Positions 1 to 64,000 of a stretch of 64,000 nt of DNA are shown here, one piece after another. Positions within the stretch are counted from its first letter, which is position 1. Each line of letters starts with the position of its first letter. Location of the stretch: NCBI GenBank assembly GCA_009926135.1, contig RFPL01000001.1, positions 372,001 to 436,000 on the forward strand. Reading direction: 5' to 3'. Origin of the DNA: Sphingomonadaceae bacterium. GTDB lineage: Bacteria; Pseudomonadota; Alphaproteobacteria; Sphingomonadales; Sphingomonadaceae. The position numbers were made by a program, and so were the translations under genes. Below the pieces are notes generated by a model, which saw only the letters and a program-made list of their open reading frames with translations, had not been told where the DNA came from and ran no database searches.

Positions 1-715
1 CGGCGCCGATCACCAGTTCAGCCTCGCAGATCATCTGCTCGATATTGGCGCGGTTGGAAAAGCGGGTCTTGGCGCGGCTTTCGAAATGGGTGCCGAGCCG
101 TTCGAGCACTTCGGGATCGCGGTCGAGGATGGTCACGTCGGCACCAAGCCCCACGGCCATCTGCGCGGCATTGAAGCCGACCACGCCGCCGCCGATCACC
201 AGCACGCGGCCCGGCAGCACGCCCGGCACTCCGCCCAGCAGTACCCCGCGCCCGCCATGGGCCTTTTCCAGCGCGGTCGCCCCGGCCTGGATCGACATGC
301 GGCCCGCCACCTGGCTCATCGGTTTCAAGAGCGGCAGGGTGCCGCCGGGGCCAGTCACGGTTTCATAGGCGATTGCGGTGACGCCGGATTTGACCAGATC
401 AGCGGTCTGTTCCGGATCGGGGGCGAGGTGGAGATAGGTGTAGAGGATCTGCCCTTCGCGCAGCATGGCGCGCTCAGCGGCCTGGGGTTCCTTGACCTTG
501 ACCACCATTTCGCAGCCGTCGAACACGCTCCTGGCATCCGGCTTGATGATCCCGCCGGCGGCGGCATAGGCAGCGTCCTCGGCCCCGATTCCCAGACCAG
601 CACCGCTTTCCACCCAGACCTCATGCCCATGCGTCACCAGTTCGCGGACTGATTCCGGGGTCAGGCCGACCCGGTATTCGTGGTTCTTGATTTCCTTGAC
701 GGTGCCGACGCGCAT
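1..715 (-). CDS. ald: Alanine dehydrogenase, N-terminal part (truncated by window edge)
   Basis: NAD-dependent oxidative deamination of L-alanine to pyruvate and ammonium, in the cytoplasm. About 238 codons are visible. It opens [20 protein letters not shown], the usual AlaDH/transhydrogenase N-terminus, and shows the substrate-site lysine in MVVKVKEP, the catalytic histidine in TYLHLAPD and the start of the NAD-binding Rossmann fold in [14 protein letters not shown]. The C-terminal third lies left of base 1. ATG at 715 is preceded by AAGGAG at good spacing. It is divergent from the DUF2157 gene across a 120 bp shared promoter region. The family call is firm; only the C-terminus is unseen. 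Confidence 0.95.
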
Positions 716-835
716 GGGGAGATCTCCTTTGCGGATTTCGTTACAGTTGTTACCGGTTTCAGGCAAGCTGGCTGCGATCAGCCGTGCAATTGCAACGCAT
801 TGATCTTGGCTGTGATCCGGCTAAGCTGACCGGCA
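716..835. promoter_or_regulatory. Divergent promoter region between ald and the DUF2157 gene, with palindrome TGCAATTGCA
   Basis: This 120 bp gap must hold both promoters. It contains a perfect 10 bp palindrome, TGCAATTGCA, at 785-794. It also has a near direct repeat GTTAC..GTTAC around 744-756. Alanine dehydrogenase genes are often controlled by Lrp/AsnC-family regulators that bind AT-centred palindromes, so the palindrome is a reasonable operator candidate. That link is inference; no regulator gene is adjacent. Confidence 0.35.
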
Positions 836-1972
836 ATGAGCGAGCGCAAGCTGAGAGCCTGGCAGGCAGCAGGGGTGATCGACGCCGATACGGCGCAGCG
901 GATTCGCGCCTGGGAAGCGGACAACGGGCGGCCGCTGGTACTCTGGGCCGTGATCGGGATTGCCGTCCTGTCGATTGCTCTCGGTCTGATCTCGGTAGTG
1001 GCCGCCAACTGGGATGATATCCCTGTGCTGGTCCGGTTGGGTGCGCACTTTGCTCTGCTGGCCGCCGCGGCTTTCGCGCTGTGGTATCTGGCCCACGATG
1101 CCGACCGACCCTGGCGCGAGGAGGCGCTGCTGTTCGTCTTCGGTGCGCTGGGCCTCACCTTCTTCGGCCATCTTGGCCAGGCTTACCAGACCACTTCTCC
1201 GCTGTGGCAGCCGTTGTCGGCCTGGCTGGTGCTGTTCGGGCCACTGGTCCTGCTGCGCGGACAGGGCGCGCCGACTGCACTGGCGCTGATGGGCGTGCTG
1301 GTGGTGGCCGTGTGGAACTATGCCGTCTGGAGCCGTTCCGGGCCGATGGAAGTCCTGCGCTTTGCCCTGCCGACGGCGCTGCCGCTGGTCTTTGCGCCGC
1401 TGGGCGCAGTGCTGCGCTATTCCAGCCGGCGGACCTGGTTCTGGCAGCGGCTGGAGGAACTGGGCTTTGCCTATGGCCTGGGCGGGGCCAGTCTGTTGGC
1501 GATCATTGCCGGGTTCGAGCGCTTCAGCCGCGGCGGCGACAGCCCGCAGATGTTGCAGGCGATCCTGCTGTGGGCGCTCGCTGGTCTTGTGGCAGCGGCG
1601 GTAACGTGGCGGGCGCGGCCTGATCCCTCTGGCCGGGCCGCAGCCACGGTGCTGGCTGGAAGCGCCGTGATCCTGCTGCTCACCTGGCCGCTGTCTGGCA
1701 ACCAGGTGATCGGCGCGCTGCTGTTCATGGCGCTCTGGGCGCTGGTCGGCTGGATGGCGCTGAAGGGCCAGTGGCGCGGGGTGTTCCAACTTGCAGTAGC
1801 GGTGCTGGCGCTGCGGCTGATCGTGCTGAGCTTCGAACTGGACGATGATCTGCTGACCAGCGGCTTCGGCCTGATCGGGGCGGGCTTGCTGATCCTCGCC
1901 ATCGCCTGGGGTGCGCGCTGGGTGGCGCGGACTTATGCCCCGGCCAAGGCCATGCCGGAAGACGCGCCATGA
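836..1972 (+). CDS. DUF2157 domain multi-pass membrane protein
   Basis: 378 aa. A short soluble N-terminus (MSERKLRAWQAAGVIDADTA, which looks like a small helical domain at residues 1-30) is followed by about ten hydrophobic segments from residue 38 to 370. The N-terminal layout, with a WxxxGxI-type helix then an AxxWEADNGR segment and the first membrane span, is that of DUF2157 proteins. No catalytic residues are apparent and the function is unknown. It overlaps the next gene by ATGA, so the two are probably translated together; DUF2157 and GDYXXLXY proteins are often encoded as a pair. Confidence 0.8.
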   Translation: MSERKLRAWQAAGVIDADTAQRIRAWEADNGRPLVLWAVIGIAVLSIALGLISVVAANWDDIPVLVRLGAHFALLAAAAFALWYLAHDADRPWREEALLFVFGALGLTFFGHLGQAYQTTSPLWQPLSAWLVLFGPLVLLRGQGAPTALALMGVLVVAVWNYAVWSRSGPMEVLRFALPTALPLVFAPLGAVLRYSSRRTWFWQRLEELGFAYGLGGASLLAIIAGFERFSRGGDSPQMLQAILLWALAGLVAAAVTWRARPDPSGRAAATVLAGSAVILLLTWPLSGNQVIGALLFMALWALVGWMALKGQWRGVFQLAVAVLALRLIVLSFELDDDLLTSGFGLIGAGLLILAIAWGARWVARTYAPAKAMPEDAP

Positions 1973-2442
1973 ACCGCGCGCTGCTTCATGTCGCTGCCCT
2001 CGCCTTGCCGCTGCTGGGGCTTGGCGCAAGCTGGCTTACGACTGCCCGCGCCAGTCGCCAGGGCACGGAATGGGAGGTGCCGGTCAACGGCTATGACCCG
2101 CGCGACTTCCTGCAAGGCCATTACGTGATGTTCCGGTACGATTGGCCCGGGCTTGAGCGGGGCAGCGGGCAGGCGCAGGATCTGTGCCTTGAAGGCCGGG
2201 CGCCCCGGATCGAGCGGGTCCAGCCTGCCGCCGCCGCTTGCCGCTACCGCATTGCGGTCGCAACTGGTCCCTGGGGCGGCAGGCTCTATGCCTCGCAGGA
2301 TTCGGCACTGCGGATGCAGCAGCAACTGGTCGATCCGAAGCAACAAGGCGTATTGCGGTTTCGGCTGCGCCCGGATGGCCGGATTGTGCCGCTGGGGCTG
2401 ACTTTCCGCCCGCGTCCGGCGGAGCCGGCCGTCACGCGCTGA
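1969..2442 (+). CDS. GDYXXLXY domain membrane-anchored protein
   Basis: 157 aa. The N-terminal hydrophobic segment (residues 5-25) looks like a signal anchor. Residues 40-60 read YDPRDFLQGHYVMFRYD, a variant of the GDYXXLXY signature (GHYVMFRY here, with D changed to H and L to F). The family is uncharacterised and usually sits beside DUF2157, as it does here through an ATGA overlap. It is likely exported or periplasm-facing. The partner role is inferred only from the fixed pairing. Confidence 0.75.
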   Translation: MNRALLHVAALALPLLGLGASWLTTARASRQGTEWEVPVNGYDPRDFLQGHYVMFRYDWPGLERGSGQAQDLCLEGRAPRIERVQPAAAACRYRIAVATGPWGGRLYASQDSALRMQQQLVDPKQQGVLRFRLRPDGRIVPLGLTFRPRPAEPAVTR

Positions 2443-2443
2443 G

Positions 2444-3598
2444 CTACAGCGCCGTGCCCGCCGCATGGGCGCTGGCCCAGGCCCACTGGAAATTATAGCC
2501 GCCCAGCCAGCCGGTCACGTCCACCGCCTCGCCAATCGCGTAGAGCCCCGGCACTTTCTTTGCTGCCATGGTCTGGCTGGACAGTTCCGCCGTGCTGATC
2601 CCGCCGGCGGTGACTTCGGCCTTGGCATAGCCTTCGCTGCCATTCGGCGCGAAGTGCCAGTCGCGCAGGCGCGCTTCGGCGGCGCGCAGCACCTTGTCGG
2701 ACTGGTTGCCGAGTTCGCCGTCCACGCCAACGCGATCCGCCAGCGTTGCTGCCAGCCGTTCGGGCAGAGGCAGAACGCGGCGCAGCGCAGCGCGAGGCTG
2801 GGCGCGCTTGGCTTCCAGCAGCCAGCCCTGCGGCTGATCCGGCAGGTAATCGATCCGCACGTCCTCGCCCCGCTGCCAATAGGACGAGACTTGCAGGATC
2901 GCCGGACCGGACAGGCCGCGATGCGTGAATAATGCCGCTTCGCGGAAAGCCGCCTTGCCGCATTTGGCGACGACATCGGTCGCCACGCCCGACAGTTCCG
3001 TGAATAGCGCGTCCTCGCCGCTCAGCGTCAACGGCACCAGCGCCGGGCGCGGCTGGACCACCTTCAGGCCGAACTGGCGGGCTAGTTCATAGGCGAAGGA
3101 AGTTGCGCCCAGCTTGGGGATCGAAGGTCCGCCAGTGGCGATCACCAGCGCGGGCGCGCTGGCCCCGGCGACATGGAACTGCCCGTCAAAATGCTCCACT
3201 GCGCCGGTTTCACTGCCCGGCCGGATCGTCACCGCGCCCTTGGCACACTCCTCCAGCAACATGGCGACGATCTGCCTGGCAGAGCCATCGCAGAACAGCT
3301 GGCCCAGCGTCTTTTCGTGCCAGGCGATATCATAGCTATCGACCAGCTTGATGAAATCCGCCGGGGTGTAGCGCGCCAGCGCCGATTTGGCGAAGTGCGG
3401 ATTGGCCGAAAGATAGCGATCCGGCGCGGTGTGGACATTCGTGAAGTTGCAGCGCCCCCCGCCCGAGATCAGGATCTTGCGGCCCACCTCGTCGTTATGG
3501 TCTAGCAGCAGCACCCGCTTGCCGCGCTGGCCCGCGGTAGCTGCGCAGAACAGGCCGGCAGCGCCTGCGCCGAGGACGATGGCGTCAAACTGGCTCAA
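2444..3598 (-). CDS. HI0933-family NAD(P)/FAD-dependent oxidoreductase (BaiN-like)
   Basis: 384 aa flavoprotein. The N-terminal dinucleotide fold shows LGAGAAGLFCA, then the HI0933 family signature ISGGGRCNFTN at about residues 45-55. The C-terminus ends in a second FAD-contacting stretch (GEAVDVTGWLGGYNFQWAWA). The physiological substrate is not established for most members; some are linked to bile acid reduction, which is not expected here. The start is TTG at 3598, forming a TTGA overlap with the stop of the upstream flavoprotein gene, so the two are co-transcribed and probably translationally coupled. Confidence 0.85.
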   Translation of the reverse strand: MSQFDAIVLGAGAAGLFCAATAGQRGKRVLLLDHNDEVGRKILISGGGRCNFTNVHTAPDRYLSANPHFAKSALARYTPADFIKLVDSYDIAWHEKTLGQLFCDGSARQIVAMLLEECAKGAVTIRPGSETGAVEHFDGQFHVAGASAPALVIATGGPSIPKLGATSFAYELARQFGLKVVQPRPALVPLTLSGEDALFTELSGVATDVVAKCGKAAFREAALFTHRGLSGPAILQVSSYWQRGEDVRIDYLPDQPQGWLLEAKRAQPRAALRRVLPLPERLAATLADRVGVDGELGNQSDKVLRAAEARLRDWHFAPNGSEGYAKAEVTAGGISTAELSSQTMAAKKVPGLYAIGEAVDVTGWLGGYNFQWAWASAHAAGTAL

Positions 3599-5205
3599 CC
3601 GACGGCGACCAGCTTTGCCGCCAGCGCCTCCGCCACCTTGATGCCGTCGACCGCAGCGGAAAGGATGCCACCGGCATAGCCTGCGCCTTCGCCGGCCGGG
3701 TAGAGACCAGCTGTGTTGATCGACTGGAAATCAGCCCCGCGGCGGATGCGGATGGGTGAAGAAGTCCGGGTTTCAACGCCGGTCATCACGGCGTCGGGAT
3801 GGTCATAGCCGGGTACCTGCCGCCCGAACACCGGCAGTGCCTCGCGCAGGGCGTCGATTACGAAGGCGGGGAGCACTTCGGCCAGGTCAGTCGGCTTGAC
3901 GCCGGGCTTGTAGCTCGGCTCCACCACGCCGAATGCGGTCGATGGGCGACTGGCGAGCAGGTCTTCCACCCGCTGTCCCGGTGCGTGGTAATTGGAGCCA
4001 CCGGCGACAAAGGCCGCCTCCTCCAGCTGCCGTTGCAGCCGCACCCCCGCCAGCGGATCGCCGGGAAAATCGCGCTCAGGATTGATGTCCACCACCAGCC
4101 CGGAATTGGCGTTGAACTCGGCGCGCGAATACTGGCTCATCCCGTTGGTAACGACGCGGCCTTCCTCGGATGTGGCAGCGACCACGCGCCCGCCCGGGCA
4201 CATGCAGAACGAGTAGACCGCCCGCCCGTTGCTGGCCTGGTGCGAAATGGCATAGGCCGCCGGACCCAGGATCGGATTGCCGGCATTGGGGCCGAACCGG
4301 GCCTTGTCGATCCAGCTTTGCGGGTGTTCGATCCGCACGCCGATCGCAAAAGGCTTGGCTTCCACGTAAACCCCGCGCTCGTGCAGCTTGAAGAAGGTGT
4401 CGCGGGCCGAATGGCCGACCGCGAGGATCACGTGCTCGGCTGCGAGGAACTCTCCGGTCGACAGGGTCAGGCCCTTCATCTGCCCGTCTTCCAGCACAAA
4501 GTCCTCAACCCGCGTGCCGAAGCGGTATTCGCCGCCGAGGCTCTCGATCGTCTCGCGGATCGACATGACCATGGTAACCAGTCGGAATGTGCCGACGTGG
4601 GGGTGGGCCTCGGTCAGGATGTCCTCGGGCGCTCCAGCCTTGACGAATTCGGTCAGCACCTTGCGGCCCAGGTGGCGCGGGTCCTTGATGCGCGAATAGA
4701 GCTTGCCGTCAGAGAAGGTGCCGGCCCCGCCTTCGCCGAACTGGGCGTTGGATTCGGTTTCCAGCACTGCCCGGCGCCATAGCCCCCAGGTGTCCTTGGT
4801 CCGCTCGCGCACCGCCTTGCCGCGCTCGATGATGATCGGTTTGAGGCCCATCTGAGCCAGGATCAGCGCGGCCATCAGCCCGCATGGGCCCGCGCCGATC
4901 ACCACTGGGCGCTGTCCGCTCCAGCCTTCGGGCGCCGTGACCGGGAACTTGTAGGACAGGTCCGGAGTCGGTTTGATGTGCGGATCGCCGTGATGGCGCT
5001 CCAGCACTTCGGCCTCGTCGCGAACCACGGCATCGATCATGTAGATCAGCTTGATCGCGCTCTTCTTGCGGGCATCATTGCCGCGCCGGAACACGCTGAA
5101 GCGGACCAGGTCTTCCGGCGGAATGCCGAGCTTGGCCAGCACCGCCGCCTCCAGCGCGGGGGCTTCGTGGTCAAGCGGCAGGGCCAGGTCGGTCAGGCGG
5201 ATCAT
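3595..5205 (-). CDS. COG2509-type FAD-dependent dehydrogenase
   Basis: 536 aa from ATG 5205. The ORF track start at 5358 runs into the AraC gene and is rejected. The N-terminal 90 residues form a small domain carrying VRFSVFRRGNDARKK. The FAD Rossmann motif VVIGAGPCGLMAALILAQMG follows, then FGEGGAGTFSDGKL and a C-terminal GAGYAGGI FAD contact. This is the conserved uncharacterised FAD-dependent dehydrogenase family found beside or within many bacterial genomes. It lies directly upstream of the HI0933 flavoprotein, and the two overlap by 4 bp. The substrate is unknown. Confidence 0.85.
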   Translation of the reverse strand: MIRLTDLALPLDHEAPALEAAVLAKLGIPPEDLVRFSVFRRGNDARKKSAIKLIYMIDAVVRDEAEVLERHHGDPHIKPTPDLSYKFPVTAPEGWSGQRPVVIGAGPCGLMAALILAQMGLKPIIIERGKAVRERTKDTWGLWRRAVLETESNAQFGEGGAGTFSDGKLYSRIKDPRHLGRKVLTEFVKAGAPEDILTEAHPHVGTFRLVTMVMSIRETIESLGGEYRFGTRVEDFVLEDGQMKGLTLSTGEFLAAEHVILAVGHSARDTFFKLHERGVYVEAKPFAIGVRIEHPQSWIDKARFGPNAGNPILGPAAYAISHQASNGRAVYSFCMCPGGRVVAATSEEGRVVTNGMSQYSRAEFNANSGLVVDINPERDFPGDPLAGVRLQRQLEEAAFVAGGSNYHAPGQRVEDLLASRPSTAFGVVEPSYKPGVKPTDLAEVLPAFVIDALREALPVFGRQVPGYDHPDAVMTGVETRTSSPIRIRRGADFQSINTAGLYPAGEGAGYAGGILSAAVDGIKVAEALAAKLVAVG

Positions 5206-5245
5206 GGAGCAGCCTTTCGCCGGGTCGACGCACGAAGGCAAGCGT

Positions 5246-6247
5246 TCAGGCGGACTGGTCGCGCCGCCAGGCTCGCGGTGGCTGGCCGTGGCGTTGGGCA
5301 AACCAGGTGGTGAAGGCGGCCGAGCTGGCAAAGCCCAGCAGCTCGGCAATCTCGGCATTGCTGCGCCGCGTCCCGGTCAGCTGCCCGCGCGCCAGTTCGC
5401 TGCGCACCGTATCGAGCAGGGCGTGGTAAGTCGTGCCTTCTTCGGCCAGCCGCCGCTCCATCGTCCGCCGCGACAGGCCCAGACGTTCGGCCACCAGCGG
5501 GGCGGTGCAGCGCCGCCCGGCCAGCATGGCACGCAGCAGGCGCCGGATGCGCTCGGCCAACGGCAAGTCCGCCAGTCCCGGCAATACCGCCCGTAGCTGG
5601 GCGGTATATGGTCGCAGCGCTGCTTCAGCCAGCAGGTTGGGGCGATCAAGGTCGGCCGGATCGAAAACGATCCCGCTGAAGTCCTGGGCAAAGTGGACCC
5701 GGGTGCCATAGGCCCGCTCGAACTGGCTGATCCGGACCGGGCGGGGCCGCTCCAGATAGATGCCCTGTGCGTGCCATCCCAGGCCCAGCAACTGGCGCAG
5801 GATGCGGTGTAGCATGGCGACGGCGACATCGGTCGCCTGCACACGGGGCCCGTCCCCGGCAACGGTGCAGGCCAGGATGGCCACGCCTCCAGCCTCGGTC
5901 AGGTCAATGGTCAGGGCTTCGTTGTGAAGTGGCAGGTACGATGTAAAAATGCCCAGCGCGCTGCGGATGTCCGGTTCGTCCCGGGCTAGCAGGGTCACCG
6001 GGCCAAGGTTCGAAAAGCCGCGCAGTTCGGCCAGTCGCAGGCCGAAGTCCTCGGCCCCGGCCAGTTCTGCTGCGCGCTCGAACATCCGGTTCAGGGCACC
6101 GGTTGGCAATCGCCGGTCCGGATCGCGCTCTGCGTCGGCTGGCAGACCTGCCGCCCGCAGCAGCCCCGCCGGATCCAGTCCATAGGACCGGGCCAGCGCA
6201 CTGAACCCGGTCAGGGCCGCTGCTCGGATGGTTGGAATTTGGCGCAT
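5246..6247 (-). CDS. AraC-family transcriptional regulator (arabinose-binding-like N-domain)
   Basis: 333 aa from ATG 6247; a TTG at 6268 is an in-frame alternative. Residues 1-200 resemble the N-terminal ligand-sensing domain of the OruR/ArgR-type AraC group (SYGLDPAGLLRAAGLP, then ELRGFSNLGPVTLLARDEP). The C-terminal 100 residues hold the double helix-turn-helix (VAERLGLSRRTMERRLAEEG and ELLGFASSAAFTTWFAQRHG). It is divergent from the CMD/BKACE operon and almost certainly controls it. An inverted repeat overlaps its start codon region (6242-6266), which suggests autoregulation. The inducer is unknown but is plausibly the substrate of that operon. Confidence 0.88.
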   Translation of the reverse strand: MRQIPTIRAAALTGFSALARSYGLDPAGLLRAAGLPADAERDPDRRLPTGALNRMFERAAELAGAEDFGLRLAELRGFSNLGPVTLLARDEPDIRSALGIFTSYLPLHNEALTIDLTEAGGVAILACTVAGDGPRVQATDVAVAMLHRILRQLLGLGWHAQGIYLERPRPVRISQFERAYGTRVHFAQDFSGIVFDPADLDRPNLLAEAALRPYTAQLRAVLPGLADLPLAERIRRLLRAMLAGRRCTAPLVAERLGLSRRTMERRLAEEGTTYHALLDTVRSELARGQLTGTRRSNAEIAELLGFASSAAFTTWFAQRHGQPPRAWRRDQSA

Positions 6248-6266
6248 TTGAGCAATCAAATGGCGC
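6242..6266. promoter_or_regulatory. Inverted repeat overlapping the araC-type start, candidate operator
   Basis: GCGCATTTGA, a 4 nt spacer GCAA, then TCAAATGGCGC. The arms match 10 of 10 apart from one extra G in the right arm. It covers the regulator's start codon and lies about 59-83 bp upstream of the CMD-like gene start, a sensible position for control of both divergent transcripts. Binding by the adjacent AraC protein is inferred from location only. Confidence 0.4.
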
Positions 6267-6324
6267 AAAATATAAATCCTGTCCAGCCGGTCTGGCTATT
6301 CTCGGCTGCATTGGGAGAAAAATA

Positions 6325-6732
6325 ATGCCATCCACCACGCCGATCTGTGATGCCGCCCGCGCCAGCGGGCAGTGGAACCAGGCCTGGGACCAGGCCGCCG
6401 CCTTTGATGCGGAATGGATGGAAAAGTTCCTCGACATGGGCACTCATGCGGCCCGCAAGGGGATCATCGATCCCAAGACATATGAATTCCTGGCCATCGC
6501 CGTCGATGCCAGCTGCACCCATATGTATTCGCCGGGGGTCAAGCGCCACATTGCCAAGGCGCTCGACCTGGGCGCCACGCCTGAAGAGATCATGGCCGTG
6601 CTGCAACTGGTTGCGGTGCTCGGTATCCACTCGGTCGCGCTCGGGACACCGCATCTGGTTGACGAAATGACCGCGCGCGGGATGCCCGTACCCGGCCGTA
6701 CCCCTGAACCATCCGAATCCAAGGAGGACTGA
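6325..6732 (+). CDS. Carboxymuconolactone decarboxylase (CMD)/AhpD-fold protein
   Basis: 135 aa from ATG 6325, preceded by GGGAGAAA; the longer track ORF (6232) enters the promoter region. The CMD helical fold is visible in EFLAIAVDASCTHMYSPGVK followed by HIAKALDLGATPEEIMAVLQ. The peroxidatic-type CxxC of AhpD is reduced to a single cysteine (CTHM), so a disulfide-based peroxidase role is unlikely; it is more probably a decarboxylase/isomerase-like or structural member. It is the first gene of the operon, 2 bp before the BKACE gene. The exact reaction is unknown. Confidence 0.78.
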   Translation: MPSTTPICDAARASGQWNQAWDQAAAFDAEWMEKFLDMGTHAARKGIIDPKTYEFLAIAVDASCTHMYSPGVKRHIAKALDLGATPEEIMAVLQLVAVLGIHSVALGTPHLVDEMTARGMPVPGRTPEPSESKED

Positions 6733-6734
6733 AC

Positions 6735-7793
6735 ATGCATTTCCTCGATGACAGCCTGCTGCCCGAAAACCAGGAAAAGCTGGTTATCCAGGTCGCCCCC
6801 TATGGCCCGCAGTGGCTGCCGGGCGATTTCCCCGAAGATATCCCGGTTTCAATGGCCGACCAGGTCCAGAAGGCGGTCGATTGCTACAACGCCGGGGCCA
6901 CCGTGCTGCACCTGCACTGCCGCGAGGCGGATGGGAGCGGCTCGAAGCGGCTGTCGATGTTCAACGAGATGATCGACCGAGTCCGCACGGCTTGCCCCGA
7001 CATGCTGATCCAGGTTGGGGGCTCGATCTCCTTCGCGCCGGAAGGCGAAGGCGGCGAGGCCAAGTGGCTGTCCGACGATACCCGCCACATGCTGGCCGAA
7101 CTGAAGCCCAAGCCGGACCAGGTGACCATCGCGGTGAACACAAACCAGATGGACATCTCCGCGCTGATGAGCGCCGACGATATCGCGGGAACCTGCCTGA
7201 CCAACCCGGCAATGTTCGAAGCCTATCGCAACATGCACTTTGAATGCGGCCCGGTGTTCATGGAAGAGCACCTCAAGCGGCTCGTCGCCAATGGCATCCA
7301 GCCACACTTCATGGTCGGTGACATGAGCCAGCTGGAGACAGTTGAGCGGCTGATCCGCAAGGGGCACTACAATGGCCCCCTGGTGTTGAACTATGTCGCA
7401 ATCGGCAGCGGTGCCGCCGGAACCCATCCTGCGGACCTGATTGAATTTGCCCGCCGCGTGCCCGATGGCGCGGTGCTGACGATCGAGACGATCATGCGCA
7501 ACGTCGCCCCGTTCAACGCGATTGCCATTGCGCTGGGCCTCCACGTCCGCGTCGGGATCGAGGACAACCTTTGGAGCCGCAAGGGTGAACGGATGACCTC
7601 GGTCCAGCAGGTCGAGCAGATGGTGCGCCTCGCCAACGAACTGCACCGCGATGTCGCCAGCGGTCCGGAAGCCAAGGCGATCTACCAGATCGGCACCTTC
7701 TACCAGTCGACCGATGAAACCCTGCGCCGCGTGGGCTATCCGCCCAACCGCCAGCCCGGCCAGCGCGGCGTCCCGCGGTGGGAGTACGCGTGA
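6735..7793 (+). CDS. BKACE-family beta-keto acid cleavage enzyme (3-keto-5-aminohexanoate cleavage-like)
   Basis: 352 aa. BKACE (DUF849) enzymes are Zn-dependent and condense a beta-keto acid with acetyl-CoA to give acetoacetate plus a new acyl-CoA. The metal-binding HxH is present in TVLHLHCREADGSGS, and later conserved elements TIETIMRN and HVRVGIEDNLW are seen. It is longer than the usual 275-310 aa members because of an N-terminal extension and extra internal segments, so it may belong to a subgroup with an unassigned substrate. It is flanked by CMD-like and SDR genes in one operon, which suggests side-chain or ring-fragment catabolism. Confidence 0.85.
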   Translation: MHFLDDSLLPENQEKLVIQVAPYGPQWLPGDFPEDIPVSMADQVQKAVDCYNAGATVLHLHCREADGSGSKRLSMFNEMIDRVRTACPDMLIQVGGSISFAPEGEGGEAKWLSDDTRHMLAELKPKPDQVTIAVNTNQMDISALMSADDIAGTCLTNPAMFEAYRNMHFECGPVFMEEHLKRLVANGIQPHFMVGDMSQLETVERLIRKGHYNGPLVLNYVAIGSGAAGTHPADLIEFARRVPDGAVLTIETIMRNVAPFNAIAIALGLHVRVGIEDNLWSRKGERMTSVQQVEQMVRLANELHRDVASGPEAKAIYQIGTFYQSTDETLRRVGYPPNRQPGQRGVPRWEYA

Positions 7794-8614
7794 GCCAGCT
7801 GGCGGGGCGGGTCTGCATTGTCACGGGGGCGGCACGCGGGCTCGGGCAGGCGATCGCAGGATCGCTTGCCGCCGCCGGTGGTCGCCTCGCCATCTGTGAC
7901 CTGCGCGAGGCGGACCTGGCGGAGACTGCCGCGGCGTTGCGGGCCAAGGGCGCCGAGGTCTATGCCGCGGCCTGCGATGTCAGCGACAGCGCGGCGGTCG
8001 ATGCCTTTTTTGCCAGCGTCGAGCAGGAGCTTGGCCCGGTCGATGTGCTGGTCAACAATGCCGCGCTGGTCCCGGGTGGGCCGGAGGACGAGGTGCGCCG
8101 CAGCCGCCACTACACCTACCTGACCACGCCCGAACCCCGCGACACGCTGGGCTTCACCAGCGCGATGAGCGATGCCGAATGGCTCAAGTACTGGGACGTC
8201 AACGTCCACGGCGTGTTCTTCTGCACCCGGGCCGCGCTCCGGCAGATGGAACCGCGCCGCCATGGCCGCATCGTCAACATTGCCTCGATTTCCGGACTCT
8301 CAGCTCTGAGTGCGCACAGCCCGCACTATTCGGCCACCAAGGGGGCCGTGATCGCCTTCACCCGCGCTGTCGCGGCGGAAGTGGCCGGGGCAAATATCTT
8401 CGTCAATGCGATCGCACCGGGCGGCGTGGCGACCCCGATGTTCGATGATTACCTGGCCCGGCTCGACCCGGAGGCACGTGGGCGGCTGTTCCAGATGATC
8501 CCGGCTGGAAGGCTGGGAACGATGGACGAATACGCTGGGCTGGTGGCCTATCTGGCAGGTGACGGGCACTATCTCGTCGGGCAGATTATCAGCCCGAACG
8601 GGGGGATGATCTGA
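7790..8614 (+). CDS. Short-chain dehydrogenase/reductase (SDR)
   Basis: 274 aa from GTG 7790, which overlaps the BKACE stop as GTGA; GGGAG lies just upstream. The cofactor motif is TGAARGLGQAIAG. NNA follows at about residue 88, and the catalytic Ser and YxxxK appear in IASISGLSALSAHSPHYSATK. There is an unusual insertion after NNAALVPGG (about 30 residues, through LTTPEPRDTLGFTSAMSDAEW) compared with classical SDRs. It probably oxidises a hydroxyl to the keto group needed by BKACE, or reduces a product; the substrate is unknown. Confidence 0.88.
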   Translation: MSQLAGRVCIVTGAARGLGQAIAGSLAAAGGRLAICDLREADLAETAAALRAKGAEVYAAACDVSDSAAVDAFFASVEQELGPVDVLVNNAALVPGGPEDEVRRSRHYTYLTTPEPRDTLGFTSAMSDAEWLKYWDVNVHGVFFCTRAALRQMEPRRHGRIVNIASISGLSALSAHSPHYSATKGAVIAFTRAVAAEVAGANIFVNAIAPGGVATPMFDDYLARLDPEARGRLFQMIPAGRLGTMDEYAGLVAYLAGDGHYLVGQIISPNGGMI

Positions 8615-9067
8615 ATGGGCGTGCAAGATAGTCGGGGCCTGATGTCGGTCGACGGCATCTGCCACTGCGGCGAGATCGCCTGGGAGGCGCTGATTGATCC
8701 TGAACGGCTGGTCATGTGCCACTGCACCGATTGCCAAGTGATGGGCGGCGGCGCCTTCCTGTGGGGCGTGCCAGTGCCTATCGACCGCTTCACTCTGCTC
8801 AGCGGCATACCGCGCAGCTACCGTAAACAAGGTAGTAGTGGAGCCTGGCGGCGGCTGCACTTCTGCGGCACTTGCTCCACGCCGCTGTACGGGACTGAGG
8901 ACGACAACCCAAGCATATGCTCGCTACGATTGGGTTCGTGCCGCCAGGCCCGGCAGTTGCGGCCACGACTGCAACTGTGGCACGCTTCGGCACTGGACTG
9001 GGTAGATGGGATCTGCGGGATTCCGTCCCTCGATACACAGCCAGCGGGAGTTTACCGTGACCTCTGA
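8615..9067 (+). CDS. GFA-family (CENP-V/GFA fold) zinc protein
   Basis: 150 aa. It starts immediately after the SDR stop (TGAATG) with GGGGGA upstream. Zinc ligand motifs of the GFA fold are visible: ICHCGEI, MCHCTDCQ and HFCGTC. These proteins were named for glutathione-dependent formaldehyde activation, but most have no proven activity. The 3' end overlaps the MFS gene by 11 bp. In this operon it may handle a small aldehyde or thiol adduct; that is inference. Confidence 0.82.
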   Translation: MGVQDSRGLMSVDGICHCGEIAWEALIDPERLVMCHCTDCQVMGGGAFLWGVPVPIDRFTLLSGIPRSYRKQGSSGAWRRLHFCGTCSTPLYGTEDDNPSICSLRLGSCRQARQLRPRLQLWHASALDWVDGICGIPSLDTQPAGVYRDL

Positions 9068-10337
9068 GACCGTGACAGTTTCCGCCAGCATCGGCTCCGG
9101 CGATCCCCCCGCTCGAACGGCGTGGGGATTGATCCTGTTCCTGCTGGCGCTCCACGTGCTCAACCAGATCGATCGACAACTAGTGGCGGCCTTTGCGGCC
9201 GATATCATGCGCGATCTGGGCCTCAGCCGCAGCCAGTTCGCGCTGATCGCCGGACTGGCCTTCAGTGGGGTCTACGCCTTTGCCGCGTTGTTTGCCGGGG
9301 TCCTGGCCGACCGGCTGGGGCGGGTCCGGGTGCTGTCAGGCGGGCTTGGCATATGGAGCCTGTTCACAGCGCTGGCGGGTCTGGCGCAGGGGTTCTGGAC
9401 CATGCTGGCGGCTCGGCCGTTCGTGGCGGCGGGTGAGGCAACGCTGGTCCCTACCGCGAGCAACATCATTCTCGCGCGGGTCGGCGATTCCCACAAGGCC
9501 GCCGCGCTCGGACTGTTTTTTGCGGGCATCCCGCTGGGGATCGGGGGCGGTTTCCTGATCGCCGGATTGCTGGGGCCGGTGCTCGGCTGGCGCGGGACCT
9601 TCCTGCTGATGGGCGCGCTGGGCGTGATCGCGCTGGCGGCGCTGATGCGGCTCAAGGATGCGCCGCCCGACCTGTCGCACCGGCCGACGCTGGCAGGAAA
9701 CCTGACTGCACTGTTCGCCGTGTTCCGGGCCAAGCGGCGGGCCCTGTGGGCTTCGCTGGCGATCATCTTTGCTCATTTCCACACCGCGACCAGCCCTTTC
9801 GTCCAGCTCTGGCTGACCAGCGAAAAGGGCTATGCCCCTGCCGCAGCGGCGCAGCTTTACGGGCTGATGTTCGTGACCTTCGGCCTGCTTGGCACGTTTG
9901 GCGCAGGCCTGCTGGGCGATTGGGCCAAGCGCCGCTTCGGCTTTGACCGGGCGGCAACCATGTTCGCACTGCTGCTGATCCTCGCGCCGCTGCTGGTGAT
10001 CTACCGGCTGGCCCCGGGCGGCACGCCGCTGTTCCTGCTTGGCATGGCCGGGTCGATCCTGTTCATGACCGTGATCTACGGCCCGATCTTCGCGATCATC
10101 GAGGAGCTGCTGCCACCGCAACTCAAGGCCACCTCAACCGGGCTCAATATCCTCGTGCTCAACATCCTGGCGATTGGCGGCGGGGCGCTGCTGATCGGAG
10201 TAGTCAGCGAACGCCTCGTGGTCGCCGGATCGGCGCGAAGCTGGACGCTGCCGCTGCTCGGCGCCGATGGGCTGGCTCTGTTGGCGGTGCTGTTCATCTT
10301 CGCGGCGATGCGCAGTCCGCGCCAGATCGCTGACTAG
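9057..10337 (+). CDS. MFS transporter
   Basis: 426 aa from GTG 9057, with GGGAG 7 nt upstream; the track start at 9006 lies inside the GFA gene. Twelve hydrophobic segments are present. The first helix carries the NQIDRQLVAAFAADIMRDLG stretch typical of anion/aromatic-acid symporter-like MFS proteins, followed by the loop 2-3 motif GVLADRLGRVRV. It is the last gene of the BKACE operon and so the likely uptake route for the substrate. Specificity cannot be read from sequence. Confidence 0.85.
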   Translation: MTSETVTVSASIGSGDPPARTAWGLILFLLALHVLNQIDRQLVAAFAADIMRDLGLSRSQFALIAGLAFSGVYAFAALFAGVLADRLGRVRVLSGGLGIWSLFTALAGLAQGFWTMLAARPFVAAGEATLVPTASNIILARVGDSHKAAALGLFFAGIPLGIGGGFLIAGLLGPVLGWRGTFLLMGALGVIALAALMRLKDAPPDLSHRPTLAGNLTALFAVFRAKRRALWASLAIIFAHFHTATSPFVQLWLTSEKGYAPAAAAQLYGLMFVTFGLLGTFGAGLLGDWAKRRFGFDRAATMFALLLILAPLLVIYRLAPGGTPLFLLGMAGSILFMTVIYGPIFAIIEELLPPQLKATSTGLNILVLNILAIGGGALLIGVVSERLVVAGSARSWTLPLLGADGLALLAVLFIFAAMRSPRQIAD

Positions 10338-10515
10338 TCCGCGGCGGCTGGACGCGGCCTGATTTGCTATTTCGGGCAAACAGGCGCATAGGGTTCCGGC
10401 TACGTCGCCTGCGACGGGACTTTTGGCAGTCGATGCCCCCAGATCCCCTTACACGCCACATTGCCCCAGGCGTAATCTCGCCTGGGTCCTGCAGGTTTCG
10501 TGAAAGGACCGCATC
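10338..10515 (+). promoter_or_regulatory. Promoter and structured leader of the cold-shock operon
   Basis: A 178 bp gap. A weak sigma70-like pair, TTGCTA (10364) and CATAGG (10387) with 17 bp spacing, is possible. An inverted repeat CGTCGC-ct-GCGACG is at 10403-10416. A perfect 8 bp hairpin, CCCAGGCG-taatct-CGCCTGGG, is at 10465-10486. GGTCCT at 10485-10490 can pair with AGGACC at 10505-10510, which covers the Shine-Dalgarno AAAGGA of csp. The arrangement resembles the structured leaders of cold-shock mRNAs. Confidence 0.45.
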
Positions 10516-10722
10516 ATGCCTATTGGCACCGTAAAATTCTTCAATACCGACAAGGGCTTTGGCTTTATTGCGCCTGATGGCGGCGGCACGGACAGCTTTG
10601 TCCACATCACTGCCGTCCAGGCAGCTGGCATGTCGACGCTCGACAAGGACCAGCGCGTAAAGTTCGAACTGGAAACCGATCAGCGCGGACGCACTTCAGC
10701 CGTCAACCTCGAATCGGCCTGA
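10516..10722 (+). CDS. Cold-shock domain protein (CspA family)
   Basis: 68 aa RNA/ssDNA-binding OB fold. RNP1 (KGFGFIAPD) and RNP2 (DSFVHITAV) are intact. The start [14 protein letters not shown] is typical. It has a single CSD, unlike the double-CSD proteins also common in alphaproteobacteria. AAAGGA precedes the ATG but can be paired in a leader hairpin. It is first in a cluster with an IF-1 paralogue (4 bp gap) and two small unknown genes, which suggests coordinated induction on temperature shift or growth arrest. Confidence 0.93.
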
Positions 10723-10726
10723 TCGG

Positions 10727-10993
10727 ATGGCCAAAGAGGAGTTAATGACCCTCGAAGGCCAGATCGATGATATCCTCCCCGACGGTCGGTTCGGTGTGGT
10801 GCTCGAAAACGGGCACCGCATTGTCGCCTATACTTCAGGCAAGATGCGGAAATTCCGCATCCGGTCGGTCGTCGGGGATCGGGTCAAGGTCGAAATGACG
10901 GCCTACGATCTCAGCAAGGGCCGGATCGTGTTCCGCGATCGCGGACCGGGCTTCACAACGGGGGCACCGCCGCGACGCCAACAGCGCCGCTGA
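10727..10993 (+). CDS. infA: Translation initiation factor IF-1 paralogue
   Basis: 88 aa S1/OB-fold protein. It matches IF-1 through [26 protein letters not shown] and [21 protein letters not shown]. It has a basic tail ([14 protein letters not shown]) absent from the standard 72 aa IF-1. Placement behind a csp gene rather than in the usual infA locus suggests a second, conditionally expressed copy. Start choice: ATG 10727 gives the family's MAKEE, while the codons AAAGAGGAG also act as a good Shine-Dalgarno for ATG 10745. A main infA copy is expected elsewhere in the genome. Confidence 0.85.
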
Positions 10994-11017
10994 GGGGCAA
11001 AACCGAGGAGAATGCCA

Positions 11018-11257
11018 ATGTCGACCTCCACCCAGTTCTACCTCGATCAAGCGGACCAGTGCGGCCGCAATGCCCAGTCTGCCGCGCTGCAAAATCAGCG
11101 CGACGTTCAGCTCAAGGCGCAAGCCGCCTGGCAGGCGATGGCTGATCGCGCGATCCGCACCGCCACCGAACGCGACCGCCGCGACGCCGAGCGCCGCGAT
11201 GCCGACACCCGGCTGGCGCTCGTCACAGAAGGAAGCCCCGAATGTCCCAAGACCTGA
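11018..11257 (+). CDS. Small charged hypothetical protein
   Basis: 79 aa from ATG 11018, with GAGGAG 7 nt upstream; the ATG at 11012 would be too close. It is predicted mostly helical and rich in Ala, Arg, Asp and Gln, beginning MSTSTQFYLDQADQCGRNAQ and ending with an ATERDRRDAERRDADTR charged helix. No signal peptide or membrane span. I do not recognise a family. It overlaps the next gene by 16 bp and probably belongs to the csp-infA transcript. Confidence 0.65.
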   Translation: MSTSTQFYLDQADQCGRNAQSAALQNQRDVQLKAQAAWQAMADRAIRTATERDRRDAERRDADTRLALVTEGSPECPKT

Positions 11258-11454
11258 TCCGCCCGTTCCTGATCAGTCGCGACGCAGAGGGCAACGTTCG
11301 CCTTTCGGTGCGTGACGTCCGCTACAATTCGCAGGGCTATCCGCTGGTTACCGCCGTGCTGCAGGACACCCTGTTCGAGACGGTTGCCGCAGCGCGCAGC
11401 TTTGCCCGCACCAACTTCCAGGCGGTTGCCGGTCAGTACGAACTGACTGCCTGA
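11242..11454 (+). CDS. Small hypothetical protein
   Basis: 70 aa, soluble, mixed alpha/beta (MSQDLIRPFLISRDAEGNVR, then DTLFETVAAARSFARTNFQA). GAAGGAAG lies just upstream of the ATG inside the previous gene. No recognised domain. It is the last gene of the csp cluster and converges on ftsK with an 8 bp gap. I infer co-expression from the overlap. Confidence 0.65.
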   Translation: MSQDLIRPFLISRDAEGNVRLSVRDVRYNSQGYPLVTAVLQDTLFETVAAARSFARTNFQAVAGQYELTA

Positions 11455-11461
11455 CCCTGCT

Positions 11462-13816
11462 TCAGAGCGGGCTCCCGTCGCGATCACGATAGATTTCGCG
11501 GCGGCCAACGTGATTGGCGGGGCCGACGAAGCCGTCGGCTTCCATCCGCTCGACCCATTTGGCGGCGGTATTGTAGCCCACGCCCAGCTGGCGCTGCAGC
11601 CACGAGGCCGAGGCCTTCTGGCTCTCAAACACGATCTGGCAAGCCTGCCGATACTTGCGCTCGTCCGGGCTGTCTGATGCCGTGGCGTCAAGATCATCGA
11701 AGCCGAAGCTGCCGTCTTCTGGCTCCTCAGTGACTGAATCGACATAGTCTGGCTTGCCCTGCGCGCGCCAGAAATCGGCCAGCCGCTCCACTTCCTCGTC
11801 CGAAACGAACGGCCCGTGGACGCGCATGATCGGCAGAGTGTTGGGCTTGTAGAGCATGTCGCCCTTGCCCAGCAGCTGCTCTGCGCCCTGCTCGCCCAGG
11901 ATCGTGCGGCTGTCGATCCGGCTGGTCACGGCAAAGCTGATCCGGGTCGGCAGGTTGGCCTTGATCACCCCAGTGATGACATCGACCGATGGGCGCTGCG
12001 TCGCCATGATCAGGTGGATCCCGGCAGCGCGACTCTTCTGGCTGAGGCGCTGGATCAGCACTTCGACTTCCTTGCCGACGGTGACCATCAGGTCAGCCAG
12101 TTCGTCGACGATCACCACGATCTGCGGCAGCACCGGGTAATCGAGCTGGTGCTCCTCGAACAGTTCCTCGCCGGTTTCGGGATCGAAGCCGATCTGGATC
12201 CGACGGCCGAGCGGCTTGCCCCGGGCAATCGCCGTCTGCACTTTCTCGTTGAAGCCGGCGAGGTTGCGGACTGAAATCTCGCTCATCATCCGGTAGCGGC
12301 GTTCCATTTCCTCGACCGCCCACTTCAGCGCGCGCACGGCCTTGGCCGGCTCGGTCACCACGGGTGAGAGAAGATGCGGAATGTCGTCGTAGGACTTCAG
12401 CTCCAGCACCTTGGGATCGACCAGGATCAGGCGGCACTGCGCCGGGGTCAGCCGGTAGAGCAGTGAGAGCAGGATCGTGTTGAGCCCGACCGACTTGCCC
12501 GAGCCGGTGGTGCCCGCCACCAGCAGGTGCGGCATGGTGGCAAGATCAGCCACGACCGGTTCGCCGGCGATGTCCTTGCCCAGGATAATCGGCAGCATGC
12601 CCTTGGAGCCAGCGAATGCCTCGCTTGCGACCATTTCCTTGAAGCTGACCATCTGCCGGTCGGCATTGGGCAGTTCGATGCCCATCACCGTGCGGCCGGG
12701 GATTGAAGAGACGCGGGCTGAAATCGCGCTCATGTTGCGGGCGATGTCGTCAGCCAGGCCGATCACGCGGCTAGCCTTGATGCCGGGGGCCGGCTCCAGC
12801 TCGTACATGGTCACGACCGGGCCGGTCCGCACTGCGGTGATCTCACCCTTGACGTTGAAATCGTCGAGCACGGTTTCCAGCAGCCGGGCGTTGCGTTCCA
12901 GCGCCAGCTTGTCGATCTTCTGCTTCGAATGCGGCGGCGGGTCGTTGAGCAGATCGAGCGAGGGCAGCTCATAGCTGTCGAACAAGTCGCCCTGCTTGCC
13001 CGAAGTGGCCAGCTGGGCGGCCTTGGCCGGGCGGTTCGGATCGCTGATGACCGGGGGCTTGCGCGGTGCGTCATTGGCGGCAGCCGGCACCGGGCGCGGT
13101 TCGCCCGCCGGCTTGGCTGCAGGCTTGACGTTGATCACGTCGCCCGGCGCAGATGAACGGTCACGGCGCAGGAAGGCCGGCAAGGTCAGCAGACTGCCCC
13201 AATCGAGCGCAAAGACCCGCGCGGCCAGGACCGAGCCGCCGGCCAGGCAGGCCAGCCCCGCGCCCAGGATCGCCCAGAACCGCCCGCCTTCGGGCAGCAG
13301 CCCAGCCAGCGCCTCGATCGCGCGCCCGCCCAGCAGGCCGGAGATGCCGCCCATGCCCGCAGGCAGCGAGCCCCCCGGGCCAGTGAAGACCAGCGTCAGC
13401 ACAGTGCCCAGCAGGGCCATGGCGAACAGCAGCACGCCAATCGGACGCCACCAGGCGTGATCGGCATGGGGCAGGTCAGCGTCTTCTTCCTCGACCAGCC
13501 GCCAGAGCTTGCGCGCGCCGACATAGAGCAGCGGCAGGAACAGGACCGAAACCGGGCCGAACAAGAACAACGCGCGTTCGGCTGCCCAGGCGCCGGCGGT
13601 GCCCATCCAGTTGGCGGGTGGGCCGCCAGCGGCGGTCGACCACGATGGATCGGTCTGGTGATAGCTGATCAGGGCCAGCGCGAGGAACACCATCCCGGCC
13701 AGCAGCAGTCCCGCTCCGCCGATCTCAGCCGCCCGGCGCGCGGCACGGCGCAGCGTGGCGCGCCAGTTGACCTGCGCGCTGCGGGTTCCCGCGCTGACTG
13801 CCCGTGATGCCATCAT
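11462..13816 (-). CDS. ftsK: DNA translocase FtsK
   Basis: 784 aa from ATG 13816 (ATG 13813 equally possible), preceded by AAGGGA; the longer track start enters the thiE-like gene. Residues 25-190 hold four membrane spans. A proline/alanine linker (residues 225-270) follows, then the RecA-like motor with Walker A VAGTTGSGKSVGLN and Walker B IVVIVDELADLM. The C-terminal gamma winged helix ends the protein (SASWLQRQLGVGYNTAAKWV). It pumps chromosome termini through the septum and activates dif resolution at division. The linker is short, as usual in alphaproteobacteria. Confidence 0.95.
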   Translation of the reverse strand: MMASRAVSAGTRSAQVNWRATLRRAARRAAEIGGAGLLLAGMVFLALALISYHQTDPSWSTAAGGPPANWMGTAGAWAAERALFLFGPVSVLFLPLLYVGARKLWRLVEEEDADLPHADHAWWRPIGVLLFAMALLGTVLTLVFTGPGGSLPAGMGGISGLLGGRAIEALAGLLPEGGRFWAILGAGLACLAGGSVLAARVFALDWGSLLTLPAFLRRDRSSAPGDVINVKPAAKPAGEPRPVPAAANDAPRKPPVISDPNRPAKAAQLATSGKQGDLFDSYELPSLDLLNDPPPHSKQKIDKLALERNARLLETVLDDFNVKGEITAVRTGPVVTMYELEPAPGIKASRVIGLADDIARNMSAISARVSSIPGRTVMGIELPNADRQMVSFKEMVASEAFAGSKGMLPIILGKDIAGEPVVADLATMPHLLVAGTTGSGKSVGLNTILLSLLYRLTPAQCRLILVDPKVLELKSYDDIPHLLSPVVTEPAKAVRALKWAVEEMERRYRMMSEISVRNLAGFNEKVQTAIARGKPLGRRIQIGFDPETGEELFEEHQLDYPVLPQIVVIVDELADLMVTVGKEVEVLIQRLSQKSRAAGIHLIMATQRPSVDVITGVIKANLPTRISFAVTSRIDSRTILGEQGAEQLLGKGDMLYKPNTLPIMRVHGPFVSDEEVERLADFWRAQGKPDYVDSVTEEPEDGSFGFDDLDATASDSPDERKYRQACQIVFESQKASASWLQRQLGVGYNTAAKWVERMEADGFVGPANHVGRREIYRDRDGSPL

Positions 13817-13893
13817 GCTTCCCTTCGTTCTGGCGCATAATGCGCCTCCCGGTGACTCCGCGTCAAGAATCCTTGAAATTCCTGCGAGTCGCT

Positions 13894-14394
13894 TCAGCGC
13901 AAAAAGGCGTCGATCGCGGCCCAGCGTGGCCATTTGAGGCGGCGCGACCCGGCCGAATTCATCCCGCCAAGCGCGATGACGGGGACCGGCGATTGCGCGG
14001 CGAGCAGGCGAAACCGCAGCGGACCAAGCACCCGGCCCCCAGGGTGCGAGCGGGTCGGGAAGACGGGTGAGAGCAGCACGCCCTGCGCGCGCCGCACCTG
14101 CCGGAGTTCGCGCAGTGAATGGGCCGTTGCGAGCATGGCACCGGAATGGCTGCCATAGGAACCATCCGCACCCCAGCGCCGCGCTTGGGCTGCACTGCCG
14201 GACAGAACCACGCGGATCCCACGCGAACGGGCCATCCGGGCCAATGCCGCGAACCTCTCCCGCCGCTCGACTTCGGGCAGATGGTAATGGCGAAAGACGA
14301 ACCCGCTGCCACGGGGCAGCCGCTTCAGTGCCCGCTCCAGCGCGGCATCGTTGCGCGCATCGCTCAGCAGCCAGATTCGGGGCAAGGGCTTCAT
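13894..14394 (-). CDS. ThiE-like (TMP/TENI superfamily) protein
   Basis: 166 aa from ATG 14394, shorter than ThiE (about 210 aa). It starts MKPLPRIWLLSDARNDAALE. The TIM-barrel signature at the C-terminal half includes GVLLSPVFPTRSHPGGRVLG and VPVIALGGMN, the phosphate-binding region of thiamine phosphate synthase/TenI proteins. The N-terminal pyrophosphate-binding residues are poorly conserved, so real ThiE activity is uncertain. It is divergent from yggS across only 31 bp, so the promoters must overlap the coding starts. Confidence 0.75.
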   Translation of the reverse strand: MKPLPRIWLLSDARNDAALERALKRLPRGSGFVFRHYHLPEVERRERFAALARMARSRGIRVVLSGSAAQARRWGADGSYGSHSGAMLATAHSLRELRQVRRAQGVLLSPVFPTRSHPGGRVLGPLRFRLLAAQSPVPVIALGGMNSAGSRRLKWPRWAAIDAFLR

Positions 14395-14425
14395 TTGCGG
14401 CACGGCATCGCTATAGCACCGCGCC

Positions 14426-15088
14426 ATGACCGATCCAGCCACCCTGCTTGCCGACATCCACGCCCGCATCGCCCGCGCTGCGCAGATTGCGGGCCGCAAG
14501 CCCGAAGAGGTAACGCTGGTCGCCGTCAGCAAGACCCACCCGGCCGATCGGATCTCCCCGCTGATTGCCGCTGGCCAGCGCGTATTTGGTGAAAACCGGG
14601 TGCAGGAAGCCGCCGAAAAGTGGCCCGCCCTGCGCGCGGCGCACGCCGGCATCGAACTTCACCTTGTGGGTCAACTGCAGTCAAACAAGGCCGAGGATGC
14701 CGTGGCCCTGTTCGACTGCATCCATTCGCTTGACCGCCCTTCGCTGGTCAGCGCGCTGGGCAAGGCGATGGACAAGGCCGGGCGGCAGGTGCCGTGCTTC
14801 GTCCAGGTCAATATCGGCGCGGAAGAGCAAAAGGGCGGCTGCGTGATTGCTGATCTGCCCGCGCTGCTGGCCGAGGCCCGCGCCGCGCAGATCCCGCTGG
14901 CGGGTTTGATGTGCGTGCCGCCACTGGGGATCGAACCCGCGCCGTTCTTCGCCCTGCTCGACAAGCTGGCAGCCGACAATGGCCTGTCCGGGCGTTCGAT
15001 GGGGATGTCGGATGATTTCGAGACCGCAATCATGCTGGGCGCCACGCATGTCCGCGTCGGTTCGGCCTTGTTCGGCGCGCGCGGCTGA
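14426..15088 (+). CDS. YggS/PROSC-family PLP-binding protein
   Basis: 220 aa. It binds pyridoxal phosphate on a lysine but has no known enzymatic reaction and buffers PLP and amino acid pools. The PLP lysine is in VTLVAVSKTHPADRI. The barrel continues with GENRVQEAAEKW, LHLVGQLQSNKA and the C-terminal GMSDDFETAIMLGATHVRVG phosphate-binding loop. Full-length and typical. Confidence 0.92.
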   Translation: MTDPATLLADIHARIARAAQIAGRKPEEVTLVAVSKTHPADRISPLIAAGQRVFGENRVQEAAEKWPALRAAHAGIELHLVGQLQSNKAEDAVALFDCIHSLDRPSLVSALGKAMDKAGRQVPCFVQVNIGAEEQKGGCVIADLPALLAEARAAQIPLAGLMCVPPLGIEPAPFFALLDKLAADNGLSGRSMGMSDDFETAIMLGATHVRVGSALFGARG

Positions 15089-15133
15089 CCTAGCCTGTCC
15101 TGCAAGGCGGCACAGCGACCGCCGTGGAGGATC

Positions 15134-16882
15134 ATGAGCGACAATTCGATTTTGGATTCGGGCGACAGTTTCAAGGACTGGATTCCCGCCGGCTGGCCGG
15201 CGCGAAGCCTGGCCGAGTGCGAGGCAATCCTCTGCGCGCCCGGTGCGCGGTTTGAATATGAAACCATCGATATTCGCGGGGTTCCGACCCGGGTCTGGAA
15301 GAACGCCCCCGAAAACCTGGCCGTGCTGGCCCGCGCTGGGCGTAGCCATGGCGATGCGACCTTCCTAATCTACGAAGACGAGCGGGTTTCCTATGAAGCC
15401 TGGTTTCGCGCGGTGGCTGCCCTGGCCCGTCATTTGCAGTCGCTGGGGGTGCAAAAGGGTGACCGGGTGGCGCTGGCCATGCGCAACCTGCCTGAATGGC
15501 CGGTGGTATTCTTTGCCGCCGTCAGCATCGGTGCGATCTGCGTTCCGCTCAATGCCTGGTGGACCGGGCAGGAGCTGGCCTATGGCCTGTCGCACTCGGG
15601 CGCGAAGGTGCTGTTCTGCGATGGTGAGCGGCTGGAACGGATTGCAGCCCATCGCGGCGAACTGCCGGGCCTTGGCCATGTAATCGTCTCGCGCCGCGAC
15701 GACCTGCCGGCGGGCATCGCGTCGCTGGAAAGTATTATCGGGCCTTCGTCAGCGTGGGGAAACTTGCCCGATCAGGATCTGCCCGACGTTGCCATCCACG
15801 CCGATGACGACGCGACGATCCTGTACACCTCTGGCACGACCGGCAATCCCAAGGGAGCGCTGGGCACCCACCGCAACTTCGTGACCAACATCCTCTCCAG
15901 CGGCTATGGCGCCGCGCGGCAAGTGCTGCGGCGCGGCGATCCGCTGCCCGAGCCGGCGCGCAAGGTGCTGCTGACGGTGATCCCGCTGTTCCACGCCACC
16001 GCCTGCTCGGCTACCATGATGGGCGCGATCGCGGCCGGCCACACCATGATCTTCATGTACAAGTGGGAGCCGGAAAAGGCCTTCCAGATCATTGAGCGCG
16101 AAAAGGTCAATTCAACCGGCGGGGTGCCGACCATCGCCTGGCAGCTGATCGAACATCCGGCGCGCGAGAAGTACGATCTCTCCTCGATCGAGGCGATTGC
16201 CTATGGCGGCGCGCCCTCCGCGCCCGAACTGGTCCGCAAGATTCGCGAAGTGTTCGGCGCGCTGCCGGGCAATGGCTGGGGTATGACCGAGACCACGGCG
16301 ACGGTTACCGGGCTGTCTGCCGAGGACTATCTCAATCGCCCGACCAGTTGCGGCCCGCCGGTTGCGGTGGCGCAGCTAAAGGTGCTGGGCGAAGCTGGCC
16401 AGGAGCTGCCGCCGGGCGAGATTGGCGAACTCTATGCTTCGGGTCCGATGATCGTGAAGGGCTACTGGAACAACCCGGAAGCCACCGCTGCCACCTTTAT
16501 CGATGGCTGGGTCCGCACCGGAGACCTCGCCTGGCTGGACGACGAAGGCTTCTGCTATATCGCCGACCGGGCCAAGGATATCGTCATCCGCGGCGGTGAG
16601 AACATCTATTCGTCCGAGGTCGAGAACGTCCTCTATGACCATCCGGCAGTGATGGATGCGGCCGTGGTCGGGATTCCGCACCGTACACTCGGTGAAGAAC
16701 CGGCTGCCGTGGTCCACCTGACGCCGGGCCAGACCGCGACCGAAGCCGAACTGCAGGCTTGGGTGCGCGAACGCCTGGCGGCCTTCAAGGTGCCGGTGCG
16801 AATCCTGTTCTACCCGGAAACCCTGCCGCGCAACGCGAACGGCAAGATCCTCAAGAAGGATTTGAAAGCGCTGTTCGATTAG
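15134..16882 (+). CDS. Acyl-CoA synthetase (class I adenylate-forming enzyme)
   Basis: 582 aa. It activates a carboxylic acid to acyl-AMP and then acyl-CoA. The AMP-binding P-loop is TILYTSGTTGNPKGAL, A5 is GNGWGMTETTATVTG, the hinge is YIADRAKDIVIRGGENIY, and the catalytic A10 lysine is in NANGKILKKDL. The N-terminal 60 residues are an extra domain (FKDWIPAGWPARSLAECEAI). GTGGAGGATC is a strong ribosome binding site. Chain length cannot be read; a fatty acid or aryl-propionate is most likely. It converges on pyk with a 9 bp gap. Confidence 0.88.
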   Translation: MSDNSILDSGDSFKDWIPAGWPARSLAECEAILCAPGARFEYETIDIRGVPTRVWKNAPENLAVLARAGRSHGDATFLIYEDERVSYEAWFRAVAALARHLQSLGVQKGDRVALAMRNLPEWPVVFFAAVSIGAICVPLNAWWTGQELAYGLSHSGAKVLFCDGERLERIAAHRGELPGLGHVIVSRRDDLPAGIASLESIIGPSSAWGNLPDQDLPDVAIHADDDATILYTSGTTGNPKGALGTHRNFVTNILSSGYGAARQVLRRGDPLPEPARKVLLTVIPLFHATACSATMMGAIAAGHTMIFMYKWEPEKAFQIIEREKVNSTGGVPTIAWQLIEHPAREKYDLSSIEAIAYGGAPSAPELVRKIREVFGALPGNGWGMTETTATVTGLSAEDYLNRPTSCGPPVAVAQLKVLGEAGQELPPGEIGELYASGPMIVKGYWNNPEATAATFIDGWVRTGDLAWLDDEGFCYIADRAKDIVIRGGENIYSSEVENVLYDHPAVMDAAVVGIPHRTLGEEPAAVVHLTPGQTATEAELQAWVRERLAAFKVPVRILFYPETLPRNANGKILKKDLKALFD

Positions 16883-16891
16883 CCCCGGTGA

Positions 16892-18349
16892 CTAACCCTT
16901 GTGCCGGTCCAGTTCGTCGCCCTGCAGGGTGACGACGTGGAGCAGGTTGGTCGAACCCGGGGTGCCAAACGGCACGCCAGCCAGCGCGATCAGCTTTGAT
17001 CCGGCGGTGCCGAAGCCATGGCGCAGCGCCATCCGCTTGCCCTTGGCGATCATCTCTTCAAAGCTGCCGATATCCTTGGTGGTAACCGCCGTCGCGCCCC
17101 ACAGCAGCGCCAGTTTGCGGGCGATCTTGCTGGACGGGGTGAGCACCAGCATCGGCGCGGCCGGCCGCTCACGCGCGACGCGGCGGGCGGTGCTGCCCGA
17201 TCCGGTGAACACGATGATGCCGGCGATCGGGAGCGATTCCGCGATCGAGGCGCAGGAATGGGCCATGGCATCGGCGGTGGTGCGATCGGGCAGGACATCG
17301 GCAAAGCTGACCTGCTGGCGATAGCCCGGGTCACGCTCCACCTGGCCCGCGATACGGTGCATGATCGTCACGGCCTCAACCGGCCAGGCGCCGCTGGCGG
17401 TCTCGGCCGAAAGCATCACCGCGTCGGCACCGTCATAAACCGCATTGGCCACGTCCGACACTTCGGCGCGGGTCGGGGCCGGGCTTTCGATCATCGATTC
17501 CAGCATCTGCGTGGCAACGACCACCGGCTTGCCCGAGCGGCGCGTAGCGGCAACGATCCGCTTTTGCAGCGGCGGCACTTCTTCCGGGTTGAGCTCAACG
17601 CCCAGATCGCCGCGGGCGACCATGATCCCGTCGGCCAGCTCGATGATTTCCTCCAGCCGATCGATCGCGGCGGGCTTTTCGATCTTCGCCATCAGCGAAG
17701 TGGCCGACCCGCCCATCAGCTTGCGCGCTTCGGCCACGTCCTCGGGCCGCTGCACGAAGGACAGCGCAATCCAGTCCGCCCCCTGATCGAGCGCGAAGGC
17801 CAGGTCGCGGCGGTCCTTTTCGGTCAGCGCCGGTACCGGCACCACGGCGTCGGGCACGTTGACGCCCTTGCGGTCCATGATCACGCCGCCCACTTCAGCC
17901 GAGCAAAGGATTGCATCAGGGCTGGCCTCGATCACCTTGAGGCGCAGCTTGCCATCGTCGATCAGCAGCCGCTGGCCCTTGTGAAGCACGCCGAACAGTT
18001 CGGGATGGGGCAGGCAGACGCGGGTCTCATCGCCGAGTTCCGGATTGCGATCGAGCGTGAAGTGACCCGAATGGCGGATCACCGCCTTGCCATCCTTGAA
18101 CTGGCCAACGCGCAGCTTGGGGCCTTGCAGATCGCAGAGGACGGCGACGGGGCGTCCGACGTCCCTTTCCACTGCGCGGATCGCCGCAATGGTCTGGGCG
18201 TGAGTCTCGTGATCGCCGTGGCTCATGTTGACGCGGAACGCGTCGGCACCGGCGCGCAGCAGCTTCTCGATCATCTCGGGGCTGCGGCTGGCTGGTCCCA
18301 GCGTCGCCAGGATCTTGATCTTGCGACCGCGCGGATCGAACTTTGCCAC
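16892..18349 (-). CDS. pyk: Pyruvate kinase
   Basis: 485 aa, full-length. Phosphoenolpyruvate plus ADP to pyruvate plus ATP, the last step of Entner-Doudoroff/glycolysis. Active-site elements: FRVNMSHGDHETH, the catalytic lysine region SLMAKIEKPAAIDR, and MVARGDLGVEL. The C-terminal allosteric domain shows VFTGSGSTARRVARERP. It is divergent from the DUF1244 gene. Confidence 0.96.
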   Translation of the reverse strand: MAKFDPRGRKIKILATLGPASRSPEMIEKLLRAGADAFRVNMSHGDHETHAQTIAAIRAVERDVGRPVAVLCDLQGPKLRVGQFKDGKAVIRHSGHFTLDRNPELGDETRVCLPHPELFGVLHKGQRLLIDDGKLRLKVIEASPDAILCSAEVGGVIMDRKGVNVPDAVVPVPALTEKDRRDLAFALDQGADWIALSFVQRPEDVAEARKLMGGSATSLMAKIEKPAAIDRLEEIIELADGIMVARGDLGVELNPEEVPPLQKRIVAATRRSGKPVVVATQMLESMIESPAPTRAEVSDVANAVYDGADAVMLSAETASGAWPVEAVTIMHRIAGQVERDPGYRQQVSFADVLPDRTTADAMAHSCASIAESLPIAGIIVFTGSGSTARRVARERPAAPMLVLTPSSKIARKLALLWGATAVTTKDIGSFEEMIAKGKRMALRHGFGTAGSKLIALAGVPFGTPGSTNLLHVVTLQGDELDRHKG

Positions 18350-18415
18350 GGATTATCCCTTCCTCTTATCACGGTCTCTATGGCAAAGCGGGGCCGAAAA
18401 CCCAAGGGTATGCCC

Positions 18416-18751
18416 ATGAGCTGTTCCGAAAATACGAATGCGAACCCCGCAGATGCCCTCGAAGCGCTGGATGATGCCATCGCCGCCGCCGCTTTTCGGC
18501 GATTGGTGCGGCATCTGCGCCATCGCCACGATGCCCAGAATATCGAGCTGATGGGCCTGGCCGGGTTCTGCCGCAACTGCCTGGCCGACTGGATCCGCGA
18601 CGCTGGCGCTCCGCTCGACAAGGAGGCGGCACGCGAAGTGATCCATGGGCTGTCTGCAGCGGAGTGGAAAGCGCGTTTCCACAGGGAAGCGACTCCCGAG
18701 CAGCTGGAAGCCATGGCCGAGAGCTTGAAGAAGAACGCCCCAGCCCCCTAA
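18416..18751 (+). CDS. DUF1244 domain protein
   Basis: 111 aa from ATG 18416, placed 7 nt after AAGGG; the 577 aa track ORF is mostly antisense shadow of pyk. The conserved core is [20 protein letters not shown] then [17 protein letters not shown]. This family is a small helical protein known structurally but without an assigned function, common in alpha- and gammaproteobacteria. The N-terminal 25 residues are probably disordered. It precedes gapR by 43 bp. Confidence 0.88.
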
Positions 18752-18794
18752 GAGCCGGTCAACCGATTCACCTTGTTACCGGAGCTTATCCCAA

Positions 18795-19031
18795 ATGGCC
18801 GAAACCACCGACGACCGCCTGCGCCTGCTGATCGAACGCGTGGAACGCCTGGAAGAGGAAAAGAAGGGCATCGCCGACGACATCCGCGACGTTTACGCTG
18901 AGGCCAAGGCCGTTGGCTATGACGCCAAGATCATGCGCCAGATCGTCCGCTTGCGGAAGATGAAGCCCGATGACCGCGCGGAAATGGAAGCAATTCTCGA
19001 TGTCTACAAGGCTGCGCTGGGCCTGGGCTAA
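18795..19031 (+). CDS. gapR: GapR-family DNA-binding protein (DUF2312)
   Basis: 78 aa, wholly helical, coiled-coil start ([20 protein letters not shown]) then the basic DNA-contact part ([20 protein letters not shown]). In Caulobacter, GapR clamps overtwisted DNA ahead of replication forks and at transcription ends and is needed for normal replication. Length and residues are those of the family. CGGAG precedes the ATG. A hairpin follows 32 bp downstream. Confidence 0.92.
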
Positions 19032-19062
19032 GCACGGTCGAGGTTGATCGCCACGTGGGATC

Positions 19063-19095
19063 CCTTATCTCCGGTCCATCAGAACCGGGATAAGG
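19063..19095 (+). promoter_or_regulatory. Leader hairpin that pairs the ybjQ-like Shine-Dalgarno
   Basis: CCTTATC, a bulged T, CCGGT, an 8 nt loop, then ACCGGGATAAGG: 12 base pairs with one bulge. The right arm includes most of the AAGGAG at 19092-19097 that serves the ATG at 19106. It could act as an RNA thermometer or translation switch, or be a tRNA-like end structure of the gapR transcript. There is no T-run, so a simple intrinsic terminator is unlikely. Confidence 0.5.
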
Positions 19096-19105
19096 AGAGC
19101 CCCGC

Positions 19106-19423
19106 ATGATCGTTACCACAACCCCCACGGTCGAGGGCCGGCCGGTCCAGCAGTATCTTGGTGTCGTCACCGGCGAAGTCATCGTCGGCGCGAACATGTT
19201 CCGCGACCTGTTCGCCAGTATCCGCGACATCGTCGGCGGCCGTTCGGGCTCCTACGAAGACGTCCTGGCCCGGGCCCGGATGCAGGCGCTTGAGGAAATG
19301 AAGCAGTTTGCCGCCGGCCTGGGCGGCAACGCCGTGGTCGGGGTCGATCTCGATTACGAAGTGCTTGGCGCCAATGGCTCGATGCTGATGGTCAGCGCCA
19401 CCGGCACGGCCGTGGTTGTCTGA
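19106..19423 (+). CDS. YbjQ/UPF0145 family protein
   Basis: 105 aa. Begins [20 protein letters not shown] and continues with the family pattern of [29 protein letters not shown] and [13 protein letters not shown]. These form a pentameric or decameric beta barrel whose function is unknown; a heavy-metal-binding role has been suggested by annotation only. Strong AAGGAG ribosome site, but it lies in a hairpin. Confidence 0.9.
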
Positions 19424-19482
19424 TCGATAGCGGTCGGCTAGGGGGCGGCTCAATTCCAATCCCTAGCTGACGGCATCATTCC

Positions 19483-20226
19483 ATGGCAGGCCATTCCAAA
19501 TTCAAGAACATCATGCACCGCAAGGGTGCGCAGGATAAGAAGCGGGCAGGCTTGTTCTCCAAGCTCAGCCGCGAAATCACTGTCGCTGCCAAGATGGGCA
19601 TGCCGGATCCGGACTTTAACCCGCGCCTCCGCGCCGCAGTCAACGCGGCCAAGGCGCAGTCGGTGCCCAAGGACAACATCCAGCGCGCGATCGACAAGGC
19701 CAGCAAGGGCGATGCCGAGAATTACGAAGAAATCCGCTATGAAGGCTATGGCCCGGGCGGCGTCGCGCTGATCGTCGAGGCGCTGACCGACAACCGCAAC
19801 CGCACCGCCACCAATGTGCGCACGGCCTTTGCCAAGAACGGCGGCAACTTGGGCGCATCGGGCGCGGTCAGCCACGGGTTCGAACGGCTCGGCCTGATCG
19901 AATACCCGGGCAGCGCCGGCGATGCCGACAAGGTGTTCGAAGCCGCGCTGGAAGCTGGCGCGGATGACGTTGAAAGCGATGAGGAAGGTCACGCCATCTG
20001 GGTCGCCATGGAAAACCTCCACCCAGTCGCGCGCGAACTTGAAAAGACCCTCGGCGAAGCCGTCGGCGTCAAGCTGGCCTGGAAGCCCGGCCTCAAGACC
20101 GAGGTCAGCGCCGAAGATGCCGCGACCCTGCTCAAGCTGATCGACGTGCTGGATGACGATGATGACGTCCAGACGGTTTGGGGCAATTACGAGATCCCGG
20201 ACGCGGTCATGGAGCAGTTGGGCTGA
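19483..20226 (+). CDS. YebC/PmpR-family translation/transcription factor
   Basis: 247 aa. Opens [20 protein letters not shown] and keeps the three-domain YebC layout ([13 protein letters not shown], then [20 protein letters not shown]). Family members act either as DNA-binding regulators or as factors that relieve ribosome stalling at proline-rich stretches; the sequence alone does not separate these. The stop overlaps the ruvC start (CTGA), linking it to the ruv operon as in many proteobacteria. Confidence 0.93.
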
Positions 20227-20693
20227 TCATCATCGGCCTCGACCCTTCCCTCAGCTGCACCGGCTGGGGAATCGTCGCGAAAAGCGGCAACCGGCTGAGC
20301 CACATCGCCAACGGCCAGGTCAAGACCGATCCCAAGGCTTCGCTGCCCGAGCGACTGGTCGTGCTCGATCGCGAGCTGGCCGCAGTGATTGCCGAATTTC
20401 GGCCCGAAACCGGCGCGGTCGAGGAAGTCTTCGTCAACCAGAACGGCCAGTCTACGCTCAAACTGGGGCAGGCGCGCGGGGTCTGCCTGCTGGCACTGGC
20501 CCGCGCCGGTATGCCGGTGGCGGAATATGCGCCGACGCTGGTCAAGAAGGCGGTTGTCGGCACCGGCGGGGCGGAAAAGGCGCAGGTCCAGGCCATGCTG
20601 AAGGTGCTGCTGCCGGGCGTGAAGCTGGCCGGGGCCGACGCGGCCGATGCCCTCGCGGTAGCAATCACGCATGCCCATCTGAACCGCGGGTAG
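20223..20693 (+). CDS. ruvC: Crossover junction endodeoxyribonuclease RuvC, apparent CTG start
   Basis: 156 aa resolvase that cuts Holliday junctions delivered by RuvAB. Acidic catalytic residues lie in [24 protein letters not shown] and the C-terminal [12 protein letters not shown]. Family members begin M-I-I-x-G-x-D; here the codon at the M position is CTG 20223, overlapping the yebC stop as CTGA, with GGAG 8 nt upstream. The only upstream NTG in the track is TTG 20178, which would add 15 non-family residues inside yebC. Coupled reinitiation at CTG is the best reading. Confidence 0.88.
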
Positions 20694-20754
20694 CAATCGG
20701 GGGTTAAGGTGCGGGGTCGCAACGTGCTGCTTTGGCAGCAAACAGGAGCCGCCC

Positions 20755-21102
20755 ATGACACGAACCCCGATGAAACGAACCCTGGCTCTCGCCGCCCTGT
20801 CCGGCCTCGCCCTCTCGGGCTGCACCGCCAGCCGTTATCAAATCTCGGACGCCTTGCAGCGCTATGGGATGAGCGAAAACCAGGCGAGCTGCGCGGCCGA
20901 GTTCCTGCGCGGGCACCTCAGTACCGGCCAGGTCAGCCGCCTGACCAAGGCCGCGCGCTATTATGATCGCGACGGGCCGCTGACGTTTGGCGATCTGGTC
21001 CGCGTCGCCGGCCGGGTCGATGACCGTGAAGTGCTGTTCCAGGTCGGTGCCGCTGCGCTCGCTTGCCGGATCGCGGCGGACATCCCGATCCCACGCTTCT
21101 GA
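20755..21102 (+). CDS. Small putative lipoprotein
   Basis: 115 aa. A signal peptide with lipobox ends LALSGCTA, giving a predicted mature lipid-anchored cysteine at residue 22. The mature part (SRYQISDALQRYGMSENQAS) is helical and keeps two further cysteines. AGGAG is 7 nt before the ATG. It lies between ruvC and ruvA but has 61 and 67 bp gaps on either side, so it may have its own signals. No family recognised. Confidence 0.75.
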   Translation: MTRTPMKRTLALAALSGLALSGCTASRYQISDALQRYGMSENQASCAAEFLRGHLSTGQVSRLTKAARYYDRDGPLTFGDLVRVAGRVDDREVLFQVGAAALACRIAADIPIPRF

Positions 21103-21169
21103 AGCGGTAACTGTTCGCCACTTGTTCCTTTTGCTTGCCGAGTGCGCTGCGGCGGGTTAACCCGCGTGC

Positions 21170-21769
21170 ATGATTGCCCGCCTGTCTGGCCTGCTTGACG
21201 ATTTCGGTCCCGACTGGGCCGTGATCGACGTCAATGGCGTGGGCTACCTGGTCCATTGCAGCGCCCGCACGCTCGATGCACTGGGTGTGCGGGGGGACCC
21301 GGTGACGGTCCATACCGAACTGCAGGTCTCCGAAAACGACATGCGCCTGATCGGCTTTGCCAGCGGGGGCGAGCGCGAATGGTTCCGTTTGCTTACCGGC
21401 GTGCAGGGCGTCGGCAGCAAGATGGCGCTGGCAGTGCTTTCGGCGCTGACGGTTGATGAACTCCAGCGCGCCTGCGCCGGGGGTGATGCCGCCATGGTCG
21501 CTCGCGCGCAGGGCGTCGGACCAAAGCTCGCCAGCCGGATCGTCAATGAACTGAAGGACAAGGCGGGCGGGCTGCCCTCCGTTGCTGGCGCCGCCATCAC
21601 CGCCGCACCGCGCGGATCGGCCAGCCAGGATGCCGTCTCGGCGCTTCAGAACCTCGGTTTCAAGCCTATTGTGGCGACCGAAGCCGTGGCGCGGGCGCTG
21701 GAGGAACTGGGTGAGGGAGCGGGGCTGAATGACCTGGTGCGGGTCGCGCTCAAGAGGGCGGCGGGGTGA
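21170..21769 (+). CDS. ruvA: Holliday junction branch migration protein RuvA
   Basis: 199 aa tetrameric junction-binding subunit. The OB domain start MIARLSGLLDDFGPDWAVID, the two helix-hairpin-helix motifs (GVQGVGSKMALAVLSAL and RAQGVGPKLASRIVNELKDK) and the C-terminal RuvB-contact helix (AVSALQNLGFKPIVATEAV) are all present. It overlaps the next, non-ruv gene by GTGA. Confidence 0.95.
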   Translation: MIARLSGLLDDFGPDWAVIDVNGVGYLVHCSARTLDALGVRGDPVTVHTELQVSENDMRLIGFASGGEREWFRLLTGVQGVGSKMALAVLSALTVDELQRACAGGDAAMVARAQGVGPKLASRIVNELKDKAGGLPSVAGAAITAAPRGSASQDAVSALQNLGFKPIVATEAVARALEELGEGAGLNDLVRVALKRAAG

Positions 21770-22170
21770 GCAGCTTCTCAAATGAATTGAAAGAGCTGTT
21801 CATCGGGCGGGCGATGCAGATTGAAAGGCGGGAGGCCGGCTGGACGCTCTTGTTGGGCGACGAATTCCAAGTCAGCATTGGTGGTTATTGGCGCCTCCGC
21901 GACGCGTCTGGAATTCTGGTAACAGACTTAGATGATGGCCATCAATTTGGCCTGCAGTGTCCCGTTGACGCGCAAGCCACGGCCAACAGTGTGCTTTCGG
22001 ATGCGACAATCACTGACACGGATTTTGATCCGCTGACCGGGGACCTGAAGATTTTTGCTGGACGAGGTCTGATATTCGAAGTTCTTACGATCTCGATGGG
22101 GTACGAGACTTGGCAACTGTATTCCGCTAAAGGCTTCGAGGCCGCTGTAGGCAATGGCGGACTAAGATGA
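21766..22170 (+). CDS. DUF6188-like orphan protein lodged between ruvA and ruvB
   Basis: 134 aa from GTG 21766. Its pattern of paired beta-meanders ([20 protein letters not shown], then [15 protein letters not shown]) and the terminal GYETWQLYS resembles DUF6188-type small proteins, which I only tentatively assign; some relatives look like immunity-type proteins. Codon use is visibly less GC-rich than the flanking ruv genes (runs such as TTCTCAAATGAATTGAAAG). It is coupled on both sides, GTGA with ruvA and ATGA with ruvB. Probably acquired later. Function unknown. Confidence 0.6.
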
Positions 22171-23207
22171 CTGACAACCCGCTCCTCTCCTCCACCCGCC
22201 AGGTCGAAGATGCCGACGCAGCCCTGCGCCCGAAGTCGCTCGCCGAATTCGTCGGTCAGGCGGCGGCGAAGGATAACCTGCGGGTCTTCATCGAAAGCGC
22301 CAAGTCGCGCGGTGAGGCGATGGATCACGTGCTGTTCTTCGGCCCACCGGGTTTGGGCAAGACCACGCTGGCGCAGATCGTGGCGCGCGAACTCGGCGTG
22401 GGTTTTCGTGCGACCTCCGGTCCGGTGATCGCCAAGGCGGGCGACCTCGCCGCGCTGCTGACCAACCTGGAAGAGGGCGATGTCCTCTTCATCGACGAGA
22501 TCCACCGGCTCAATCCGCAGGTGGAAGAGGTGCTCTATCCGGCGATGGAGGACCGCGCGCTTGATCTGATCATCGGTGAAGGGCCATCGGCGCGCTCGGT
22601 CCGGATCGATCTGCCACCGTTTACGCTGGTTGGCGCAACCACCCGCGCCGGGCTGTTGACCACGCCGCTGCGCGACCGCTTCGGCATTCCGGTGCGGCTG
22701 AATTTCTACACCGAGCCGGAGCTGGAACGCGTGGTTACCCGCGGGGCGGGCCTGCTCAACATCGGGATCGAACCCACTGGCGCGCGCGAGATTGCGCGGC
22801 GCTCACGCGGCACGCCGCGCATTGCCGGCCGGTTGCTGCGCCGGGTGCGCGATTTTGCCCATGTCGAAGGTCATGCCGCGATTACTCAGGATCAGGCCGA
22901 TGCCGCGCTGACCCGGCTGGAGGTCGACAAGCTGGGCCTTGATGCCATGGACCGGCGCTACCTGACCATGATCGGGGAGCTCTACAATGGCGGACCGGTC
23001 GGGGTGGAAACACTGGCGGCTGGCCTGTCGGAACCGCGCGATACGATCGAGGACGTGATCGAGCCGTTCCTGATCCAGCTGGGCCTGATTGCCCGCACTG
23101 CGCGGGGTCGCTGCCTCAATCCGCGCGGCTGGCAGCACCTGGGCCTGGCCCCGCCCGCTGGCAACCAGGGCGCTCTGTTCGATTCTCCTGATTCGACAGG
23201 TAAATAG
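22167..23207 (+). CDS. ruvB: Holliday junction branch migration ATPase RuvB
   Basis: 346 aa AAA+ motor. Walker [17 protein letters not shown], Walker [13 protein letters not shown], sensor 1 VGATTRAG and the arginine finger region [12 protein letters not shown] are intact. The winged-helix C-terminal domain includes [20 protein letters not shown]. Overlaps the upstream orphan by ATGA. Confidence 0.97.
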
Positions 23208-23438
23208 CTGTCCGACTGGGCAAGCCTGTTAGGGAGTTTAGCTACATTCGGTTCCACTTTGGGACAGGTGGTCCGGGCCGGTGCGGTCATTCCGGCAATT
23301 CCCGCTGCGGGACGGCAGAAACACGGTTAACGCGATTGTCCCTTAATCATTCCTCTGCGTTTCTCTGCCTATAGGGGCATTTCAGCAGCTTGGCTGCCGG
23401 ACTTTCCGCCCCTGCCTGAGGCAAAGAGAGCAGAGCTT
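23208..23438 (+). promoter_or_regulatory. Intergenic region upstream of the Ser/Thr-rich surface protein
   Basis: 231 bp without a gene, more AT-rich than its surroundings in 23208-23260 and 23320-23390. It likely carries the promoter; TTAACG..CCTTAATCATT at 23326-23352 is the most promoter-like stretch, but I cannot assign boxes with confidence. No clear terminator for ruvB was found. Confidence 0.3.
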
Positions 23439-24410
23439 ATGTCGGTACGGATGGCCCTTGTGAAATTGTCCGCGATTGCCGCGGGGGGTGCCGTTGTCGG
23501 AGGCGGGGCGGTGCATGTTGCCGAGGCTCCGGCAGCCCAGGTCCAGTACGTCAAACATGCCAAGGCCAAGCCCGCGCCCAAGGTCATGAAGCGCAAGATC
23601 GCGCGCACCGCACCGGCGAGCCGGCCGATGAAGAAAATTCGCCGCGTGGTGACCAGGCCAGCGGCCTGTGCCGCCCCGGTCCAGCAGCAGCTGGCGATGA
23701 TGCCGATGCCGCTCCCGCCGCTTCCGCCGATGCCGACCCCGCAGGGCGGTGGCGGTGAAGTGACCGTGATCGGCGGCTCGGGCGGGTTCGGCTTTGGCGG
23801 CGGGTTCTTTGGTGGGTTCTTCGGCGGCGGCTCTGGCGGCGGCGGCAGCGTCGTTGTCTCGACCACCACTTCGGGCGGTTCCACCTCGACCTCCAGCTCC
23901 AGCGGCGGTTCGTCGTCGTCCACCTCGGGTGGCAGCACGTCCAGCTCGACCGGAGGTCTGACCAGCACGACCACCACGGGCGGTATCACCTCCAGCTCGA
24001 CCACCTCGACCGGCGGCGTGTCGACTTCCACTGGCGGTGTTTCGACTTCGTCGGGCAATGTCTCGACCAGCTCGGGCAATTATTCGTCAACCTCGACCTC
24101 GTCGGGCAACGTCACTTCGACCAGTTCGTCATCGGGCAATGTTTCGAGCAGCACGTCGAGTTCGGGCAATGTCTCGACCAGCACGTCCAGCTCGACCTCG
24201 GGCAACGTGACCTCGTCAAGTTCGACCAGCTCGTCGACCTCGTCGTCGACCTCCAGCTCGACCAGCACGTCTTCGTCCTCGGGAAACACCACGACCACCA
24301 CGACGACTTCGGGCGGCACCGAAGTGCCGGCTCCACCGATGCTGCTGCTGTTCGGTGCGGCGGCTGCCGCGCTGGTGGGCCGCCGGCGGCTTGCCAAACA
24401 GACGGCCTGA
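23439..24410 (+). CDS. Ser/Thr/Gly-rich secreted protein with PEP-CTERM-like sorting tail
   Basis: 323 aa. An N-terminal hydrophobic segment (ALVKLSAIAAGGAVVGGGAV) is followed by a basic/proline stretch (residues 40-105), a Gly/Phe patch (GGFGFGGGFFGGFFGGGSGG) and about 165 residues made almost only of S, T, G, N and V. The end, EVPAPPMLLLFGAAAAALVG then RRR, matches the exosortase tripartite tail (P-A-P here, membrane helix, basic cluster). Such proteins are expected to be processed by an exosortase and displayed or secreted; the Ser/Thr region is a likely O-glycosylation target. No homologue is recognised outside the tail. Confidence 0.75.
   Translation: MSVRMALVKLSAIAAGGAVVGGGAVHVAEAPAAQVQYVKHAKAKPAPKVMKRKIARTAPASRPMKKIRRVVTRPAACAAPVQQQLAMMPMPLPPLPPMPTPQGGGGEVTVIGGSGGFGFGGGFFGGFFGGGSGGGGSVVVSTTTSGGSTSTSSSSGGSSSSTSGGSTSSSTGGLTSTTTTGGITSSSTTSTGGVSTSTGGVSTSSGNVSTSSGNYSSTSTSSGNVTSTSSSSGNVSSSTSSSGNVSTSTSSSTSGNVTSSSSTSSSTSSSTSSSTSTSSSSGNTTTTTTTSGGTEVPAPPMLLLFGAAAAALVGRRRLAKQTA
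23866..24310 (+). repeat. Low-complexity Ser/Thr/Gly-coding repeats
   Basis: Degenerate repeats of TCGACCTCG-, CAGCTCGACC- and TCGGGCAATGTC-type units encode STSSS and TSSGNVS motifs. The SSGNV unit recurs about eight times between residues 205 and 285. Length variation by slippage or recombination is likely between strains. Confidence 0.8.
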
Positions 24411-24433
24411 GACAAATTCAGTTCACAGGGGGA

Positions 24434-24457
24434 GGGCGGCCTTGGTGCCGCCCTTTT
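24434..24457 (+). terminator. Rho-independent terminator after the Ser/Thr-rich gene
   Basis: GGGCGGC, loop CTTGGT, GCCGCCC followed by TTTT. It lies 24 bp after the stop and just before the end of the convergent hypothetical gene, so it may serve mainly the plus-strand transcript. Confidence 0.75.
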
Positions 24458-24461
24458 CCGT

Positions 24462-25001
24462 TCAGGCGAGCTCGCGCCGCAGCCGCGCGTGATGGGCCTT
24501 GTGCCGGTCCTTGCGCGTCAAATCCTTGCCCGGCAGCCGGTGGAGCCAGCCGCGCGCCAGCCAGGGCATGGCGTGGGTTTCAACGTCTTCGGCCAGTTCG
24601 GCCAGCACGCGCTCGCAATCGGCCGGATCAACGGCGTCATAGCTGTACCACAGCTGTTCGCGCGCCTCGGTCAGTTCACCGAGATGGCGCGTGGTGCGCC
24701 GGGCGAGCAGATAGCGCGGTTCCGCCCAGCGATCCCATTGGCGCCACAGCATTGGCGAGCGGATGATCGTTTCCATCGCCCCGCGCGGCGTGAACGGCAG
24801 GAAATGCAGCCGCATGACCTTGGCCGTGATCCGGCAGGGGCCTTGCTCCTGCCGGTATTCACGGTGGACCAGCTTGATCAGCCAGCAGGTCGTGCCGCGG
24901 CGGCGGACGAAACCGCGCGATCCGCGCCGCTTCCATCCGCTCGCCGCCAGCCGGGAGGCAAGGTATTCGTCGACCGCTCGCTGAACGGCCGAACGATGCA
25001 T
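24462..25001 (-). CDS. Hypothetical protein coupled to aconitase
   Basis: 179 aa, soluble, Arg/Trp-rich. N-terminal half reads VDEYLASRLAASGWKRRGSR and RRRGTTCWLIKLVHREYRQE, loosely like the GFxxRGxxFxR opening of DUF4304-type proteins, but I cannot assign it. C-terminus ends in a basic helix (RKDRHKAHHARLRRELA). The ATG shares one base with the acnA stop (TGATG), so it is translated from the acnA message. Function unknown. Confidence 0.65.
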   Translation of the reverse strand: MHRSAVQRAVDEYLASRLAASGWKRRGSRGFVRRRGTTCWLIKLVHREYRQEQGPCRITAKVMRLHFLPFTPRGAMETIIRSPMLWRQWDRWAEPRYLLARRTTRHLGELTEAREQLWYSYDAVDPADCERVLAELAEDVETHAMPWLARGWLHRLPGKDLTRKDRHKAHHARLRRELA

Positions 25002-27676
25002 CAGGCCGCCAGCTTGCGCAGTACGTAGTGCAGGATGCCCCCGTTCATGAAGTACTCGACCTCATTGGCGGTATCGATCCGGCACAGCGCGGTGAAGGTG
25101 AAGGTCGAGCCATCCTGACGGGTCACTTCGACTTCCACGTCCTGGCGCGGCTTGAGTTCGGCCACGCCGCGGATGGTGTAAGTGCAATCGCCGTTCAGAC
25201 CCAGGGTCTCGCGGGTTGCGCCATCCTTGAACTGCAGCGGCAGCACGCCCATGCCGACCAGGTTCGAACGGTGGATCCGCTCGAAGCTCTCGACGATCAC
25301 CGCGCGTACGCCCAGCAGGTTGGTGCCCTTGGCCGCCCAGTCACGCGACGAGCCGGTACCGTATTCCTTGCCGGCGACGACCACCATCGGCGTGCCATCG
25401 GCCTTGTGCTTCATGGCGGCATCGTAAACCGGCATGACTTCGCCGTTGTACTTGCTCATCCCGCCTTCGATCCCGGGGACCATCTCGTTCTTGATACGGA
25501 TGTTGGCAAAGGTGCCGCGCATCATCACTTCGTGGTGGCCGCGGCGTGCGCCGTAGGAGTTGAAGTCGGCCTTGGCGACCTGGTGCTCCATCAGCCACTG
25601 GCCGGCCGGGCTGTCAGCCTTGATGTTGCCCGCGGGGCTGATGTGGTCGGTGGTGATCGAATCCCCCAGCACCAGTAGCGGCTTGGCTTCGATGATGTCC
25701 TGCACCGGGGCCGGGGTCATCGACATGCCTTCGAAGTAGGGCGGGTTGGCCACATAGGTGCTGCCCGCGCGCCACGAATAGGTTTCCGAGCCGGTGACAT
25801 TGATTGCCTGCCAGTGCTCGTCGCCCTTGTAGACATCGGCATAGCGGGCCTGGAACATCTCGCGCGTGACACATGCCGCCATTGTTTCGGCGACTTCGAG
25901 GTTGGTGGGCCAGATGTCCTTCAGGAACACGTCCTGGCCATTGCTGCCCACGCCGATCGGGGTGGTGACGAAATCGTCTATCACCGTGCCCTTGAGCGCA
26001 TAGGCGACGACTAGCGGCGGCGAAGCGAGGAAGTTGGCGCGCACGTCCGGCGAAACGCGCCCTTCGAAGTTGCGGTTGCCCGAGATGACTGCGGCGGCGA
26101 CCAGTCCGTTCTCGTTGATCGCCTTGCTGATCGGTTCGGCCAGCGGGCCCGAGTTGCCGATGCAGGTGGTGCAGCCATAGCCAACCAGGTTGAAGCCGAT
26201 GTTGTCGAGGTGGCTCTGCAGCCCGGCCTTGATCAGATAATCGGTGACGACCTGCGATCCGGGGGCGAGGCTGGTCTTGACCCACGGCTTGGGCTTCAGG
26301 CCCAGCTCGTCCGCCTTCTTGGCAACGAGGCCGGCGGCGACCAGCACGCCGGGGTTCGAGGTGTTGGTGCAGGACGTGATTGCGGCGATCATTACGTCGC
26401 CATCGCCAACGGTGAAGTCCTTGCCGTCTACCGCGACGCGGGTGTTCGTCTTCTTGTAGGTTTCGGCCATGTCCTTGGCGAAGACATCGTCGACGTCCTC
26501 CAGGTTGACGCGATCCTGCGGGCGCTTCGGCCCGGCGAGGCTGGGGACCACGGTACCCATGTCGAGTTCCAGGGTCGAAGAGAAGATCGGATCGGCCGCA
26601 GCCGGATCGATCCAGAAGCCTTGTTCCTTGGCATAGGCTTCGACCAGCGCGATCTGGCTTTCCTCGCGGCCGGTCAGGCGCAGGTAATCGAGCGTCTTGT
26701 CGTCGATCCCGAAGAAGCCGCAGGTGGCACCATATTCAGGCGCCATGTTGGCCAGGGTCGCCCGGTCAGCGAGGCTCAGCGAGGCGAGGCCCGGACCGTA
26801 ATATTCGACGAAGCGGCCAACCACGCCGTGCTTGCGCAACAGATTGGTGCAGGTCAGCACCAGGTCAGTCGCGGTTACGCCTTCGCGCAGCGCCCCCGTC
26901 AGCTTGAAGCCGACCACTTCGGGGATCAGCATCGAAACCGGCTGGCCGAGCATGGCCGCCTCTGCCTCGATCCCGCCAACGCCCCAGCCCAGCACGCCCA
27001 GGCCATTGATCATGGTGGTGTGGCTGTCAGTGCCCACGCAGGTGTCGGGATAGGCCACAGTCGCGCCGCTCTGGTCGGTGCTGGTCCAGACAGTCTGCGC
27101 GATGTTTTCCAGGTTCACCTGGTGGCAGATGCCGGTGCCCGGGGGAACGGCGTAGAAGTTGTTGAGCGACTTGGAACCCCACTTGAGGAAGTCATAGCGC
27201 TCCATGTTGCGGTGGTATTCGATCTCGACGTTCTCCTGGAACGCCTTGGGGTGGCCGAATTCGTCGACCATCACCGAGTGGTCGATCACCAGGTTCACGG
27301 GGACCAGCGGGTTGATCCGCGACGTATCCCCGCCCAGCTTGGCAATGGCATCGCGCATCGCGGCCAGATCGACCACGCAGGGCACACCGGTGAAATCCTG
27401 CAGCAGCACGCGGGCCGGGCGGTACTGGATTTCCTCGGACGATTCGGTCGGGTTCTTCTGCCAGTCGATCACTGCCTTGACGTGATCGGTCGAGACGGTG
27501 AAGCCGCCGTCTTCAAAGCGCAGCAGGTTTTCCAGCAGGACCTTCATCGAGAATGGCAGGCGGCTGATATCGCCCAGCTTGGCCGCAGCCTTCTTGAGCG
27601 AATAATAGGCAAAGTCCTTGCCGCCGACGTTCAGCGTGCTGCGCGTCCCGAGCGTGTCCTGTCCGACCTGGGTCAT
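25001..27676 (-). CDS. acnA: Aconitate hydratase A
   Basis: 891 aa from ATG 27676; the track start adds 46 residues with no family match. Citrate to isocitrate in the TCA cycle, with a [4Fe-4S] cluster. Cluster cysteines are in [15 protein letters not shown] and [14 protein letters not shown]. The start [20 protein letters not shown] and the C-terminal swivel domain ([20 protein letters not shown]) are typical of the AcnA/IRP group. In some alphaproteobacteria acnA is preceded by ccm genes, which is not the case here. Confidence 0.97.
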
Positions 27677-27814
27677 CCCGCTTATACTCCTGTTGGTGGT
27701 GCCCGCCTGCGCGCACGCCCCTTTCGCGGGTGCAGCCGAGCCATATCGGCGCCGCCGATGCGCGGGTTTGGCCGATACGTCAAGTAGCTGGGCCGGGAAT
27801 CCGGCCCGGATCAC

Positions 27815-28720
27815 CTAAAGCGTGGTCTGTTCCGTGTGAGCTGGCGCGGCCTTGCTTGCGGCGATCCAGCAGCCGATCACGATCAGCGCCACGCCCGCCA
27901 GTGTTTCGACGGTGACCGGCTCGGCAAAGACCAGCCAGCCCAACAGCGCGGCCCAGACAAAGGCGGTGTACTCGATCGGCAGCAGAACCTGGGCTTCGGC
28001 CCGCCCATAGGCCCAGCTCAGCAGCATCAACGATACTGCGGCCAAGACGGCACCCGTGGCAACTTCACCCAAAACCGGCAGGCTGGGCACCACGGCCAGC
28101 CACGGCGCGGCGAGCGCCAGGAACAGACCGGCAAAGCCCATCTGGAACAGCGCCACTTCCTGCGGACTGGCAAGCTGGGCCTGCTTGCGCTGGAAGATGA
28201 GGTTGAAGGCATAGAGCACAGCCGAGAGCAGCACTGCGCCGATACCCCACATCGCATCCTCGCTCAGCGCCTCGCGGCCCAGCCGCCCGGCGCCGATCAC
28301 CAGCACTCCGGCAAAGCCGAGCAGCGAGGCGATCACGGCACCGCGCCCGATCTTCTCCCCCAGCATCACGGCAGCGAGATAGAGCGCGATAAGGGGGGCG
28401 ATGAAGGACAGCGCGATCGCCTCGGCCAGCGGCAGGCGGATCAGGCCCCAGAAGAAGCTGGTGGCGAGGCCGGCACTGATCGCGCCGCGCAAGGCGTGGA
28501 GCCGCAAGGCCGCCTGACCAGGCCACCGGCCACCGGTCGCGCGCCACAGCGGCAGCATCAGCAGCACCCCGAAGCCGGAACGAAACAGCATGGCGTTATA
28601 GGCGCCGACCTGCAGGCTGGCGCTCTTCATCACCGCGTCCATCACGCTGAACAGCGCGATCCCGCTGGCGGCGACCAGGAACGGCAAGACAGGATGATGG
28701 GGTTGCTGGCCGGGCGGCAC
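27815..28720 (-). CDS. EamA/DMT-family transporter
   Basis: 301 aa from GTG 28720, with AGGGAG upstream; the longer track start invades the cytochrome b561 gene. Ten hydrophobic segments form two EamA repeats (first around ALFSVMDAVMKSASLQVGAY, second from AMWGIGAVLLSAVLYAFNLI). The C-terminal LLPIEYTAFVWAALLGWLVF is the usual final-repeat signature. Metabolite or drug export is likely; substrate unknown. Confidence 0.85.
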   Translation of the reverse strand: MPPGQQPHHPVLPFLVAASGIALFSVMDAVMKSASLQVGAYNAMLFRSGFGVLLMLPLWRATGGRWPGQAALRLHALRGAISAGLATSFFWGLIRLPLAEAIALSFIAPLIALYLAAVMLGEKIGRGAVIASLLGFAGVLVIGAGRLGREALSEDAMWGIGAVLLSAVLYAFNLIFQRKQAQLASPQEVALFQMGFAGLFLALAAPWLAVVPSLPVLGEVATGAVLAAVSLMLLSWAYGRAEAQVLLPIEYTAFVWAALLGWLVFAEPVTVETLAGVALIVIGCWIAASKAAPAHTEQTTL

Positions 28721-28836
28721 GATTGTTCTCTCCCTGATCTGCCGGGTAGGGGAGGGCAGAAGGGGTGGCAAGCGGCGGCTGGCTTTTTTGCAGGAGCCTT
28801 GTAACCTTCGCGCCGCGCTAGCCGAAAAGGTACCTG

Positions 28837-29604
28837 ATGGATCAGCATTTTCCGCCCGCAGCCGACCGACCGGAACACCAGGGCGGGGATCTTGTCCGTC
28901 GTCATGCGCTGGCGACACGGCTGTGGCACTGGACCAATGCCCTGGCGCTGCTGGTCATGCTGATGAGCGGGTTGATGATCCTGAACGCTCACCCCCGGCT
29001 TTACTGGGGTCATTACGGGTCGGAGCACGACCACGCCTGGCTGGTGCTGGCCGCGCTGGAGGATACGGCCTTTCCCGGCTGGATGACGATCCCGTCGAAT
29101 TACAGCTTGGCCGATGCGCGGCTATGGCACTTTGCCTTTGCCTGGGTGCTGGTGCTGGCCTTCACCGGCTATCTGCTATGGGGGCTGCTGCGCGGGCATA
29201 TCCGCCGCCGGCTGCATATCACCCGCGCGGAATGGAACCCGCGACATATCCTGCACGATTTCGTGGCGCACGTCCGGCTGCAATTCCCGACCGGGACGGC
29301 TGCGCTCGATTACAACGTGCTGCAGAAGCTGGCCTATGGCGGCGTGCTGTTTGTGCTGCTTCCCACGATGATCCTGACCGGCCTCGCCATGTCGCCAGCG
29401 CTCGACGCGGCATGGCCGTGGATGGTCGACCTGTTTGGCGGACGACAATCGGCGCGATCTATCCACTTCATTGCGGCCAGCGGCCTGGTGCTGTTCTTCG
29501 CGGTGCATATGGTGATGGTGGTCCTGGCGGGGCCGGTCAACGAAGTGCGCTCGATCCTGACTGGCTGGTACCGCTTGCCGCGTGAAAAAGGAGGTGCGGC
29601 ATGA
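28837..29604 (+). CDS. Cytochrome b561-type membrane subunit
   Basis: 255 aa, with four to five membrane spans. Haem-ligand histidine candidates lie in ATRLWHWTNALALLV, RLWHFAFAWVLVLAFTG and SIHFIAASGLVLFFAVH. The pattern is that of bacterial cytochrome b561/Ni-hydrogenase b-type subunits, which pass electrons between the quinone pool and a periplasmic enzyme. It overlaps the molybdoenzyme gene by ATGA, so it is most likely that enzyme's electron partner. AAAAGG..ATG serves as ribosome site. Confidence 0.85.
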   Translation: MDQHFPPAADRPEHQGGDLVRRHALATRLWHWTNALALLVMLMSGLMILNAHPRLYWGHYGSEHDHAWLVLAALEDTAFPGWMTIPSNYSLADARLWHFAFAWVLVLAFTGYLLWGLLRGHIRRRLHITRAEWNPRHILHDFVAHVRLQFPTGTAALDYNVLQKLAYGGVLFVLLPTMILTGLAMSPALDAAWPWMVDLFGGRQSARSIHFIAASGLVLFFAVHMVMVVLAGPVNEVRSILTGWYRLPREKGGAA

Positions 29605-30356
29605 TCCTGACCCGGCGCAAGGCGCTGCAGGTGGGCGCGGCGGGTGCCGGCGGGCTGCTATTGTCAGGCTGCGACGCGCTGAATGACAGCGCTCCGTTCA
29701 AGGACGGATTGGCCGGGGTAGGCCGGCTGCATGAACTGACCCAGCGGGCGATCATTGGCGACAGCCTGGCCCGCGAGTTTACCGAAATCGACATGTCGCC
29801 CGTGTTCAAGGCCAATGGCAGCCTGCGCGTGGCGGATCCGGCCTATCGCGCGCTGCTGGCTGGCGGGTTCGGGCAGTGGGCGCTGCGGGTCGATGGCCTG
29901 GTTCACCGCCCGCTGGCCCTGCCGCTGACCGCACTGCGGGCCATGCCGCAGCGCACCCAGATCACCCGGCATGACTGTGTCGAAGGGTGGAGCGCGATCG
30001 GCAAGTGGCAGGGGCCGCAGCTTGGCGCAATTATCGCCCAGGCCGGGCTGATGCCGGGTGCGCGCTATGTCGTGTTCCACTGCGCCGACCAGCTGGAAGG
30101 CAAGCCGTTCTACGAATCGATCGACCTGGTCGAGGCGTTTCACCCCCAGACGATCCTGGCCTGGCGGATGAACGATGCACCGCTGACCGAACCGCACGGC
30201 GCACCAATCCGCCTGCGGGTGGAGCGGCAACTGGGCTACAAGCAGGCCAAATACATCATGCGCATCGAGCTGCGCGAGAGCCTCGCCGGACTCTATGGTG
30301 GCCGCGGCGGCTTCTGGGAAGACAACCGCGGCTACCAATGGTGGGCCGGAATCTGA
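29601..30356 (+). CDS. Molybdopterin-dependent oxidoreductase, Tat-exported lipoprotein
   Basis: 251 aa of the sulfite-oxidase fold. The signal peptide has a twin arginine (LTRRKALQVGAAG) and then a lipobox (LLLSGCDAL), so the mature protein should be folded before export and lipid-anchored at Cys 25. The Mo-coordinating cysteine is in TRHDCVEGWSAIGKWQGPQL, and YVVFHCADQLEGKPFYESID follows. Related to MsrP/YedY-type and SoxC-like proteins. Substrate unknown: a sulfoxide, sulfite or nitrogen oxide are possible. Coupled to a cytochrome b561 gene. Confidence 0.85.
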   Translation: MILTRRKALQVGAAGAGGLLLSGCDALNDSAPFKDGLAGVGRLHELTQRAIIGDSLAREFTEIDMSPVFKANGSLRVADPAYRALLAGGFGQWALRVDGLVHRPLALPLTALRAMPQRTQITRHDCVEGWSAIGKWQGPQLGAIIAQAGLMPGARYVVFHCADQLEGKPFYESIDLVEAFHPQTILAWRMNDAPLTEPHGAPIRLRVERQLGYKQAKYIMRIELRESLAGLYGGRGGFWEDNRGYQWWAGI

Positions 30357-30357
30357 T

Positions 30358-30660
30358 TTACATGATCCGGCGGACCGCCTCGCCTGAATAGAGCCACAGT
30401 TCCGCGCCCTCGCGCTGCACGGCGCCCATCGCCTTGTTGAATGCGGCCATGTGCGCACTCTTGCCATGGGCGGCCAGGGCCTCGGCGGTTTCCCAGCGTT
30501 CGGTGATGCGGATCAGGTCAGGGTCATTGATATCGCGCGAAAAGGCATAGGTCAGGCAGCCTTCTTCCTTGGCAGTCTCTGCCACCATGATGCGGGCAGC
30601 ATCTGCCACCTTGTCGAACTCTCCGGTTCCAAGCTTCAGCCAGCCTTCAATGATCAGCAT
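30358..30660 (-). CDS. ABM-domain quinol monooxygenase-like protein
   Basis: 100 aa from ATG 30660, 6 nt after GGAG; ATG 30666 is too close to it. Ferredoxin-like dimeric alpha/beta barrel of the antibiotic biosynthesis monooxygenase type (YgiN-like): ETAKEEGCLTYAFSRDINDP then ITERWETAEALAAHGKSAHM. It may oxidise a quinol or phenolic. Ends 1 bp from the convergent molybdoenzyme gene. Confidence 0.85.
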   Translation of the reverse strand: MLIIEGWLKLGTGEFDKVADAARIMVAETAKEEGCLTYAFSRDINDPDLIRITERWETAEALAAHGKSAHMAAFNKAMGAVQREGAELWLYSGEAVRRIM

Positions 30661-30827
30661 TTCCATCTCCAGATTTTTTCGCAGTTTTCGGGAACTTTTT
30701 CGGTTTTTCGGGCCATATCAAGGGCAGCACGGGCTGTCGCTATCGCGTTGTTAACCCAATCTGCGATGCATAGAAATCCTCGTCCTGATCAGAGCCCCCA
30801 CCCCGTCTGGAATCAGGAGATACCGTA

Positions 30828-31361
30828 ATGAAGAAATTTGCCCTCATGGTTGGGGGGGCCTTGGCCCTTGCCTGCAGTTCGAATGCCAATGCAGCGCTAG
30901 TCGTGCTGGTCGGCGGTGATTCCGCCGGGACTTTCCGCAATACCGATGTGGTTTGCACGCCGGCAGCGGGGCCTTGCGCATTCACCGATACAGCGACTTT
31001 CGTCACGCCGCAGGACTTCACGATGCTCAGTGCGACGATCTCCTCGATCCTCACTGGCAGTAACCTGTCGACCAATATCGACTTCACGTCGGTAATGATC
31101 AACGGCGTGGAGTTCGCCATCGGCGCGACCGGGGCGACCGAGTTTCGCTATCTGACCGATCTGCTGCTTGGGCCGGGCAAGACCAACACCCTGTCTATCT
31201 CCGGCACGACCGGTGGCGATGCCTCCTACGGCGGTACGCTCTCGTTCGCTGGTGCCGCCGGGGTTCCTGAACCTTCGACCTGGCTGATGATGATCCTCGG
31301 GATCGGCTTTGCCGGCATGGCGCTGCGCCGCCGCCAGGCAGTGCGGGTGTCATATACCTGA
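30828..31361 (+). CDS. PEP-CTERM sorting-domain secreted protein (FxDxA type)
   Basis: 177 aa. The signal peptide MKKFALMVGGALALACSSNANA is followed by a beta-rich body containing AFTDTATF, which fits the FxDxA PEP-CTERM subfamily as I recall it. The tail VPEPSTWLMMILGIGFAGMA then LRRRQ is a textbook PEP-CTERM: PEP motif, membrane helix, arginine cluster. The protein should be sorted by exosortase, with the tail removed. The upstream 160 bp is T-rich. No exosortase gene lies in this window. Confidence 0.9.
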   Translation: MKKFALMVGGALALACSSNANAALVVLVGGDSAGTFRNTDVVCTPAAGPCAFTDTATFVTPQDFTMLSATISSILTGSNLSTNIDFTSVMINGVEFAIGATGATEFRYLTDLLLGPGKTNTLSISGTTGGDASYGGTLSFAGAAGVPEPSTWLMMILGIGFAGMALRRRQAVRVSYT

Positions 31362-31388
31362 CGCCATCATAGATAAGACCGCAGAAAG

Positions 31389-31411
31389 CCCCGGCAGTGC
31401 CGGGGTTTTTT
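31389..31411 (+). terminator. Rho-independent terminator after the PEP-CTERM gene
   Basis: CCCCGGC, loop AGT, GCCGGGG, then TTTTTT. A 7 bp all-GC stem with a six-T tail, 27 bp after the stop. Clear intrinsic terminator for the plus strand. Confidence 0.9.
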
Positions 31412-31423
31412 GTTTGTGGTGCG

Positions 31424-31804
31424 CTAGGCGCCCGTGCCGCACCAGCTTGAGCGCCGGCCGCGCCAAGGCTCGGCCAGGCCCTCCGTGACCAACTGTGCGC
31501 CAAGACTCCTGCCCTGCCGCGTGACTACGGCGAGGCGCCTGCCATAGCGGTCATGGCTGCGCCGACCGCCGACCAGCAATACCGGACCCCTGTTCAGCAG
31601 TTCCAGTAGCCGCAGCTTGGCCGCCTCGCCGCGCTGGCGTTCACTGGCGCAGCGGGCCTGGCCGGTTTCGGGCGCATTGATATCCGCAATCCGCACCTTC
31701 TCACCGGCAAGCCAGAAGGTGTCGCCATCGACCACGCAGGTTTCGCACGGGGCGTTGGTGCAGAACGTGAAGAGCGCGGCGGCAGACAGGGCAAGGACTG
31801 ACAT
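31424..31804 (-). CDS. Thermonuclease (SNase)-fold secreted protein
   Basis: 126 aa. A signal peptide (MSVLALSAAALFTFCTNAPC) is followed by the SNase OB fold: VVDGDTFWLAGEKVRIADIN and APETGQARCASERQRGEAAK, then RYGRRLAVV. Active-site counterparts of staphylococcal nuclease Arg35 (VRIADINAPE), Glu43 region (GEAAK) and Arg87 (RYGRRL) can be found, so nuclease activity is plausible. The family in Rhizobiales/Sphingomonadales is small and periplasmic. Confidence 0.82.
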   Translation of the reverse strand: MSVLALSAAALFTFCTNAPCETCVVDGDTFWLAGEKVRIADINAPETGQARCASERQRGEAAKLRLLELLNRGPVLLVGGRRSHDRYGRRLAVVTRQGRSLGAQLVTEGLAEPWRGRRSSWCGTGA

Positions 31805-31898
31805 CGCCCGGGCCTGCCCGCGCTGCGCGGACTGGACTATCCGAGAAAACCCGTGGTTCCGCTCGAAAGTGGAGCGATCTGCAGTTTGGCAACAGGCG

Positions 31899-33131
31899 TT
31901 ACAGGCTGAGGAACAGGCCGGCCAGCGCGGCGCTCATCAGGTTTGAGAGGCTGCCGGCGATCAGCGCCTTGATGCCGAGCCGCGCGATTACCGGCCGCTG
32001 TTCGGGTGCCAGGCTACCGGTTACGGCCATCTGGATCGCGATCGAGCTGAAGTTGGCAAAGCCGCACAGCGCGAAGGTGACCACCGCGACGGTCCGTTCA
32101 GACAGGCCTTGGACCTGGCCCAGGTCAATGAAGGCAACGAATTCGTTGAGCACCACTTTGGTGCCGAAAAACCCGCCGGCGCGCAGCGCTTCGGCCCAGT
32201 CCGGCGCGGCCAACAACCAGAAGATGGGGGCAAAGACATGGCCGAGGATCATCTGGAAGGAAAGGTTGGGCTGGCCGAACCACCCGCCGATCCCGCCAAG
32301 GATCCCGTTTGCCAGCGCAACCAGCGCCACGAAGGCCAGCACCATGGCACCGACCGCAACGGCCAGCTTCACGCCCGTTTGCGCGCCCTGCGATGCGGCC
32401 ATGATGATGTTGGCCGGTGCCTCTTCCTCAAGTCCGGCGACTTTCACTTCGTCCGGCTCGACCACTTTGTCGTCCTTGGGATCGGGCATGATGATCTTGG
32501 CCATCAGGATCCCGCCCGGTGCGGACATGAATGCGGCGGCGACCAGGTAGTCGATGCGGATGCCCATGCTGGCATAGGCCGCCAGGATCGTGCCCGCGAC
32601 CCCGGCCATGCCGACTGTCATCAGGCAGAACAGCTGGCTGGGGGTGAGCGCGGCAAGGTAGGGCCGGATTACCAGCGGACTTTCCGACTGGCCGACGAAG
32701 ATGTTGCTGGCCGCACCCAGGCTCTCAACCTTGCTGATCCCGGTGATCTTCTCCAGCCCGCCGCCGATCCACTTGATCACCAGCTGCATGATGCCGAGGT
32801 AATAGAGGATCGAGATCAGCGCAGCGAAGAAGATGATCACTGGCAGGGCGGCAATGGCAAAACTGTTGCCGCCGATTTCGGGTCTGGCGAGCGGCCCGAA
32901 CAGGAACTCGACCCCGGCGTGGGCATAGCCGAGCAGCGCGCTGACCCCGTCGGAGGCACCCTTCAGCATATGCTTGCCGAACGGGACATAGAGCACCAGC
33001 GCGGCGAGCCCCGCCTGCAGCGCAAAGGCTGCGCCAACCACCCGCAGCCGGATCGCCTTGCGATTGCCCGAAAGGAGCCAGGCGATGCCAAGGATCAGGA
33101 CGATCCCGATCAGACTGTTGACGATCAGCAT
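31899..33131 (-). CDS. Concentrative nucleoside transporter (NupC/CNT)
   Basis: 410 aa from ATG 33131. Sodium- or proton-coupled uptake of nucleosides. The start MLIVNSLIGIVLILGIAWLL and the conserved core (NIFVGQSESPLVIRPYLAAL, ASMGIRIDYLVAAAFMSAPG, and NEFVAFIDLG) are CNT hallmarks. Contains an unusually charged cytoplasmic loop (MPDPKDDKVVEPDEVKVAGL) between the two halves. Divergent from the queuosine-precursor transporter. Confidence 0.92.
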   Translation of the reverse strand: MLIVNSLIGIVLILGIAWLLSGNRKAIRLRVVGAAFALQAGLAALVLYVPFGKHMLKGASDGVSALLGYAHAGVEFLFGPLARPEIGGNSFAIAALPVIIFFAALISILYYLGIMQLVIKWIGGGLEKITGISKVESLGAASNIFVGQSESPLVIRPYLAALTPSQLFCLMTVGMAGVAGTILAAYASMGIRIDYLVAAAFMSAPGGILMAKIIMPDPKDDKVVEPDEVKVAGLEEEAPANIIMAASQGAQTGVKLAVAVGAMVLAFVALVALANGILGGIGGWFGQPNLSFQMILGHVFAPIFWLLAAPDWAEALRAGGFFGTKVVLNEFVAFIDLGQVQGLSERTVAVVTFALCGFANFSSIAIQMAVTGSLAPEQRPVIARLGIKALIAGSLSNLMSAALAGLFLSL

Positions 33132-33244
33132 GGCGACGGCGCTCCCCGGTGAATTCCGCCGCCGTGGTAACGGCCATGCGGCTCCCCGCCTAGCCGTATT
33201 TACCGGGCCTTCCACAAGCGCGGGAAGGCCGCTAAGCCGTGGCG

Positions 33245-33892
33245 ATGCAGACTGTTACCATCCCGCGCTCGCTCTTCGTGTTCTCCCTGCTTTACGGGGG
33301 GCTCTGTGTCCTAGCCGGGGTGATGGGGGTCAAGCTCGCCTCGCTGGGTAACTGGCCGGTGCTGGGCGACCTGGCAGTGGAAAGCGGGATCTTTGCCTTC
33401 CTGTTTCTGGTGATCATCTCCAGCGCGGTCGCCGAACTGTTCGGGCAGGACCGCGCCAACCAGCTGGTCCGGTTCGGTTTCGTGCCGCTGATCGTTTCCA
33501 TGGTAATGCTGACGGTGGTGATCAAGCTGGTGCCGCCCGCGCCCTTCTGGACTGACCAGGATGCCTTTGCCAAACTGCTCGGCCAAGGGGTGCGGATGCA
33601 GTTTGCCGGGCTGATTTCCTATGGCACCTCGCAGACGCTCAACGTCTACCTGTTCAGCCGGATCGCCGGCGGACAGGGCAAGGCGCTGGTCTTCCGGGCC
33701 TGGATCGCCAGCCTGCTGTCGCAGATCGTCGATACGATCCTGTTCATCACGATCAGCTTCTATGGCCAGGACATTCCGCTGGGGCAGATCATGGAAGGCC
33801 AGATCATCTCCAAGCTGGTGCTGTCCACCATCATGGTACCGCCGCTGATCGTGGTCTTCGTCAAGCTGGGGCGCTGGCTTGACCGCGCCTGA
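33245..33892 (+). CDS. Queuosine precursor transporter (YhhQ/VUT family)
   Basis: 215 aa from ATG 33245 (GTG 33239 also possible). Six hydrophobic segments. The Vut_1 family pattern is visible in SAVAELFGQDRANQLVRFGF, the SYGTSQTLNVYLFSRI stretch and FRAWIASLLSQIVDTILFIT. Imports queuine or preQ bases for tRNA wobble modification. Assignment is by family; the exact precursor is not known. Confidence 0.88.
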   Translation: MQTVTIPRSLFVFSLLYGGLCVLAGVMGVKLASLGNWPVLGDLAVESGIFAFLFLVIISSAVAELFGQDRANQLVRFGFVPLIVSMVMLTVVIKLVPPAPFWTDQDAFAKLLGQGVRMQFAGLISYGTSQTLNVYLFSRIAGGQGKALVFRAWIASLLSQIVDTILFITISFYGQDIPLGQIMEGQIISKLVLSTIMVPPLIVVFVKLGRWLDRA

Positions 33893-33950
33893 GCGCCCGA
33901 TGCGGCGACAATTTGCTTCAAATCTGCGGGCAGCAGGCTAAAGGCCGCGC

Positions 33951-34859
33951 ATGACCCAGTCCCCCGATCCCGCCCACAGCGCTGCGATGCTGGCCAAGGC
34001 CGAAACGCTGGTCGAGGCCCTGCCTTACCTGCAGCGCTATGCCGGGCGGACCTTCGTGGTGAAGTACGGTGGCCACGCAATGGGCGATCCAGAGCTGGCG
34101 CGCGACTTTGCCGAGGACGTGGTGCTGCTCAAGGCCGTCGGCATCAATCCGGTGGTGGTTCACGGCGGCGGGCCCCAGATCGGGGCCATGCTCAAGAAAC
34201 TGGGCGTTGAAAGCAAGTTCATCGATGGCCTGCGGGTGACGGACAAGGCCACCGCCGAAATCGCCGAAATGGTTCTCTCGGGCGCAATCAACAAGGAGCT
34301 GGTCGGCTGGATCGCCGGCGCCGGCGGCAAGGCGTTGGGTATTTCCGGCAAGGATGGCGGCCTGGTCACCGCGACCAAGGTTTCGCGCACCACAAAGGAC
34401 CCCGAAAGCAATATCGAGCAGGCAGTCGATCTGGGCTTCGTGGGTGAGCCGACCGCGGTCGACGTCACGCTGATCGAAACCGCCAGCGCTGCCGGGATGA
34501 TTCCGGTGATCGCGCCGATCGCTCCGGGTGCCGATGGCGAGACCTACAATATCAACGCCGATACCATGGCCGGGGCGATCGCCGCGGCGCTGGGCGCGGC
34601 GCGGCTGTTCCTGCTGACCGATGTTGCCGGGGTGCTCGACAAGCAGGGCAACCTGCTTACCGACCTCACCCCGGCCGACATCGTCAAGCTGCAGCACGAT
34701 GGCACGATCAGTGGCGGCATGATTCCGAAGCTGGAAACCTGCATCCACGCGGTCGAGGCCGGGTGCGAGGCTGCGGTCGTGCTCGATGGCCGCGTGCCGC
34801 ATGCCATGCTGATCGAAGTGTTCACCGCGCGCGGGGCAGGCACCCTGATCCGCCGCTAA
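33951..34859 (+). CDS. argB: Acetylglutamate kinase
   Basis: 302 aa. Phosphorylates N-acetyl-L-glutamate in arginine synthesis. The amino acid kinase fold shows [40 protein letters not shown], the substrate-binding [17 protein letters not shown] and the [12 protein letters not shown] end. A longer N-terminal helix (residues 1-25) is present, as in arginine-inhibitable hexameric enzymes. Followed by yggT and folD in the same direction. Confidence 0.96.
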
Positions 34860-34886
34860 GGCCCTCCCCACCCAAGGACCAAACCG

Positions 34887-35180
34887 ATGATCAACGAAGT
34901 GCTGATCCCGATCCTGGAATTGTTCGCCAACCTGATCATCACCGTGGTGATCGTGCAGTTTGTCCTGGGGCTGCTGATCAGCTTCAACGTGGTGAGCTTT
35001 CACAACCAGCTCGTCTCGGCGCTGTGGACTGCGCTTAATGCGATCCTTGATCCGATCCTTGCCCCGATCAAGCGCCGCTTGCCAAATACCGGCGGGATCG
35101 ATTTTTCGCCGATCGTCCTGATCCTCCTGATCAACGTTGCGCTGATCATCCTTGGCTATGTTGGACGGCAGGTCGGATGA
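34887..35180 (+). CDS. YggT-family membrane protein
   Basis: 97 aa with two hydrophobic segments ([20 protein letters not shown] and [18 protein letters not shown]) separated by the family loop NPILDP-like stretch ([19 protein letters not shown] then GGIDFSPI). YggT proteins have been linked to division-septum and osmotic functions but remain poorly defined. Overlaps folD by ATGA. Confidence 0.9.
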
Positions 35181-36073
35181 GCCAGGCCGCAGTCATTGAT
35201 GGCAAGGCCTTTGCTGCCGGTCTGCGCGGCCGCGTCGCGGTTGCCGCCGCCGCTTTCGAAGCAAAAGCCGGGCGCAAGGCGGGCCTTGCCGTGGTGCTGG
35301 TGGGCGAGGACCCGGCCAGTCAGGTCTATGTCCGCAACAAGGGCAAGCAGACGATCGAGGCCGGCATGGCCAGTTTCGAACACAAGCTGCCGGCCGACAC
35401 GGCCCAGGCCGACCTGATTGCGCTGGTCGAGCGGCTCAATGCCGATCCTGCGGTCGACGGTATCCTGGTCCAGCTGCCGCTGCCGGGGCACCTCGATGAA
35501 CAGGCGGTGGTCGAACGGATCAGCCCGAACAAGGATGTCGACGGCCTCACGCCGACCAGCACCGGCCGCCTGGCGCTCGGCCTGCCGGGGCTCGTCCCGT
35601 GTACGCCGCTGGGCTGCCTGATGCTGCTCAAGGATCGGCTGGGTGATCTTTCTGGCCTTGATGCCGTGGTGATCGGGCGATCGATCCTGGTCGGCAAGCC
35701 GATGGCGCAGTTGCTGCTGGCCGAGAGCTGCACGGTTACCATTGCCCACAGCCGCACGAAGAATCTTCCCGATGTGGTCCGCCGTGCCGACATCGTTGTT
35801 GCAGCCGTGGGGCGGCCAGAAATGGTCAAGGCGGACTGGCTGAAGCCCGGTGCGACCGTGATCGACGTCGGGATCAACCGCGTGCCCGCAGCGGAAGCGG
35901 GCAAGACTCGCCTGATCGGGGATGTGGACTATGCCGGCGCCAGCGCCGTTGCCGGGGCGATCACCCCGGTGCCGGGCGGGGTCGGGCCGATGACGATTGC
36001 AGTCCTGCTGCGCAACACCCTGGTTGCCGCGCACCGCAATGCAGGGGTGGCGCTGGAGGGCGATGCGCTTTAG
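35177..36073 (+). CDS. folD: Bifunctional methylenetetrahydrofolate dehydrogenase/cyclohydrolase
   Basis: 298 aa. Converts 5,10-methylene-THF to 10-formyl-THF in two steps. Catalytic Lys and Tyr are in [17 protein letters not shown]. The signature [20 protein letters not shown] and then DVDGLTP follow, plus the NADP loop [17 protein letters not shown] and C-terminal [18 protein letters not shown]. Typical length. Confidence 0.97.
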
Positions 36074-36083
36074 GCTGCGGGCT

Positions 36084-36752
36084 ATGAAGCGCTTTTCCGT
36101 CGCCGCCGTTTCGTTTGCGCTCGCCGCCTGTGTCGGCGCTGGCGGGCCGCGCGGACAACTCAAGCCCGTCGCCAATCCCAGCGCGGTGGTCGCCGCAGAG
36201 CTCGCCTTTGCCCGCCTGGCGCAGGACAAGGGCCAGTGGGCGGCCTTCCGCGCGACTGCGGCGGACGGAGCAGAGATGTTCGTGCCCCACCGCGTCAAGG
36301 CGGCTGACTGGCTCAAGGGCCGGGCCGAACCTGCCATTGCGGTCAAGTGGCAGCCCCATGCCGTCTGGTCGAGCTGCGACGGGTCATATGCTGTCACGCG
36401 CGGCAACTGGGAAAGCCCGAATGCCAGCGGCACTTTCGCAACGATCTGGCAACGCCAGAAGAACGGCGAGCACAAGTGGGTCGGCGACATGAGCCTCACC
36501 TCGGAAGGGCCGATGCCGCCGCCCGAGATGATCGCGGCACGCGTGGCCGACTGCAAGACGCGCCCCGTGGCACCGATCGCCGAACAACCACTGAACAATG
36601 GTGACTATGTGCCGGGTGCCTCGGCCGACGGAACGTTGCGCTGGTCCACCTCGGTCGCGCCCGATGGCGCGCGCTCAGTCACCGTCTCGCTTTGGAATGG
36701 CACCGCCTTTGAACCTGTGCTGCGCCAGTTGACCCAGGCGGCGCAGCGTTAA
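36084..36752 (+). CDS. Putative lipoprotein, SnoaL-like fold
   Basis: 222 aa from ATG 36084; the track start lies inside folD. The signal peptide KRFSVAAVSFALAACVGAG has a lipobox at LAAC. The body (ELAFARLAQDKGQWAAFRAT, FVPHRVKAADWLKG, GTFATIWQRQKNGEHKWVGD) looks like the SnoaL/NTF2-type DUF4440 fold, which is a tentative call. No catalytic residues recognised. Lies 10 bp after folD and 3 bp before marC. Confidence 0.72.
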   Translation: MKRFSVAAVSFALAACVGAGGPRGQLKPVANPSAVVAAELAFARLAQDKGQWAAFRATAADGAEMFVPHRVKAADWLKGRAEPAIAVKWQPHAVWSSCDGSYAVTRGNWESPNASGTFATIWQRQKNGEHKWVGDMSLTSEGPMPPPEMIAARVADCKTRPVAPIAEQPLNNGDYVPGASADGTLRWSTSVAPDGARSVTVSLWNGTAFEPVLRQLTQAAQR

Positions 36753-36755
36753 CGC

Positions 36756-37376
36756 ATGCTCGAGTTGTTTTTCTCCGCGTTCATCGCCCTGTTCGTGGTG
36801 ATCGATCCACCAGGCTGCGCGCCGATTTATGCCGGCCTGACCAGCGGGGCCAGCCATGCCCAGGCCCGGACCATGGCGCTGCGGGCCACTTTCATCGCCA
36901 CGATCATTCTGCTGGTCTTCGCCGTGTTCGGCGAGGACTTGCTCGGCGCGCTGCATATCGAGCTTGATTCCTTCCGGATCGCGGGCGGGATCATGCTGTT
37001 CCTGATCGCGCTCGACATGGTCTTCGAAAAACGCACCCAGCGACGCGAAGAACGGGCGGAAAAGGTCAAGCTGACGCCCGAGATCGAGGACGTGTCAGTC
37101 TTCCCGATGGCCATGCCGATGATTGCCGGACCGGGTTCGATTGCCACGATCATGCTGCTGACCGCCCGGGCCAGGGGCGGCGAAGAGACGCTGGTCGTGC
37201 TGGGCGCGTTGGGGGCGGTGATGGTGCTGACCCTGCTGGCGCTGGTCGCTGCCGGTCCATTGATGAAGCTACTCGGCGCGCGGGTCGAGGCGGTCATTAC
37301 CCGCCTGCTCGGCGTGCTGCTGGCGGCGCTGGCCGCGCAGTACGTGATCGATGGGCTGAAGGCGACGCTTGCCTGA
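36756..37376 (+). CDS. MarC/UPF0056-family membrane protein
   Basis: 206 aa with six hydrophobic segments. MarC pattern at FFSAFIALFVVIDPPGCAPI and MAMPMIAGPGSIATIMLLTA. Despite the name, MarC proteins are not shown to give drug resistance; role unknown. Converges on the Lon-N-domain gene with a 6 bp gap. Confidence 0.9.
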   Translation: MLELFFSAFIALFVVIDPPGCAPIYAGLTSGASHAQARTMALRATFIATIILLVFAVFGEDLLGALHIELDSFRIAGGIMLFLIALDMVFEKRTQRREERAEKVKLTPEIEDVSVFPMAMPMIAGPGSIATIMLLTARARGGEETLVVLGALGAVMVLTLLALVAAGPLMKLLGARVEAVITRLLGVLLAALAAQYVIDGLKATLA

Positions 37377-37382
37377 GCCAGC

Positions 37383-38000
37383 CTATTGCAGGGTAACGCG
37401 GCCCTCGTCGCTATCGCGGCGGCCGAAGAACTGCATCAGCTGGACCAGCAGTTCGCAGCGCGCAGCCAGGTCCGGGGCTTCGAGCAGGGCCTGCTTGGCA
37501 GCCGCATCGAAGGGCGCGATCTGGCTGACCCCGTCGATCAGCGACATATCGTCAAGCGTGGTCACGGCTTCCCAATCGACGCGGTAACCCTGAGCCTCGG
37601 CAAAGCGCCGTGCCTCGCGCTCAAACCCTGCACGTTCGACCGGAGACAGTGCCTGATGCTCCATCTCGGGCAGCAGCTCGGCTTCGATCTGGCGGAAGGG
37701 GGTGACGACGTCCAGCTCGCGCAGCAGCCGGAAACGCGATTCGCCCTCTAGCAGCAGATTGAAGCAGCCGTCGTCCAGCGCCTCGACATCGGCAATCTTG
37801 CCGATGCAGCCAACGGTGAACAATGGCGCACCCTCTTCGGCGCGCTGCGGCTGGATCATCCCGATCCGCCGATCCCGCGCCAAGGCATCGGTCACCATTG
37901 CGCGATAGCGCGGCTCGAAGATGTGCAGCGGCAATTGCAGCCCGGGGTAGAGCAGGGCGCCGGTCAGCGGGAAGATCGAGAGCCGCACGGGTTTGCTCAA
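37383..38000 (-). CDS. Stand-alone Lon substrate-binding-domain protein
   Basis: 205 aa from TTG 38000, which overlaps the thioredoxin-gene stop as TTGA; the track start lies inside that gene. The N-terminal Lon domain fold is clear: VRLSIFPLTGALLYPGLQLP, LHIFEPRYRAMVTDALARDR and IGKIADVEALDDGCFNLLLE. No ATPase or protease domain follows. Such proteins may bind unfolded substrates; it is paired with a thioredoxin-TPR gene, which points to protein quality control (inference). Confidence 0.88.
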   Translation of the reverse strand: MSKPVRLSIFPLTGALLYPGLQLPLHIFEPRYRAMVTDALARDRRIGMIQPQRAEEGAPLFTVGCIGKIADVEALDDGCFNLLLEGESRFRLLRELDVVTPFRQIEAELLPEMEHQALSPVERAGFEREARRFAEAQGYRVDWEAVTTLDDMSLIDGVSQIAPFDAAAKQALLEAPDLAARCELLVQLMQFFGRRDSDEGRVTLQ

Positions 38001-38893
38001 CCGAACAGGACCAAAGAGAGCTTGCGCCGGGTGGCGGCAACCCAGGGGTCTTCCAGGCCGACTGCCTCGAAGATCTGCAGCAGCTTGGCCTTGGCAGCCC
38101 CTTGGTTCCATTCGCGGTCGGCAGTGATCATGGCCAGCAAAGTCTCTGCCGCGGCATCGCGTTCCCCGGCGGCAAAGGCGGCGGTGGCAAAGGCCAGCTG
38201 GCCTTCGGGATTGTCCGGCGTCGCGCCTGCGCGCAGCGCGGCAAGCTCGTCATCGGCGGGGCGGTCCTTGGCCAGGTCCAGCGCAGCGCGCGCGCGCGCG
38301 ACGTCCGCGTCCTTGGTCAGCGCCTCGGGGAGTTCGGCCAGGATGGCTTCGGCCTCGGCAATGTGGCCCGCCGCCACCAACGCGCGCAGTAGCCCACCCT
38401 GGGCCGCGCTATTATCTGGGGCCAATTCGGCGATCTGCATGAAGATGCTGGCCGCACGTTCGGCATCACCGCCAGCCAGCGCATCCTCGCCCATTGCGAT
38501 CAGCGGGCCGACATCCTGCGCCGGCTCGGCTCCGCCTGGCTGGACCGGCAGCTTGGCGAGCAGCTGGTCCAGGACTCCCTTCAGCTGCGATTCGCTGCGG
38601 GCATTGGTCAGGTCAGCCACCGGCTGGCCCTGGAACATCGCATAGACCGTGGGGATCGAGCGGACCTGGAACTGTGCGGCGATGAACTGTTCCTCGTCCA
38701 CATTGACCTTGGCCAGGATCACGCCCTTGTCGGCATATTCGGCCGCAACCTTTTCCAGCACCGGGGTCAGCGCCTTGCACGGCCCGCACCATTCGGCCCA
38801 GAAATCGAGAATCACGACATTGGTCATCGAAGGCTCGACCACGTCCTTGCGGAACCGGTCGACGGCCTTCTGTTCGTCGAGGCTTAGGCCCAT
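37997..38893 (-). CDS. CnoX/YbbN-type thioredoxin with TPR domain
   Basis: 298 aa from ATG 38893. Residues 10-120 form a thioredoxin domain with an intact active site (LDFWAEWCGPCKALTPVLEK) and cis-proline (VRSIPTVYAMFQG). The C-terminal half is TPR-like and Ala-rich (ALAGGDAERAASIFMQIAEL, AEAILAELPEALTKDADVAR). CnoX proteins act as chaperedoxins with GroEL; the CGPC here suggests true redox activity as in the Caulobacter version. Overlaps the Lon-N gene. Confidence 0.9.
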   Translation of the reverse strand: MGLSLDEQKAVDRFRKDVVEPSMTNVVILDFWAEWCGPCKALTPVLEKVAAEYADKGVILAKVNVDEEQFIAAQFQVRSIPTVYAMFQGQPVADLTNARSESQLKGVLDQLLAKLPVQPGGAEPAQDVGPLIAMGEDALAGGDAERAASIFMQIAELAPDNSAAQGGLLRALVAAGHIAEAEAILAELPEALTKDADVARARAALDLAKDRPADDELAALRAGATPDNPEGQLAFATAAFAAGERDAAAETLLAMITADREWNQGAAKAKLLQIFEAVGLEDPWVAATRRKLSLVLFG

Positions 38894-39085
38894 GCTTGCC
38901 AAGGGAGAACTCCAGATGGATTTGCGCTTAACCCCCAATGTGGGCTTTCGGCGGCATTTGTGAAGTCACAAAGCGCTGCTTGCACTTTCTGCGCATTTTC
39001 CCCTTGGCAAGCCGTAGGGGCGATGCTAACCGCGCGCCTCTCCCCGGCCCCTGCCACACTGGCAAGCGGGCTTTGGACGTTCAGA

Positions 39086-39160
39086 GCGGGCGTAGCTCAG
39101 GGGTAGAGCACAACCTTGCCAAGGTTGGGGTCGAGGGTTCGAATCCCTTCGCCCGCTCCA
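39086..39160 (+). tRNA. tRNA-Gly (GCC)
   Basis: 75 nt cloverleaf. The acceptor arm GCGGGCG pairs with CGCCCGC, the D arm is AGCTCAGGGGTAGAGCA, the anticodon stem-loop is CAACC-TTGCCAA-GGTTG (anticodon GCC), the T arm is GAGGGTTCGAATCCCTT, and CCA is encoded. Confidence 0.97.
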
Positions 39161-39246
39161 GAACACCATTGGGTCTACCGGACGGCTTAGCCAACTCCAT
39201 ACAGGAGCGCTGGCCTTTCCTGCCTCCGGCTTGCTAGGCTTGCAGC

Positions 39247-39804
39247 ATGACCGGTCTGTTCTTCGCCCTGCTGGCAACACTGCTCCTCGGCGTTGGTGCG
39301 CGCGATCAGGTGCTGGTGGCACAGTTGTCCGAGCGCCAGGGCGCGCGACCGGGCGTGCTGCTGGTGGCCATCGCCAGCGGCAGCCTGGCGGCTGGCCTGG
39401 CGGCCTGGAGCGGGGCGCAGGTTTCCGGGATGATGGCGGCACCGGCGCGGCTGTTTCTCGTGGCCCTGGCGATGGGACTGGCGGGGCTGGAACTTTTGGC
39501 GCCGCGGCCTCGTGCAGCAGCGGCCGAGCCGACCCATTCGCTGGGAGCTTTCGCGCTCGTTATATTTGCGGCGCAGTTGACCGATGCTGCGCGGTTTGCG
39601 GTGTTCGCGCTGGCTGCCCTGACTCGCGCGCCATTGACCAGCGGGATCGGCGCGGCAATCGGCGCCGCGTTGGTCGTCACTGCCGGGTGGATGGTCGCAA
39701 ACGTGCTGCAGGCACCTTGGCTACCCGCGCTGCGGCGCGGCCTTGGAGGCTTGCTACTGCTGGTGGCGCTAGGCATCGGGGCAAAGTCGGTCGGACTGGC
39801 CTGA
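39247..39804 (+). CDS. Small multi-pass membrane protein, possibly UPF0016/Gdt1-like
   Basis: 185 aa with about six hydrophobic segments. The first repeat GVGARDQVLVAQLSERQGAR and a second partial repeat (VIFAAQLTDAARFAVFALAA) resemble the two-fold E-x-G-D-x-(S/T) layout of Gdt1/UPF0016 cation transporters, but the acidic residues are only partly kept. A degenerate member is possible; otherwise hypothetical. Very high Ala/Leu content. Confidence 0.65.
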   Translation: MTGLFFALLATLLLGVGARDQVLVAQLSERQGARPGVLLVAIASGSLAAGLAAWSGAQVSGMMAAPARLFLVALAMGLAGLELLAPRPRAAAAEPTHSLGAFALVIFAAQLTDAARFAVFALAALTRAPLTSGIGAAIGAALVVTAGWMVANVLQAPWLPALRRGLGGLLLLVALGIGAKSVGLA

Positions 39805-39866
39805 GCGGGCGTCAGCAGATCAAATAATCGCTCGCCGCTCGATGTGTCGATGCTATGCGCTGGCGC

Positions 39867-40487
39867 ATGACTTCCCCGCGCATCTTTTCCAATGCCACCG
39901 ACCGGCAGATTGCCGATTGGCTGTTTGACCTTCTTGCCGCCGCGCTGGCGGCGAATGACGGCCTGGTTGCCATCACCGTGCCGGGCGGTTCCACACCTTT
40001 CCCAATCCTGGCCGAACTGGCCCAGCGTCCGCTTGACTGGCATCGGATCGCGGTTTGGCCGGGCGACGACCGGATCGTGCCGGAGAACCATCCTGCCAGC
40101 AATGTCGGCCGCATCCGCGCGCTGCTGGATCCGGCCGGGGCGCAAGTTGTGGCTTTGGCAGAAGGTGCGGTCCCCCCGCATTTCGTTGTCGCCTGGCTTG
40201 GCATGGGCGGGGACGGTCATATCGCCAGCCTGTTCCCGAACACCGATCCCAAGGCTGATGATCCGCAGGCTCTGCGGCGCCTGACCCCCGATCCGCTGCC
40301 GCCTGAAGCGCCGTTCGACCGGCTCAGCCTGACCATCCCGGCGCTGCTGAATGCCGATCAGGTGATCTTCGTAATTCGCGGTGCGGACAAGGTTGCACTG
40401 TTTGAAGCGGCCGCGCGCGGCGAGCATGACCTGCCGGTCGCCCGCCTGCTAAAGGCCGCGCATCAGCCGGTGACATGCTTCGCCTGA
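39867..40487 (+). CDS. pgl: 6-phosphogluconolactonase
   Basis: 206 aa (ATG 39867; ATG 39855 also possible). Hydrolyses 6-phosphogluconolactone in the pentose phosphate/Entner-Doudoroff pathway. Family markers: AITVPGGSTPFPILAELAQR, VWPGDDRIVPENHPASNVGR and WLGMGGDGHIASLFPNT. Slightly shorter than usual (230-250 aa). Overlaps the NUDIX gene by 13 bp. Confidence 0.9.
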   Translation: MTSPRIFSNATDRQIADWLFDLLAAALAANDGLVAITVPGGSTPFPILAELAQRPLDWHRIAVWPGDDRIVPENHPASNVGRIRALLDPAGAQVVALAEGAVPPHFVVAWLGMGGDGHIASLFPNTDPKADDPQALRRLTPDPLPPEAPFDRLSLTIPALLNADQVIFVIRGADKVALFEAAARGEHDLPVARLLKAAHQPVTCFA

Positions 40488-40960
40488 TTCCCAAGCCGCT
40501 GCACCGGGTGCTGCTGGTCCAGGCGCACCGGGTGCGGCTGGTCTGGTGGCGGGTCCGCAAGCCCTTGCTGCTGGGTTGCCGGGTGCTGGCCTTTGATGAG
40601 GCGGGCCGGATCCTGCTGGTCCGGCATTCCTATGGCAGCGGTCGCTGGTTGTTACCCGGGGGCGGGATTGGAAGGGGAGAGGCGCCGCTGATCGCGGCCT
40701 TGCGCGAACTGGCCGAGGAAACCGCCTGCGCACTGCAAGACCCGCGCGAGATTGCCGTGATCGAAGAGCCGCTGGCCGGCACGATCAACCGTGTCCACGT
40801 GATCACAGGGCTTGCCCGCGGCTTGCCGCATGGCGACGGGCGCGAGATCGTGGCGGCGGAATTCTTCGCGCTCGATGCCTTGCCGCCGGACCTCGCACAG
40901 CAGCTGGAGCGTCAGCTTGAAAGTTGGGTCAGAACAGCGAAAGCTGGCTCGCCGGCCTAA
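40475..40960 (+). CDS. NUDIX hydrolase
   Basis: 161 aa. The Nudix box is GGGIGRGEAPLIAALRELAE then ETAC, with the usual final Gly changed to Ala; the metal-binding REL-AEE core is intact. Basic N-terminus (RLIPKPLHRVLLVQAHRVRL) is atypical for a NUDIX domain and may be a membrane- or RNA-facing extension. Substrate unknown. Tail-to-tail overlap of 32 bp with dinB. Confidence 0.85.
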   Translation: MLRLIPKPLHRVLLVQAHRVRLVWWRVRKPLLLGCRVLAFDEAGRILLVRHSYGSGRWLLPGGGIGRGEAPLIAALRELAEETACALQDPREIAVIEEPLAGTINRVHVITGLARGLPHGDGREIVAAEFFALDALPPDLAQQLERQLESWVRTAKAGSPA

Positions 40961-42077
40961 TCGGCGCGGCAGTTTCAGGCTCGTCTTCGCTCAATTGCGA
41001 CAGCGTGAGGCCCATCAGCCGGACCGGCTGGGGTAGCGGCAAAAGCTCCTCCAGCAAGGCATGGCCGATCTCGGCAAATTCGTTCCGGTCGCGTACTGGC
41101 TGCGATAGCGAACGCGCGCGAGTCAGCCCGGTGAAATCCTTGAGCTTGAGCTTCAGCGTCACGGTGCGCCCCTCTGCCCTGCTGCGCTCGATCCGGTCCC
41201 AGGTCAGGGCGACGATCCGTTCTAGCTGTTCGCGCAGGGCGGCGCCGGACGAGATGTCTTGATCGAACGTGCGCTCGGCCCCGACCGACTTGCGCGCCCG
41301 GTCAGCGTTGACCCGCCGCAGGTCGATGCCGCGGGCGGCGCGGTACAGATAGTCAGCCTGGCTGCCGAAATGCTCGCGCAGGAAATGGATGTCCTTGGCC
41401 ACCAGGTCTGCACCGGTCTCGATTCCCAGCTGCTTCATCTTGTCCGCCCCGCGCGGCCCGATCCCATGGAAGCGTCGCACTGGCATGGCGGCAACAAAGG
41501 CGCCGCCTTCGTCGGGGCGGACCACGCAGATCCCATCAGGTTTGTTCTGGTCGCTCGCCAGCTTGGCGATGAACTTGTTGTAGGACACCCCGGCGCTGGC
41601 CGTCAGCCCGGTCTCGGCCTTGATCCGCGCGCGGATCAGTTCGGCAATGCGGGTCGCGGAGCCGATGCCCTTCACGTCGGCGGTGACATCGAGATAGGCT
41701 TCGTCCAGCGAGAGTGGCTCGACCAGCGGTGTAAAGCTGCGGAAGATGTCGCGGATCTGGTGCGAGATCGCGGTATAGACCGGAAAGCGCGGCCGCACGA
41801 AAATCAGGGCCGGACAGAGCCGCTTGGCCGTGACGGAGGGCATGGCCGAACGGCAGCCGAACTTGCGCGCCTCATAGGAACAGGTGGTCAGCACCCCGCG
41901 CGGCCCATCGCCGCCCACCGCCACCGGCTTGCCCTGCAGCGATGGATCGTCGCGCTGTTCGACGCTGGCATAGAAGGCGTCCATGTCGACATGGATGATC
42001 TTGCGCAGCCCCAATCCCGGGGCGTCATCGAATTCATCAAGATCGGCAGGATCAGCCATATTGTCAGACTTACCCAT
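40929..42077 (-). CDS. dinB: DNA polymerase IV
   Basis: 382 aa Y-family translesion polymerase. Catalytic acids in IIHVDMDAFYASVEQRDDP and PLSLDEAYLDVT; the steric gate/finger part TTCSYEARKFGCRSAMPSVT is present. The little-finger domain follows (residues 260-350). The C-terminus QLSLF resembles a beta-clamp-binding motif (QLxLF). ATG 42077 or 42059 (MADPADLDEFDD) could start it. Divergent from the Bcr/CflA gene by 48 bp. Confidence 0.95.
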   Translation of the reverse strand: MGKSDNMADPADLDEFDDAPGLGLRKIIHVDMDAFYASVEQRDDPSLQGKPVAVGGDGPRGVLTTCSYEARKFGCRSAMPSVTAKRLCPALIFVRPRFPVYTAISHQIRDIFRSFTPLVEPLSLDEAYLDVTADVKGIGSATRIAELIRARIKAETGLTASAGVSYNKFIAKLASDQNKPDGICVVRPDEGGAFVAAMPVRRFHGIGPRGADKMKQLGIETGADLVAKDIHFLREHFGSQADYLYRAARGIDLRRVNADRARKSVGAERTFDQDISSGAALREQLERIVALTWDRIERSRAEGRTVTLKLKLKDFTGLTRARSLSQPVRDRNEFAEIGHALLEELLPLPQPVRLMGLTLSQLSEDEPETAAPIRPASQLSLF

Positions 42078-42125
42078 GCGAATTCAGTCTGGCCAGCGTG
42101 GGCGGAACAGGCCAAGGGCAAGGCC

Positions 42126-43394
42126 ATGGCATCAGCGAGTCCTCCTGCCCCCGGCGCCCGACTGGGAGAGCGTGAATTTGTCGCGCTGATGGCAATGATC
42201 ATGGCGCTGCAGGCGTTGTGCATCGATTCCATGCTGCCGGCGCTGGGGATCATGGCCGAGGACCTGGGGGTGCGCGATCCGAACCAGCGCCAGCTGATCG
42301 TGGGGGTCTACCTGATCGCAGCCGGCGTGGGCGCGCTGTTCCCGGGAGCCCTGGCTGATCGCTATGGCCGCCGCCCGGTGCTGTTCGGCAGCCTGGCAGC
42401 TTATGTCGCGCTGTCAGTGGCCTGCGCGCTGGTGAGCGATTTCACCACCATGCTGGTGCTGCGCGCGCTTCAGGCGGTTTGCAGCGCGGGCCTCTCCGTG
42501 CTGCCCAATGCGATCATCCGTGACCGGTTCTCGGGCGACCGGATGGCGCGGGCCCAATCGACCGTGGCCGTGATCTTCATGATCGTGCCGATGGCCGCGC
42601 CCAGCTTTGGTCAGGCCGTGCTGGCAGTGGCGAGCTGGCGGTGGATCTTCGGCGGGATGGCGCTGCTCGGTGTGATGGTCTGGGTCTGGGCCTGGATCCG
42701 CCTGCCCGAAACCCTCAATCCCGATTATCGCCAGGCAATCGCGCCGCGGGCGATCCTCACCAACATGTGGACGGCAGCCAGCAATCGCGCCTCGATGGGC
42801 TATGTCATCGGTGCCTCGCTGCTGGTTTCTGGCCTGTTTGGCTATATCAACTCCGCCCAGCAGCTGGTGGCCGAGCATTTCGGTGCGGGCACGACCTTCC
42901 CGCTGATCTTTGCCTTGATGGCGGGCGGCATGGCGGTGGCAAATTTCTTCAACTCGCGGATCGTCGAGCGGTTCGGGGCGCGGCGCGTGTCGCACACCGC
43001 ACTGCTGGCGTTCATCGTGGTCAGCACGGTGCAGGTCTGGATGGCGCATCTGCCGCACCAGACGTTGTGGCAATTCGTGCCTGTAATGGGCCTCAACATG
43101 TGCCTGATGGGCTTTCTGGGCGCCAATTTCGGCTCGATCGCGCTGCAGCCCTTTGCCCGCATTGCCGGCGCGGCCAGTTCGTTCCAGATGTTCGTGCGGA
43201 TGGCAATGGCGGCAAGTCTTGGGGCTCTGATCGGCCAGGCCTATGATGGCACGGCACGGCCTCTGGCATGGTCGCTGCTGGCGGGCGGCATCGCGGCGCT
43301 GGTGCTGGTACTCTATAGTGAGCAGGGCCGCCTGTTCCGCCGCCTGACCCCGCCGGGCGTCGTGCGGCCGGTTCCGGCCCCGGATGTGCGATAG
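42126..43394 (+). CDS. Bcr/CflA-family MFS drug exporter
   Basis: 422 aa from ATG 42126, with AAGGGCAAGG upstream; the 711 aa track ORF begins as antisense of dinB. Twelve membrane spans. The DHA1 Bcr pattern is seen at ALCIDSMLPALGIMAEDLGV and the loop motif GALADRYGRRPVLFGSLAAY. Proton-coupled export of drugs or small metabolites is likely. Ends one base before the glpD start. Confidence 0.9.
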   Translation: MASASPPAPGARLGEREFVALMAMIMALQALCIDSMLPALGIMAEDLGVRDPNQRQLIVGVYLIAAGVGALFPGALADRYGRRPVLFGSLAAYVALSVACALVSDFTTMLVLRALQAVCSAGLSVLPNAIIRDRFSGDRMARAQSTVAVIFMIVPMAAPSFGQAVLAVASWRWIFGGMALLGVMVWVWAWIRLPETLNPDYRQAIAPRAILTNMWTAASNRASMGYVIGASLLVSGLFGYINSAQQLVAEHFGAGTTFPLIFALMAGGMAVANFFNSRIVERFGARRVSHTALLAFIVVSTVQVWMAHLPHQTLWQFVPVMGLNMCLMGFLGANFGSIALQPFARIAGAASSFQMFVRMAMAASLGALIGQAYDGTARPLAWSLLAGGIAALVLVLYSEQGRLFRRLTPPGVVRPVPAPDVR

Positions 43395-43395
43395 G

Positions 43396-44865
43396 ATGAC
43401 GATGCAGTTCGACCTGGCGGTGATCGGTGGCGGCGTGAACGGCACGGGCATTGCCCGCGATGCGGCCGGGCGCGGCGCGAAAGTGCTGCTGCTGGAGGCT
43501 GGCGACCTTGCGCAGGGTACTTCGTCAGCCTCGACCAAGCTGGTCCACGGCGGACTGCGCTATCTAGAGCATTACGAATTCGCGCTGGTGCGCGAAAGCC
43601 TGACCGAGCGCGAAGCACTGTGGGCCATCGCCCCGCACATCATTCACCCGCTGCGGTTCGTATTGCCGCACGTCAGGGGCCTGCGTCCGCGCTGGCTGCT
43701 GCGGCTGGGGCTGTTCCTCTATGACCATATCGGCGGCCGCAAGCATCTGCCGCCGACCCGCTCGATCGACTTGCACCGCCACCCGGCCGGGGTGCCGCTG
43801 AAGGCAGAGTTCGGCCCGGCGTTCGAATACTCCGATGGCTGGGTCGACGATGCCCGGCTGGTCGTGCTCAACGCGCTCGATGCGGCGGCGCATGGGGCCG
43901 AAGTCCGCCCGCGTACCCCGCTGACCGCCGCCCGGCGCATCGCCGGCGGCTGGGAACTGGAAACGCCATCCGGCACGTTCACCGCCGCCGCGCTGATCAA
44001 TGCCGCCGGGCCAGCCGTGCTGAAGGTCGATGGACTGCTGGGCGAAGCACCCGAATATGGCATGCGCCTGGTGCGCGGATCGCACATCGTGGTCCGCAAA
44101 CTGTTCGATCACCCTTACGCCTATTTCTTCCAGCTGGCGGACGGGCGAATCTTCTTCGCGATCCCCTATGAGCGGGACTTTACCCTGATCGGCACGACCG
44201 ACCTTGATCACACTGCGGGGGAGCCGATCGTCGCCAGCGCGGAAGAGATTGCCTACCTTTGCGAAGGGGCCAGCGGCTACTTCAAGACCGCGATCACTCC
44301 GGCCGACGTGGTCTGGACATATTCGGGTGTGCGCCCGCTGGTCGATGATGGTTCGGGCAAGCCCGAATCGGCGACACGCGGCTACCGGCTGGACTTGTCG
44401 GACCAGGAAGCTGGGGCACCCTTGCTCAGCGTCTACGGCGGCAAGATCACCACGTATCGCCACCTCGCCGAGGAAGCGGTTGATCTGATGGCGGGGCGCC
44501 TGCCTGCCCTCAGCGGCAAGGCCTGGACCCGAAGCAGGGCGCTGCCCGGCGGGGACTTCCCGCTGGACGGGCTGGAGCCGCTTAAGGCCGCGCTAACCGC
44601 GCGTTATCCGTTCCTTGATGCCGGCACGGTCGATCGCGTGGCCCGCGCCTATGGCACGCGCGCGGAAAGCTGGCTCAACGGCGCGGAAGGCTGGCAGGCC
44701 CTCGGCAAGAACTTCGGCGCGGGACTGACCGCGGCCGAGGTCGAGTTTTTGCGCAGCGAGGAATGGGCGGAAAGCGCCGAGGATATCCTCTGGCGCCGGA
44801 CCAAGCTGGGCCTTCGCCTGAGCGCGGCGGAGCAGAAGGAACTGGCCGACTACCTGCGCGGCTGA
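43396..44865 (+). CDS. glpD: Glycerol-3-phosphate dehydrogenase (FAD, respiratory)
   Basis: 489 aa (ATG 43396, or 43402 with AGGA 5 nt upstream). Oxidises sn-glycerol-3-phosphate to dihydroxyacetone phosphate and feeds electrons to quinone. FAD motif LAVIGGGVNGTGIARDAAGR, then GTSSASTKLVHGGLRYLEHY and YSDGWVDDARLVVLNALDAA. The C-terminal cap (GTRAESWLNG) is present. No glpK, glpF or glpR nearby. Confidence 0.96.
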   Translation: MTMQFDLAVIGGGVNGTGIARDAAGRGAKVLLLEAGDLAQGTSSASTKLVHGGLRYLEHYEFALVRESLTEREALWAIAPHIIHPLRFVLPHVRGLRPRWLLRLGLFLYDHIGGRKHLPPTRSIDLHRHPAGVPLKAEFGPAFEYSDGWVDDARLVVLNALDAAAHGAEVRPRTPLTAARRIAGGWELETPSGTFTAAALINAAGPAVLKVDGLLGEAPEYGMRLVRGSHIVVRKLFDHPYAYFFQLADGRIFFAIPYERDFTLIGTTDLDHTAGEPIVASAEEIAYLCEGASGYFKTAITPADVVWTYSGVRPLVDDGSGKPESATRGYRLDLSDQEAGAPLLSVYGGKITTYRHLAEEAVDLMAGRLPALSGKAWTRSRALPGGDFPLDGLEPLKAALTARYPFLDAGTVDRVARAYGTRAESWLNGAEGWQALGKNFGAGLTAAEVEFLRSEEWAESAEDILWRRTKLGLRLSAAEQKELADYLRG

Positions 44866-46415
44866 TCGGCTCCCAACCTTCGCCAGGCCAGGCCAGCAAA
44901 CTCGCACAGCAAGGGCCGGGTATCGCGTGGGTCGATGATGTCCTCGACATTGAAGCGCTCTGCACTGCGGAAAGGTGAAGTGACCTTGGCGAGCCGCGCC
45001 CGGATCGCCTCCAGCTCGGCTGCCGGATCGGCCGCCACCTCGATCTCGCTCTTGTAGGCCACTTCCAGTCCGCCCGCGATGGGTAGGCTGCCCCAGTCGC
45101 CCGAGGGCCAGCAATAACGGTACTGGTAGGTATCGGCGTTCGACATCGCGCTGCCGGCGATCCCATAGGCCCGCCGCATGACAATCGAGGCCAGCGGCAC
45201 CGTCGCCTTGTAGATCGCGTTCATCGCCTGGACGCCATAGCGGATCGTGCCCGCGATCTCCGCCTCGCGCCCGATCATGAAGCCGGGGTTGTCGACCAGA
45301 TGGACGATCGGCAGGCGGAACAGGTCAGCCAGCTTGACGAAGCGTTCGACCTTCTCGCTGGTCTTGGCATCCCATGAACCGCCCAGGAAGCTGGGATCGC
45401 TGGCCAGCACCATCACCGGCCAGCCATCGAGCCGGGCCAGCGCGGTGATCGCGGCGCGGCCCCATGTGCGCCCGATCTCGAACACGGTGCCCTTGTCGAA
45501 CAGCAGGTCCATCGCCCGGCGCATCGAATAGACCTCCTTGTCGCCCCTGGGCACGAGGGAGAGCAGGGCCTCCTCGCGCCGGTCAGCCGGGTCGCCGCTC
45601 TCGATCCGGCGGGCGGGCTGGCCGACATATTCGGGCATGAACGACAGGAAATGGCGGGCGCGGGCAAAGGCTTCGGCCTCGCTGGCCACCTCGTCATCGA
45701 CCACGCCGTTGCGGGTGTGGATCGCAGAGCCGCCCAGCGCTTCCTTGGCTTCTTCGTGGTTGGCTGATCCCCCGTCCTTCCAGGCCGTGCCCATGGCATC
45801 GACCACGGCGGGACCAGCGGCGAAAATCTGGCTGAGACCGCGCACCATCACCGAATAGTGGCTGGCCGCGATCCGCGCCGCGCCAAGTCCCGCGGTCGGC
45901 CCCAAGGCCAGCGCGACGACCGGCACAGTATCAAGGTTCTTCACCACCTCGCCCCACATGTGGACCGCCGGGATGTAGGTTGCGCCGATCATTTCCAGCG
46001 TCTTGACCGAGCCGCCGCCGCCAGTGCCGTCGATCATCCGGATGATGGGGAGCTTCAGCTCGTGCGCCATCTTCTCGGCCTGTTCCATCTTGCGGCCGAT
46101 CCCGGCATCCGCCGCGCCGCCGCGGATGGTGAAATCGTCGGCCGTGGCCACCACTGGCCGGCCATTGATCATCGCCCTGCCAAACAGGAACGGCGCGGGG
46201 AGTACGCCGGTCAGGTTGCCTTCTGCGTCATAGGAGCCTTTGCCGGCGATCTTGCCGATCTCGCGGAAAGAATCGGGATCGACCAAAGCCCCCAGCCGCG
46301 CCCGGGCGTTCATCTTGCCGCGTCCGTGTTGCCGCGCGACCTTGTCCGCCCCGCCCATTGCTTCGGCCAGCGCCTCGCGGGCGCGCAATTCCTCGAGTTC
46401 CCTGGCCCAGCTCAT
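44850..46415 (-). CDS. Acyl-CoA carboxylase beta (carboxyltransferase) subunit
   Basis: 521 aa from ATG 46415; the track start adds 60 residues from the cytochrome promoter region. Transfers carboxyl from biotin to an acyl-CoA (propionyl-, methylcrotonyl- or geranyl-type). Crotonase-like folds show RMIDGTGGGGSVKTLEMIGA, GPTAGLGAARIAASHYSVMV and LVDNPGFMIGREAEIAGTIR. No biotin carboxylase (alpha) gene is adjacent, so the partner must be elsewhere. Overlaps glpD tail-to-tail by 16 bp. Confidence 0.87.
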   Translation of the reverse strand: MSWARELEELRAREALAEAMGGADKVARQHGRGKMNARARLGALVDPDSFREIGKIAGKGSYDAEGNLTGVLPAPFLFGRAMINGRPVVATADDFTIRGGAADAGIGRKMEQAEKMAHELKLPIIRMIDGTGGGGSVKTLEMIGATYIPAVHMWGEVVKNLDTVPVVALALGPTAGLGAARIAASHYSVMVRGLSQIFAAGPAVVDAMGTAWKDGGSANHEEAKEALGGSAIHTRNGVVDDEVASEAEAFARARHFLSFMPEYVGQPARRIESGDPADRREEALLSLVPRGDKEVYSMRRAMDLLFDKGTVFEIGRTWGRAAITALARLDGWPVMVLASDPSFLGGSWDAKTSEKVERFVKLADLFRLPIVHLVDNPGFMIGREAEIAGTIRYGVQAMNAIYKATVPLASIVMRRAYGIAGSAMSNADTYQYRYCWPSGDWGSLPIAGGLEVAYKSEIEVAADPAAELEAIRARLAKVTSPFRSAERFNVEDIIDPRDTRPLLCEFAGLAWRRLGADQPRR

Positions 46416-46572
46416 CTCAGATCGCGCCTCTCCGCGGCCACTTGCCGGGCCGCCATCTCGCTCTATCGCTAGGGCCTGTGCTTCGCCGCTGCAATGCCCC
46501 TTGCGCTTGCCCCCGCCCGACACTAGAGCGACGCGCAAACCTTCTACCCACATATCCCACGGGGCACGATTG
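46416..46572. promoter_or_regulatory. Divergent promoter region between the carboxylase and cytochrome c genes
   Basis: 157 bp, GC-rich on the carboxylase side and less so toward the cytochrome start. It should contain both promoters. I see no strong operator-like repeat; TTGCGC..ACACTAGAG around 46501-46525 is a weak promoter candidate for the cytochrome gene. Confidence 0.3.
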
Positions 46573-47208
46573 ATGGACGACCGTTTCAACACCATCGCCG
46601 GTTGGACGCTGTTTTCGGGCGTTGTTGCGCTTGGTCTCGCTTCGCTGAGCAGCCACTACTTCCGCGCGACCAAGGAAAACCGCCCAGAAAAGATGGGCTA
46701 CGAGATCGAAGGCGTGGTCCAGGAAGGTGAAGGCGGGGCTGCGGCCGTGCCGCTTGAAACCCTGCTTGCCAGTGCTGACGCTGCCAAGGGTGAAGCCACC
46801 TTCAAGAAGTGCGCTTCGTGCCACACGGTCAATTCGGGCGGCGCCAATGGCATCGGCCCCAACCTCTACGCGGTGGTCGGCGAAGGCGTGGCCCAGGGCC
46901 GCGGCGGTTTTGCCTTCTCCGATGCGCTGAAGACGCATGGCGGGAAGTGGGACTGGGCAACGCTGGATGCCTGGCTCAAGAATCCCAAGGCCTTCGCACC
47001 GGGCACCAAGATGAGCTTCGCTGGTCTGGGTGACGCTGCTGAGCGCGCCAACCTGCTGGTCTATCTCAATACCCAGGGTTCGAACCTGCCGCTGCCCGCC
47101 GCGCCGGCTGCCCCGGCCGCCGATGCTGCTGCCGCTCCGGCCGATGCCGCTGCGGCTCCGGCTGCAGGCGCTGCTGCTGCTCCGGCAGCGGAACCCGCCA
47201 AGAAGTAA
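46573..47208 (+). CDS. Membrane-anchored cytochrome c (CycM-like)
   Basis: 211 aa from ATG 46573; the track start at 46240 is antisense shadow. A single N-terminal membrane anchor (TLFSGVVALGLASLSSHYF) is followed by a linker and a class I cytochrome c domain. The haem site is FKKCASCHTVNSGGANGIGP and the distal methionine is probably in PGTKMSFAG. The Ala/Pro-rich tail (about 50 residues) is unusual and may be a flexible periplasmic spacer. Likely shuttles electrons to a terminal oxidase. Confidence 0.92.
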   Translation: MDDRFNTIAGWTLFSGVVALGLASLSSHYFRATKENRPEKMGYEIEGVVQEGEGGAAAVPLETLLASADAAKGEATFKKCASCHTVNSGGANGIGPNLYAVVGEGVAQGRGGFAFSDALKTHGGKWDWATLDAWLKNPKAFAPGTKMSFAGLGDAAERANLLVYLNTQGSNLPLPAAPAAPAADAAAAPADAAAAPAAGAAAAPAAEPAKK

Positions 47209-47233
47209 TCTTCGCCTGCAGGCTTGAAAAATG

Positions 47234-47266
47234 GGGCGGCGGTCTGAAGACCTGCCGCCCTTTTTT
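47234..47266 (+). terminator. Rho-independent terminator after cytochrome c
   Basis: GGGCGGC-GGTC-TGAA-GACC-T-GCCGCCC then TTTTTT: an 11 bp stem with one bulged T. It ends exactly at the convergent rlmE stop, so it may function in one direction only. Confidence 0.9.
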
Positions 47267-47927
47267 ATCCCTTGAAGCCTTGCGCGATCACATACCACTC
47301 CGACGAATCCTTGCGGCTGGCTGGCGGCTTGGCGTGTTTCACCGTGGTGAAGTGGCGCTTTAGCAGCGCCAGCAGATCTGTGTCGGTGCCGCCCGCCAGG
47401 ACCTTGGCGACGAAGGCACCGCCAATGCTCAGGTTCTCGATCGCAAAGTGCGCGGCCGTTTCAACCAGGCCCATGGTCCGCAAGTGGTCGGTTGCCTTAT
47501 GGCCGACCGTGTTGGCCGCCATGTCCGAGATCACCAGGTCGGGCGCGCCGCCCAGGGCCTCAACCAGCAAGCCGGGCGCGGCGTCGTCCATGAAGTCCAT
47601 CTCGAACAGGGTCACGCCGTCAAGCGGCTCGGTCGGCAAGAGATCGATCCCGACGACTGCAGCTTTGGGTGAGACCTTGCGCACCACCTGGCTCCACCCG
47701 CCCGGCGCTACGCCGAGGTCGACCACGCGCTGAGCGTTTTTCAGCAGGCCAAACTTCTGGTCCAGTTCGATCAGCTTGAACGCTGCGCGGCTGCGCCATC
47801 CGGCTTCCTTCGCGGCCTTGACGTAGGGATCGTTGAGCTGGCGGGTCAGCCAACGGGTTGAGCTGGCGGTCCGGCCCTTGCCGGTCTTGAGCCGTTCACC
47901 GGCAGGGCGGCCTGAACGGCTCATCAC
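47265..47927 (-). CDS. rlmE: 23S rRNA (uridine-2'-O) methyltransferase RlmE/FtsJ
   Basis: 220 aa. SAM-dependent methylation of U2552. The Rossmann SAM site VVDLGVAPGGWSQVVRKVSP, catalytic Lys in RAAFKLIELDQKF and Asp in DLVISDMAANTVGH are present; SIGGAFVAKVLAG holds the second Lys. N-terminal extension (residues 1-35) is basic, as expected for rRNA binding. ATGA overlap with ppx upstream. Confidence 0.95.
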   Translation of the reverse strand: MMSRSGRPAGERLKTGKGRTASSTRWLTRQLNDPYVKAAKEAGWRSRAAFKLIELDQKFGLLKNAQRVVDLGVAPGGWSQVVRKVSPKAAVVGIDLLPTEPLDGVTLFEMDFMDDAAPGLLVEALGGAPDLVISDMAANTVGHKATDHLRTMGLVETAAHFAIENLSIGGAFVAKVLAGGTDTDLLALLKRHFTTVKHAKPPASRKDSSEWYVIAQGFKG

Positions 47928-49132
47928 ATTGTTCCTTCGCGTTTGCTGCGGCGCATGGCCGCGCGGGTCCGCTCAGCCATGCCTTCGGCGGTCATCAAGC
48001 TCCGCAGGATGCCCTCGCGGATGCCGCGGTCGGCTACGCCAAGCCGGTCTGCGGGCCAGATATCGAGAATGGTCTCGAGAATCGCGCAGCCAGCGACAAC
48101 CAGGTCAGCCCGCTCACGCCCGATGCAGGCCAGTTCGCGCCGCGCCGGGATCGGCATGGCCGACAGGCGCTCCGATATCCCGCGCATCGCATCCGATGGC
48201 ACGATCAGGCCATCAACCGCCCGGCGATCGTATTGCGGGAGCTCCAGATGCAAGCTGGCCAAGGTGGTCACCGTGCCGCTGGTGCCCAGCAGACGCAGCG
48301 GCCGTGCCCGGTCGGTCTGCGCAAGAGTGGGCTGAAGCCGCGCTGCAAATGGCGCCAGGCTGTCGCGGACCCGGCGGCGCATATCGGCATAACGCGCCGC
48401 GCGGCCATCAGCGTCCGCCGGTTCGATTCCGCAGGTCTCGGTCAGCGAAACGACACCCCAAGGTACGCTCATCCAGTCAACAATTCGTGGCAGCGGGGCG
48501 TCGCCTTGTTCGACCAGCACCAGTTCAGTCGAGCCGCCGCCGATATCGAAGATGATTGCCGGGCCATCACCCTGCTCCAGCAGGATATGGCAACCCAGCA
48601 CGGCCAGCCGCGCTTCTTCCTTGGCGCTGATGATGTCGAGCGCGATACCGGTTTCCTGGCGGACGCGTTCGATGAATTCCGGGCCATTCTCGGCCCGGCG
48701 GCAGGCCTCGGTCGCGACCGAGCGGGCCAAGTGGACGCGGCGGCGCTTGAGCTTGTCGGCGCAGACCTGTAGCGCGCCCAGCGCGCGGTCCATCGCCGTA
48801 TCGCTCAATCGGCCCGATCCGGCCAGACCTTCGCCCAGCCGGACCACGCGGCTGAAGGCATCGACCACCACAAAGTTCTCACCTTGAGGGCGCGCGATCA
48901 GCAGCCGGCAGTTGTTCGTGCCAAGGTCGATCGCCGCAAAACTTTGCCGTTGGTATGGTGCCGGATCGCGCCCGCCAGCCTGCGGGTCGATTCGTCCGGG
49001 TCGGCCGTCCGGCTGGCGGGCTGGCATATCGGGGGCGGTTTCGGAAAGGCTGGGCGCGCCGCGCTGGTCCTGTCCGGGTTCAAACCCCTGTCCTGCCTCC
49101 TCGCGCATGGCCGGCGGAAACTTATCCGCCAT
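47924..49132 (-). CDS. ppx: Ppx/GppA-family exopolyphosphatase
   Basis: 402 aa from ATG 49132. Hydrolyses polyphosphate or pppGpp. ASKHA-fold ATPase-like motifs SFAAIDLGTNNCRLLIARP and IIFDIGGGSTELVLVEQG are intact; GTSGTVTTLASLHL follows. The first 65 residues (MADKFPPAMREEAGQGFEPG and so on) are disordered and Pro/Asp/Arg-rich, an extension absent from E. coli Ppx. Gene pair ppx-rlmE is common in alphaproteobacteria. Confidence 0.92.
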   Translation of the reverse strand: MADKFPPAMREEAGQGFEPGQDQRGAPSLSETAPDMPARQPDGRPGRIDPQAGGRDPAPYQRQSFAAIDLGTNNCRLLIARPQGENFVVVDAFSRVVRLGEGLAGSGRLSDTAMDRALGALQVCADKLKRRRVHLARSVATEACRRAENGPEFIERVRQETGIALDIISAKEEARLAVLGCHILLEQGDGPAIIFDIGGGSTELVLVEQGDAPLPRIVDWMSVPWGVVSLTETCGIEPADADGRAARYADMRRRVRDSLAPFAARLQPTLAQTDRARPLRLLGTSGTVTTLASLHLELPQYDRRAVDGLIVPSDAMRGISERLSAMPIPARRELACIGRERADLVVAGCAILETILDIWPADRLGVADRGIREGILRSLMTAEGMAERTRAAMRRSKREGTM

Positions 49133-49262
49133 GACAATCACACTCTTATCTTTATCCCGCCGGATGGGCGGGTACCTGACGCCATGCTAGCGGGGGCGGG
49201 CCCCAAGGGCAAGTGCAGCGGCTTGACGCGGGCGCATCGCCCGCCTAGAGGACCGCCCTCGT

Positions 49263-49336
49263 TGCCCGATCCTCTAATGGTAAGAGAGCGGACTCTGACT
49301 CCGTCAATCAAGGTTCGAATCCTTGTCGGGCATCCA
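49263..49336 (+). tRNA. tRNA-Gln (CTG)
   Basis: 74 nt cloverleaf. The acceptor arm TGCCCGA pairs with TCGGGCA, the D arm is CCTCTAATGGTAAGAGAG, the anticodon loop CTCTGAC gives anticodon CTG, the T arm is CAAGGTTCGAATCCTTG, and CCA is encoded. Confidence 0.96.
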
Positions 49337-49354
49337 AAACTTTCACGATCTGAC

Positions 49355-49394
49355 CGGCCCGCGCTCGGCAACCGAGCGGCGGGCCGTTTGTTTT
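49355..49394 (+). terminator. Strong Rho-independent terminator after tRNA-Gln
   Basis: CGGCCCGC-GCTCGG-CAA-CCGAGC-G-GCGGGCCG then TTTGTTTT. A 14 bp stem with one bulged G and a 3 nt loop, 18 bp after the tRNA. It separates the tRNA from the LOG-family gene. Confidence 0.92.
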
Positions 49395-49434
49395 GGGGGC
49401 TTGGCAAGTCTGCATAGGCAAAGGAAAAGGCCTG

Positions 49435-50307
49435 ATGACCGAACCGACCGACAAGCGGCTTAGCCGCCGCCGCTTCTACAAGGCCGAGCAGGAAGCCTCC
49501 TTTGTCGAATCGCACATTGCGGCGACTCCCCAGACCCGCAGCCCGGCTTACAAGCTGGCCTTCCGAGACACCGATTTCCTGCTGCGCGAGGAACTTCGAC
49601 CAGTCCGCTTCCAGCTGGAATTGCTGAAGTGCGAAATGATGCTGGACGAAGCCAGGATCGGCTCAACCCTGGTTTGCTACGGTTCGGCCCGGATTCCCGC
49701 GCCGGAAGAGGCCGAAGCGGCGCTCGCCACCGCGACCACCCCGGAACGCAAGGCCGTGGTTGAGCGGCTGGTGGCGAAGTCGAAGTATTATGACGAGGCG
49801 CGCAAGCTGGGCCGAATCGCCAGCGAATGCGGGATCGTCGAGAAGGGCATGCGCCAGTTCGTGGTTTGCTCGGGTGGCGGCCCGTCGATCATGGAGGCGG
49901 CCAACCGCGGCGCGGCAGACGTGGGCGCGGAAACGATCGGACTCAACATTGTCCTGCCGCACGAACAGGCGCCCAACCAGTATGTGACGCCGGACCTGGC
50001 CTTCCAGTTCCACTACTTCGCGCTGCGTAAGATGCACTTCCTGCTGCGCGCGCGGGCAGTGGCGGTGTTCCCCGGCGGGTTCGGCACGCTGGACGAGTTC
50101 ATGGAACTGCTGACCCTGATCCAGACCGGCAAGATGAAGCCGATCCCGATCCTGCTGTTCGGCGCGGAGTTCTGGAACAAGGTGATCAACTTCGAAGCCC
50201 TGGCCGACGAAGGCGTTATCAACCATGATGATCTCAACCTGTTCCACTGGGTGGAAACGGCTGAGGATGCTTGGGCCAAAATTGCCGAGTTCTACGAGCT
50301 CGACTGA
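49435..50307 (+). CDS. LOG-family (TIGR00730) Rossmann-fold protein
   Basis: 290 aa from ATG 49435 (AAAGGAAAAGG upstream). The LOG/lysine-decarboxylase-like signature is SGGGPSIMEAANRGA and VFPGGFGTLDEFMELLTLIQ. Members release the base from nucleotide 5'-monophosphates. This type has an N-terminal extension of about 95 residues (RFYKAEQEASFVESHIAATP), typical of the long bacterial subgroup. The C-terminal 80 residues are similar to other type II forms. Substrate nucleotide unknown. Confidence 0.92.
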   Translation: MTEPTDKRLSRRRFYKAEQEASFVESHIAATPQTRSPAYKLAFRDTDFLLREELRPVRFQLELLKCEMMLDEARIGSTLVCYGSARIPAPEEAEAALATATTPERKAVVERLVAKSKYYDEARKLGRIASECGIVEKGMRQFVVCSGGGPSIMEAANRGAADVGAETIGLNIVLPHEQAPNQYVTPDLAFQFHYFALRKMHFLLRARAVAVFPGGFGTLDEFMELLTLIQTGKMKPIPILLFGAEFWNKVINFEALADEGVINHDDLNLFHWVETAEDAWAKIAEFYELD

Positions 50308-51047
50308 ACTGCCTGATGGCCCAGCGGGCCGCTGCCGGCACCGTAACCAGGGGCAGCTTCGAGCGCGGCGCGGACGAAGGCCCGGGCCTGCTCGATTGCC
50401 GGGATCAGGTCGAGTCCAGCACCAAGGCCGCAGGCAATCGCGCTCGACAGTGTGCAGCCGGTGCCGTGGGTGTGGCGGGTGACGATGCGCGGCGCCGACC
50501 AGACACGCTGCTCAGCTCCGGGCATGAACAGCACGTCCTCGATCGTGGAGCCTTCCGCGTCGCCGCCCTTGGCAAGATAGGCCACGCCGCGCGCCGCCAT
50601 TCCGGTGGGCCCGCCGAGTGCTTCAAGTTCAGGTACGTTGGGCGTGGTAAGTGTCGCCAGCTTCATCAAGCGTTCAAACCCGGCAATCGTTGCCGCGTCG
50701 GCCAGCACCGACCCGCTGGTCGCGATCATCACTGGATCGAACACCACCGGCACGTCCAACGCCTCAAGCCGTTCGGCCAACACGGCGGCAATCTCGGGCG
50801 AGCCGAGCATCCCGATCTTGACTGCATCCACTTCGATATCGCTGATGCAGGCATCGATCTGCGCGGCCACCATGGCGGGTGAAAGCGCTTCGATCATGGT
50901 CACGCCAAGCGTGTTTTGCGCCGTCACCGCGGTGATCGCGGTCATGGCATAGCCGCCGAGCATGGTGATGGTCTTGATATCGGCCTGGATGCCAGCGCCG
51001 CCCGAGCTATCGGAGCCGGCGATGGAGAGAATGCGCGCCGGCTTCAC
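50292..51047 (-). CDS. thiD: Hydroxymethylpyrimidine/phosphomethylpyrimidine kinase
   Basis: 251 aa from GTG 51047, overlapping the DUF1272 stop as GTGA; the longer track start is antisense. Two phosphorylations of HMP in thiamine synthesis. The ribokinase-like fold shows ILSIAGSDSSGGAGIQADIK, VKIGMLGSPEIAAVLAERLE and the anion hole RHTHGTGCTLSSAIACGLGA. Overlaps the LOG gene tail by 16 bp. Confidence 0.95.
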   Translation of the reverse strand: MKPARILSIAGSDSSGGAGIQADIKTITMLGGYAMTAITAVTAQNTLGVTMIEALSPAMVAAQIDACISDIEVDAVKIGMLGSPEIAAVLAERLEALDVPVVFDPVMIATSGSVLADAATIAGFERLMKLATLTTPNVPELEALGGPTGMAARGVAYLAKGGDAEGSTIEDVLFMPGAEQRVWSAPRIVTRHTHGTGCTLSSAIACGLGAGLDLIPAIEQARAFVRAALEAAPGYGAGSGPLGHQAVQSSS

Positions 51048-51268
51048 CCCTTGAACTTCCGTTCGGTCGATGGTGGGTGCTTGCCGTGAAGGGCCTTGGC
51101 CCGGGTCGGTCGGTCCAGCAGCTCGCCGCCGCAATTGGGGCAACGTTCGTCGAGCCCATCGGCGCAGTCGGTGCAGAAGGTGCATTCGAAGCTGCAGATG
51201 AAAGCGCCGGGCAGCTCGGCCGGAAGGTCCGTGCCGCACTTCTCGCAATCGGGGCGCATCTCAAGCAC
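51044..51268 (-). CDS. DUF1272 zinc-ribbon protein
   Basis: 74 aa from GTG 51268 (an ATG at 51259 would remove the conserved MLE start). Eight cysteines in four CxxC or related pairs: [26 protein letters not shown] and RCPNCGGEL, so probably two zinc sites. Family unknown in function. Overlaps glmM by 8 bp and thiD by 4 bp, giving a tight glmM-DUF1272-thiD unit. Confidence 0.88.
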
Positions 51269-52607
51269 TGGCGGCTTCCTTCACGGCGTCGCAGATCGCA
51301 TCGACCACCTGGCTAACCTCGGCGGCATCATCGCCTTCCGCCATGACGCGGATCACCGGTTCGGTGCCCGAGGGGCGGATCACCAGGCGGCCGCGCCCGG
51401 AAAGCTGGGCTTCGGCCTCGGCGATCACCGCCTTGACGCGGGCATCATCCAAGGGCTTGCCGCCGGCAAAGCGCACGTTCTTGAGCAGTTGCGGCACCGG
51501 ATCGAACAGGTGCATCAGCTCGCTGGCGCGCTTGCCGCTCTTCACCAGTGCGGCGAGGACCTGCAGCCCGGCAATCGTGCCGTCGCCGGTCGTGGCGTGA
51601 TCAAGCATGATCATGTGTCCTGACTGTTCGCCGCCCACGTTGTATCCACCAGCTTTCATCGCTTCGAGGACATAGCGGTCGCCAACCTTGGTGCGGATCA
51701 GGCTGAGGCCCTTGCCATCGAGGAAGCGTTCAAGACCCAGGTTGGACATGACGGTTGCCACCACGCCGCCGCCGCGCAGCGCCCCGCGCGCGGCCAGCTG
51801 GCTGCCGATCAACGCCATGATCTGGTCGCCATCGACTGTCTGGCCCTTTTCGTCGACCACGATCAGCCGATCCGCATCGCCATCCAGCGCAATGCCGATG
51901 TCAGCGCCGCTGGCGACCACGCTCTCCTTGATCAGGTCAAGGTGGGTCGAGCCGCACTTGTCGTTGATGTTGGTGCCGTTGGGCGAAACGCCGACCGCGA
52001 CCACTTCCGCGCCCAGTTCCCAGATCGCCGACGGGGCCACCTGGTAAGCGGCGCCATTGGCGCAATCGACCACGATCTTCATGCCATCCAGCCGGATATC
52101 GTCGGGCAGCGCCGCCTTCACCGCATGGATATAGCGGCCGCGGGCATCGTCGATGCGGCGGGCCCGGCCGATCTGCGGAGCCGGTGCCAGTGGCAGATCC
52201 TGCGCCAGCATCGCCTCGATCGCCAGCTCATCGGCATCGGACAGCTTGAACCCGTCGGGCCCGAACAGCTTGATGCCGTTATCCTCATAGGGGTTGTGAC
52301 TGGCCGAGATCATTACGCCGACATCGGCGCGCAGCTCACGCGTCAGCAGGGCAACCGCCGGGGTTGGCATCGGGCCAAGCAGGATCACGTCCATGCCGAC
52401 ACTGGTGAAACCAGCGACCAGCGCGTTTTCCAGCATATAGCCAGACAGCCGCGTATCCTTGCCGATCACCACGCGGTGCCTGTGCGTGCCGCGCAGGAAG
52501 CGGGTGCCCGCTGCCTGGCCCACTTTCATCGCCGTTGCCGCAGTCATCACGCCGGCATTGGTGCGCCCGCGGATCCCGTCCGTACCGAAATAGTTGCGTC
52601 CCATCAC
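51261..52607 (-). CDS. glmM: Phosphoglucosamine mutase
   Basis: 448 aa. Glucosamine-6-phosphate to glucosamine-1-phosphate for UDP-GlcNAc, needed for peptidoglycan and lipid [21 protein letters not shown] start, the phosphoserine loop [19 protein letters not shown], metal loop [14 protein letters not shown] and the phosphate site [23 protein letters not shown] 52607 or 52604. Confidence 0.97.
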
Positions 52608-52696
52608 TTACCCTGTAGCACGCTAGGTCTTGCGAAAATGCTATGTCGCGCCGCACAAGCATTGTCACGCAGACATTGACCAACCGGGGAACCCGC

Positions 52697-53986
52697 ATGA
52701 CCGACCACAGCCCAGCCGCGGCCAGCAGCTTCATTCCCGATATACGGGTGCCGGTGAAGTGGACCCTGGGCGGTCTGGCTGCTGGGCTTGCGCTGGGCAT
52801 CGTGCTGGAAGAAACCGCGCTCGCCGGCAATGTGCTGCCAGTTGCAGACGTGGTCGGCACGCTGTGGCTGCGCGGCCTGCAGATGACGATTGTGCCGCTG
52901 GTTGCCGCCCTGCTGGTGATCGGCATCGTCCAGACGGTTGCGGCGGCCAAGGCGGGACGCGTGGCGGTTACTTCACTGGCGCTGTTTGCGACGATCCTGA
53001 CCACCGGCACGGTCTTTACCGCCTTTGCCATGCCGGCGCTGCTCGATGCCTTCCCGATCCCGGCGGCGGCAGCAGAGGCACTGCGCCAGGGGCTGACCAC
53101 CGCCCAGGCGACCGAGGTGCCGACCATCGCCGACTTCCTCAAGTCGCTGGTCCCGGCCAACATCTTTGCCGCCGCCGCCGAAACGGCGATGATCGCAATC
53201 ATCATCTTCTTCAGCCTGCTGGCTGTGGCGATTTGCCGCCTGCCCGACCAGCACCGCAAGCTGATGGTGACCTTCTTTGAAGCCGTGACCGGGACCATGC
53301 TGGTGATCATCGGCTGGGTGCTGTGGCTGGCCCCGTTGGGGGTTTTCGCACTCTCACTGACCGTTGCCGGACAGAGCGGCGCGGCGGCACTGGGGGCGCT
53401 GGCGCACTATATCCTGACCGTTGCCTCGATGGGCGGGGTGGTGCTGCTGCTGGCCTATGTCGTGGCCGTGTTCGGCGCGAGGCAGTCGCTGCTGCGCTTT
53501 GCCCGCGCGGCCCTGCCGGTCCAGGCGATGGCGATATCGACCCAGTCCTCGCTTGCCAGTCTGCCGGCCATGCTGGCGGCTTGCCGCACGCTGGACCTGC
53601 GCGAGACGACCGGTGAATTCGTCTTGCCGCTGGCCGTCGCCCTGTTCCGCGCGACCGGACCAGCGATGAATCTGGCCGTGGCGATCTATGTCGCCCGGCT
53701 GGCCGGTGTGGAGCTGACCCCGCTGATGCTGGCGACCGGGGTGCTGGTGGCACTGGCGACGACCATCGGTTCGGTCTCGCTTCCCGGGGCGATCAGCTTC
53801 GTCACCGCGATCGGGCCGATTGCGATTGCCATGGGCGTTCCGGTCGGCCCGCTGGCGCTGCTGGTCGCGGTCGAGGTGCTGCCTGACATCATGCGGACGG
53901 TTGGCAATGTAACGATGGACGTCGCCGTCGCTGCTACGGTCGATGAGCGGACCGACGAGCCGGCCGATCACAGCCCCTTGGCGTAG
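52697..53986 (+). CDS. Dicarboxylate/amino acid:cation symporter (DAACS)
   Basis: 429 aa from ATG 52697, with GGGGAA upstream. GltP/DctA-like fold: WLRGLQMTIVPLVAALLVIG in the first half. The serine-rich re-entrant loop is AISTQSSLASLPAMLAACR, and FRATGPAMNLAVAIYVARLA forms the cation/substrate site. Replaces the usual NMDGT with GPAMN, so substrate specificity may differ from glutamate or C4-acids. Divergent from glmM. Confidence 0.88.
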   Translation: MTDHSPAAASSFIPDIRVPVKWTLGGLAAGLALGIVLEETALAGNVLPVADVVGTLWLRGLQMTIVPLVAALLVIGIVQTVAAAKAGRVAVTSLALFATILTTGTVFTAFAMPALLDAFPIPAAAAEALRQGLTTAQATEVPTIADFLKSLVPANIFAAAAETAMIAIIIFFSLLAVAICRLPDQHRKLMVTFFEAVTGTMLVIIGWVLWLAPLGVFALSLTVAGQSGAAALGALAHYILTVASMGGVVLLLAYVVAVFGARQSLLRFARAALPVQAMAISTQSSLASLPAMLAACRTLDLRETTGEFVLPLAVALFRATGPAMNLAVAIYVARLAGVELTPLMLATGVLVALATTIGSVSLPGAISFVTAIGPIAIAMGVPVGPLALLVAVEVLPDIMRTVGNVTMDVAVAATVDERTDEPADHSPLA

Positions 53987-55134
53987 ACCACGTATTCCTT
54001 GTTGACCTTGGCCTCAATCGCATCGGCGATGGCGTTCATGCCCTGGTTGTCGTCCAGCACCCAACCGATCTCGCCGCGCTTGCCGTCATAGCGGGTCGCG
54101 GCGGCGTGGCGGATCGTTTCGATCATCATGAAGGCCAGTTGGCTCGCCATGCGGGTCGACTGCAGGCGCTTGACCACGCCCATCAGCGGCACGCGCATAT
54201 CGGCCGGCTTGGTCCGCAGCAGCCACCAGCCAAGCTTGATCCAGCCAAGCAGTGACGGCTTGCCGTTGCGACCGACAGCTTTGATCTGGACCCGGTTGAG
54301 ATCGGGCAGGGTGATCATGAAGGCGACCGGTTCGCCATCGTATTCGGCGATCCGCACCAGGTCGGGCTTGACCAGTGGCTTCATCTTCTTGGCGGTGTAG
54401 CTGATTTCCTGCGGGGTAAAGGGCACGAAGCCCCAGTTATCCGACCAGGCATCGTTGAGGATTGAACAGATGATCTCCACCTCGCGGTCGAAGTGCTTGA
54501 GGTCGACATCGCGGATGCGGATCCGGGCGTTCTTCTCGCCCGACTGGACGATCCGCTGGATCAGCGGCGGGAACGGCTTGGCGATTTCGAGGTCATAGGT
54601 CGCCAGCGTCTTGGCGGCGGCATAGCCGGCACCTTCGATCCAGCCCTGATGGTGGGGCGGATTGTGGCCCATCATGATCATCGGCGGATGGTCATGGCCC
54701 TTGACCAGCAGGCCCGGTTCTTCCCAGACCGACAGGGTCATCGGCGCGAGCACGCGGGTCATGCCCTGGCTGCGCAGCCATTGTTCGGCGCGGGCAATCA
54801 GCGCGGTCGCCACCGCGGCGTCCTCGGCCTGCAGCGCACCCCAGAAGCCGGTTCCGGGGCCCATGCCCTGATCGGCGGGCTGGGTCAGCGCCAGTTCGTC
54901 GATATGGGCGGCGATCCGGCCAACGACCTTGCCGCCGCGCTGGGCGAGGAACAGCTGGCAGCGAGCATGCTCGAAATAGGGATTGCCGCCGGGGGTATAG
55001 CGCTCGATCTCTTCGGAGCGGAGCTGCGGTACGAAATTGGGATCGTCGGCATTCAGGCGGTACTGCACATCGACAAAGGCTGCGCGCCCGGCCTTATCGC
55101 TGACTTCTGTGATCACAATTTCCGACTGGGCCAC
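53968..55134 (-). CDS. GNAT-fold acyltransferase-like protein (YghO type; possible ceramide synthase relative)
   Basis: 388 aa, soluble. Two GNAT-like halves: QLFLAQRGGKVVGRIAAHID and, later, GFVPFTPQEISYTAKKMKPL plus RIAEYDGEPVAFMITLPDLN. The central MTLSVWEEPGLLVKGHDHPP and MMGHNPPHHQGWIEGAGY are a conserved block of the YghO-type proteins often mislabelled as dATP pyrophosphohydrolase. The bacterial ceramide synthase bCerS of Caulobacter belongs, to my recollection, to this group, and sphingomonads make sphingolipids. Divergent from a membrane desaturase. Ceramide synthesis is therefore plausible but unproven; 18 bp tail overlap with the symporter gene. Confidence 0.6.
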   Translation of the reverse strand: MAQSEIVITEVSDKAGRAAFVDVQYRLNADDPNFVPQLRSEEIERYTPGGNPYFEHARCQLFLAQRGGKVVGRIAAHIDELALTQPADQGMGPGTGFWGALQAEDAAVATALIARAEQWLRSQGMTRVLAPMTLSVWEEPGLLVKGHDHPPMIMMGHNPPHHQGWIEGAGYAAAKTLATYDLEIAKPFPPLIQRIVQSGEKNARIRIRDVDLKHFDREVEIICSILNDAWSDNWGFVPFTPQEISYTAKKMKPLVKPDLVRIAEYDGEPVAFMITLPDLNRVQIKAVGRNGKPSLLGWIKLGWWLLRTKPADMRVPLMGVVKRLQSTRMASQLAFMMIETIRHAAATRYDGKRGEIGWVLDDNQGMNAIADAIEAKVNKEYVVYAKGL

Positions 55135-55234
55135 GATCTTGCCTTTGTTTTATCGCATGTGCCCCCACCTATGCCCGGCGAGGCGCGGTTAGCCAAGCAT
55201 CGCGGGCCTCGGACAAGTGAATTACGGAACAAGC

Positions 55235-56308
55235 ATGACTGCGCACGAAGCCATTGCCGACACCACCAAAGGCTCCGCCCGGGGCGTGGGCATTCCTGAC
55301 GACATGGCGATGTTGCGCGCCGCGGTGGAGCAGACGCGCGATATTTCGGCAGCGAAGGGCAGCATCTACTGGCCGGACCTGCTGATTTCAGCCGCTATTG
55401 GCTATGCCGGCCTGGCAAGTGCGATCTTGCTGGTCGTTACCTGGCAGGCCGTGCTGGCAGGGGTGATCTCCGCGCTCGCGTTCTATAGGGCGTTGCTGTT
55501 CATCCATGAACTGACCCATATTCACCGCGATGCCCTGCCCGGCTTCCGCCTCGGGTGGAATGCACTGGTCGGCGTACCGATGATGATGCCCTCGCTGATG
55601 TACGAGAACGTCCACACCCTGCACCATGCCCGCACCCGCTATGGCACCGTGGAGGATCCCGAATACCTGCCGCTGGCGCTGATGAAGCCATGGTCGCTGC
55701 CGATGTTCATCCTGGCTTCGCTGCTGCTGCCGATCGGGCTGCTGATCCGTTCGGCGCTGCTGGTGCCGCTGGGGGTAATCGTGCCGCCGCTGCGCCGGCT
55801 GGTGTGGGAACGCGCCTCGGCCCTGTCGATCAATCCGGCCTTCCGCCGTCGCCCGGCCGAGGGCGAATTTGCCCGTCAGGTGTTCTGGCAGGAACTGGGC
55901 GCTTCGGTCTGGGCGCTGTTCCTGGTCTGGTATGCGGTCACACAGGACTGGCGGCCGCTGGCCATCGGCCTGGCGGTGATTTCAGTCACGGCTGTGCTCA
56001 ACCAGGTCCGCACCCTGGTGGCGCATCTCTGGCAGAATGAGGGCGAGCCGATGACGGTGACCGCTCAGTATCTCGATTCGGTCAATGTCCCTCCGCCGGG
56101 CCTGTTGGCCGAGCTGTGGGCCCCCGTTGGCCTGCGCTATCACGCGCTGCATCACCTGCTGCCCAGCCTGCCGTACCATTCGCTGCCCGAGGCGCACCGG
56201 CGGCTAGCCGCGCAATTGGGCGGAGGGTCGACCTATGCAAAGGCGAACTACCCCGGGTTGCTTCCGTTGGTCGGATACCTGGCGAAGAACACGATGACGC
56301 CGCGCTAA
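55235..56308 (+). CDS. Membrane fatty-acid desaturase family protein
   Basis: 357 aa from ATG 55235 (GTG 55217 possible). Three histidine boxes for the di-iron centre: HELTHIHR, HTLHHARTR and RYHALHHLLPSLPYHS. Four or more membrane spans lie between. Introduces a double bond or hydroxyl into an acyl chain; the position cannot be read. Divergent from the GNAT-fold gene by 100 bp and convergent with lptG, so it sits in an envelope-lipid neighbourhood. Confidence 0.88.
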   Translation: MTAHEAIADTTKGSARGVGIPDDMAMLRAAVEQTRDISAAKGSIYWPDLLISAAIGYAGLASAILLVVTWQAVLAGVISALAFYRALLFIHELTHIHRDALPGFRLGWNALVGVPMMMPSLMYENVHTLHHARTRYGTVEDPEYLPLALMKPWSLPMFILASLLLPIGLLIRSALLVPLGVIVPPLRRLVWERASALSINPAFRRRPAEGEFARQVFWQELGASVWALFLVWYAVTQDWRPLAIGLAVISVTAVLNQVRTLVAHLWQNEGEPMTVTAQYLDSVNVPPPGLLAELWAPVGLRYHALHHLLPSLPYHSLPEAHRRLAAQLGGGSTYAKANYPGLLPLVGYLAKNTMTPR

Positions 56309-56311
56309 GCG

Positions 56312-57409
56312 CTATTCTTCCGTCCGCACCAGCACCGTCTCGCCCACCAGCGCGAACAGCAGGAACGGTGCCCAAGCGGCAATCAGCGGCGGGTAGCCGC
56401 CGAAATTGCCCATCGCCAGCGCGGCATTGTCGATCACGAAATAGGCAAAACCCAGCGCCATGCCGATGATCGCGCGGATCAGCAGCTGGCCAGAGCGCGC
56501 CAGGCCAAAGGCCGCAACGGCGCCTAGCAGCGGCATCAGCAGCGCGGCGAGCGGCCCGGAGAACTTGTGCCACCACTTGCCTTCCAGTTCACTGGTGCGG
56601 CGGCCCTGCGCCTTAAGCGCCTCGATCGAGCGATAGAGTTCAACGAAGTTTTGGCCGTCGGGATCGACCTTGCTGATCGCAACCTGTTCGGGCGTGATAC
56701 CCTGGGCCAGAACCGTGGGCGGCAATTCGACCCGGCGGGTGCCAGCCACATCGAACCTGACCGGCTTGTCCAGCCGCCAGCCTGGGTTAGCATAGGTCGC
56801 CTGGGGGGCGCGGATCTGCTCCAGCACCATGCCGCTGGCATCGCGGCGATACCAGGTGACATTGTCCATCCGCGTCAGCTTGCCCGTGCCGCTGACCGCG
56901 CCGGCGGCCAGGATGTGCGGGCCATCGGGCAAGTAGACGTTGCTGCGCACCTTGGAATCAGCCGGGATCTGGCGGAATTCCACTGCCGTCCAGGCCTTGA
57001 GCGTTGCGGTTGAGCGGGTCACCACCGTCTCGTTGAAGGCGAAACTGATCACCGATATCGCTGCCGCCGTCAGCAGCAGCGGGGCCAGCACCTGATGCGC
57101 GGAGAGACCGGCCGCCTTCATCGCCACGACTTCGCTGTTCTGGTTCAGCGTGGCGAGGGTGATGATCGTGGCCAGCAGCACCGAATAGGGCAGGAACCGC
57201 GCGATCAGCTGCGGTATGCGCAGCGAGACATACTGCCATAGCTGCGCCTCGCCATTGCCCGGCACGCCCAGGATCTTGCCGCTTTCAGACAGCAGGTCGA
57301 GCGTCTGGAGCACCAGCACCAGCATCACCAGCACCGCCAGAATGCGAACGATGAACAGCTTGGCGAGGTAGCGCGTCAGCGAGGGCGAGGGGAAGAATTC
57401 AAGCTGCAT
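56312..57409 (-). CDS. lptG: LPS export permease LptG
   Basis: 365 aa. Membrane subunit of the LptB2FG extractor. Six spans in two blocks (residues 15-120 and 270-360) flank a periplasmic beta-jellyroll (RSNVYLPDGPHILAAGAVSG). Start LEFFPSPSLTRYLAKLFIVR. NQNSEVVAMKAAGLSAHQVL contains the coupling helix that contacts LptB. Its start shares one base with the lptF stop. No lptB, lptA or lptC in the window. Confidence 0.93.
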   Translation of the reverse strand: MQLEFFPSPSLTRYLAKLFIVRILAVLVMLVLVLQTLDLLSESGKILGVPGNGEAQLWQYVSLRIPQLIARFLPYSVLLATIITLATLNQNSEVVAMKAAGLSAHQVLAPLLLTAAAISVISFAFNETVVTRSTATLKAWTAVEFRQIPADSKVRSNVYLPDGPHILAAGAVSGTGKLTRMDNVTWYRRDASGMVLEQIRAPQATYANPGWRLDKPVRFDVAGTRRVELPPTVLAQGITPEQVAISKVDPDGQNFVELYRSIEALKAQGRRTSELEGKWWHKFSGPLAALLMPLLGAVAAFGLARSGQLLIRAIIGMALGFAYFVIDNAALAMGNFGGYPPLIAAWAPFLLFALVGETVLVRTEE

Positions 57410-58620
57410 CAGGTCTTCGCGATCCGGTTGCGGTTAAGCCGCGCCGCCAGCTTGCGGCCCCATTTGCTCAGGTTATCGGCAAACCGTTCCAGCGCGCCAA
57501 TTGGTTGTCCGCCGGGGACATAGGCAATCCGCCAGTACATCCACAGGATCAGCCCGGCAAAGATCACGAACGGACCCCACAGCGCCACCAACGGCGAAAC
57601 CCGCCCCAATGCGCCGACCGCCATGCCGTATTCGTTGACCTTGTGATAGGCGACCACCATCACGATCGAAAGGAACAGCCCCAGCGCCGAGGTCGAGCGC
57701 TTGGGCGGGATCGCCAGGGCCACGGCCAGTAGCGGCAAGAGCAGCATCATCGCCACTTCGACCAGGCGGAAGTTCAGGCTGGCGCTGCTTTCATTCTTGA
57801 GCTTCTCGCTTGCCCGGTCGCTCCACGTGATCCGCAGCAGTTCGGGCAGGAAATACTCACGCTCCTTACCGCCGCGCTGGCGGAATGCCTCGACCGCCGG
57901 CAAGTCGATTGGCAGGTCGTGGCGTGAAAAGCTCAGCACGCGGGGGGCCTGGCCCGGCGCATCCTGCACGATCTGGCCGTCGGTCAGGCGCAGGATGATC
58001 GTGTCGGGATTATCCTTCAACGCGAGGAACCGCCCTTCGCGGGCCGAGATCGACAGGACCTGGCCCTTGGGCGAAGCAACGCGGGCGAATATGCCGATCA
58101 GTTGGCGCCCTTCCTCGCGGCTCTGTTCGATCCGCAGCGCCATTTTGTCCTGCAGGGTGGTAAATTCCCCCACCTTGATCGAGGCGCCCAGCGCGCCGGA
58201 GCGCAGTTCGAACTGGAGCTGCTCGTAATAGTACCGCGACAACGGCTGGAGGTAGCTGACAATCACCAGATTGAGCGCCGCCAGGACCAGCGTGATCATG
58301 TAAGGCACCCGCAGCAGGCGGGTATAGCTGAGGCCGACCGCGCGCATCGTATCAAGCTCGCTGGTGGTGGCCAGCTTGCGGAAGGCGAGCAGGATGCCCA
58401 ACAGCAGCCCCAGCGGGATCGCCAGACTGGCATACTCGGGCAGCAGGTTGGCCAGCATCCGGAATACCACGGAAACCGGCCCGCCCTCGGTCGCCACGAA
58501 GTCAAACAGCTTGAGCATCTTGTCGAGCACGAGCAGTGATGCGGCAATCACGAAGACGCCCAGCATCGGCATCAGCACGAGCCGGAAGATATAGCGGTCA
58601 ATGGCGGGAATGGACTTCAC
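57409..58620 (-). CDS. lptF: LPS export permease LptF
   Basis: 403 aa from GTG 58620 (VKSIPAIDRYIFRLVLMPML); the track's earlier methionines lie in the divergent promoter. Six membrane spans around a periplasmic domain (residues 130-270). The coupling region is RKLATTSELDTMRAVGLSYT. With LptG forms the permease that lifts LPS, or in sphingomonads perhaps another glycolipid, out of the inner membrane. Long C-terminal tail (GALERFADNLSKWGRKLAAR) is basic and cytoplasmic. Confidence 0.92.
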   Translation of the reverse strand: MKSIPAIDRYIFRLVLMPMLGVFVIAASLLVLDKMLKLFDFVATEGGPVSVVFRMLANLLPEYASLAIPLGLLLGILLAFRKLATTSELDTMRAVGLSYTRLLRVPYMITLVLAALNLVIVSYLQPLSRYYYEQLQFELRSGALGASIKVGEFTTLQDKMALRIEQSREEGRQLIGIFARVASPKGQVLSISAREGRFLALKDNPDTIILRLTDGQIVQDAPGQAPRVLSFSRHDLPIDLPAVEAFRQRGGKEREYFLPELLRITWSDRASEKLKNESSASLNFRLVEVAMMLLLPLLAVALAIPPKRSTSALGLFLSIVMVVAYHKVNEYGMAVGALGRVSPLVALWGPFVIFAGLILWMYWRIAYVPGGQPIGALERFADNLSKWGRKLAARLNRNRIAKT

Positions 58621-58779
58621 GTAGCGGCCAGCTGCTATTCCTGTGGGGCGTCCTGGGATTGATCGGGGCCGCCGGGTGGGCTTGATCCATAGCCGGGGCA
58701 TGGCAAGCGCGGAAGCGGGAATTGCTTTGTCGGCCGAACCGGGACACTGTGACGTCTCGCCAAACAGGAAGGCCATGCC

Positions 58780-59484
58780 ATGTCGATGATCTCACACCAT
58801 CCCGAACGGCACGTGGTGGAACGGATCGGCTGGCTGCGCGCGGCTGTGCTGGGGGCAAATGACGGGATCGTCTCGACCGCCAGCCTGATCGTCGGCGTCG
58901 CGGCAAGCACGGCCGACAAGGCGCCGATCCTGATCGCCGGGATGGCGGGCCTGGTGGCGGGGGCGATGTCGATGGCGGCCGGCGAATATGTCTCCGTTTC
59001 TAGCCAGGCCGATACGGAGACCGCCGACCTTGACCGCGAACGGCGCGAACTGGCCGAGGAGCCAGAGCATGAGCACGAGGAACTGGCGGCGATTTATCGC
59101 GGCCGCGGGCTGAATGCAGACCTAGCCGATCAGGTCTCGACCGCGCTGATGGCGCACGATGCGCTAGGCGCCCATGCCCGCGACGAGCTGGGCCTGGCCG
59201 ACATTACCCGCGCCCGCCCGGTCCAGGCGGCGCTGACCTCTGCGGCCACCTTTGCGATCGGCGCTGCCCTGCCGCTGGCTGCGGCGACCGTGTTGCCGCT
59301 CTCGCAGCTGGTGATCGGCGTATCAGTCTCGGCCCTGCTGTTCCTGATGCTGCTCGGCGCAGTCGGTGCGCGGGCTGGCGGCGCACCAATCGGGCGCGGC
59401 GTGCTGCGCGTGGCGTTCTGGGGCGTTGCCGCAATGGCCGCGACCTGGGCGATCGGGCGGCTGTTCGGAACGGCGGTGGCTTAG
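58780..59484 (+). CDS. VIT1/CCC1-family Fe/Mn transporter
   Basis: 234 aa. Five membrane spans with the acidic cytoplasmic linker of the family: LGANDGIVSTASLIVGVAAS and GLVAGAMSMAAGEYVSVSSQ, then ETADLDRERRELAEEPEHEH and a final GVSVSALLFLMLLGAVGARA. Exports iron or manganese to detoxify the cytoplasm. Divergent from lptF. Confidence 0.93.
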   Translation: MSMISHHPERHVVERIGWLRAAVLGANDGIVSTASLIVGVAASTADKAPILIAGMAGLVAGAMSMAAGEYVSVSSQADTETADLDRERRELAEEPEHEHEELAAIYRGRGLNADLADQVSTALMAHDALGAHARDELGLADITRARPVQAALTSAATFAIGAALPLAAATVLPLSQLVIGVSVSALLFLMLLGAVGARAGGAPIGRGVLRVAFWGVAAMAATWAIGRLFGTAVA

Positions 59485-59488
59485 GCCC

Positions 59489-59860
59489 TCAAGCCTTTTC
59501 CAGCGTGCATTGCAGCGGGTGCTGGTTCTGTTTGGCGAAATCCATCACCTGGTTCACCTTAGTCTCGGCGATCTCGTAGGGGAAGATGCCGCAGACGCCG
59601 ACGCCCTTTTGGTGGACGTGGAGCATCACCCGAGTCGCCTGTTCCAGGTCCATGTTGAAGAACCGCTTGAGGACCATCACGACGAATTCCATCGGCGTGT
59701 AATCATCGTTCAGTAGCAGCACCTTGAACTGGCTGGGCTTCTTGGGCTTTGCGCGGGTCTTGGTGGCCACGCCGATCTGGTTCTGCCCGCCTGAATCGCC
59801 GTCGCCCTCATCCGCGGCGGCGCGGACGGCAAAGGGGGCAAGGGACGCGGACTGGACCAT
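59489..59860 (-). CDS. clpS: ATP-dependent Clp protease adaptor ClpS
   Basis: 123 aa. Delivers N-degron substrates to ClpAP. Core [20 protein letters not shown] contains the binding-pocket DD-T region, then [21 protein letters not shown]-terminal 45 residues are the flexible ClpA-engaging tail. In many relatives clpA follows; here a VIT gene lies on the other side instead. Confidence 0.95.
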
Positions 59861-59945
59861 CGAACAAATATCGCACTGTGGGTGGGGCAGGACAAGTCTC
59901 TGCGGGCGGAGCGCTTACCAAAAAGCGAACGGCAGCGCCAAAACA

Positions 59946-60001
59946 AAAACGGCTGGCCGCAAAGCAGACGAGCCGAACAGCATTGCGCTGTCCGGCTCGT
60001 C
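59946..60001 (-). terminator. Terminator-like hairpin downstream of the phasin gene
   Basis: On the minus strand GACGAGCCG-g-ACAGC-loop-GCTGT-t-CGGCTCGTC, then 15 nt later CGTTTTTGTTT. A 9 bp stem plus 5 more pairs after one mismatch. The spaced T-run makes a weaker but likely intrinsic terminator. A second inverted repeat lies between it and the gene. Confidence 0.65.
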
Positions 60002-60009
60002 GAATTCGG

Positions 60010-60048
60010 CTCACGGTCCGGTGGGGAGAGGGATCACCGGGCCGTGAG
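60010..60048. repeat. Second inverted repeat downstream of the phasin gene
   Basis: CTCACGGTCCGGTG, an 11 nt spacer, CACCGGGCCGTGAG. 14 bp arms with one wobble/mismatch, 13 bp after the phasin stop. Probably stabilises the 3' end of the highly expressed phasin mRNA or aids termination; there is no T-run of its own. Confidence 0.7.
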
Positions 60049-60060
60049 GAACGGCTGCGC

Positions 60061-60771
60061 TCAGGCGGCCTGCTTGACCTTCTCGACCGCGATGCTGACG
60101 CGGTTCTGGACCGGCGCGAAAGCTTCGTTGGCCAGCTTGACCAGGGCTTCCGAGCGCTTCGAACCCGTCGCCATGGCGGTGTCGAAGTTACGGCGCAGGA
60201 TTTCGCCCTGCAGCTTGAAGAAGTCAGCCGGCGACTTGACGGTGGCAAGTTCCTTGACGTCGGCGGTCATGGTTTCGAAACCGGTCTTGGCGTCTTCGAC
60301 ATAGACCTTGGTCAGGTCCTGCAGGCCAGCGGCCAGCACCTTGCCCGATTCGACCAGGGCTTCGACATTGCCCTTGGTGAATTCACCGGCATCGGCGAAC
60401 ACGGCAGTGCTCTTTTCCATGGCGGTCTTGGCGCGATCCTGGAGATCGGCAACGGCGTCCTTCACCTTGGCGGTGAAATCTTCGGCGGCTTGCTGGGTCT
60501 TGGCCATGATGGTGGTGTCCTTCGACTTGAGGGGAGCAGCCTTCGCGACCTTCTTGGCAGCTGGCTTGGCAATGGTCTTCGCCGCGACCTTCTTGGCCGG
60601 GGCGGGCTTGGCAATCTTCTTGGCAGCCGGCTTCTTCGGCGCGGCAACCTTCTTTGCGGGGGCGGCCGGAGCAGCCTTCGCTTCAGGGGCTGCAGCGGCA
60701 GCGGCATAAGCCTTCTCGGCCAGAACTTCGGCCTTAGCTTCGTCAATCTTGTTCACGGTGGCGTCGGCCAT
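60061..60771 (-). CDS. Phasin with Ala/Lys/Pro-rich (histone-like) N-terminal domain
   Basis: 236 aa. The C-terminal 145 residues are a phasin domain (QQAAEDFTAKVKDAVADLQD, KSPADFFKLQGEILRRNFDT) that coats PHA granules. Residues 25-85 are AKKVAAPKKPAAKKIAKPAP-type repeats, like histone H1 or the tail of Pseudomonas PhaF, a granule protein that also binds DNA. Here the tract is at the N-terminus. An internal start (MAKTQQAAEDF) could make a shorter phasin-only form. Promoter has two TGCAGTGCA-type sites. Confidence 0.85.
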   Translation of the reverse strand: MADATVNKIDEAKAEVLAEKAYAAAAAAPEAKAAPAAPAKKVAAPKKPAAKKIAKPAPAKKVAAKTIAKPAAKKVAKAAPLKSKDTTIMAKTQQAAEDFTAKVKDAVADLQDRAKTAMEKSTAVFADAGEFTKGNVEALVESGKVLAAGLQDLTKVYVEDAKTGFETMTADVKELATVKSPADFFKLQGEILRRNFDTAMATGSKRSEALVKLANEAFAPVQNRVSIAVEKVKQAA

Positions 60772-60817
60772 CGGTTTGATCCTTCGCAGCGTGCCGGAAA
60801 CCCGATTCCAGCCTCAT

Positions 60818-60877
60818 GTTGCAGTGCACAAAATAGATATTGCACTTGCGAAGTCAAGTGGGTTTTGTTGCAGTGCA
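60818..60877. promoter_or_regulatory. Duplicated GTTGCAGTGCA motif, candidate PhaR operator of the phasin gene
   Basis: GTTGCAGTGCA occurs at 60818-60828 and again at 60867-60877 (49 bp apart), with a related TTGCACTTGC between them. The region is AT-rich compared with its surroundings and sits upstream of the phasin start. PhaR repressors of other alphaproteobacteria bind TGC/GCA-rich inverted motifs before phasin genes, so this is a fitting operator pair. PhaR itself is not in the window. Confidence 0.55.
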
Positions 60878-60909
60878 GCAAAAAATCGAAAGGGTTGCAA
60901 AACTGGAGG

Positions 60910-62772
60910 CTAGCGGGCCTTTACATAGCTTCCGGGGGCGTCCTCGATCACTGAATCGCCCTTACCTCCGGGCAGGCGCTTGCCGTTGGCTGGCACTTCA
61001 GCACTGCCCTGATCGCGCAGCCATTCGATCCAGTGCGGCCACCACGAACCCGGCGTTTCGGTTGCCCCCGCGATGAATTCGGCCAGGCTTTCGACCTCGG
61101 CCGGGTTGGTCCAGTACTGGTACTTCCTGGCTGCCGGCGGATTGACCACCCCGGCAATATGGCCGGAACCGGCCAGTAGAAAAGTCTTTGGCCCGCGCAA
61201 GTGGTGCATGATCTGCCAGACGCTGGCGGCGGGGGCGATATGGTCCTCGCGCCCGGCCTGGATGAAGGCCGGGGTCTGGATCCGCGTCAGGTCGATCGGG
61301 GTGCCGTCGGCTTCCAGCGCATCGGGCACGACCAGCTTGTTGTCGCGATAGAGCTCGGTGAGGTACTGGCGGTGCCACTTGGCCGGCAGGTTGGTAACAT
61401 CCCCGTTCCAGTGCAGCAGGTCAAAGGCCGGATAGTCGTCGCCCAGCAGGTAGTTCTTGACGACATAATTCCAAATGAGATCGTTGCCGCGCAGCAGGTT
61501 GAAGGTGGTCGCCATGTAGCGCCCATCCAGATAGCCGTGCTCCTGCGCGAGCTGCTCGACCACTTTTAATTGCTGGTCGTCGATGAAGATCTTGAGCTCG
61601 CCGGCCTGTTCGAAATCGACCTGAGCAGTGAAGAAGGTAGCGCTTTTGACCTTGTCCGCTTGCTTGCGGCGGGTCAGCACGGCCAAAGTGGCGGCGAGCG
61701 TGGTGCCAGCGACGCAATAGCCGATGGTGTGGACCGCCTTGACGCCCAGCCGCGCACGCACCGTGTCGATCGCCTCGATCTGGGCGCGGATGTAATCGTC
61801 CCAGACCAGGTCCACCATCGTCTCGTCCGCGCTCTTCCAAGAGACAACGAAGACCGTGACGCCCTGCTCCACCGCCCAGCGGATGAAGCTTTTTTCGGGC
61901 GTCAGGTCGAGGATGTAGAAGCGGTTGATCCACGGCGGGAAGATCACGAGCGGGGTTTCCAGCACCTTGTCGGTGGTCGGGCTGTACTGGATCAGTTGGA
62001 ACAGCGAGGTCTGGTAAACGACTTTGCCCGGGGTGGTTGCCAGGTTCTCGCCCAGCCGGAAGGCCTGCGGATCGACGTGGGTTAGCTGCCCCTTTTTCAG
62101 GTCGGCCAGCAGATGCTGCATGCCCTTGGCAAGGCTCTGCCCCTTGGTGGCGATGGCGCGCTCCAGCACTAGCGGGTTAGTGACCGGGAAGTGCGCCGGA
62201 CTAAGCGCGTCCACCAGCGTGCGCGCGGCAAAGCGCAGTTGATCCTGCTGGTGCGGATCGACGCCTTCGACCTGCTCGGCCAGCGCCAGGACCTGCTCGG
62301 CCAGCATCAGGTAAGTCTGATGGACAAGGGCAAAGAACGGCTGCTCGCGCCACTTGGGATCGGCAAAACGGCGGTCCTTGCGCGGCAGTTCGGGCGCTTC
62401 GCCAGCCGGCTTGCCGTCAATCCCGTATTGGCCAAGCACGGTCTGCCACAGCGCCATGCCATCGGCCCACAGCTTCTGCTGCACTTCGGGCCGGGTCAGC
62501 GGCAGGGCGCGGACCCAGCTTTCGTAGATGCCCAGCCAATTGCCGGGATCGGCCAGCGTGGCGGGGGCCTTGCCGGCCAGCGCCGCCGCCTGGTCCTGCG
62601 CGAATTCGAGCCACAGCGCCTGCATCGTCTGCAGCGCCGCAGCCCATTCGCCCAGCTCACCCTGCCGGATCCCGGCCGGGACCAGCTGGTCCCACAGCTT
62701 GAGCGGCTCGGCGAACATCGCGTCGAAGCTTTTGGTCAGATCGTCGTCGCGCATTGTGGTTTCCCGAGTCAT
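60910..62772 (-). CDS. phaC: Class I polyhydroxyalkanoate synthase
   Basis: 620 aa (ATG 62772 or 62754). Polymerises 3-hydroxyacyl-CoA to PHA. The lipase-like box with the catalytic cysteine is TIGYCVAGTTLAATLAVLTR, the aspartate is in DYPAFDLLHWNGDVTNLPAK and the histidine in LLAGSGHIAGVVNPPAARKY. N-terminal domain WLGIYESWVRALPL is typical of the class I type. No phaA/phaB genes adjacent; the phasin gene follows 138 bp downstream. Confidence 0.96.
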   Translation of the reverse strand: MTRETTMRDDDLTKSFDAMFAEPLKLWDQLVPAGIRQGELGEWAAALQTMQALWLEFAQDQAAALAGKAPATLADPGNWLGIYESWVRALPLTRPEVQQKLWADGMALWQTVLGQYGIDGKPAGEAPELPRKDRRFADPKWREQPFFALVHQTYLMLAEQVLALAEQVEGVDPHQQDQLRFAARTLVDALSPAHFPVTNPLVLERAIATKGQSLAKGMQHLLADLKKGQLTHVDPQAFRLGENLATTPGKVVYQTSLFQLIQYSPTTDKVLETPLVIFPPWINRFYILDLTPEKSFIRWAVEQGVTVFVVSWKSADETMVDLVWDDYIRAQIEAIDTVRARLGVKAVHTIGYCVAGTTLAATLAVLTRRKQADKVKSATFFTAQVDFEQAGELKIFIDDQQLKVVEQLAQEHGYLDGRYMATTFNLLRGNDLIWNYVVKNYLLGDDYPAFDLLHWNGDVTNLPAKWHRQYLTELYRDNKLVVPDALEADGTPIDLTRIQTPAFIQAGREDHIAPAASVWQIMHHLRGPKTFLLAGSGHIAGVVNPPAARKYQYWTNPAEVESLAEFIAGATETPGSWWPHWIEWLRDQGSAEVPANGKRLPGGKGDSVIEDAPGSYVKAR

Positions 62773-62869
62773 CGGCTGACATCTTGCACCCTAACCGATT
62801 TGCAGTCAGGGCTTAAGCGTCTTACAGACGAATTCGCGACAATTCCGCCGCATTCACAAAGTCGAGGTC

Positions 62870-64000
62870 ATGGAAGAAGAGTTCTACCGCATGAAGCGCC
62901 TGCCGCCCTATGTCATTGCCGAAGTCAACGGCATGCGGGCAGAAGCGCGTGCCGCGGGCAAGGACATCATCGACCTTGGCATGGGCAACCCTGACCTGCC
63001 GCCGCCGGCCCACGTGATCGATAAGCTGTGCGAGGTTGCGCAGAAGGCTGACGCGCACGGTTATTCCGCCTCAAAGGGCATTCCCGGCATCCGCAAGGCT
63101 CAGGCCAATTATTACGCTCGCCGCTTCGGGGTAGAGGTCGATCCCGAGACCGAAGTGGTGATGACCATGGGCTCGAAGGAGGGCCTCGCCAGCCTCGCCA
63201 CCGCGATCACCGCGCCGGGCGACGTGGTGCTGGCACCCAACCCCAGCTACCCGATCCACACCTTTGGTTTCATCATTGCCGGGGCTACGATCCGCTCGGT
63301 CCCGACCACCCCGGACGAGCGCTATTGGGAGTCGCTCGAACGGGCGATGGCCTTCACCGTGCCGCGCCCGTCGATCCTGATCGTCAACTATCCCTCGAAC
63401 CCCACGGCTGAGACTGTCGACCTGGCGTTCTATGAGCGGCTGGTCGCCTGGGCGAAGGAAAACAAGGTCTGGATCCTGTCGGACCTGGCCTATTCCGAGC
63501 TTTATTACGACGGCAACCCGACCCCTTCGATCCTGCAGGTGCCTGGCGCCAAGGACGTGGCGATCGAGTTTACCTCGATGTCCAAGACTTTTTCCATGGC
63601 CGGCTGGCGAGTCGGCTTCGCGGTCGGCAACAAGCGGCTGATCGCCGCGCTGACCCGGGTGAAGAGCTACCTCGATTATGGAGCATTCACCCCGATCCAG
63701 GCGGCAGCCTGTGCAGCCCTTAACGGCCCGCAGGACATCGTCGAGATGAACCGGAACCTGTATCAGAAGCGCCGCGACGTGCTGGTCGAAAGCTTTGGCC
63801 GGGCCGGGTGGGAGATTCCCAGCCCCAAGGCCTCGATGTTCGCCTGGGCACCGCTACCGCCGGCGCTGAAAGACATGGGCAGCCTGGAATTTTCAAAGCA
63901 GCTGCTGACCCACGCCGAAGTCGCGGTTGCCCCGGGGGTCGGCTATGGCGAAGATGGCGAAGGCTATGTCCGGATCGCCATGGTGGAGAACGAGCAGCGG
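62870..64000 (+). CDS. AlaC/DapL-type PLP aminotransferase, truncated at window edge
   Basis: About 377 codons from ATG 62870 (ATG 62891 possible), cut at the right edge. Class I/II fold: DLGMGNPDLPPPAHVIDKLC, NYPSNPTAETVDLAFYERLV and the PLP lysine in SMSKTFSMAGWRVGFAVGNK. It matches the alanine aminotransferase AlaC / LL-DAP aminotransferase-related group, so alanine-pyruvate transamination is likely. Divergent from phaC with a 97 bp gap. Confidence 0.92.
   Translation, partial: MEEEFYRMKRLPPYVIAEVNGMRAEARAAGKDIIDLGMGNPDLPPPAHVIDKLCEVAQKADAHGYSASKGIPGIRKAQANYYARRFGVEVDPETEVVMTMGSKEGLASLATAITAPGDVVLAPNPSYPIHTFGFIIAGATIRSVPTTPDERYWESLERAMAFTVPRPSILIVNYPSNPTAETVDLAFYERLVAWAKENKVWILSDLAYSELYYDGNPTPSILQVPGAKDVAIEFTSMSKTFSMAGWRVGFAVGNKRLIAALTRVKSYLDYGAFTPIQAAACAALNGPQDIVEMNRNLYQKRRDVLVESFGRAGWEIPSPKASMFAWAPLPPALKDMGSLEFSKQLLTHAEVAVAPGVGYGEDGEGYVRIAMVENEQR

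Follow-up and report, generated by a model that had tools for sequence, protein, structure and literature searches.

A conserved AraC-linked operon with a long-form BKACE-like enzyme, probably for organic acid degradation, in a Sphingomonadaceae bacterium

Introduction

The combined logic of an SDR, a BKACE and an MFS transporter has been shown genetically for deoxyribonate in Pseudomonas simiae (PMC6365646), and BKACEs have been described as all carrying Tyr at the position of Kce residue 145 (PMC12871164). We have analyzed an operon of related gene content in a 64,000-nucleotide stretch of DNA from a Sphingomonadaceae bacterium, referred to here as the window, and observed that it encodes a BKACE-like protein that lacks this Tyr. 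The operon is probably a small regulated cluster that degrades an organic acid, and it offers a well-delimited, testable system through which a function may be assigned to a branch of the BKACE family that is as yet uncharacterised.

Results and Discussion

Structure of the operon

The features of the region are as follows, in window coordinates except for the sister cluster.

5246..6247, minus strand: AraC-type regulator (Arabinose_bd and HTH_18), divergent, start taken as ATG 6247
6240..6267, no strand: putative AraC operator, direct repeat TGGCGCA-N14-TGGCGCA, 21 bp (conserved-spacing repeat)
6325..6732, plus strand: CMD-like protein of the TH..Y..G..RH clade, without CxxC (ORF, Pfam, homologues)
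6735..7793, plus strand: long-form BKACE-like zinc TIM-barrel enzyme (Pfam, model, alignment)
7790..8614, plus strand: SDR, GTG start (Pfam; residues in 39 homologues)
8615..9067, plus strand: GFA-family protein, a lineage-specific passenger outside the conserved unit (Pfam; absent in relatives)
9057..10337, plus strand: MFS transporter, GTG start (Pfam; homologues in related loci)
about 197.4-203.3 kb of contig C1 of genome G000 (5436-11288 in locus L129): sister cluster, with a BKACE 63% identical at about 199.3-200.3 kb

The first-pass annotation of the window had described five packed plus-strand genes pointing away from an AraC-type gene, and this held in every detail: by the ORF list and translations, the CMD/BKACE/SDR/GFA/MFS junctions are exactly 2, -4, 0 and -11 bp, and the strands of the ORFs bear out the divergent arrangement. 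The family names given there are each supported by Pfam, all six proteins scoring above the cut-off (Arabinose_bd and HTH_18 for the AraC-type protein; 38.3 bits for CMD, 214.1 for BKACE with a cut-off of 24.8, 180 for adh_short, 83.6 for GFA and 143.6 for MFS_1). For the AraC gene, the ATG at 6247 is a better start than the TTG at 6268 that had been chosen earlier. Outside the operon, a gene for an AMP-binding acyl-CoA ligase lies on the same strand 4.8 kb downstream (window 15134-16882), and a homologue of this ligase is also found downstream in two close relatives (loci L004 and L079).

Conservation of the gene order

A scan of a genome collection with the window BKACE as query yielded 80 loci, about 63-98% identical, from Novosphingobium, other Sphingomonadales, other Alphaproteobacteria, many Burkholderiales, Acinetobacter, Streptomyces, Nocardia and Rhodococcus. 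The window proteins and partner proteins were mapped onto these loci and onto plasmid loci, and 3 layouts could be distinguished. In layout I, to which the window operon belongs, a divergent AraC gene is followed by CMD and BKACE genes, with SDR and a transporter. Layout II has BKACE and SDR together with a fused CMD-CMD, a transporter and a different AraC. In layout III, a divergent AraC gene is followed by QOR, TauD and BKACE genes, accompanied by a serine hydrolase and MFS and in many cases by YeiH.

The divergent AraC, CMD, BKACE order was present at 44 of 96 BKACE-like genes, in Alpha-, Beta- and Gammaproteobacteria and in Actinomycetes, with SDR also downstream in 23 of these cases and MFS as well in 18, and TauD plus QOR lay beside 21 of the 96; these counts are biased, since loci were picked by similarity to the window BKACE, with near-copies and the window itself among them. 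In most related loci, an AraC homologue pointed away from the operon. The conserved order that the first-pass annotation had proposed to look for in Sphingomonadales thus extends far beyond that order, within which the long-form clade is rare and patchy (15 of 301 Sphingomonadaceae family genomes, with several copies on plasmids).

The GFA gene behaved differently. No tblastn match to it was found at E 0.01 in any related locus, nor any match at 1e-20 in 30 relative genomes, and in the nearest relatives MFS directly follows SDR with GFA absent between them. The GFA gene is a lineage-specific insertion, a passenger in the operon; its inclusion by the first-pass annotation is right for the operon of the window and does not carry over to the conserved unit, as no relative has it there. 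A role for GFA as a pathway gene, which we had entertained, was rejected on its absence from the orthologous operons and the 30 genomes.

Such a clear chance addition might suggest that all the genes of the operon are unrelated and came together by chance. We give this idea almost no credence, as it is contradicted by the joint occurrence of AraC, CMD and BKACE at nearly half of the genes surveyed; the recurrence of the same order across phyla indicates that the cluster is more than chance. The core of AraC, CMD, BKACE-like, SDR and MFS genes is a real and widespread unit in distant soil and water bacteria. Of the 2 outcomes that the annotation had named as contrary to its reading, a known operon with the same order and loss of the order in relatives, neither was found; the reading as a catabolic unit under AraC control, for which the literature searched offered no characterised equivalent, is supported, our search (gene set; BKACE with TauD or CMD; VceA) having returned no characterised operon. 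Wider CMD contexts on plasmids of Agrobacterium, Natronosalvus, Acidiphilium and Sodalis were varied catabolic clusters that gave no pointer to a substrate.

The AraC-CMD gap

The AraC regulator is tied to the operon by the direct repeat in the gap between AraC and CMD, whose half-sites stand 21 bp apart. The left half-site overlaps the AraC start codon and is hence also coding; the right one is non-coding. Nine Novosphingobium-type relatives, read by eye, have both half-sites at the same spacing, exact or slightly changed, and 8 of these 9 were also matched by a repeat pattern search. When 72 such regions were examined for 8-mer direct repeats with at most 1 mismatch at spacings from 12 to 30, 44 regions had a repeat at spacing 21, 11 at spacing 22 and 1-6 at other spacings. 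With a duplicate of the window region removed, the count at spacing 21 was 43 of 71, vs a shuffled mean of 2.8 and a maximum of 10 in 200 rounds, where the shuffles preserve base content only and related regions are non-independent.

The half-site itself varies by lineage, being TGTCCCG in Burkholderiales loci and TGTGAAAA in Sphingomonadales layout III. A peak at a single spacing with differing half-sites would be hard to explain by descent alone, and from this pattern we infer that AraC binds the 21-bp repeat of its operon. Given the conserved operator, a reporter screen could identify the inducer and, through it, the class of substrate.

The long-form BKACE-like protein

At 352 aa, vs 274 positions in the family model, the window BKACE is indeed longer than usual, as had been remarked from its ORF, a length common to its whole clade. 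In a BKACE tree, which had been suggested as a check, it joined the long-form proteins, which stand apart from 15 canonical rows with full support and on a long branch. It scores above the curated cut-off of PF05853, and its TIM barrel has a His/His/Glu zinc site with Arg and Asp; the ligands H59, H61 and E276, together with R272 and D277, are invariant across the long-form clade. The predicted model (pLDDT 85.5, pTM 0.88, loop 99-111 disordered) had Kce as its best structural match (TM 0.71/0.90). With the Kce equivalog NF052387 the protein scored 142.6 bits, below the cut-off of 382, and none of the NCBIfam equivalogs fits it.

In our alignment, in which the placement near the gap is provisional, Kce position 82 is Ser or Thr in 15 of 15 canonical rows and a gap or Gly in the long form. 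Kce position 145 is Tyr or Phe in canonical rows (Phe in five, so that the Tyr rule of PMC12871164 is not strict), Gly (G195) in the window protein, and Gly or Ala in CMD/SDR-linked members; the other long-form proteins have Ala, Gly, Thr or Ser there, apart from three with Tyr. Neither canonical residue type is present in the window protein at these positions; given the gap at position 82, S97, two residues on, may serve as a stand-in for Ser82. Ser82, Glu14 and Glu143 all have roles in Kce, that of Glu143 being for the amino group of the substrate.

As a result of these replacements, which affect residues presumably required for the usual reaction of the family, the acetyl-CoA reaction cannot simply be transferred to the window protein: the assignment of the first-pass annotation to the BKACE family stood, and the reaction as stated there was not supported. 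Judged from its residues, acetyl-CoA-dependent cleavage by the protein is plausible. Annotation by name transfer as "3-keto-5-aminohexanoate cleavage protein" is unsafe across the long-form clade.

Possibly, the long-form protein uses its zinc site for a reaction that does not involve acetyl-CoA, and the loss of the Ser82 and Tyr145 positions would favor this; examples would be decarboxylation, C-C cleavage driven by water, or the hydrolysis of an intermediate that is cyclic or an epoxide. Chemistry does vary within the fold: the product of BsfD, which has Phe in place of the Tyr, is a diketone (PMC12871164), the structure 5zmy is that of a cis-epoxysuccinate hydrolase, and some groups lack BKACE activity (PMC4922564). 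Also, in a Diaphorobacter operon (L135, 9001-13446) a long-form BKACE is encoded together with a TTT binding protein, CMD, SDR and, in addition, a canonical BKACE that scores above the 3,5-dioxohexanoate transferase cut-off; as the latter would make a canonical role for the long form redundant, such a role is in doubt. However, the zinc, Arg and Asp residues are retained in the long form, acetoacetate-CoA ligase and thiolase genes lie beside some of its clusters, Phe occurs at position 145 even in some canonical rows, and S97 could replace Ser82. On these grounds we regard the non-acetyl-CoA reaction as rather unlikely.

In locus L131 (2698-5717), a TauD gene has a long-form BKACE gene on either side, followed by two acyl-CoA dehydrogenases; both BKACE-like proteins have retained the Tyr of Kce position 145, and one of them also the Glu of Kce position 141. 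In locus L143, a short ORF (5647-6024) that matches the C-terminal part of BKACE alone (profile 197-270) lies beside two full long-form genes and is likely a BKACE remnant.

Partner proteins

The CMD-like protein had been said to have lost one cysteine of CxxC. We found no such loss of its own, since the second position was never Cys in 67 homologues (Met in 37, Leu in 29, Arg in 1); the first was Cys in 46 of the 67. The redox pair of an AhpD-type peroxidase is therefore absent from all 67. Instead of CxxC, the clade has T65, R74 and H75 invariant and H66, Y68 and G71 nearly so. We dropped the cysteine as a clue to the pathway because the second Cys is absent clade-wide.

In the SDR, S166, Y180, K184 and Asp37 are invariant in 39 homologues; the earlier suggestion that it makes the keto group is upheld in that the enzyme appears suited to oxidation, and Asp37 usually goes with NAD use. 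A conserved Arg/Tyr-rich insert (R103, R104, Y108, R117), with R103, R104 and R117 in nearly all 39 homologues, has arginines that would suit an acid substrate.

The sister cluster and residue 193

The same contig carries a second long-form cluster, of layout III (AraC, QOR, TauD, BKACE, serine hydrolase, MFS), in which CMD and SDR are in effect swapped for TauD and quinone oxidoreductase. Layouts I and III adjoin in a congener and in L006, and both lie inside one locus in L011, L050 and L051, which suggests that their substrates are related. Partners of the two layouts can mix: a TauD gene lies between the BKACE and SDR genes of a layout I operon in L003 (9120-9968), and CMD is found within layout III in L071.

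The presence of TauD raises an organosulfur acid pathway, in which the sister layout would free sulfite via TauD and export it via YeiH while the window operon takes an intermediate that is related or arises later. Among structures, the best match of the sister TauD is one named taurine dioxygenase (5vn6, E 4e-144), and YeiH, a putative sulfate exporter, was seen beside both layouts. Against this, the window operon is without TauD or YeiH, the sole YeiH of the genome is on another contig, and the substrates of TauD-fold enzymes also include ethers and carboxylates; we consider the organosulfur pathway very improbable.

The position of Kce Glu143 is occupied by residue 193, which is Met in every one of 62 CMD/SDR members, is Gln in 20 of 23 TauD/QOR members, and is the most strongly layout-linked column of 352 (mutual information 0.689). 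On the tree this amounts to 3-4 independent switches, not significant by sign test (p 0.5). We rejected residue 193 as proof of a substrate switch, the independent switches being too few, and kept it as a hint.

A bolder suggestion, which we put forward tentatively and hold to be doubtful, is that the long-form clade forms a functionally distinct class of enzymes, whose zinc chemistry would be its own and would involve no acetyl-CoA or a different acceptor. It would be used in two alternative pathways (CMD/SDR and TauD/QOR), with substrates read by residue 193, in an undescribed catabolic route of Proteobacteria and Actinomycetes.

Proposed pathway

Our main reading, to which we assign a probability of about 0.5, is that of an inducible peripheral catabolic operon with BKACE-type chemistry in a rearranged active site. 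AraC, on the 21-bp repeat beside CMD, would turn on the operon in response to the substrate or an intermediate, and the MFS protein would import an organic acid. The NAD-type SDR, in which the catalytic residues are observed, would oxidise a hydroxyl group of the putative substrate to give a 3-oxo acid. The zinc TIM-barrel enzyme, with its observed metal site, would then cleave the C-C bond next to the keto group; a BKACE-type transfer to acetyl-CoA, yielding acetoacetate and a shorter acyl-CoA, is the most likely mechanism. The weakest step is that of CMD, which may be a lyase, isomerase or decarboxylase that works on an intermediate without a cofactor. Judging by M193, the substrate would have a side chain that is neutral or hydrophobic, in contrast to the amino substrate of Kce, and GFA would be dispensable.

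The acetoacetate product fits with an acetoacetate-CoA ligase, above the equivalog cut-off, behind a layout III cluster on a Streptomyces plasmid and with a BktB-type thiolase behind a long-form gene in Caballeronia SBC2, each a single case. The rarity of acetoacetate genes beside the long-form clade counts against the proposed scheme, which is also weakened by the loss of the Ser/Thr and Tyr/Phe positions of canonical BKACEs. In C. grimmiae (L140, 493-11998), prpB-prpC-acnD-prpF of the 2-methylcitrate cycle lie behind a layout III cluster, on its strand and 16 bp after a Rieske ferredoxin, which hints at propionyl-CoA in that host; a search of the other loci for these prp genes found none.

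Comparison with known systems

The window protein shares with Kce the TIM barrel, the zinc ligands and equivalents of Arg226, Glu230 and Asp231. Kce is about 75 residues shorter, however, with 26-28% identity, and in place of its Ser82, Tyr145 and Glu143 the window protein has a gap or Gly, Gly, and Met. PdKce, the Paracoccus BKACE with CoA (8rio/8rip), has the same fold and metal site, and its motifs TTGG and FEFECYD contrast with VGGSISF and QPHFMVG in the window protein. BsfD, the Burkholderia flavophos synthase (9zsc; PMC12871164), also combines the BKACE fold with a replaced Tyr and an insert after strand beta3, but it has Phe rather than Gly at that position, is biosynthetic, and is distant in sequence. 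The putative CMD subunit 2q0t belongs to the same clade as the window CMD, and both of its halves align with it over about 100 residues; it consists of two fused domains, as in layout II, whereas the window CMD is single.

The deoxyribonate operon (PMC6365646) likewise has SDR, BKACE and MFS, divergent logic, and a course from hydroxy acid to keto acid to cleavage. It differs in having a lactonase, of which there is none among the window operon genes, two MFS and no CMD, and glyceryl-CoA was proposed as its product. The logic of the window operon resembles that of the deoxyribonate operon, with different genes and a different active site.
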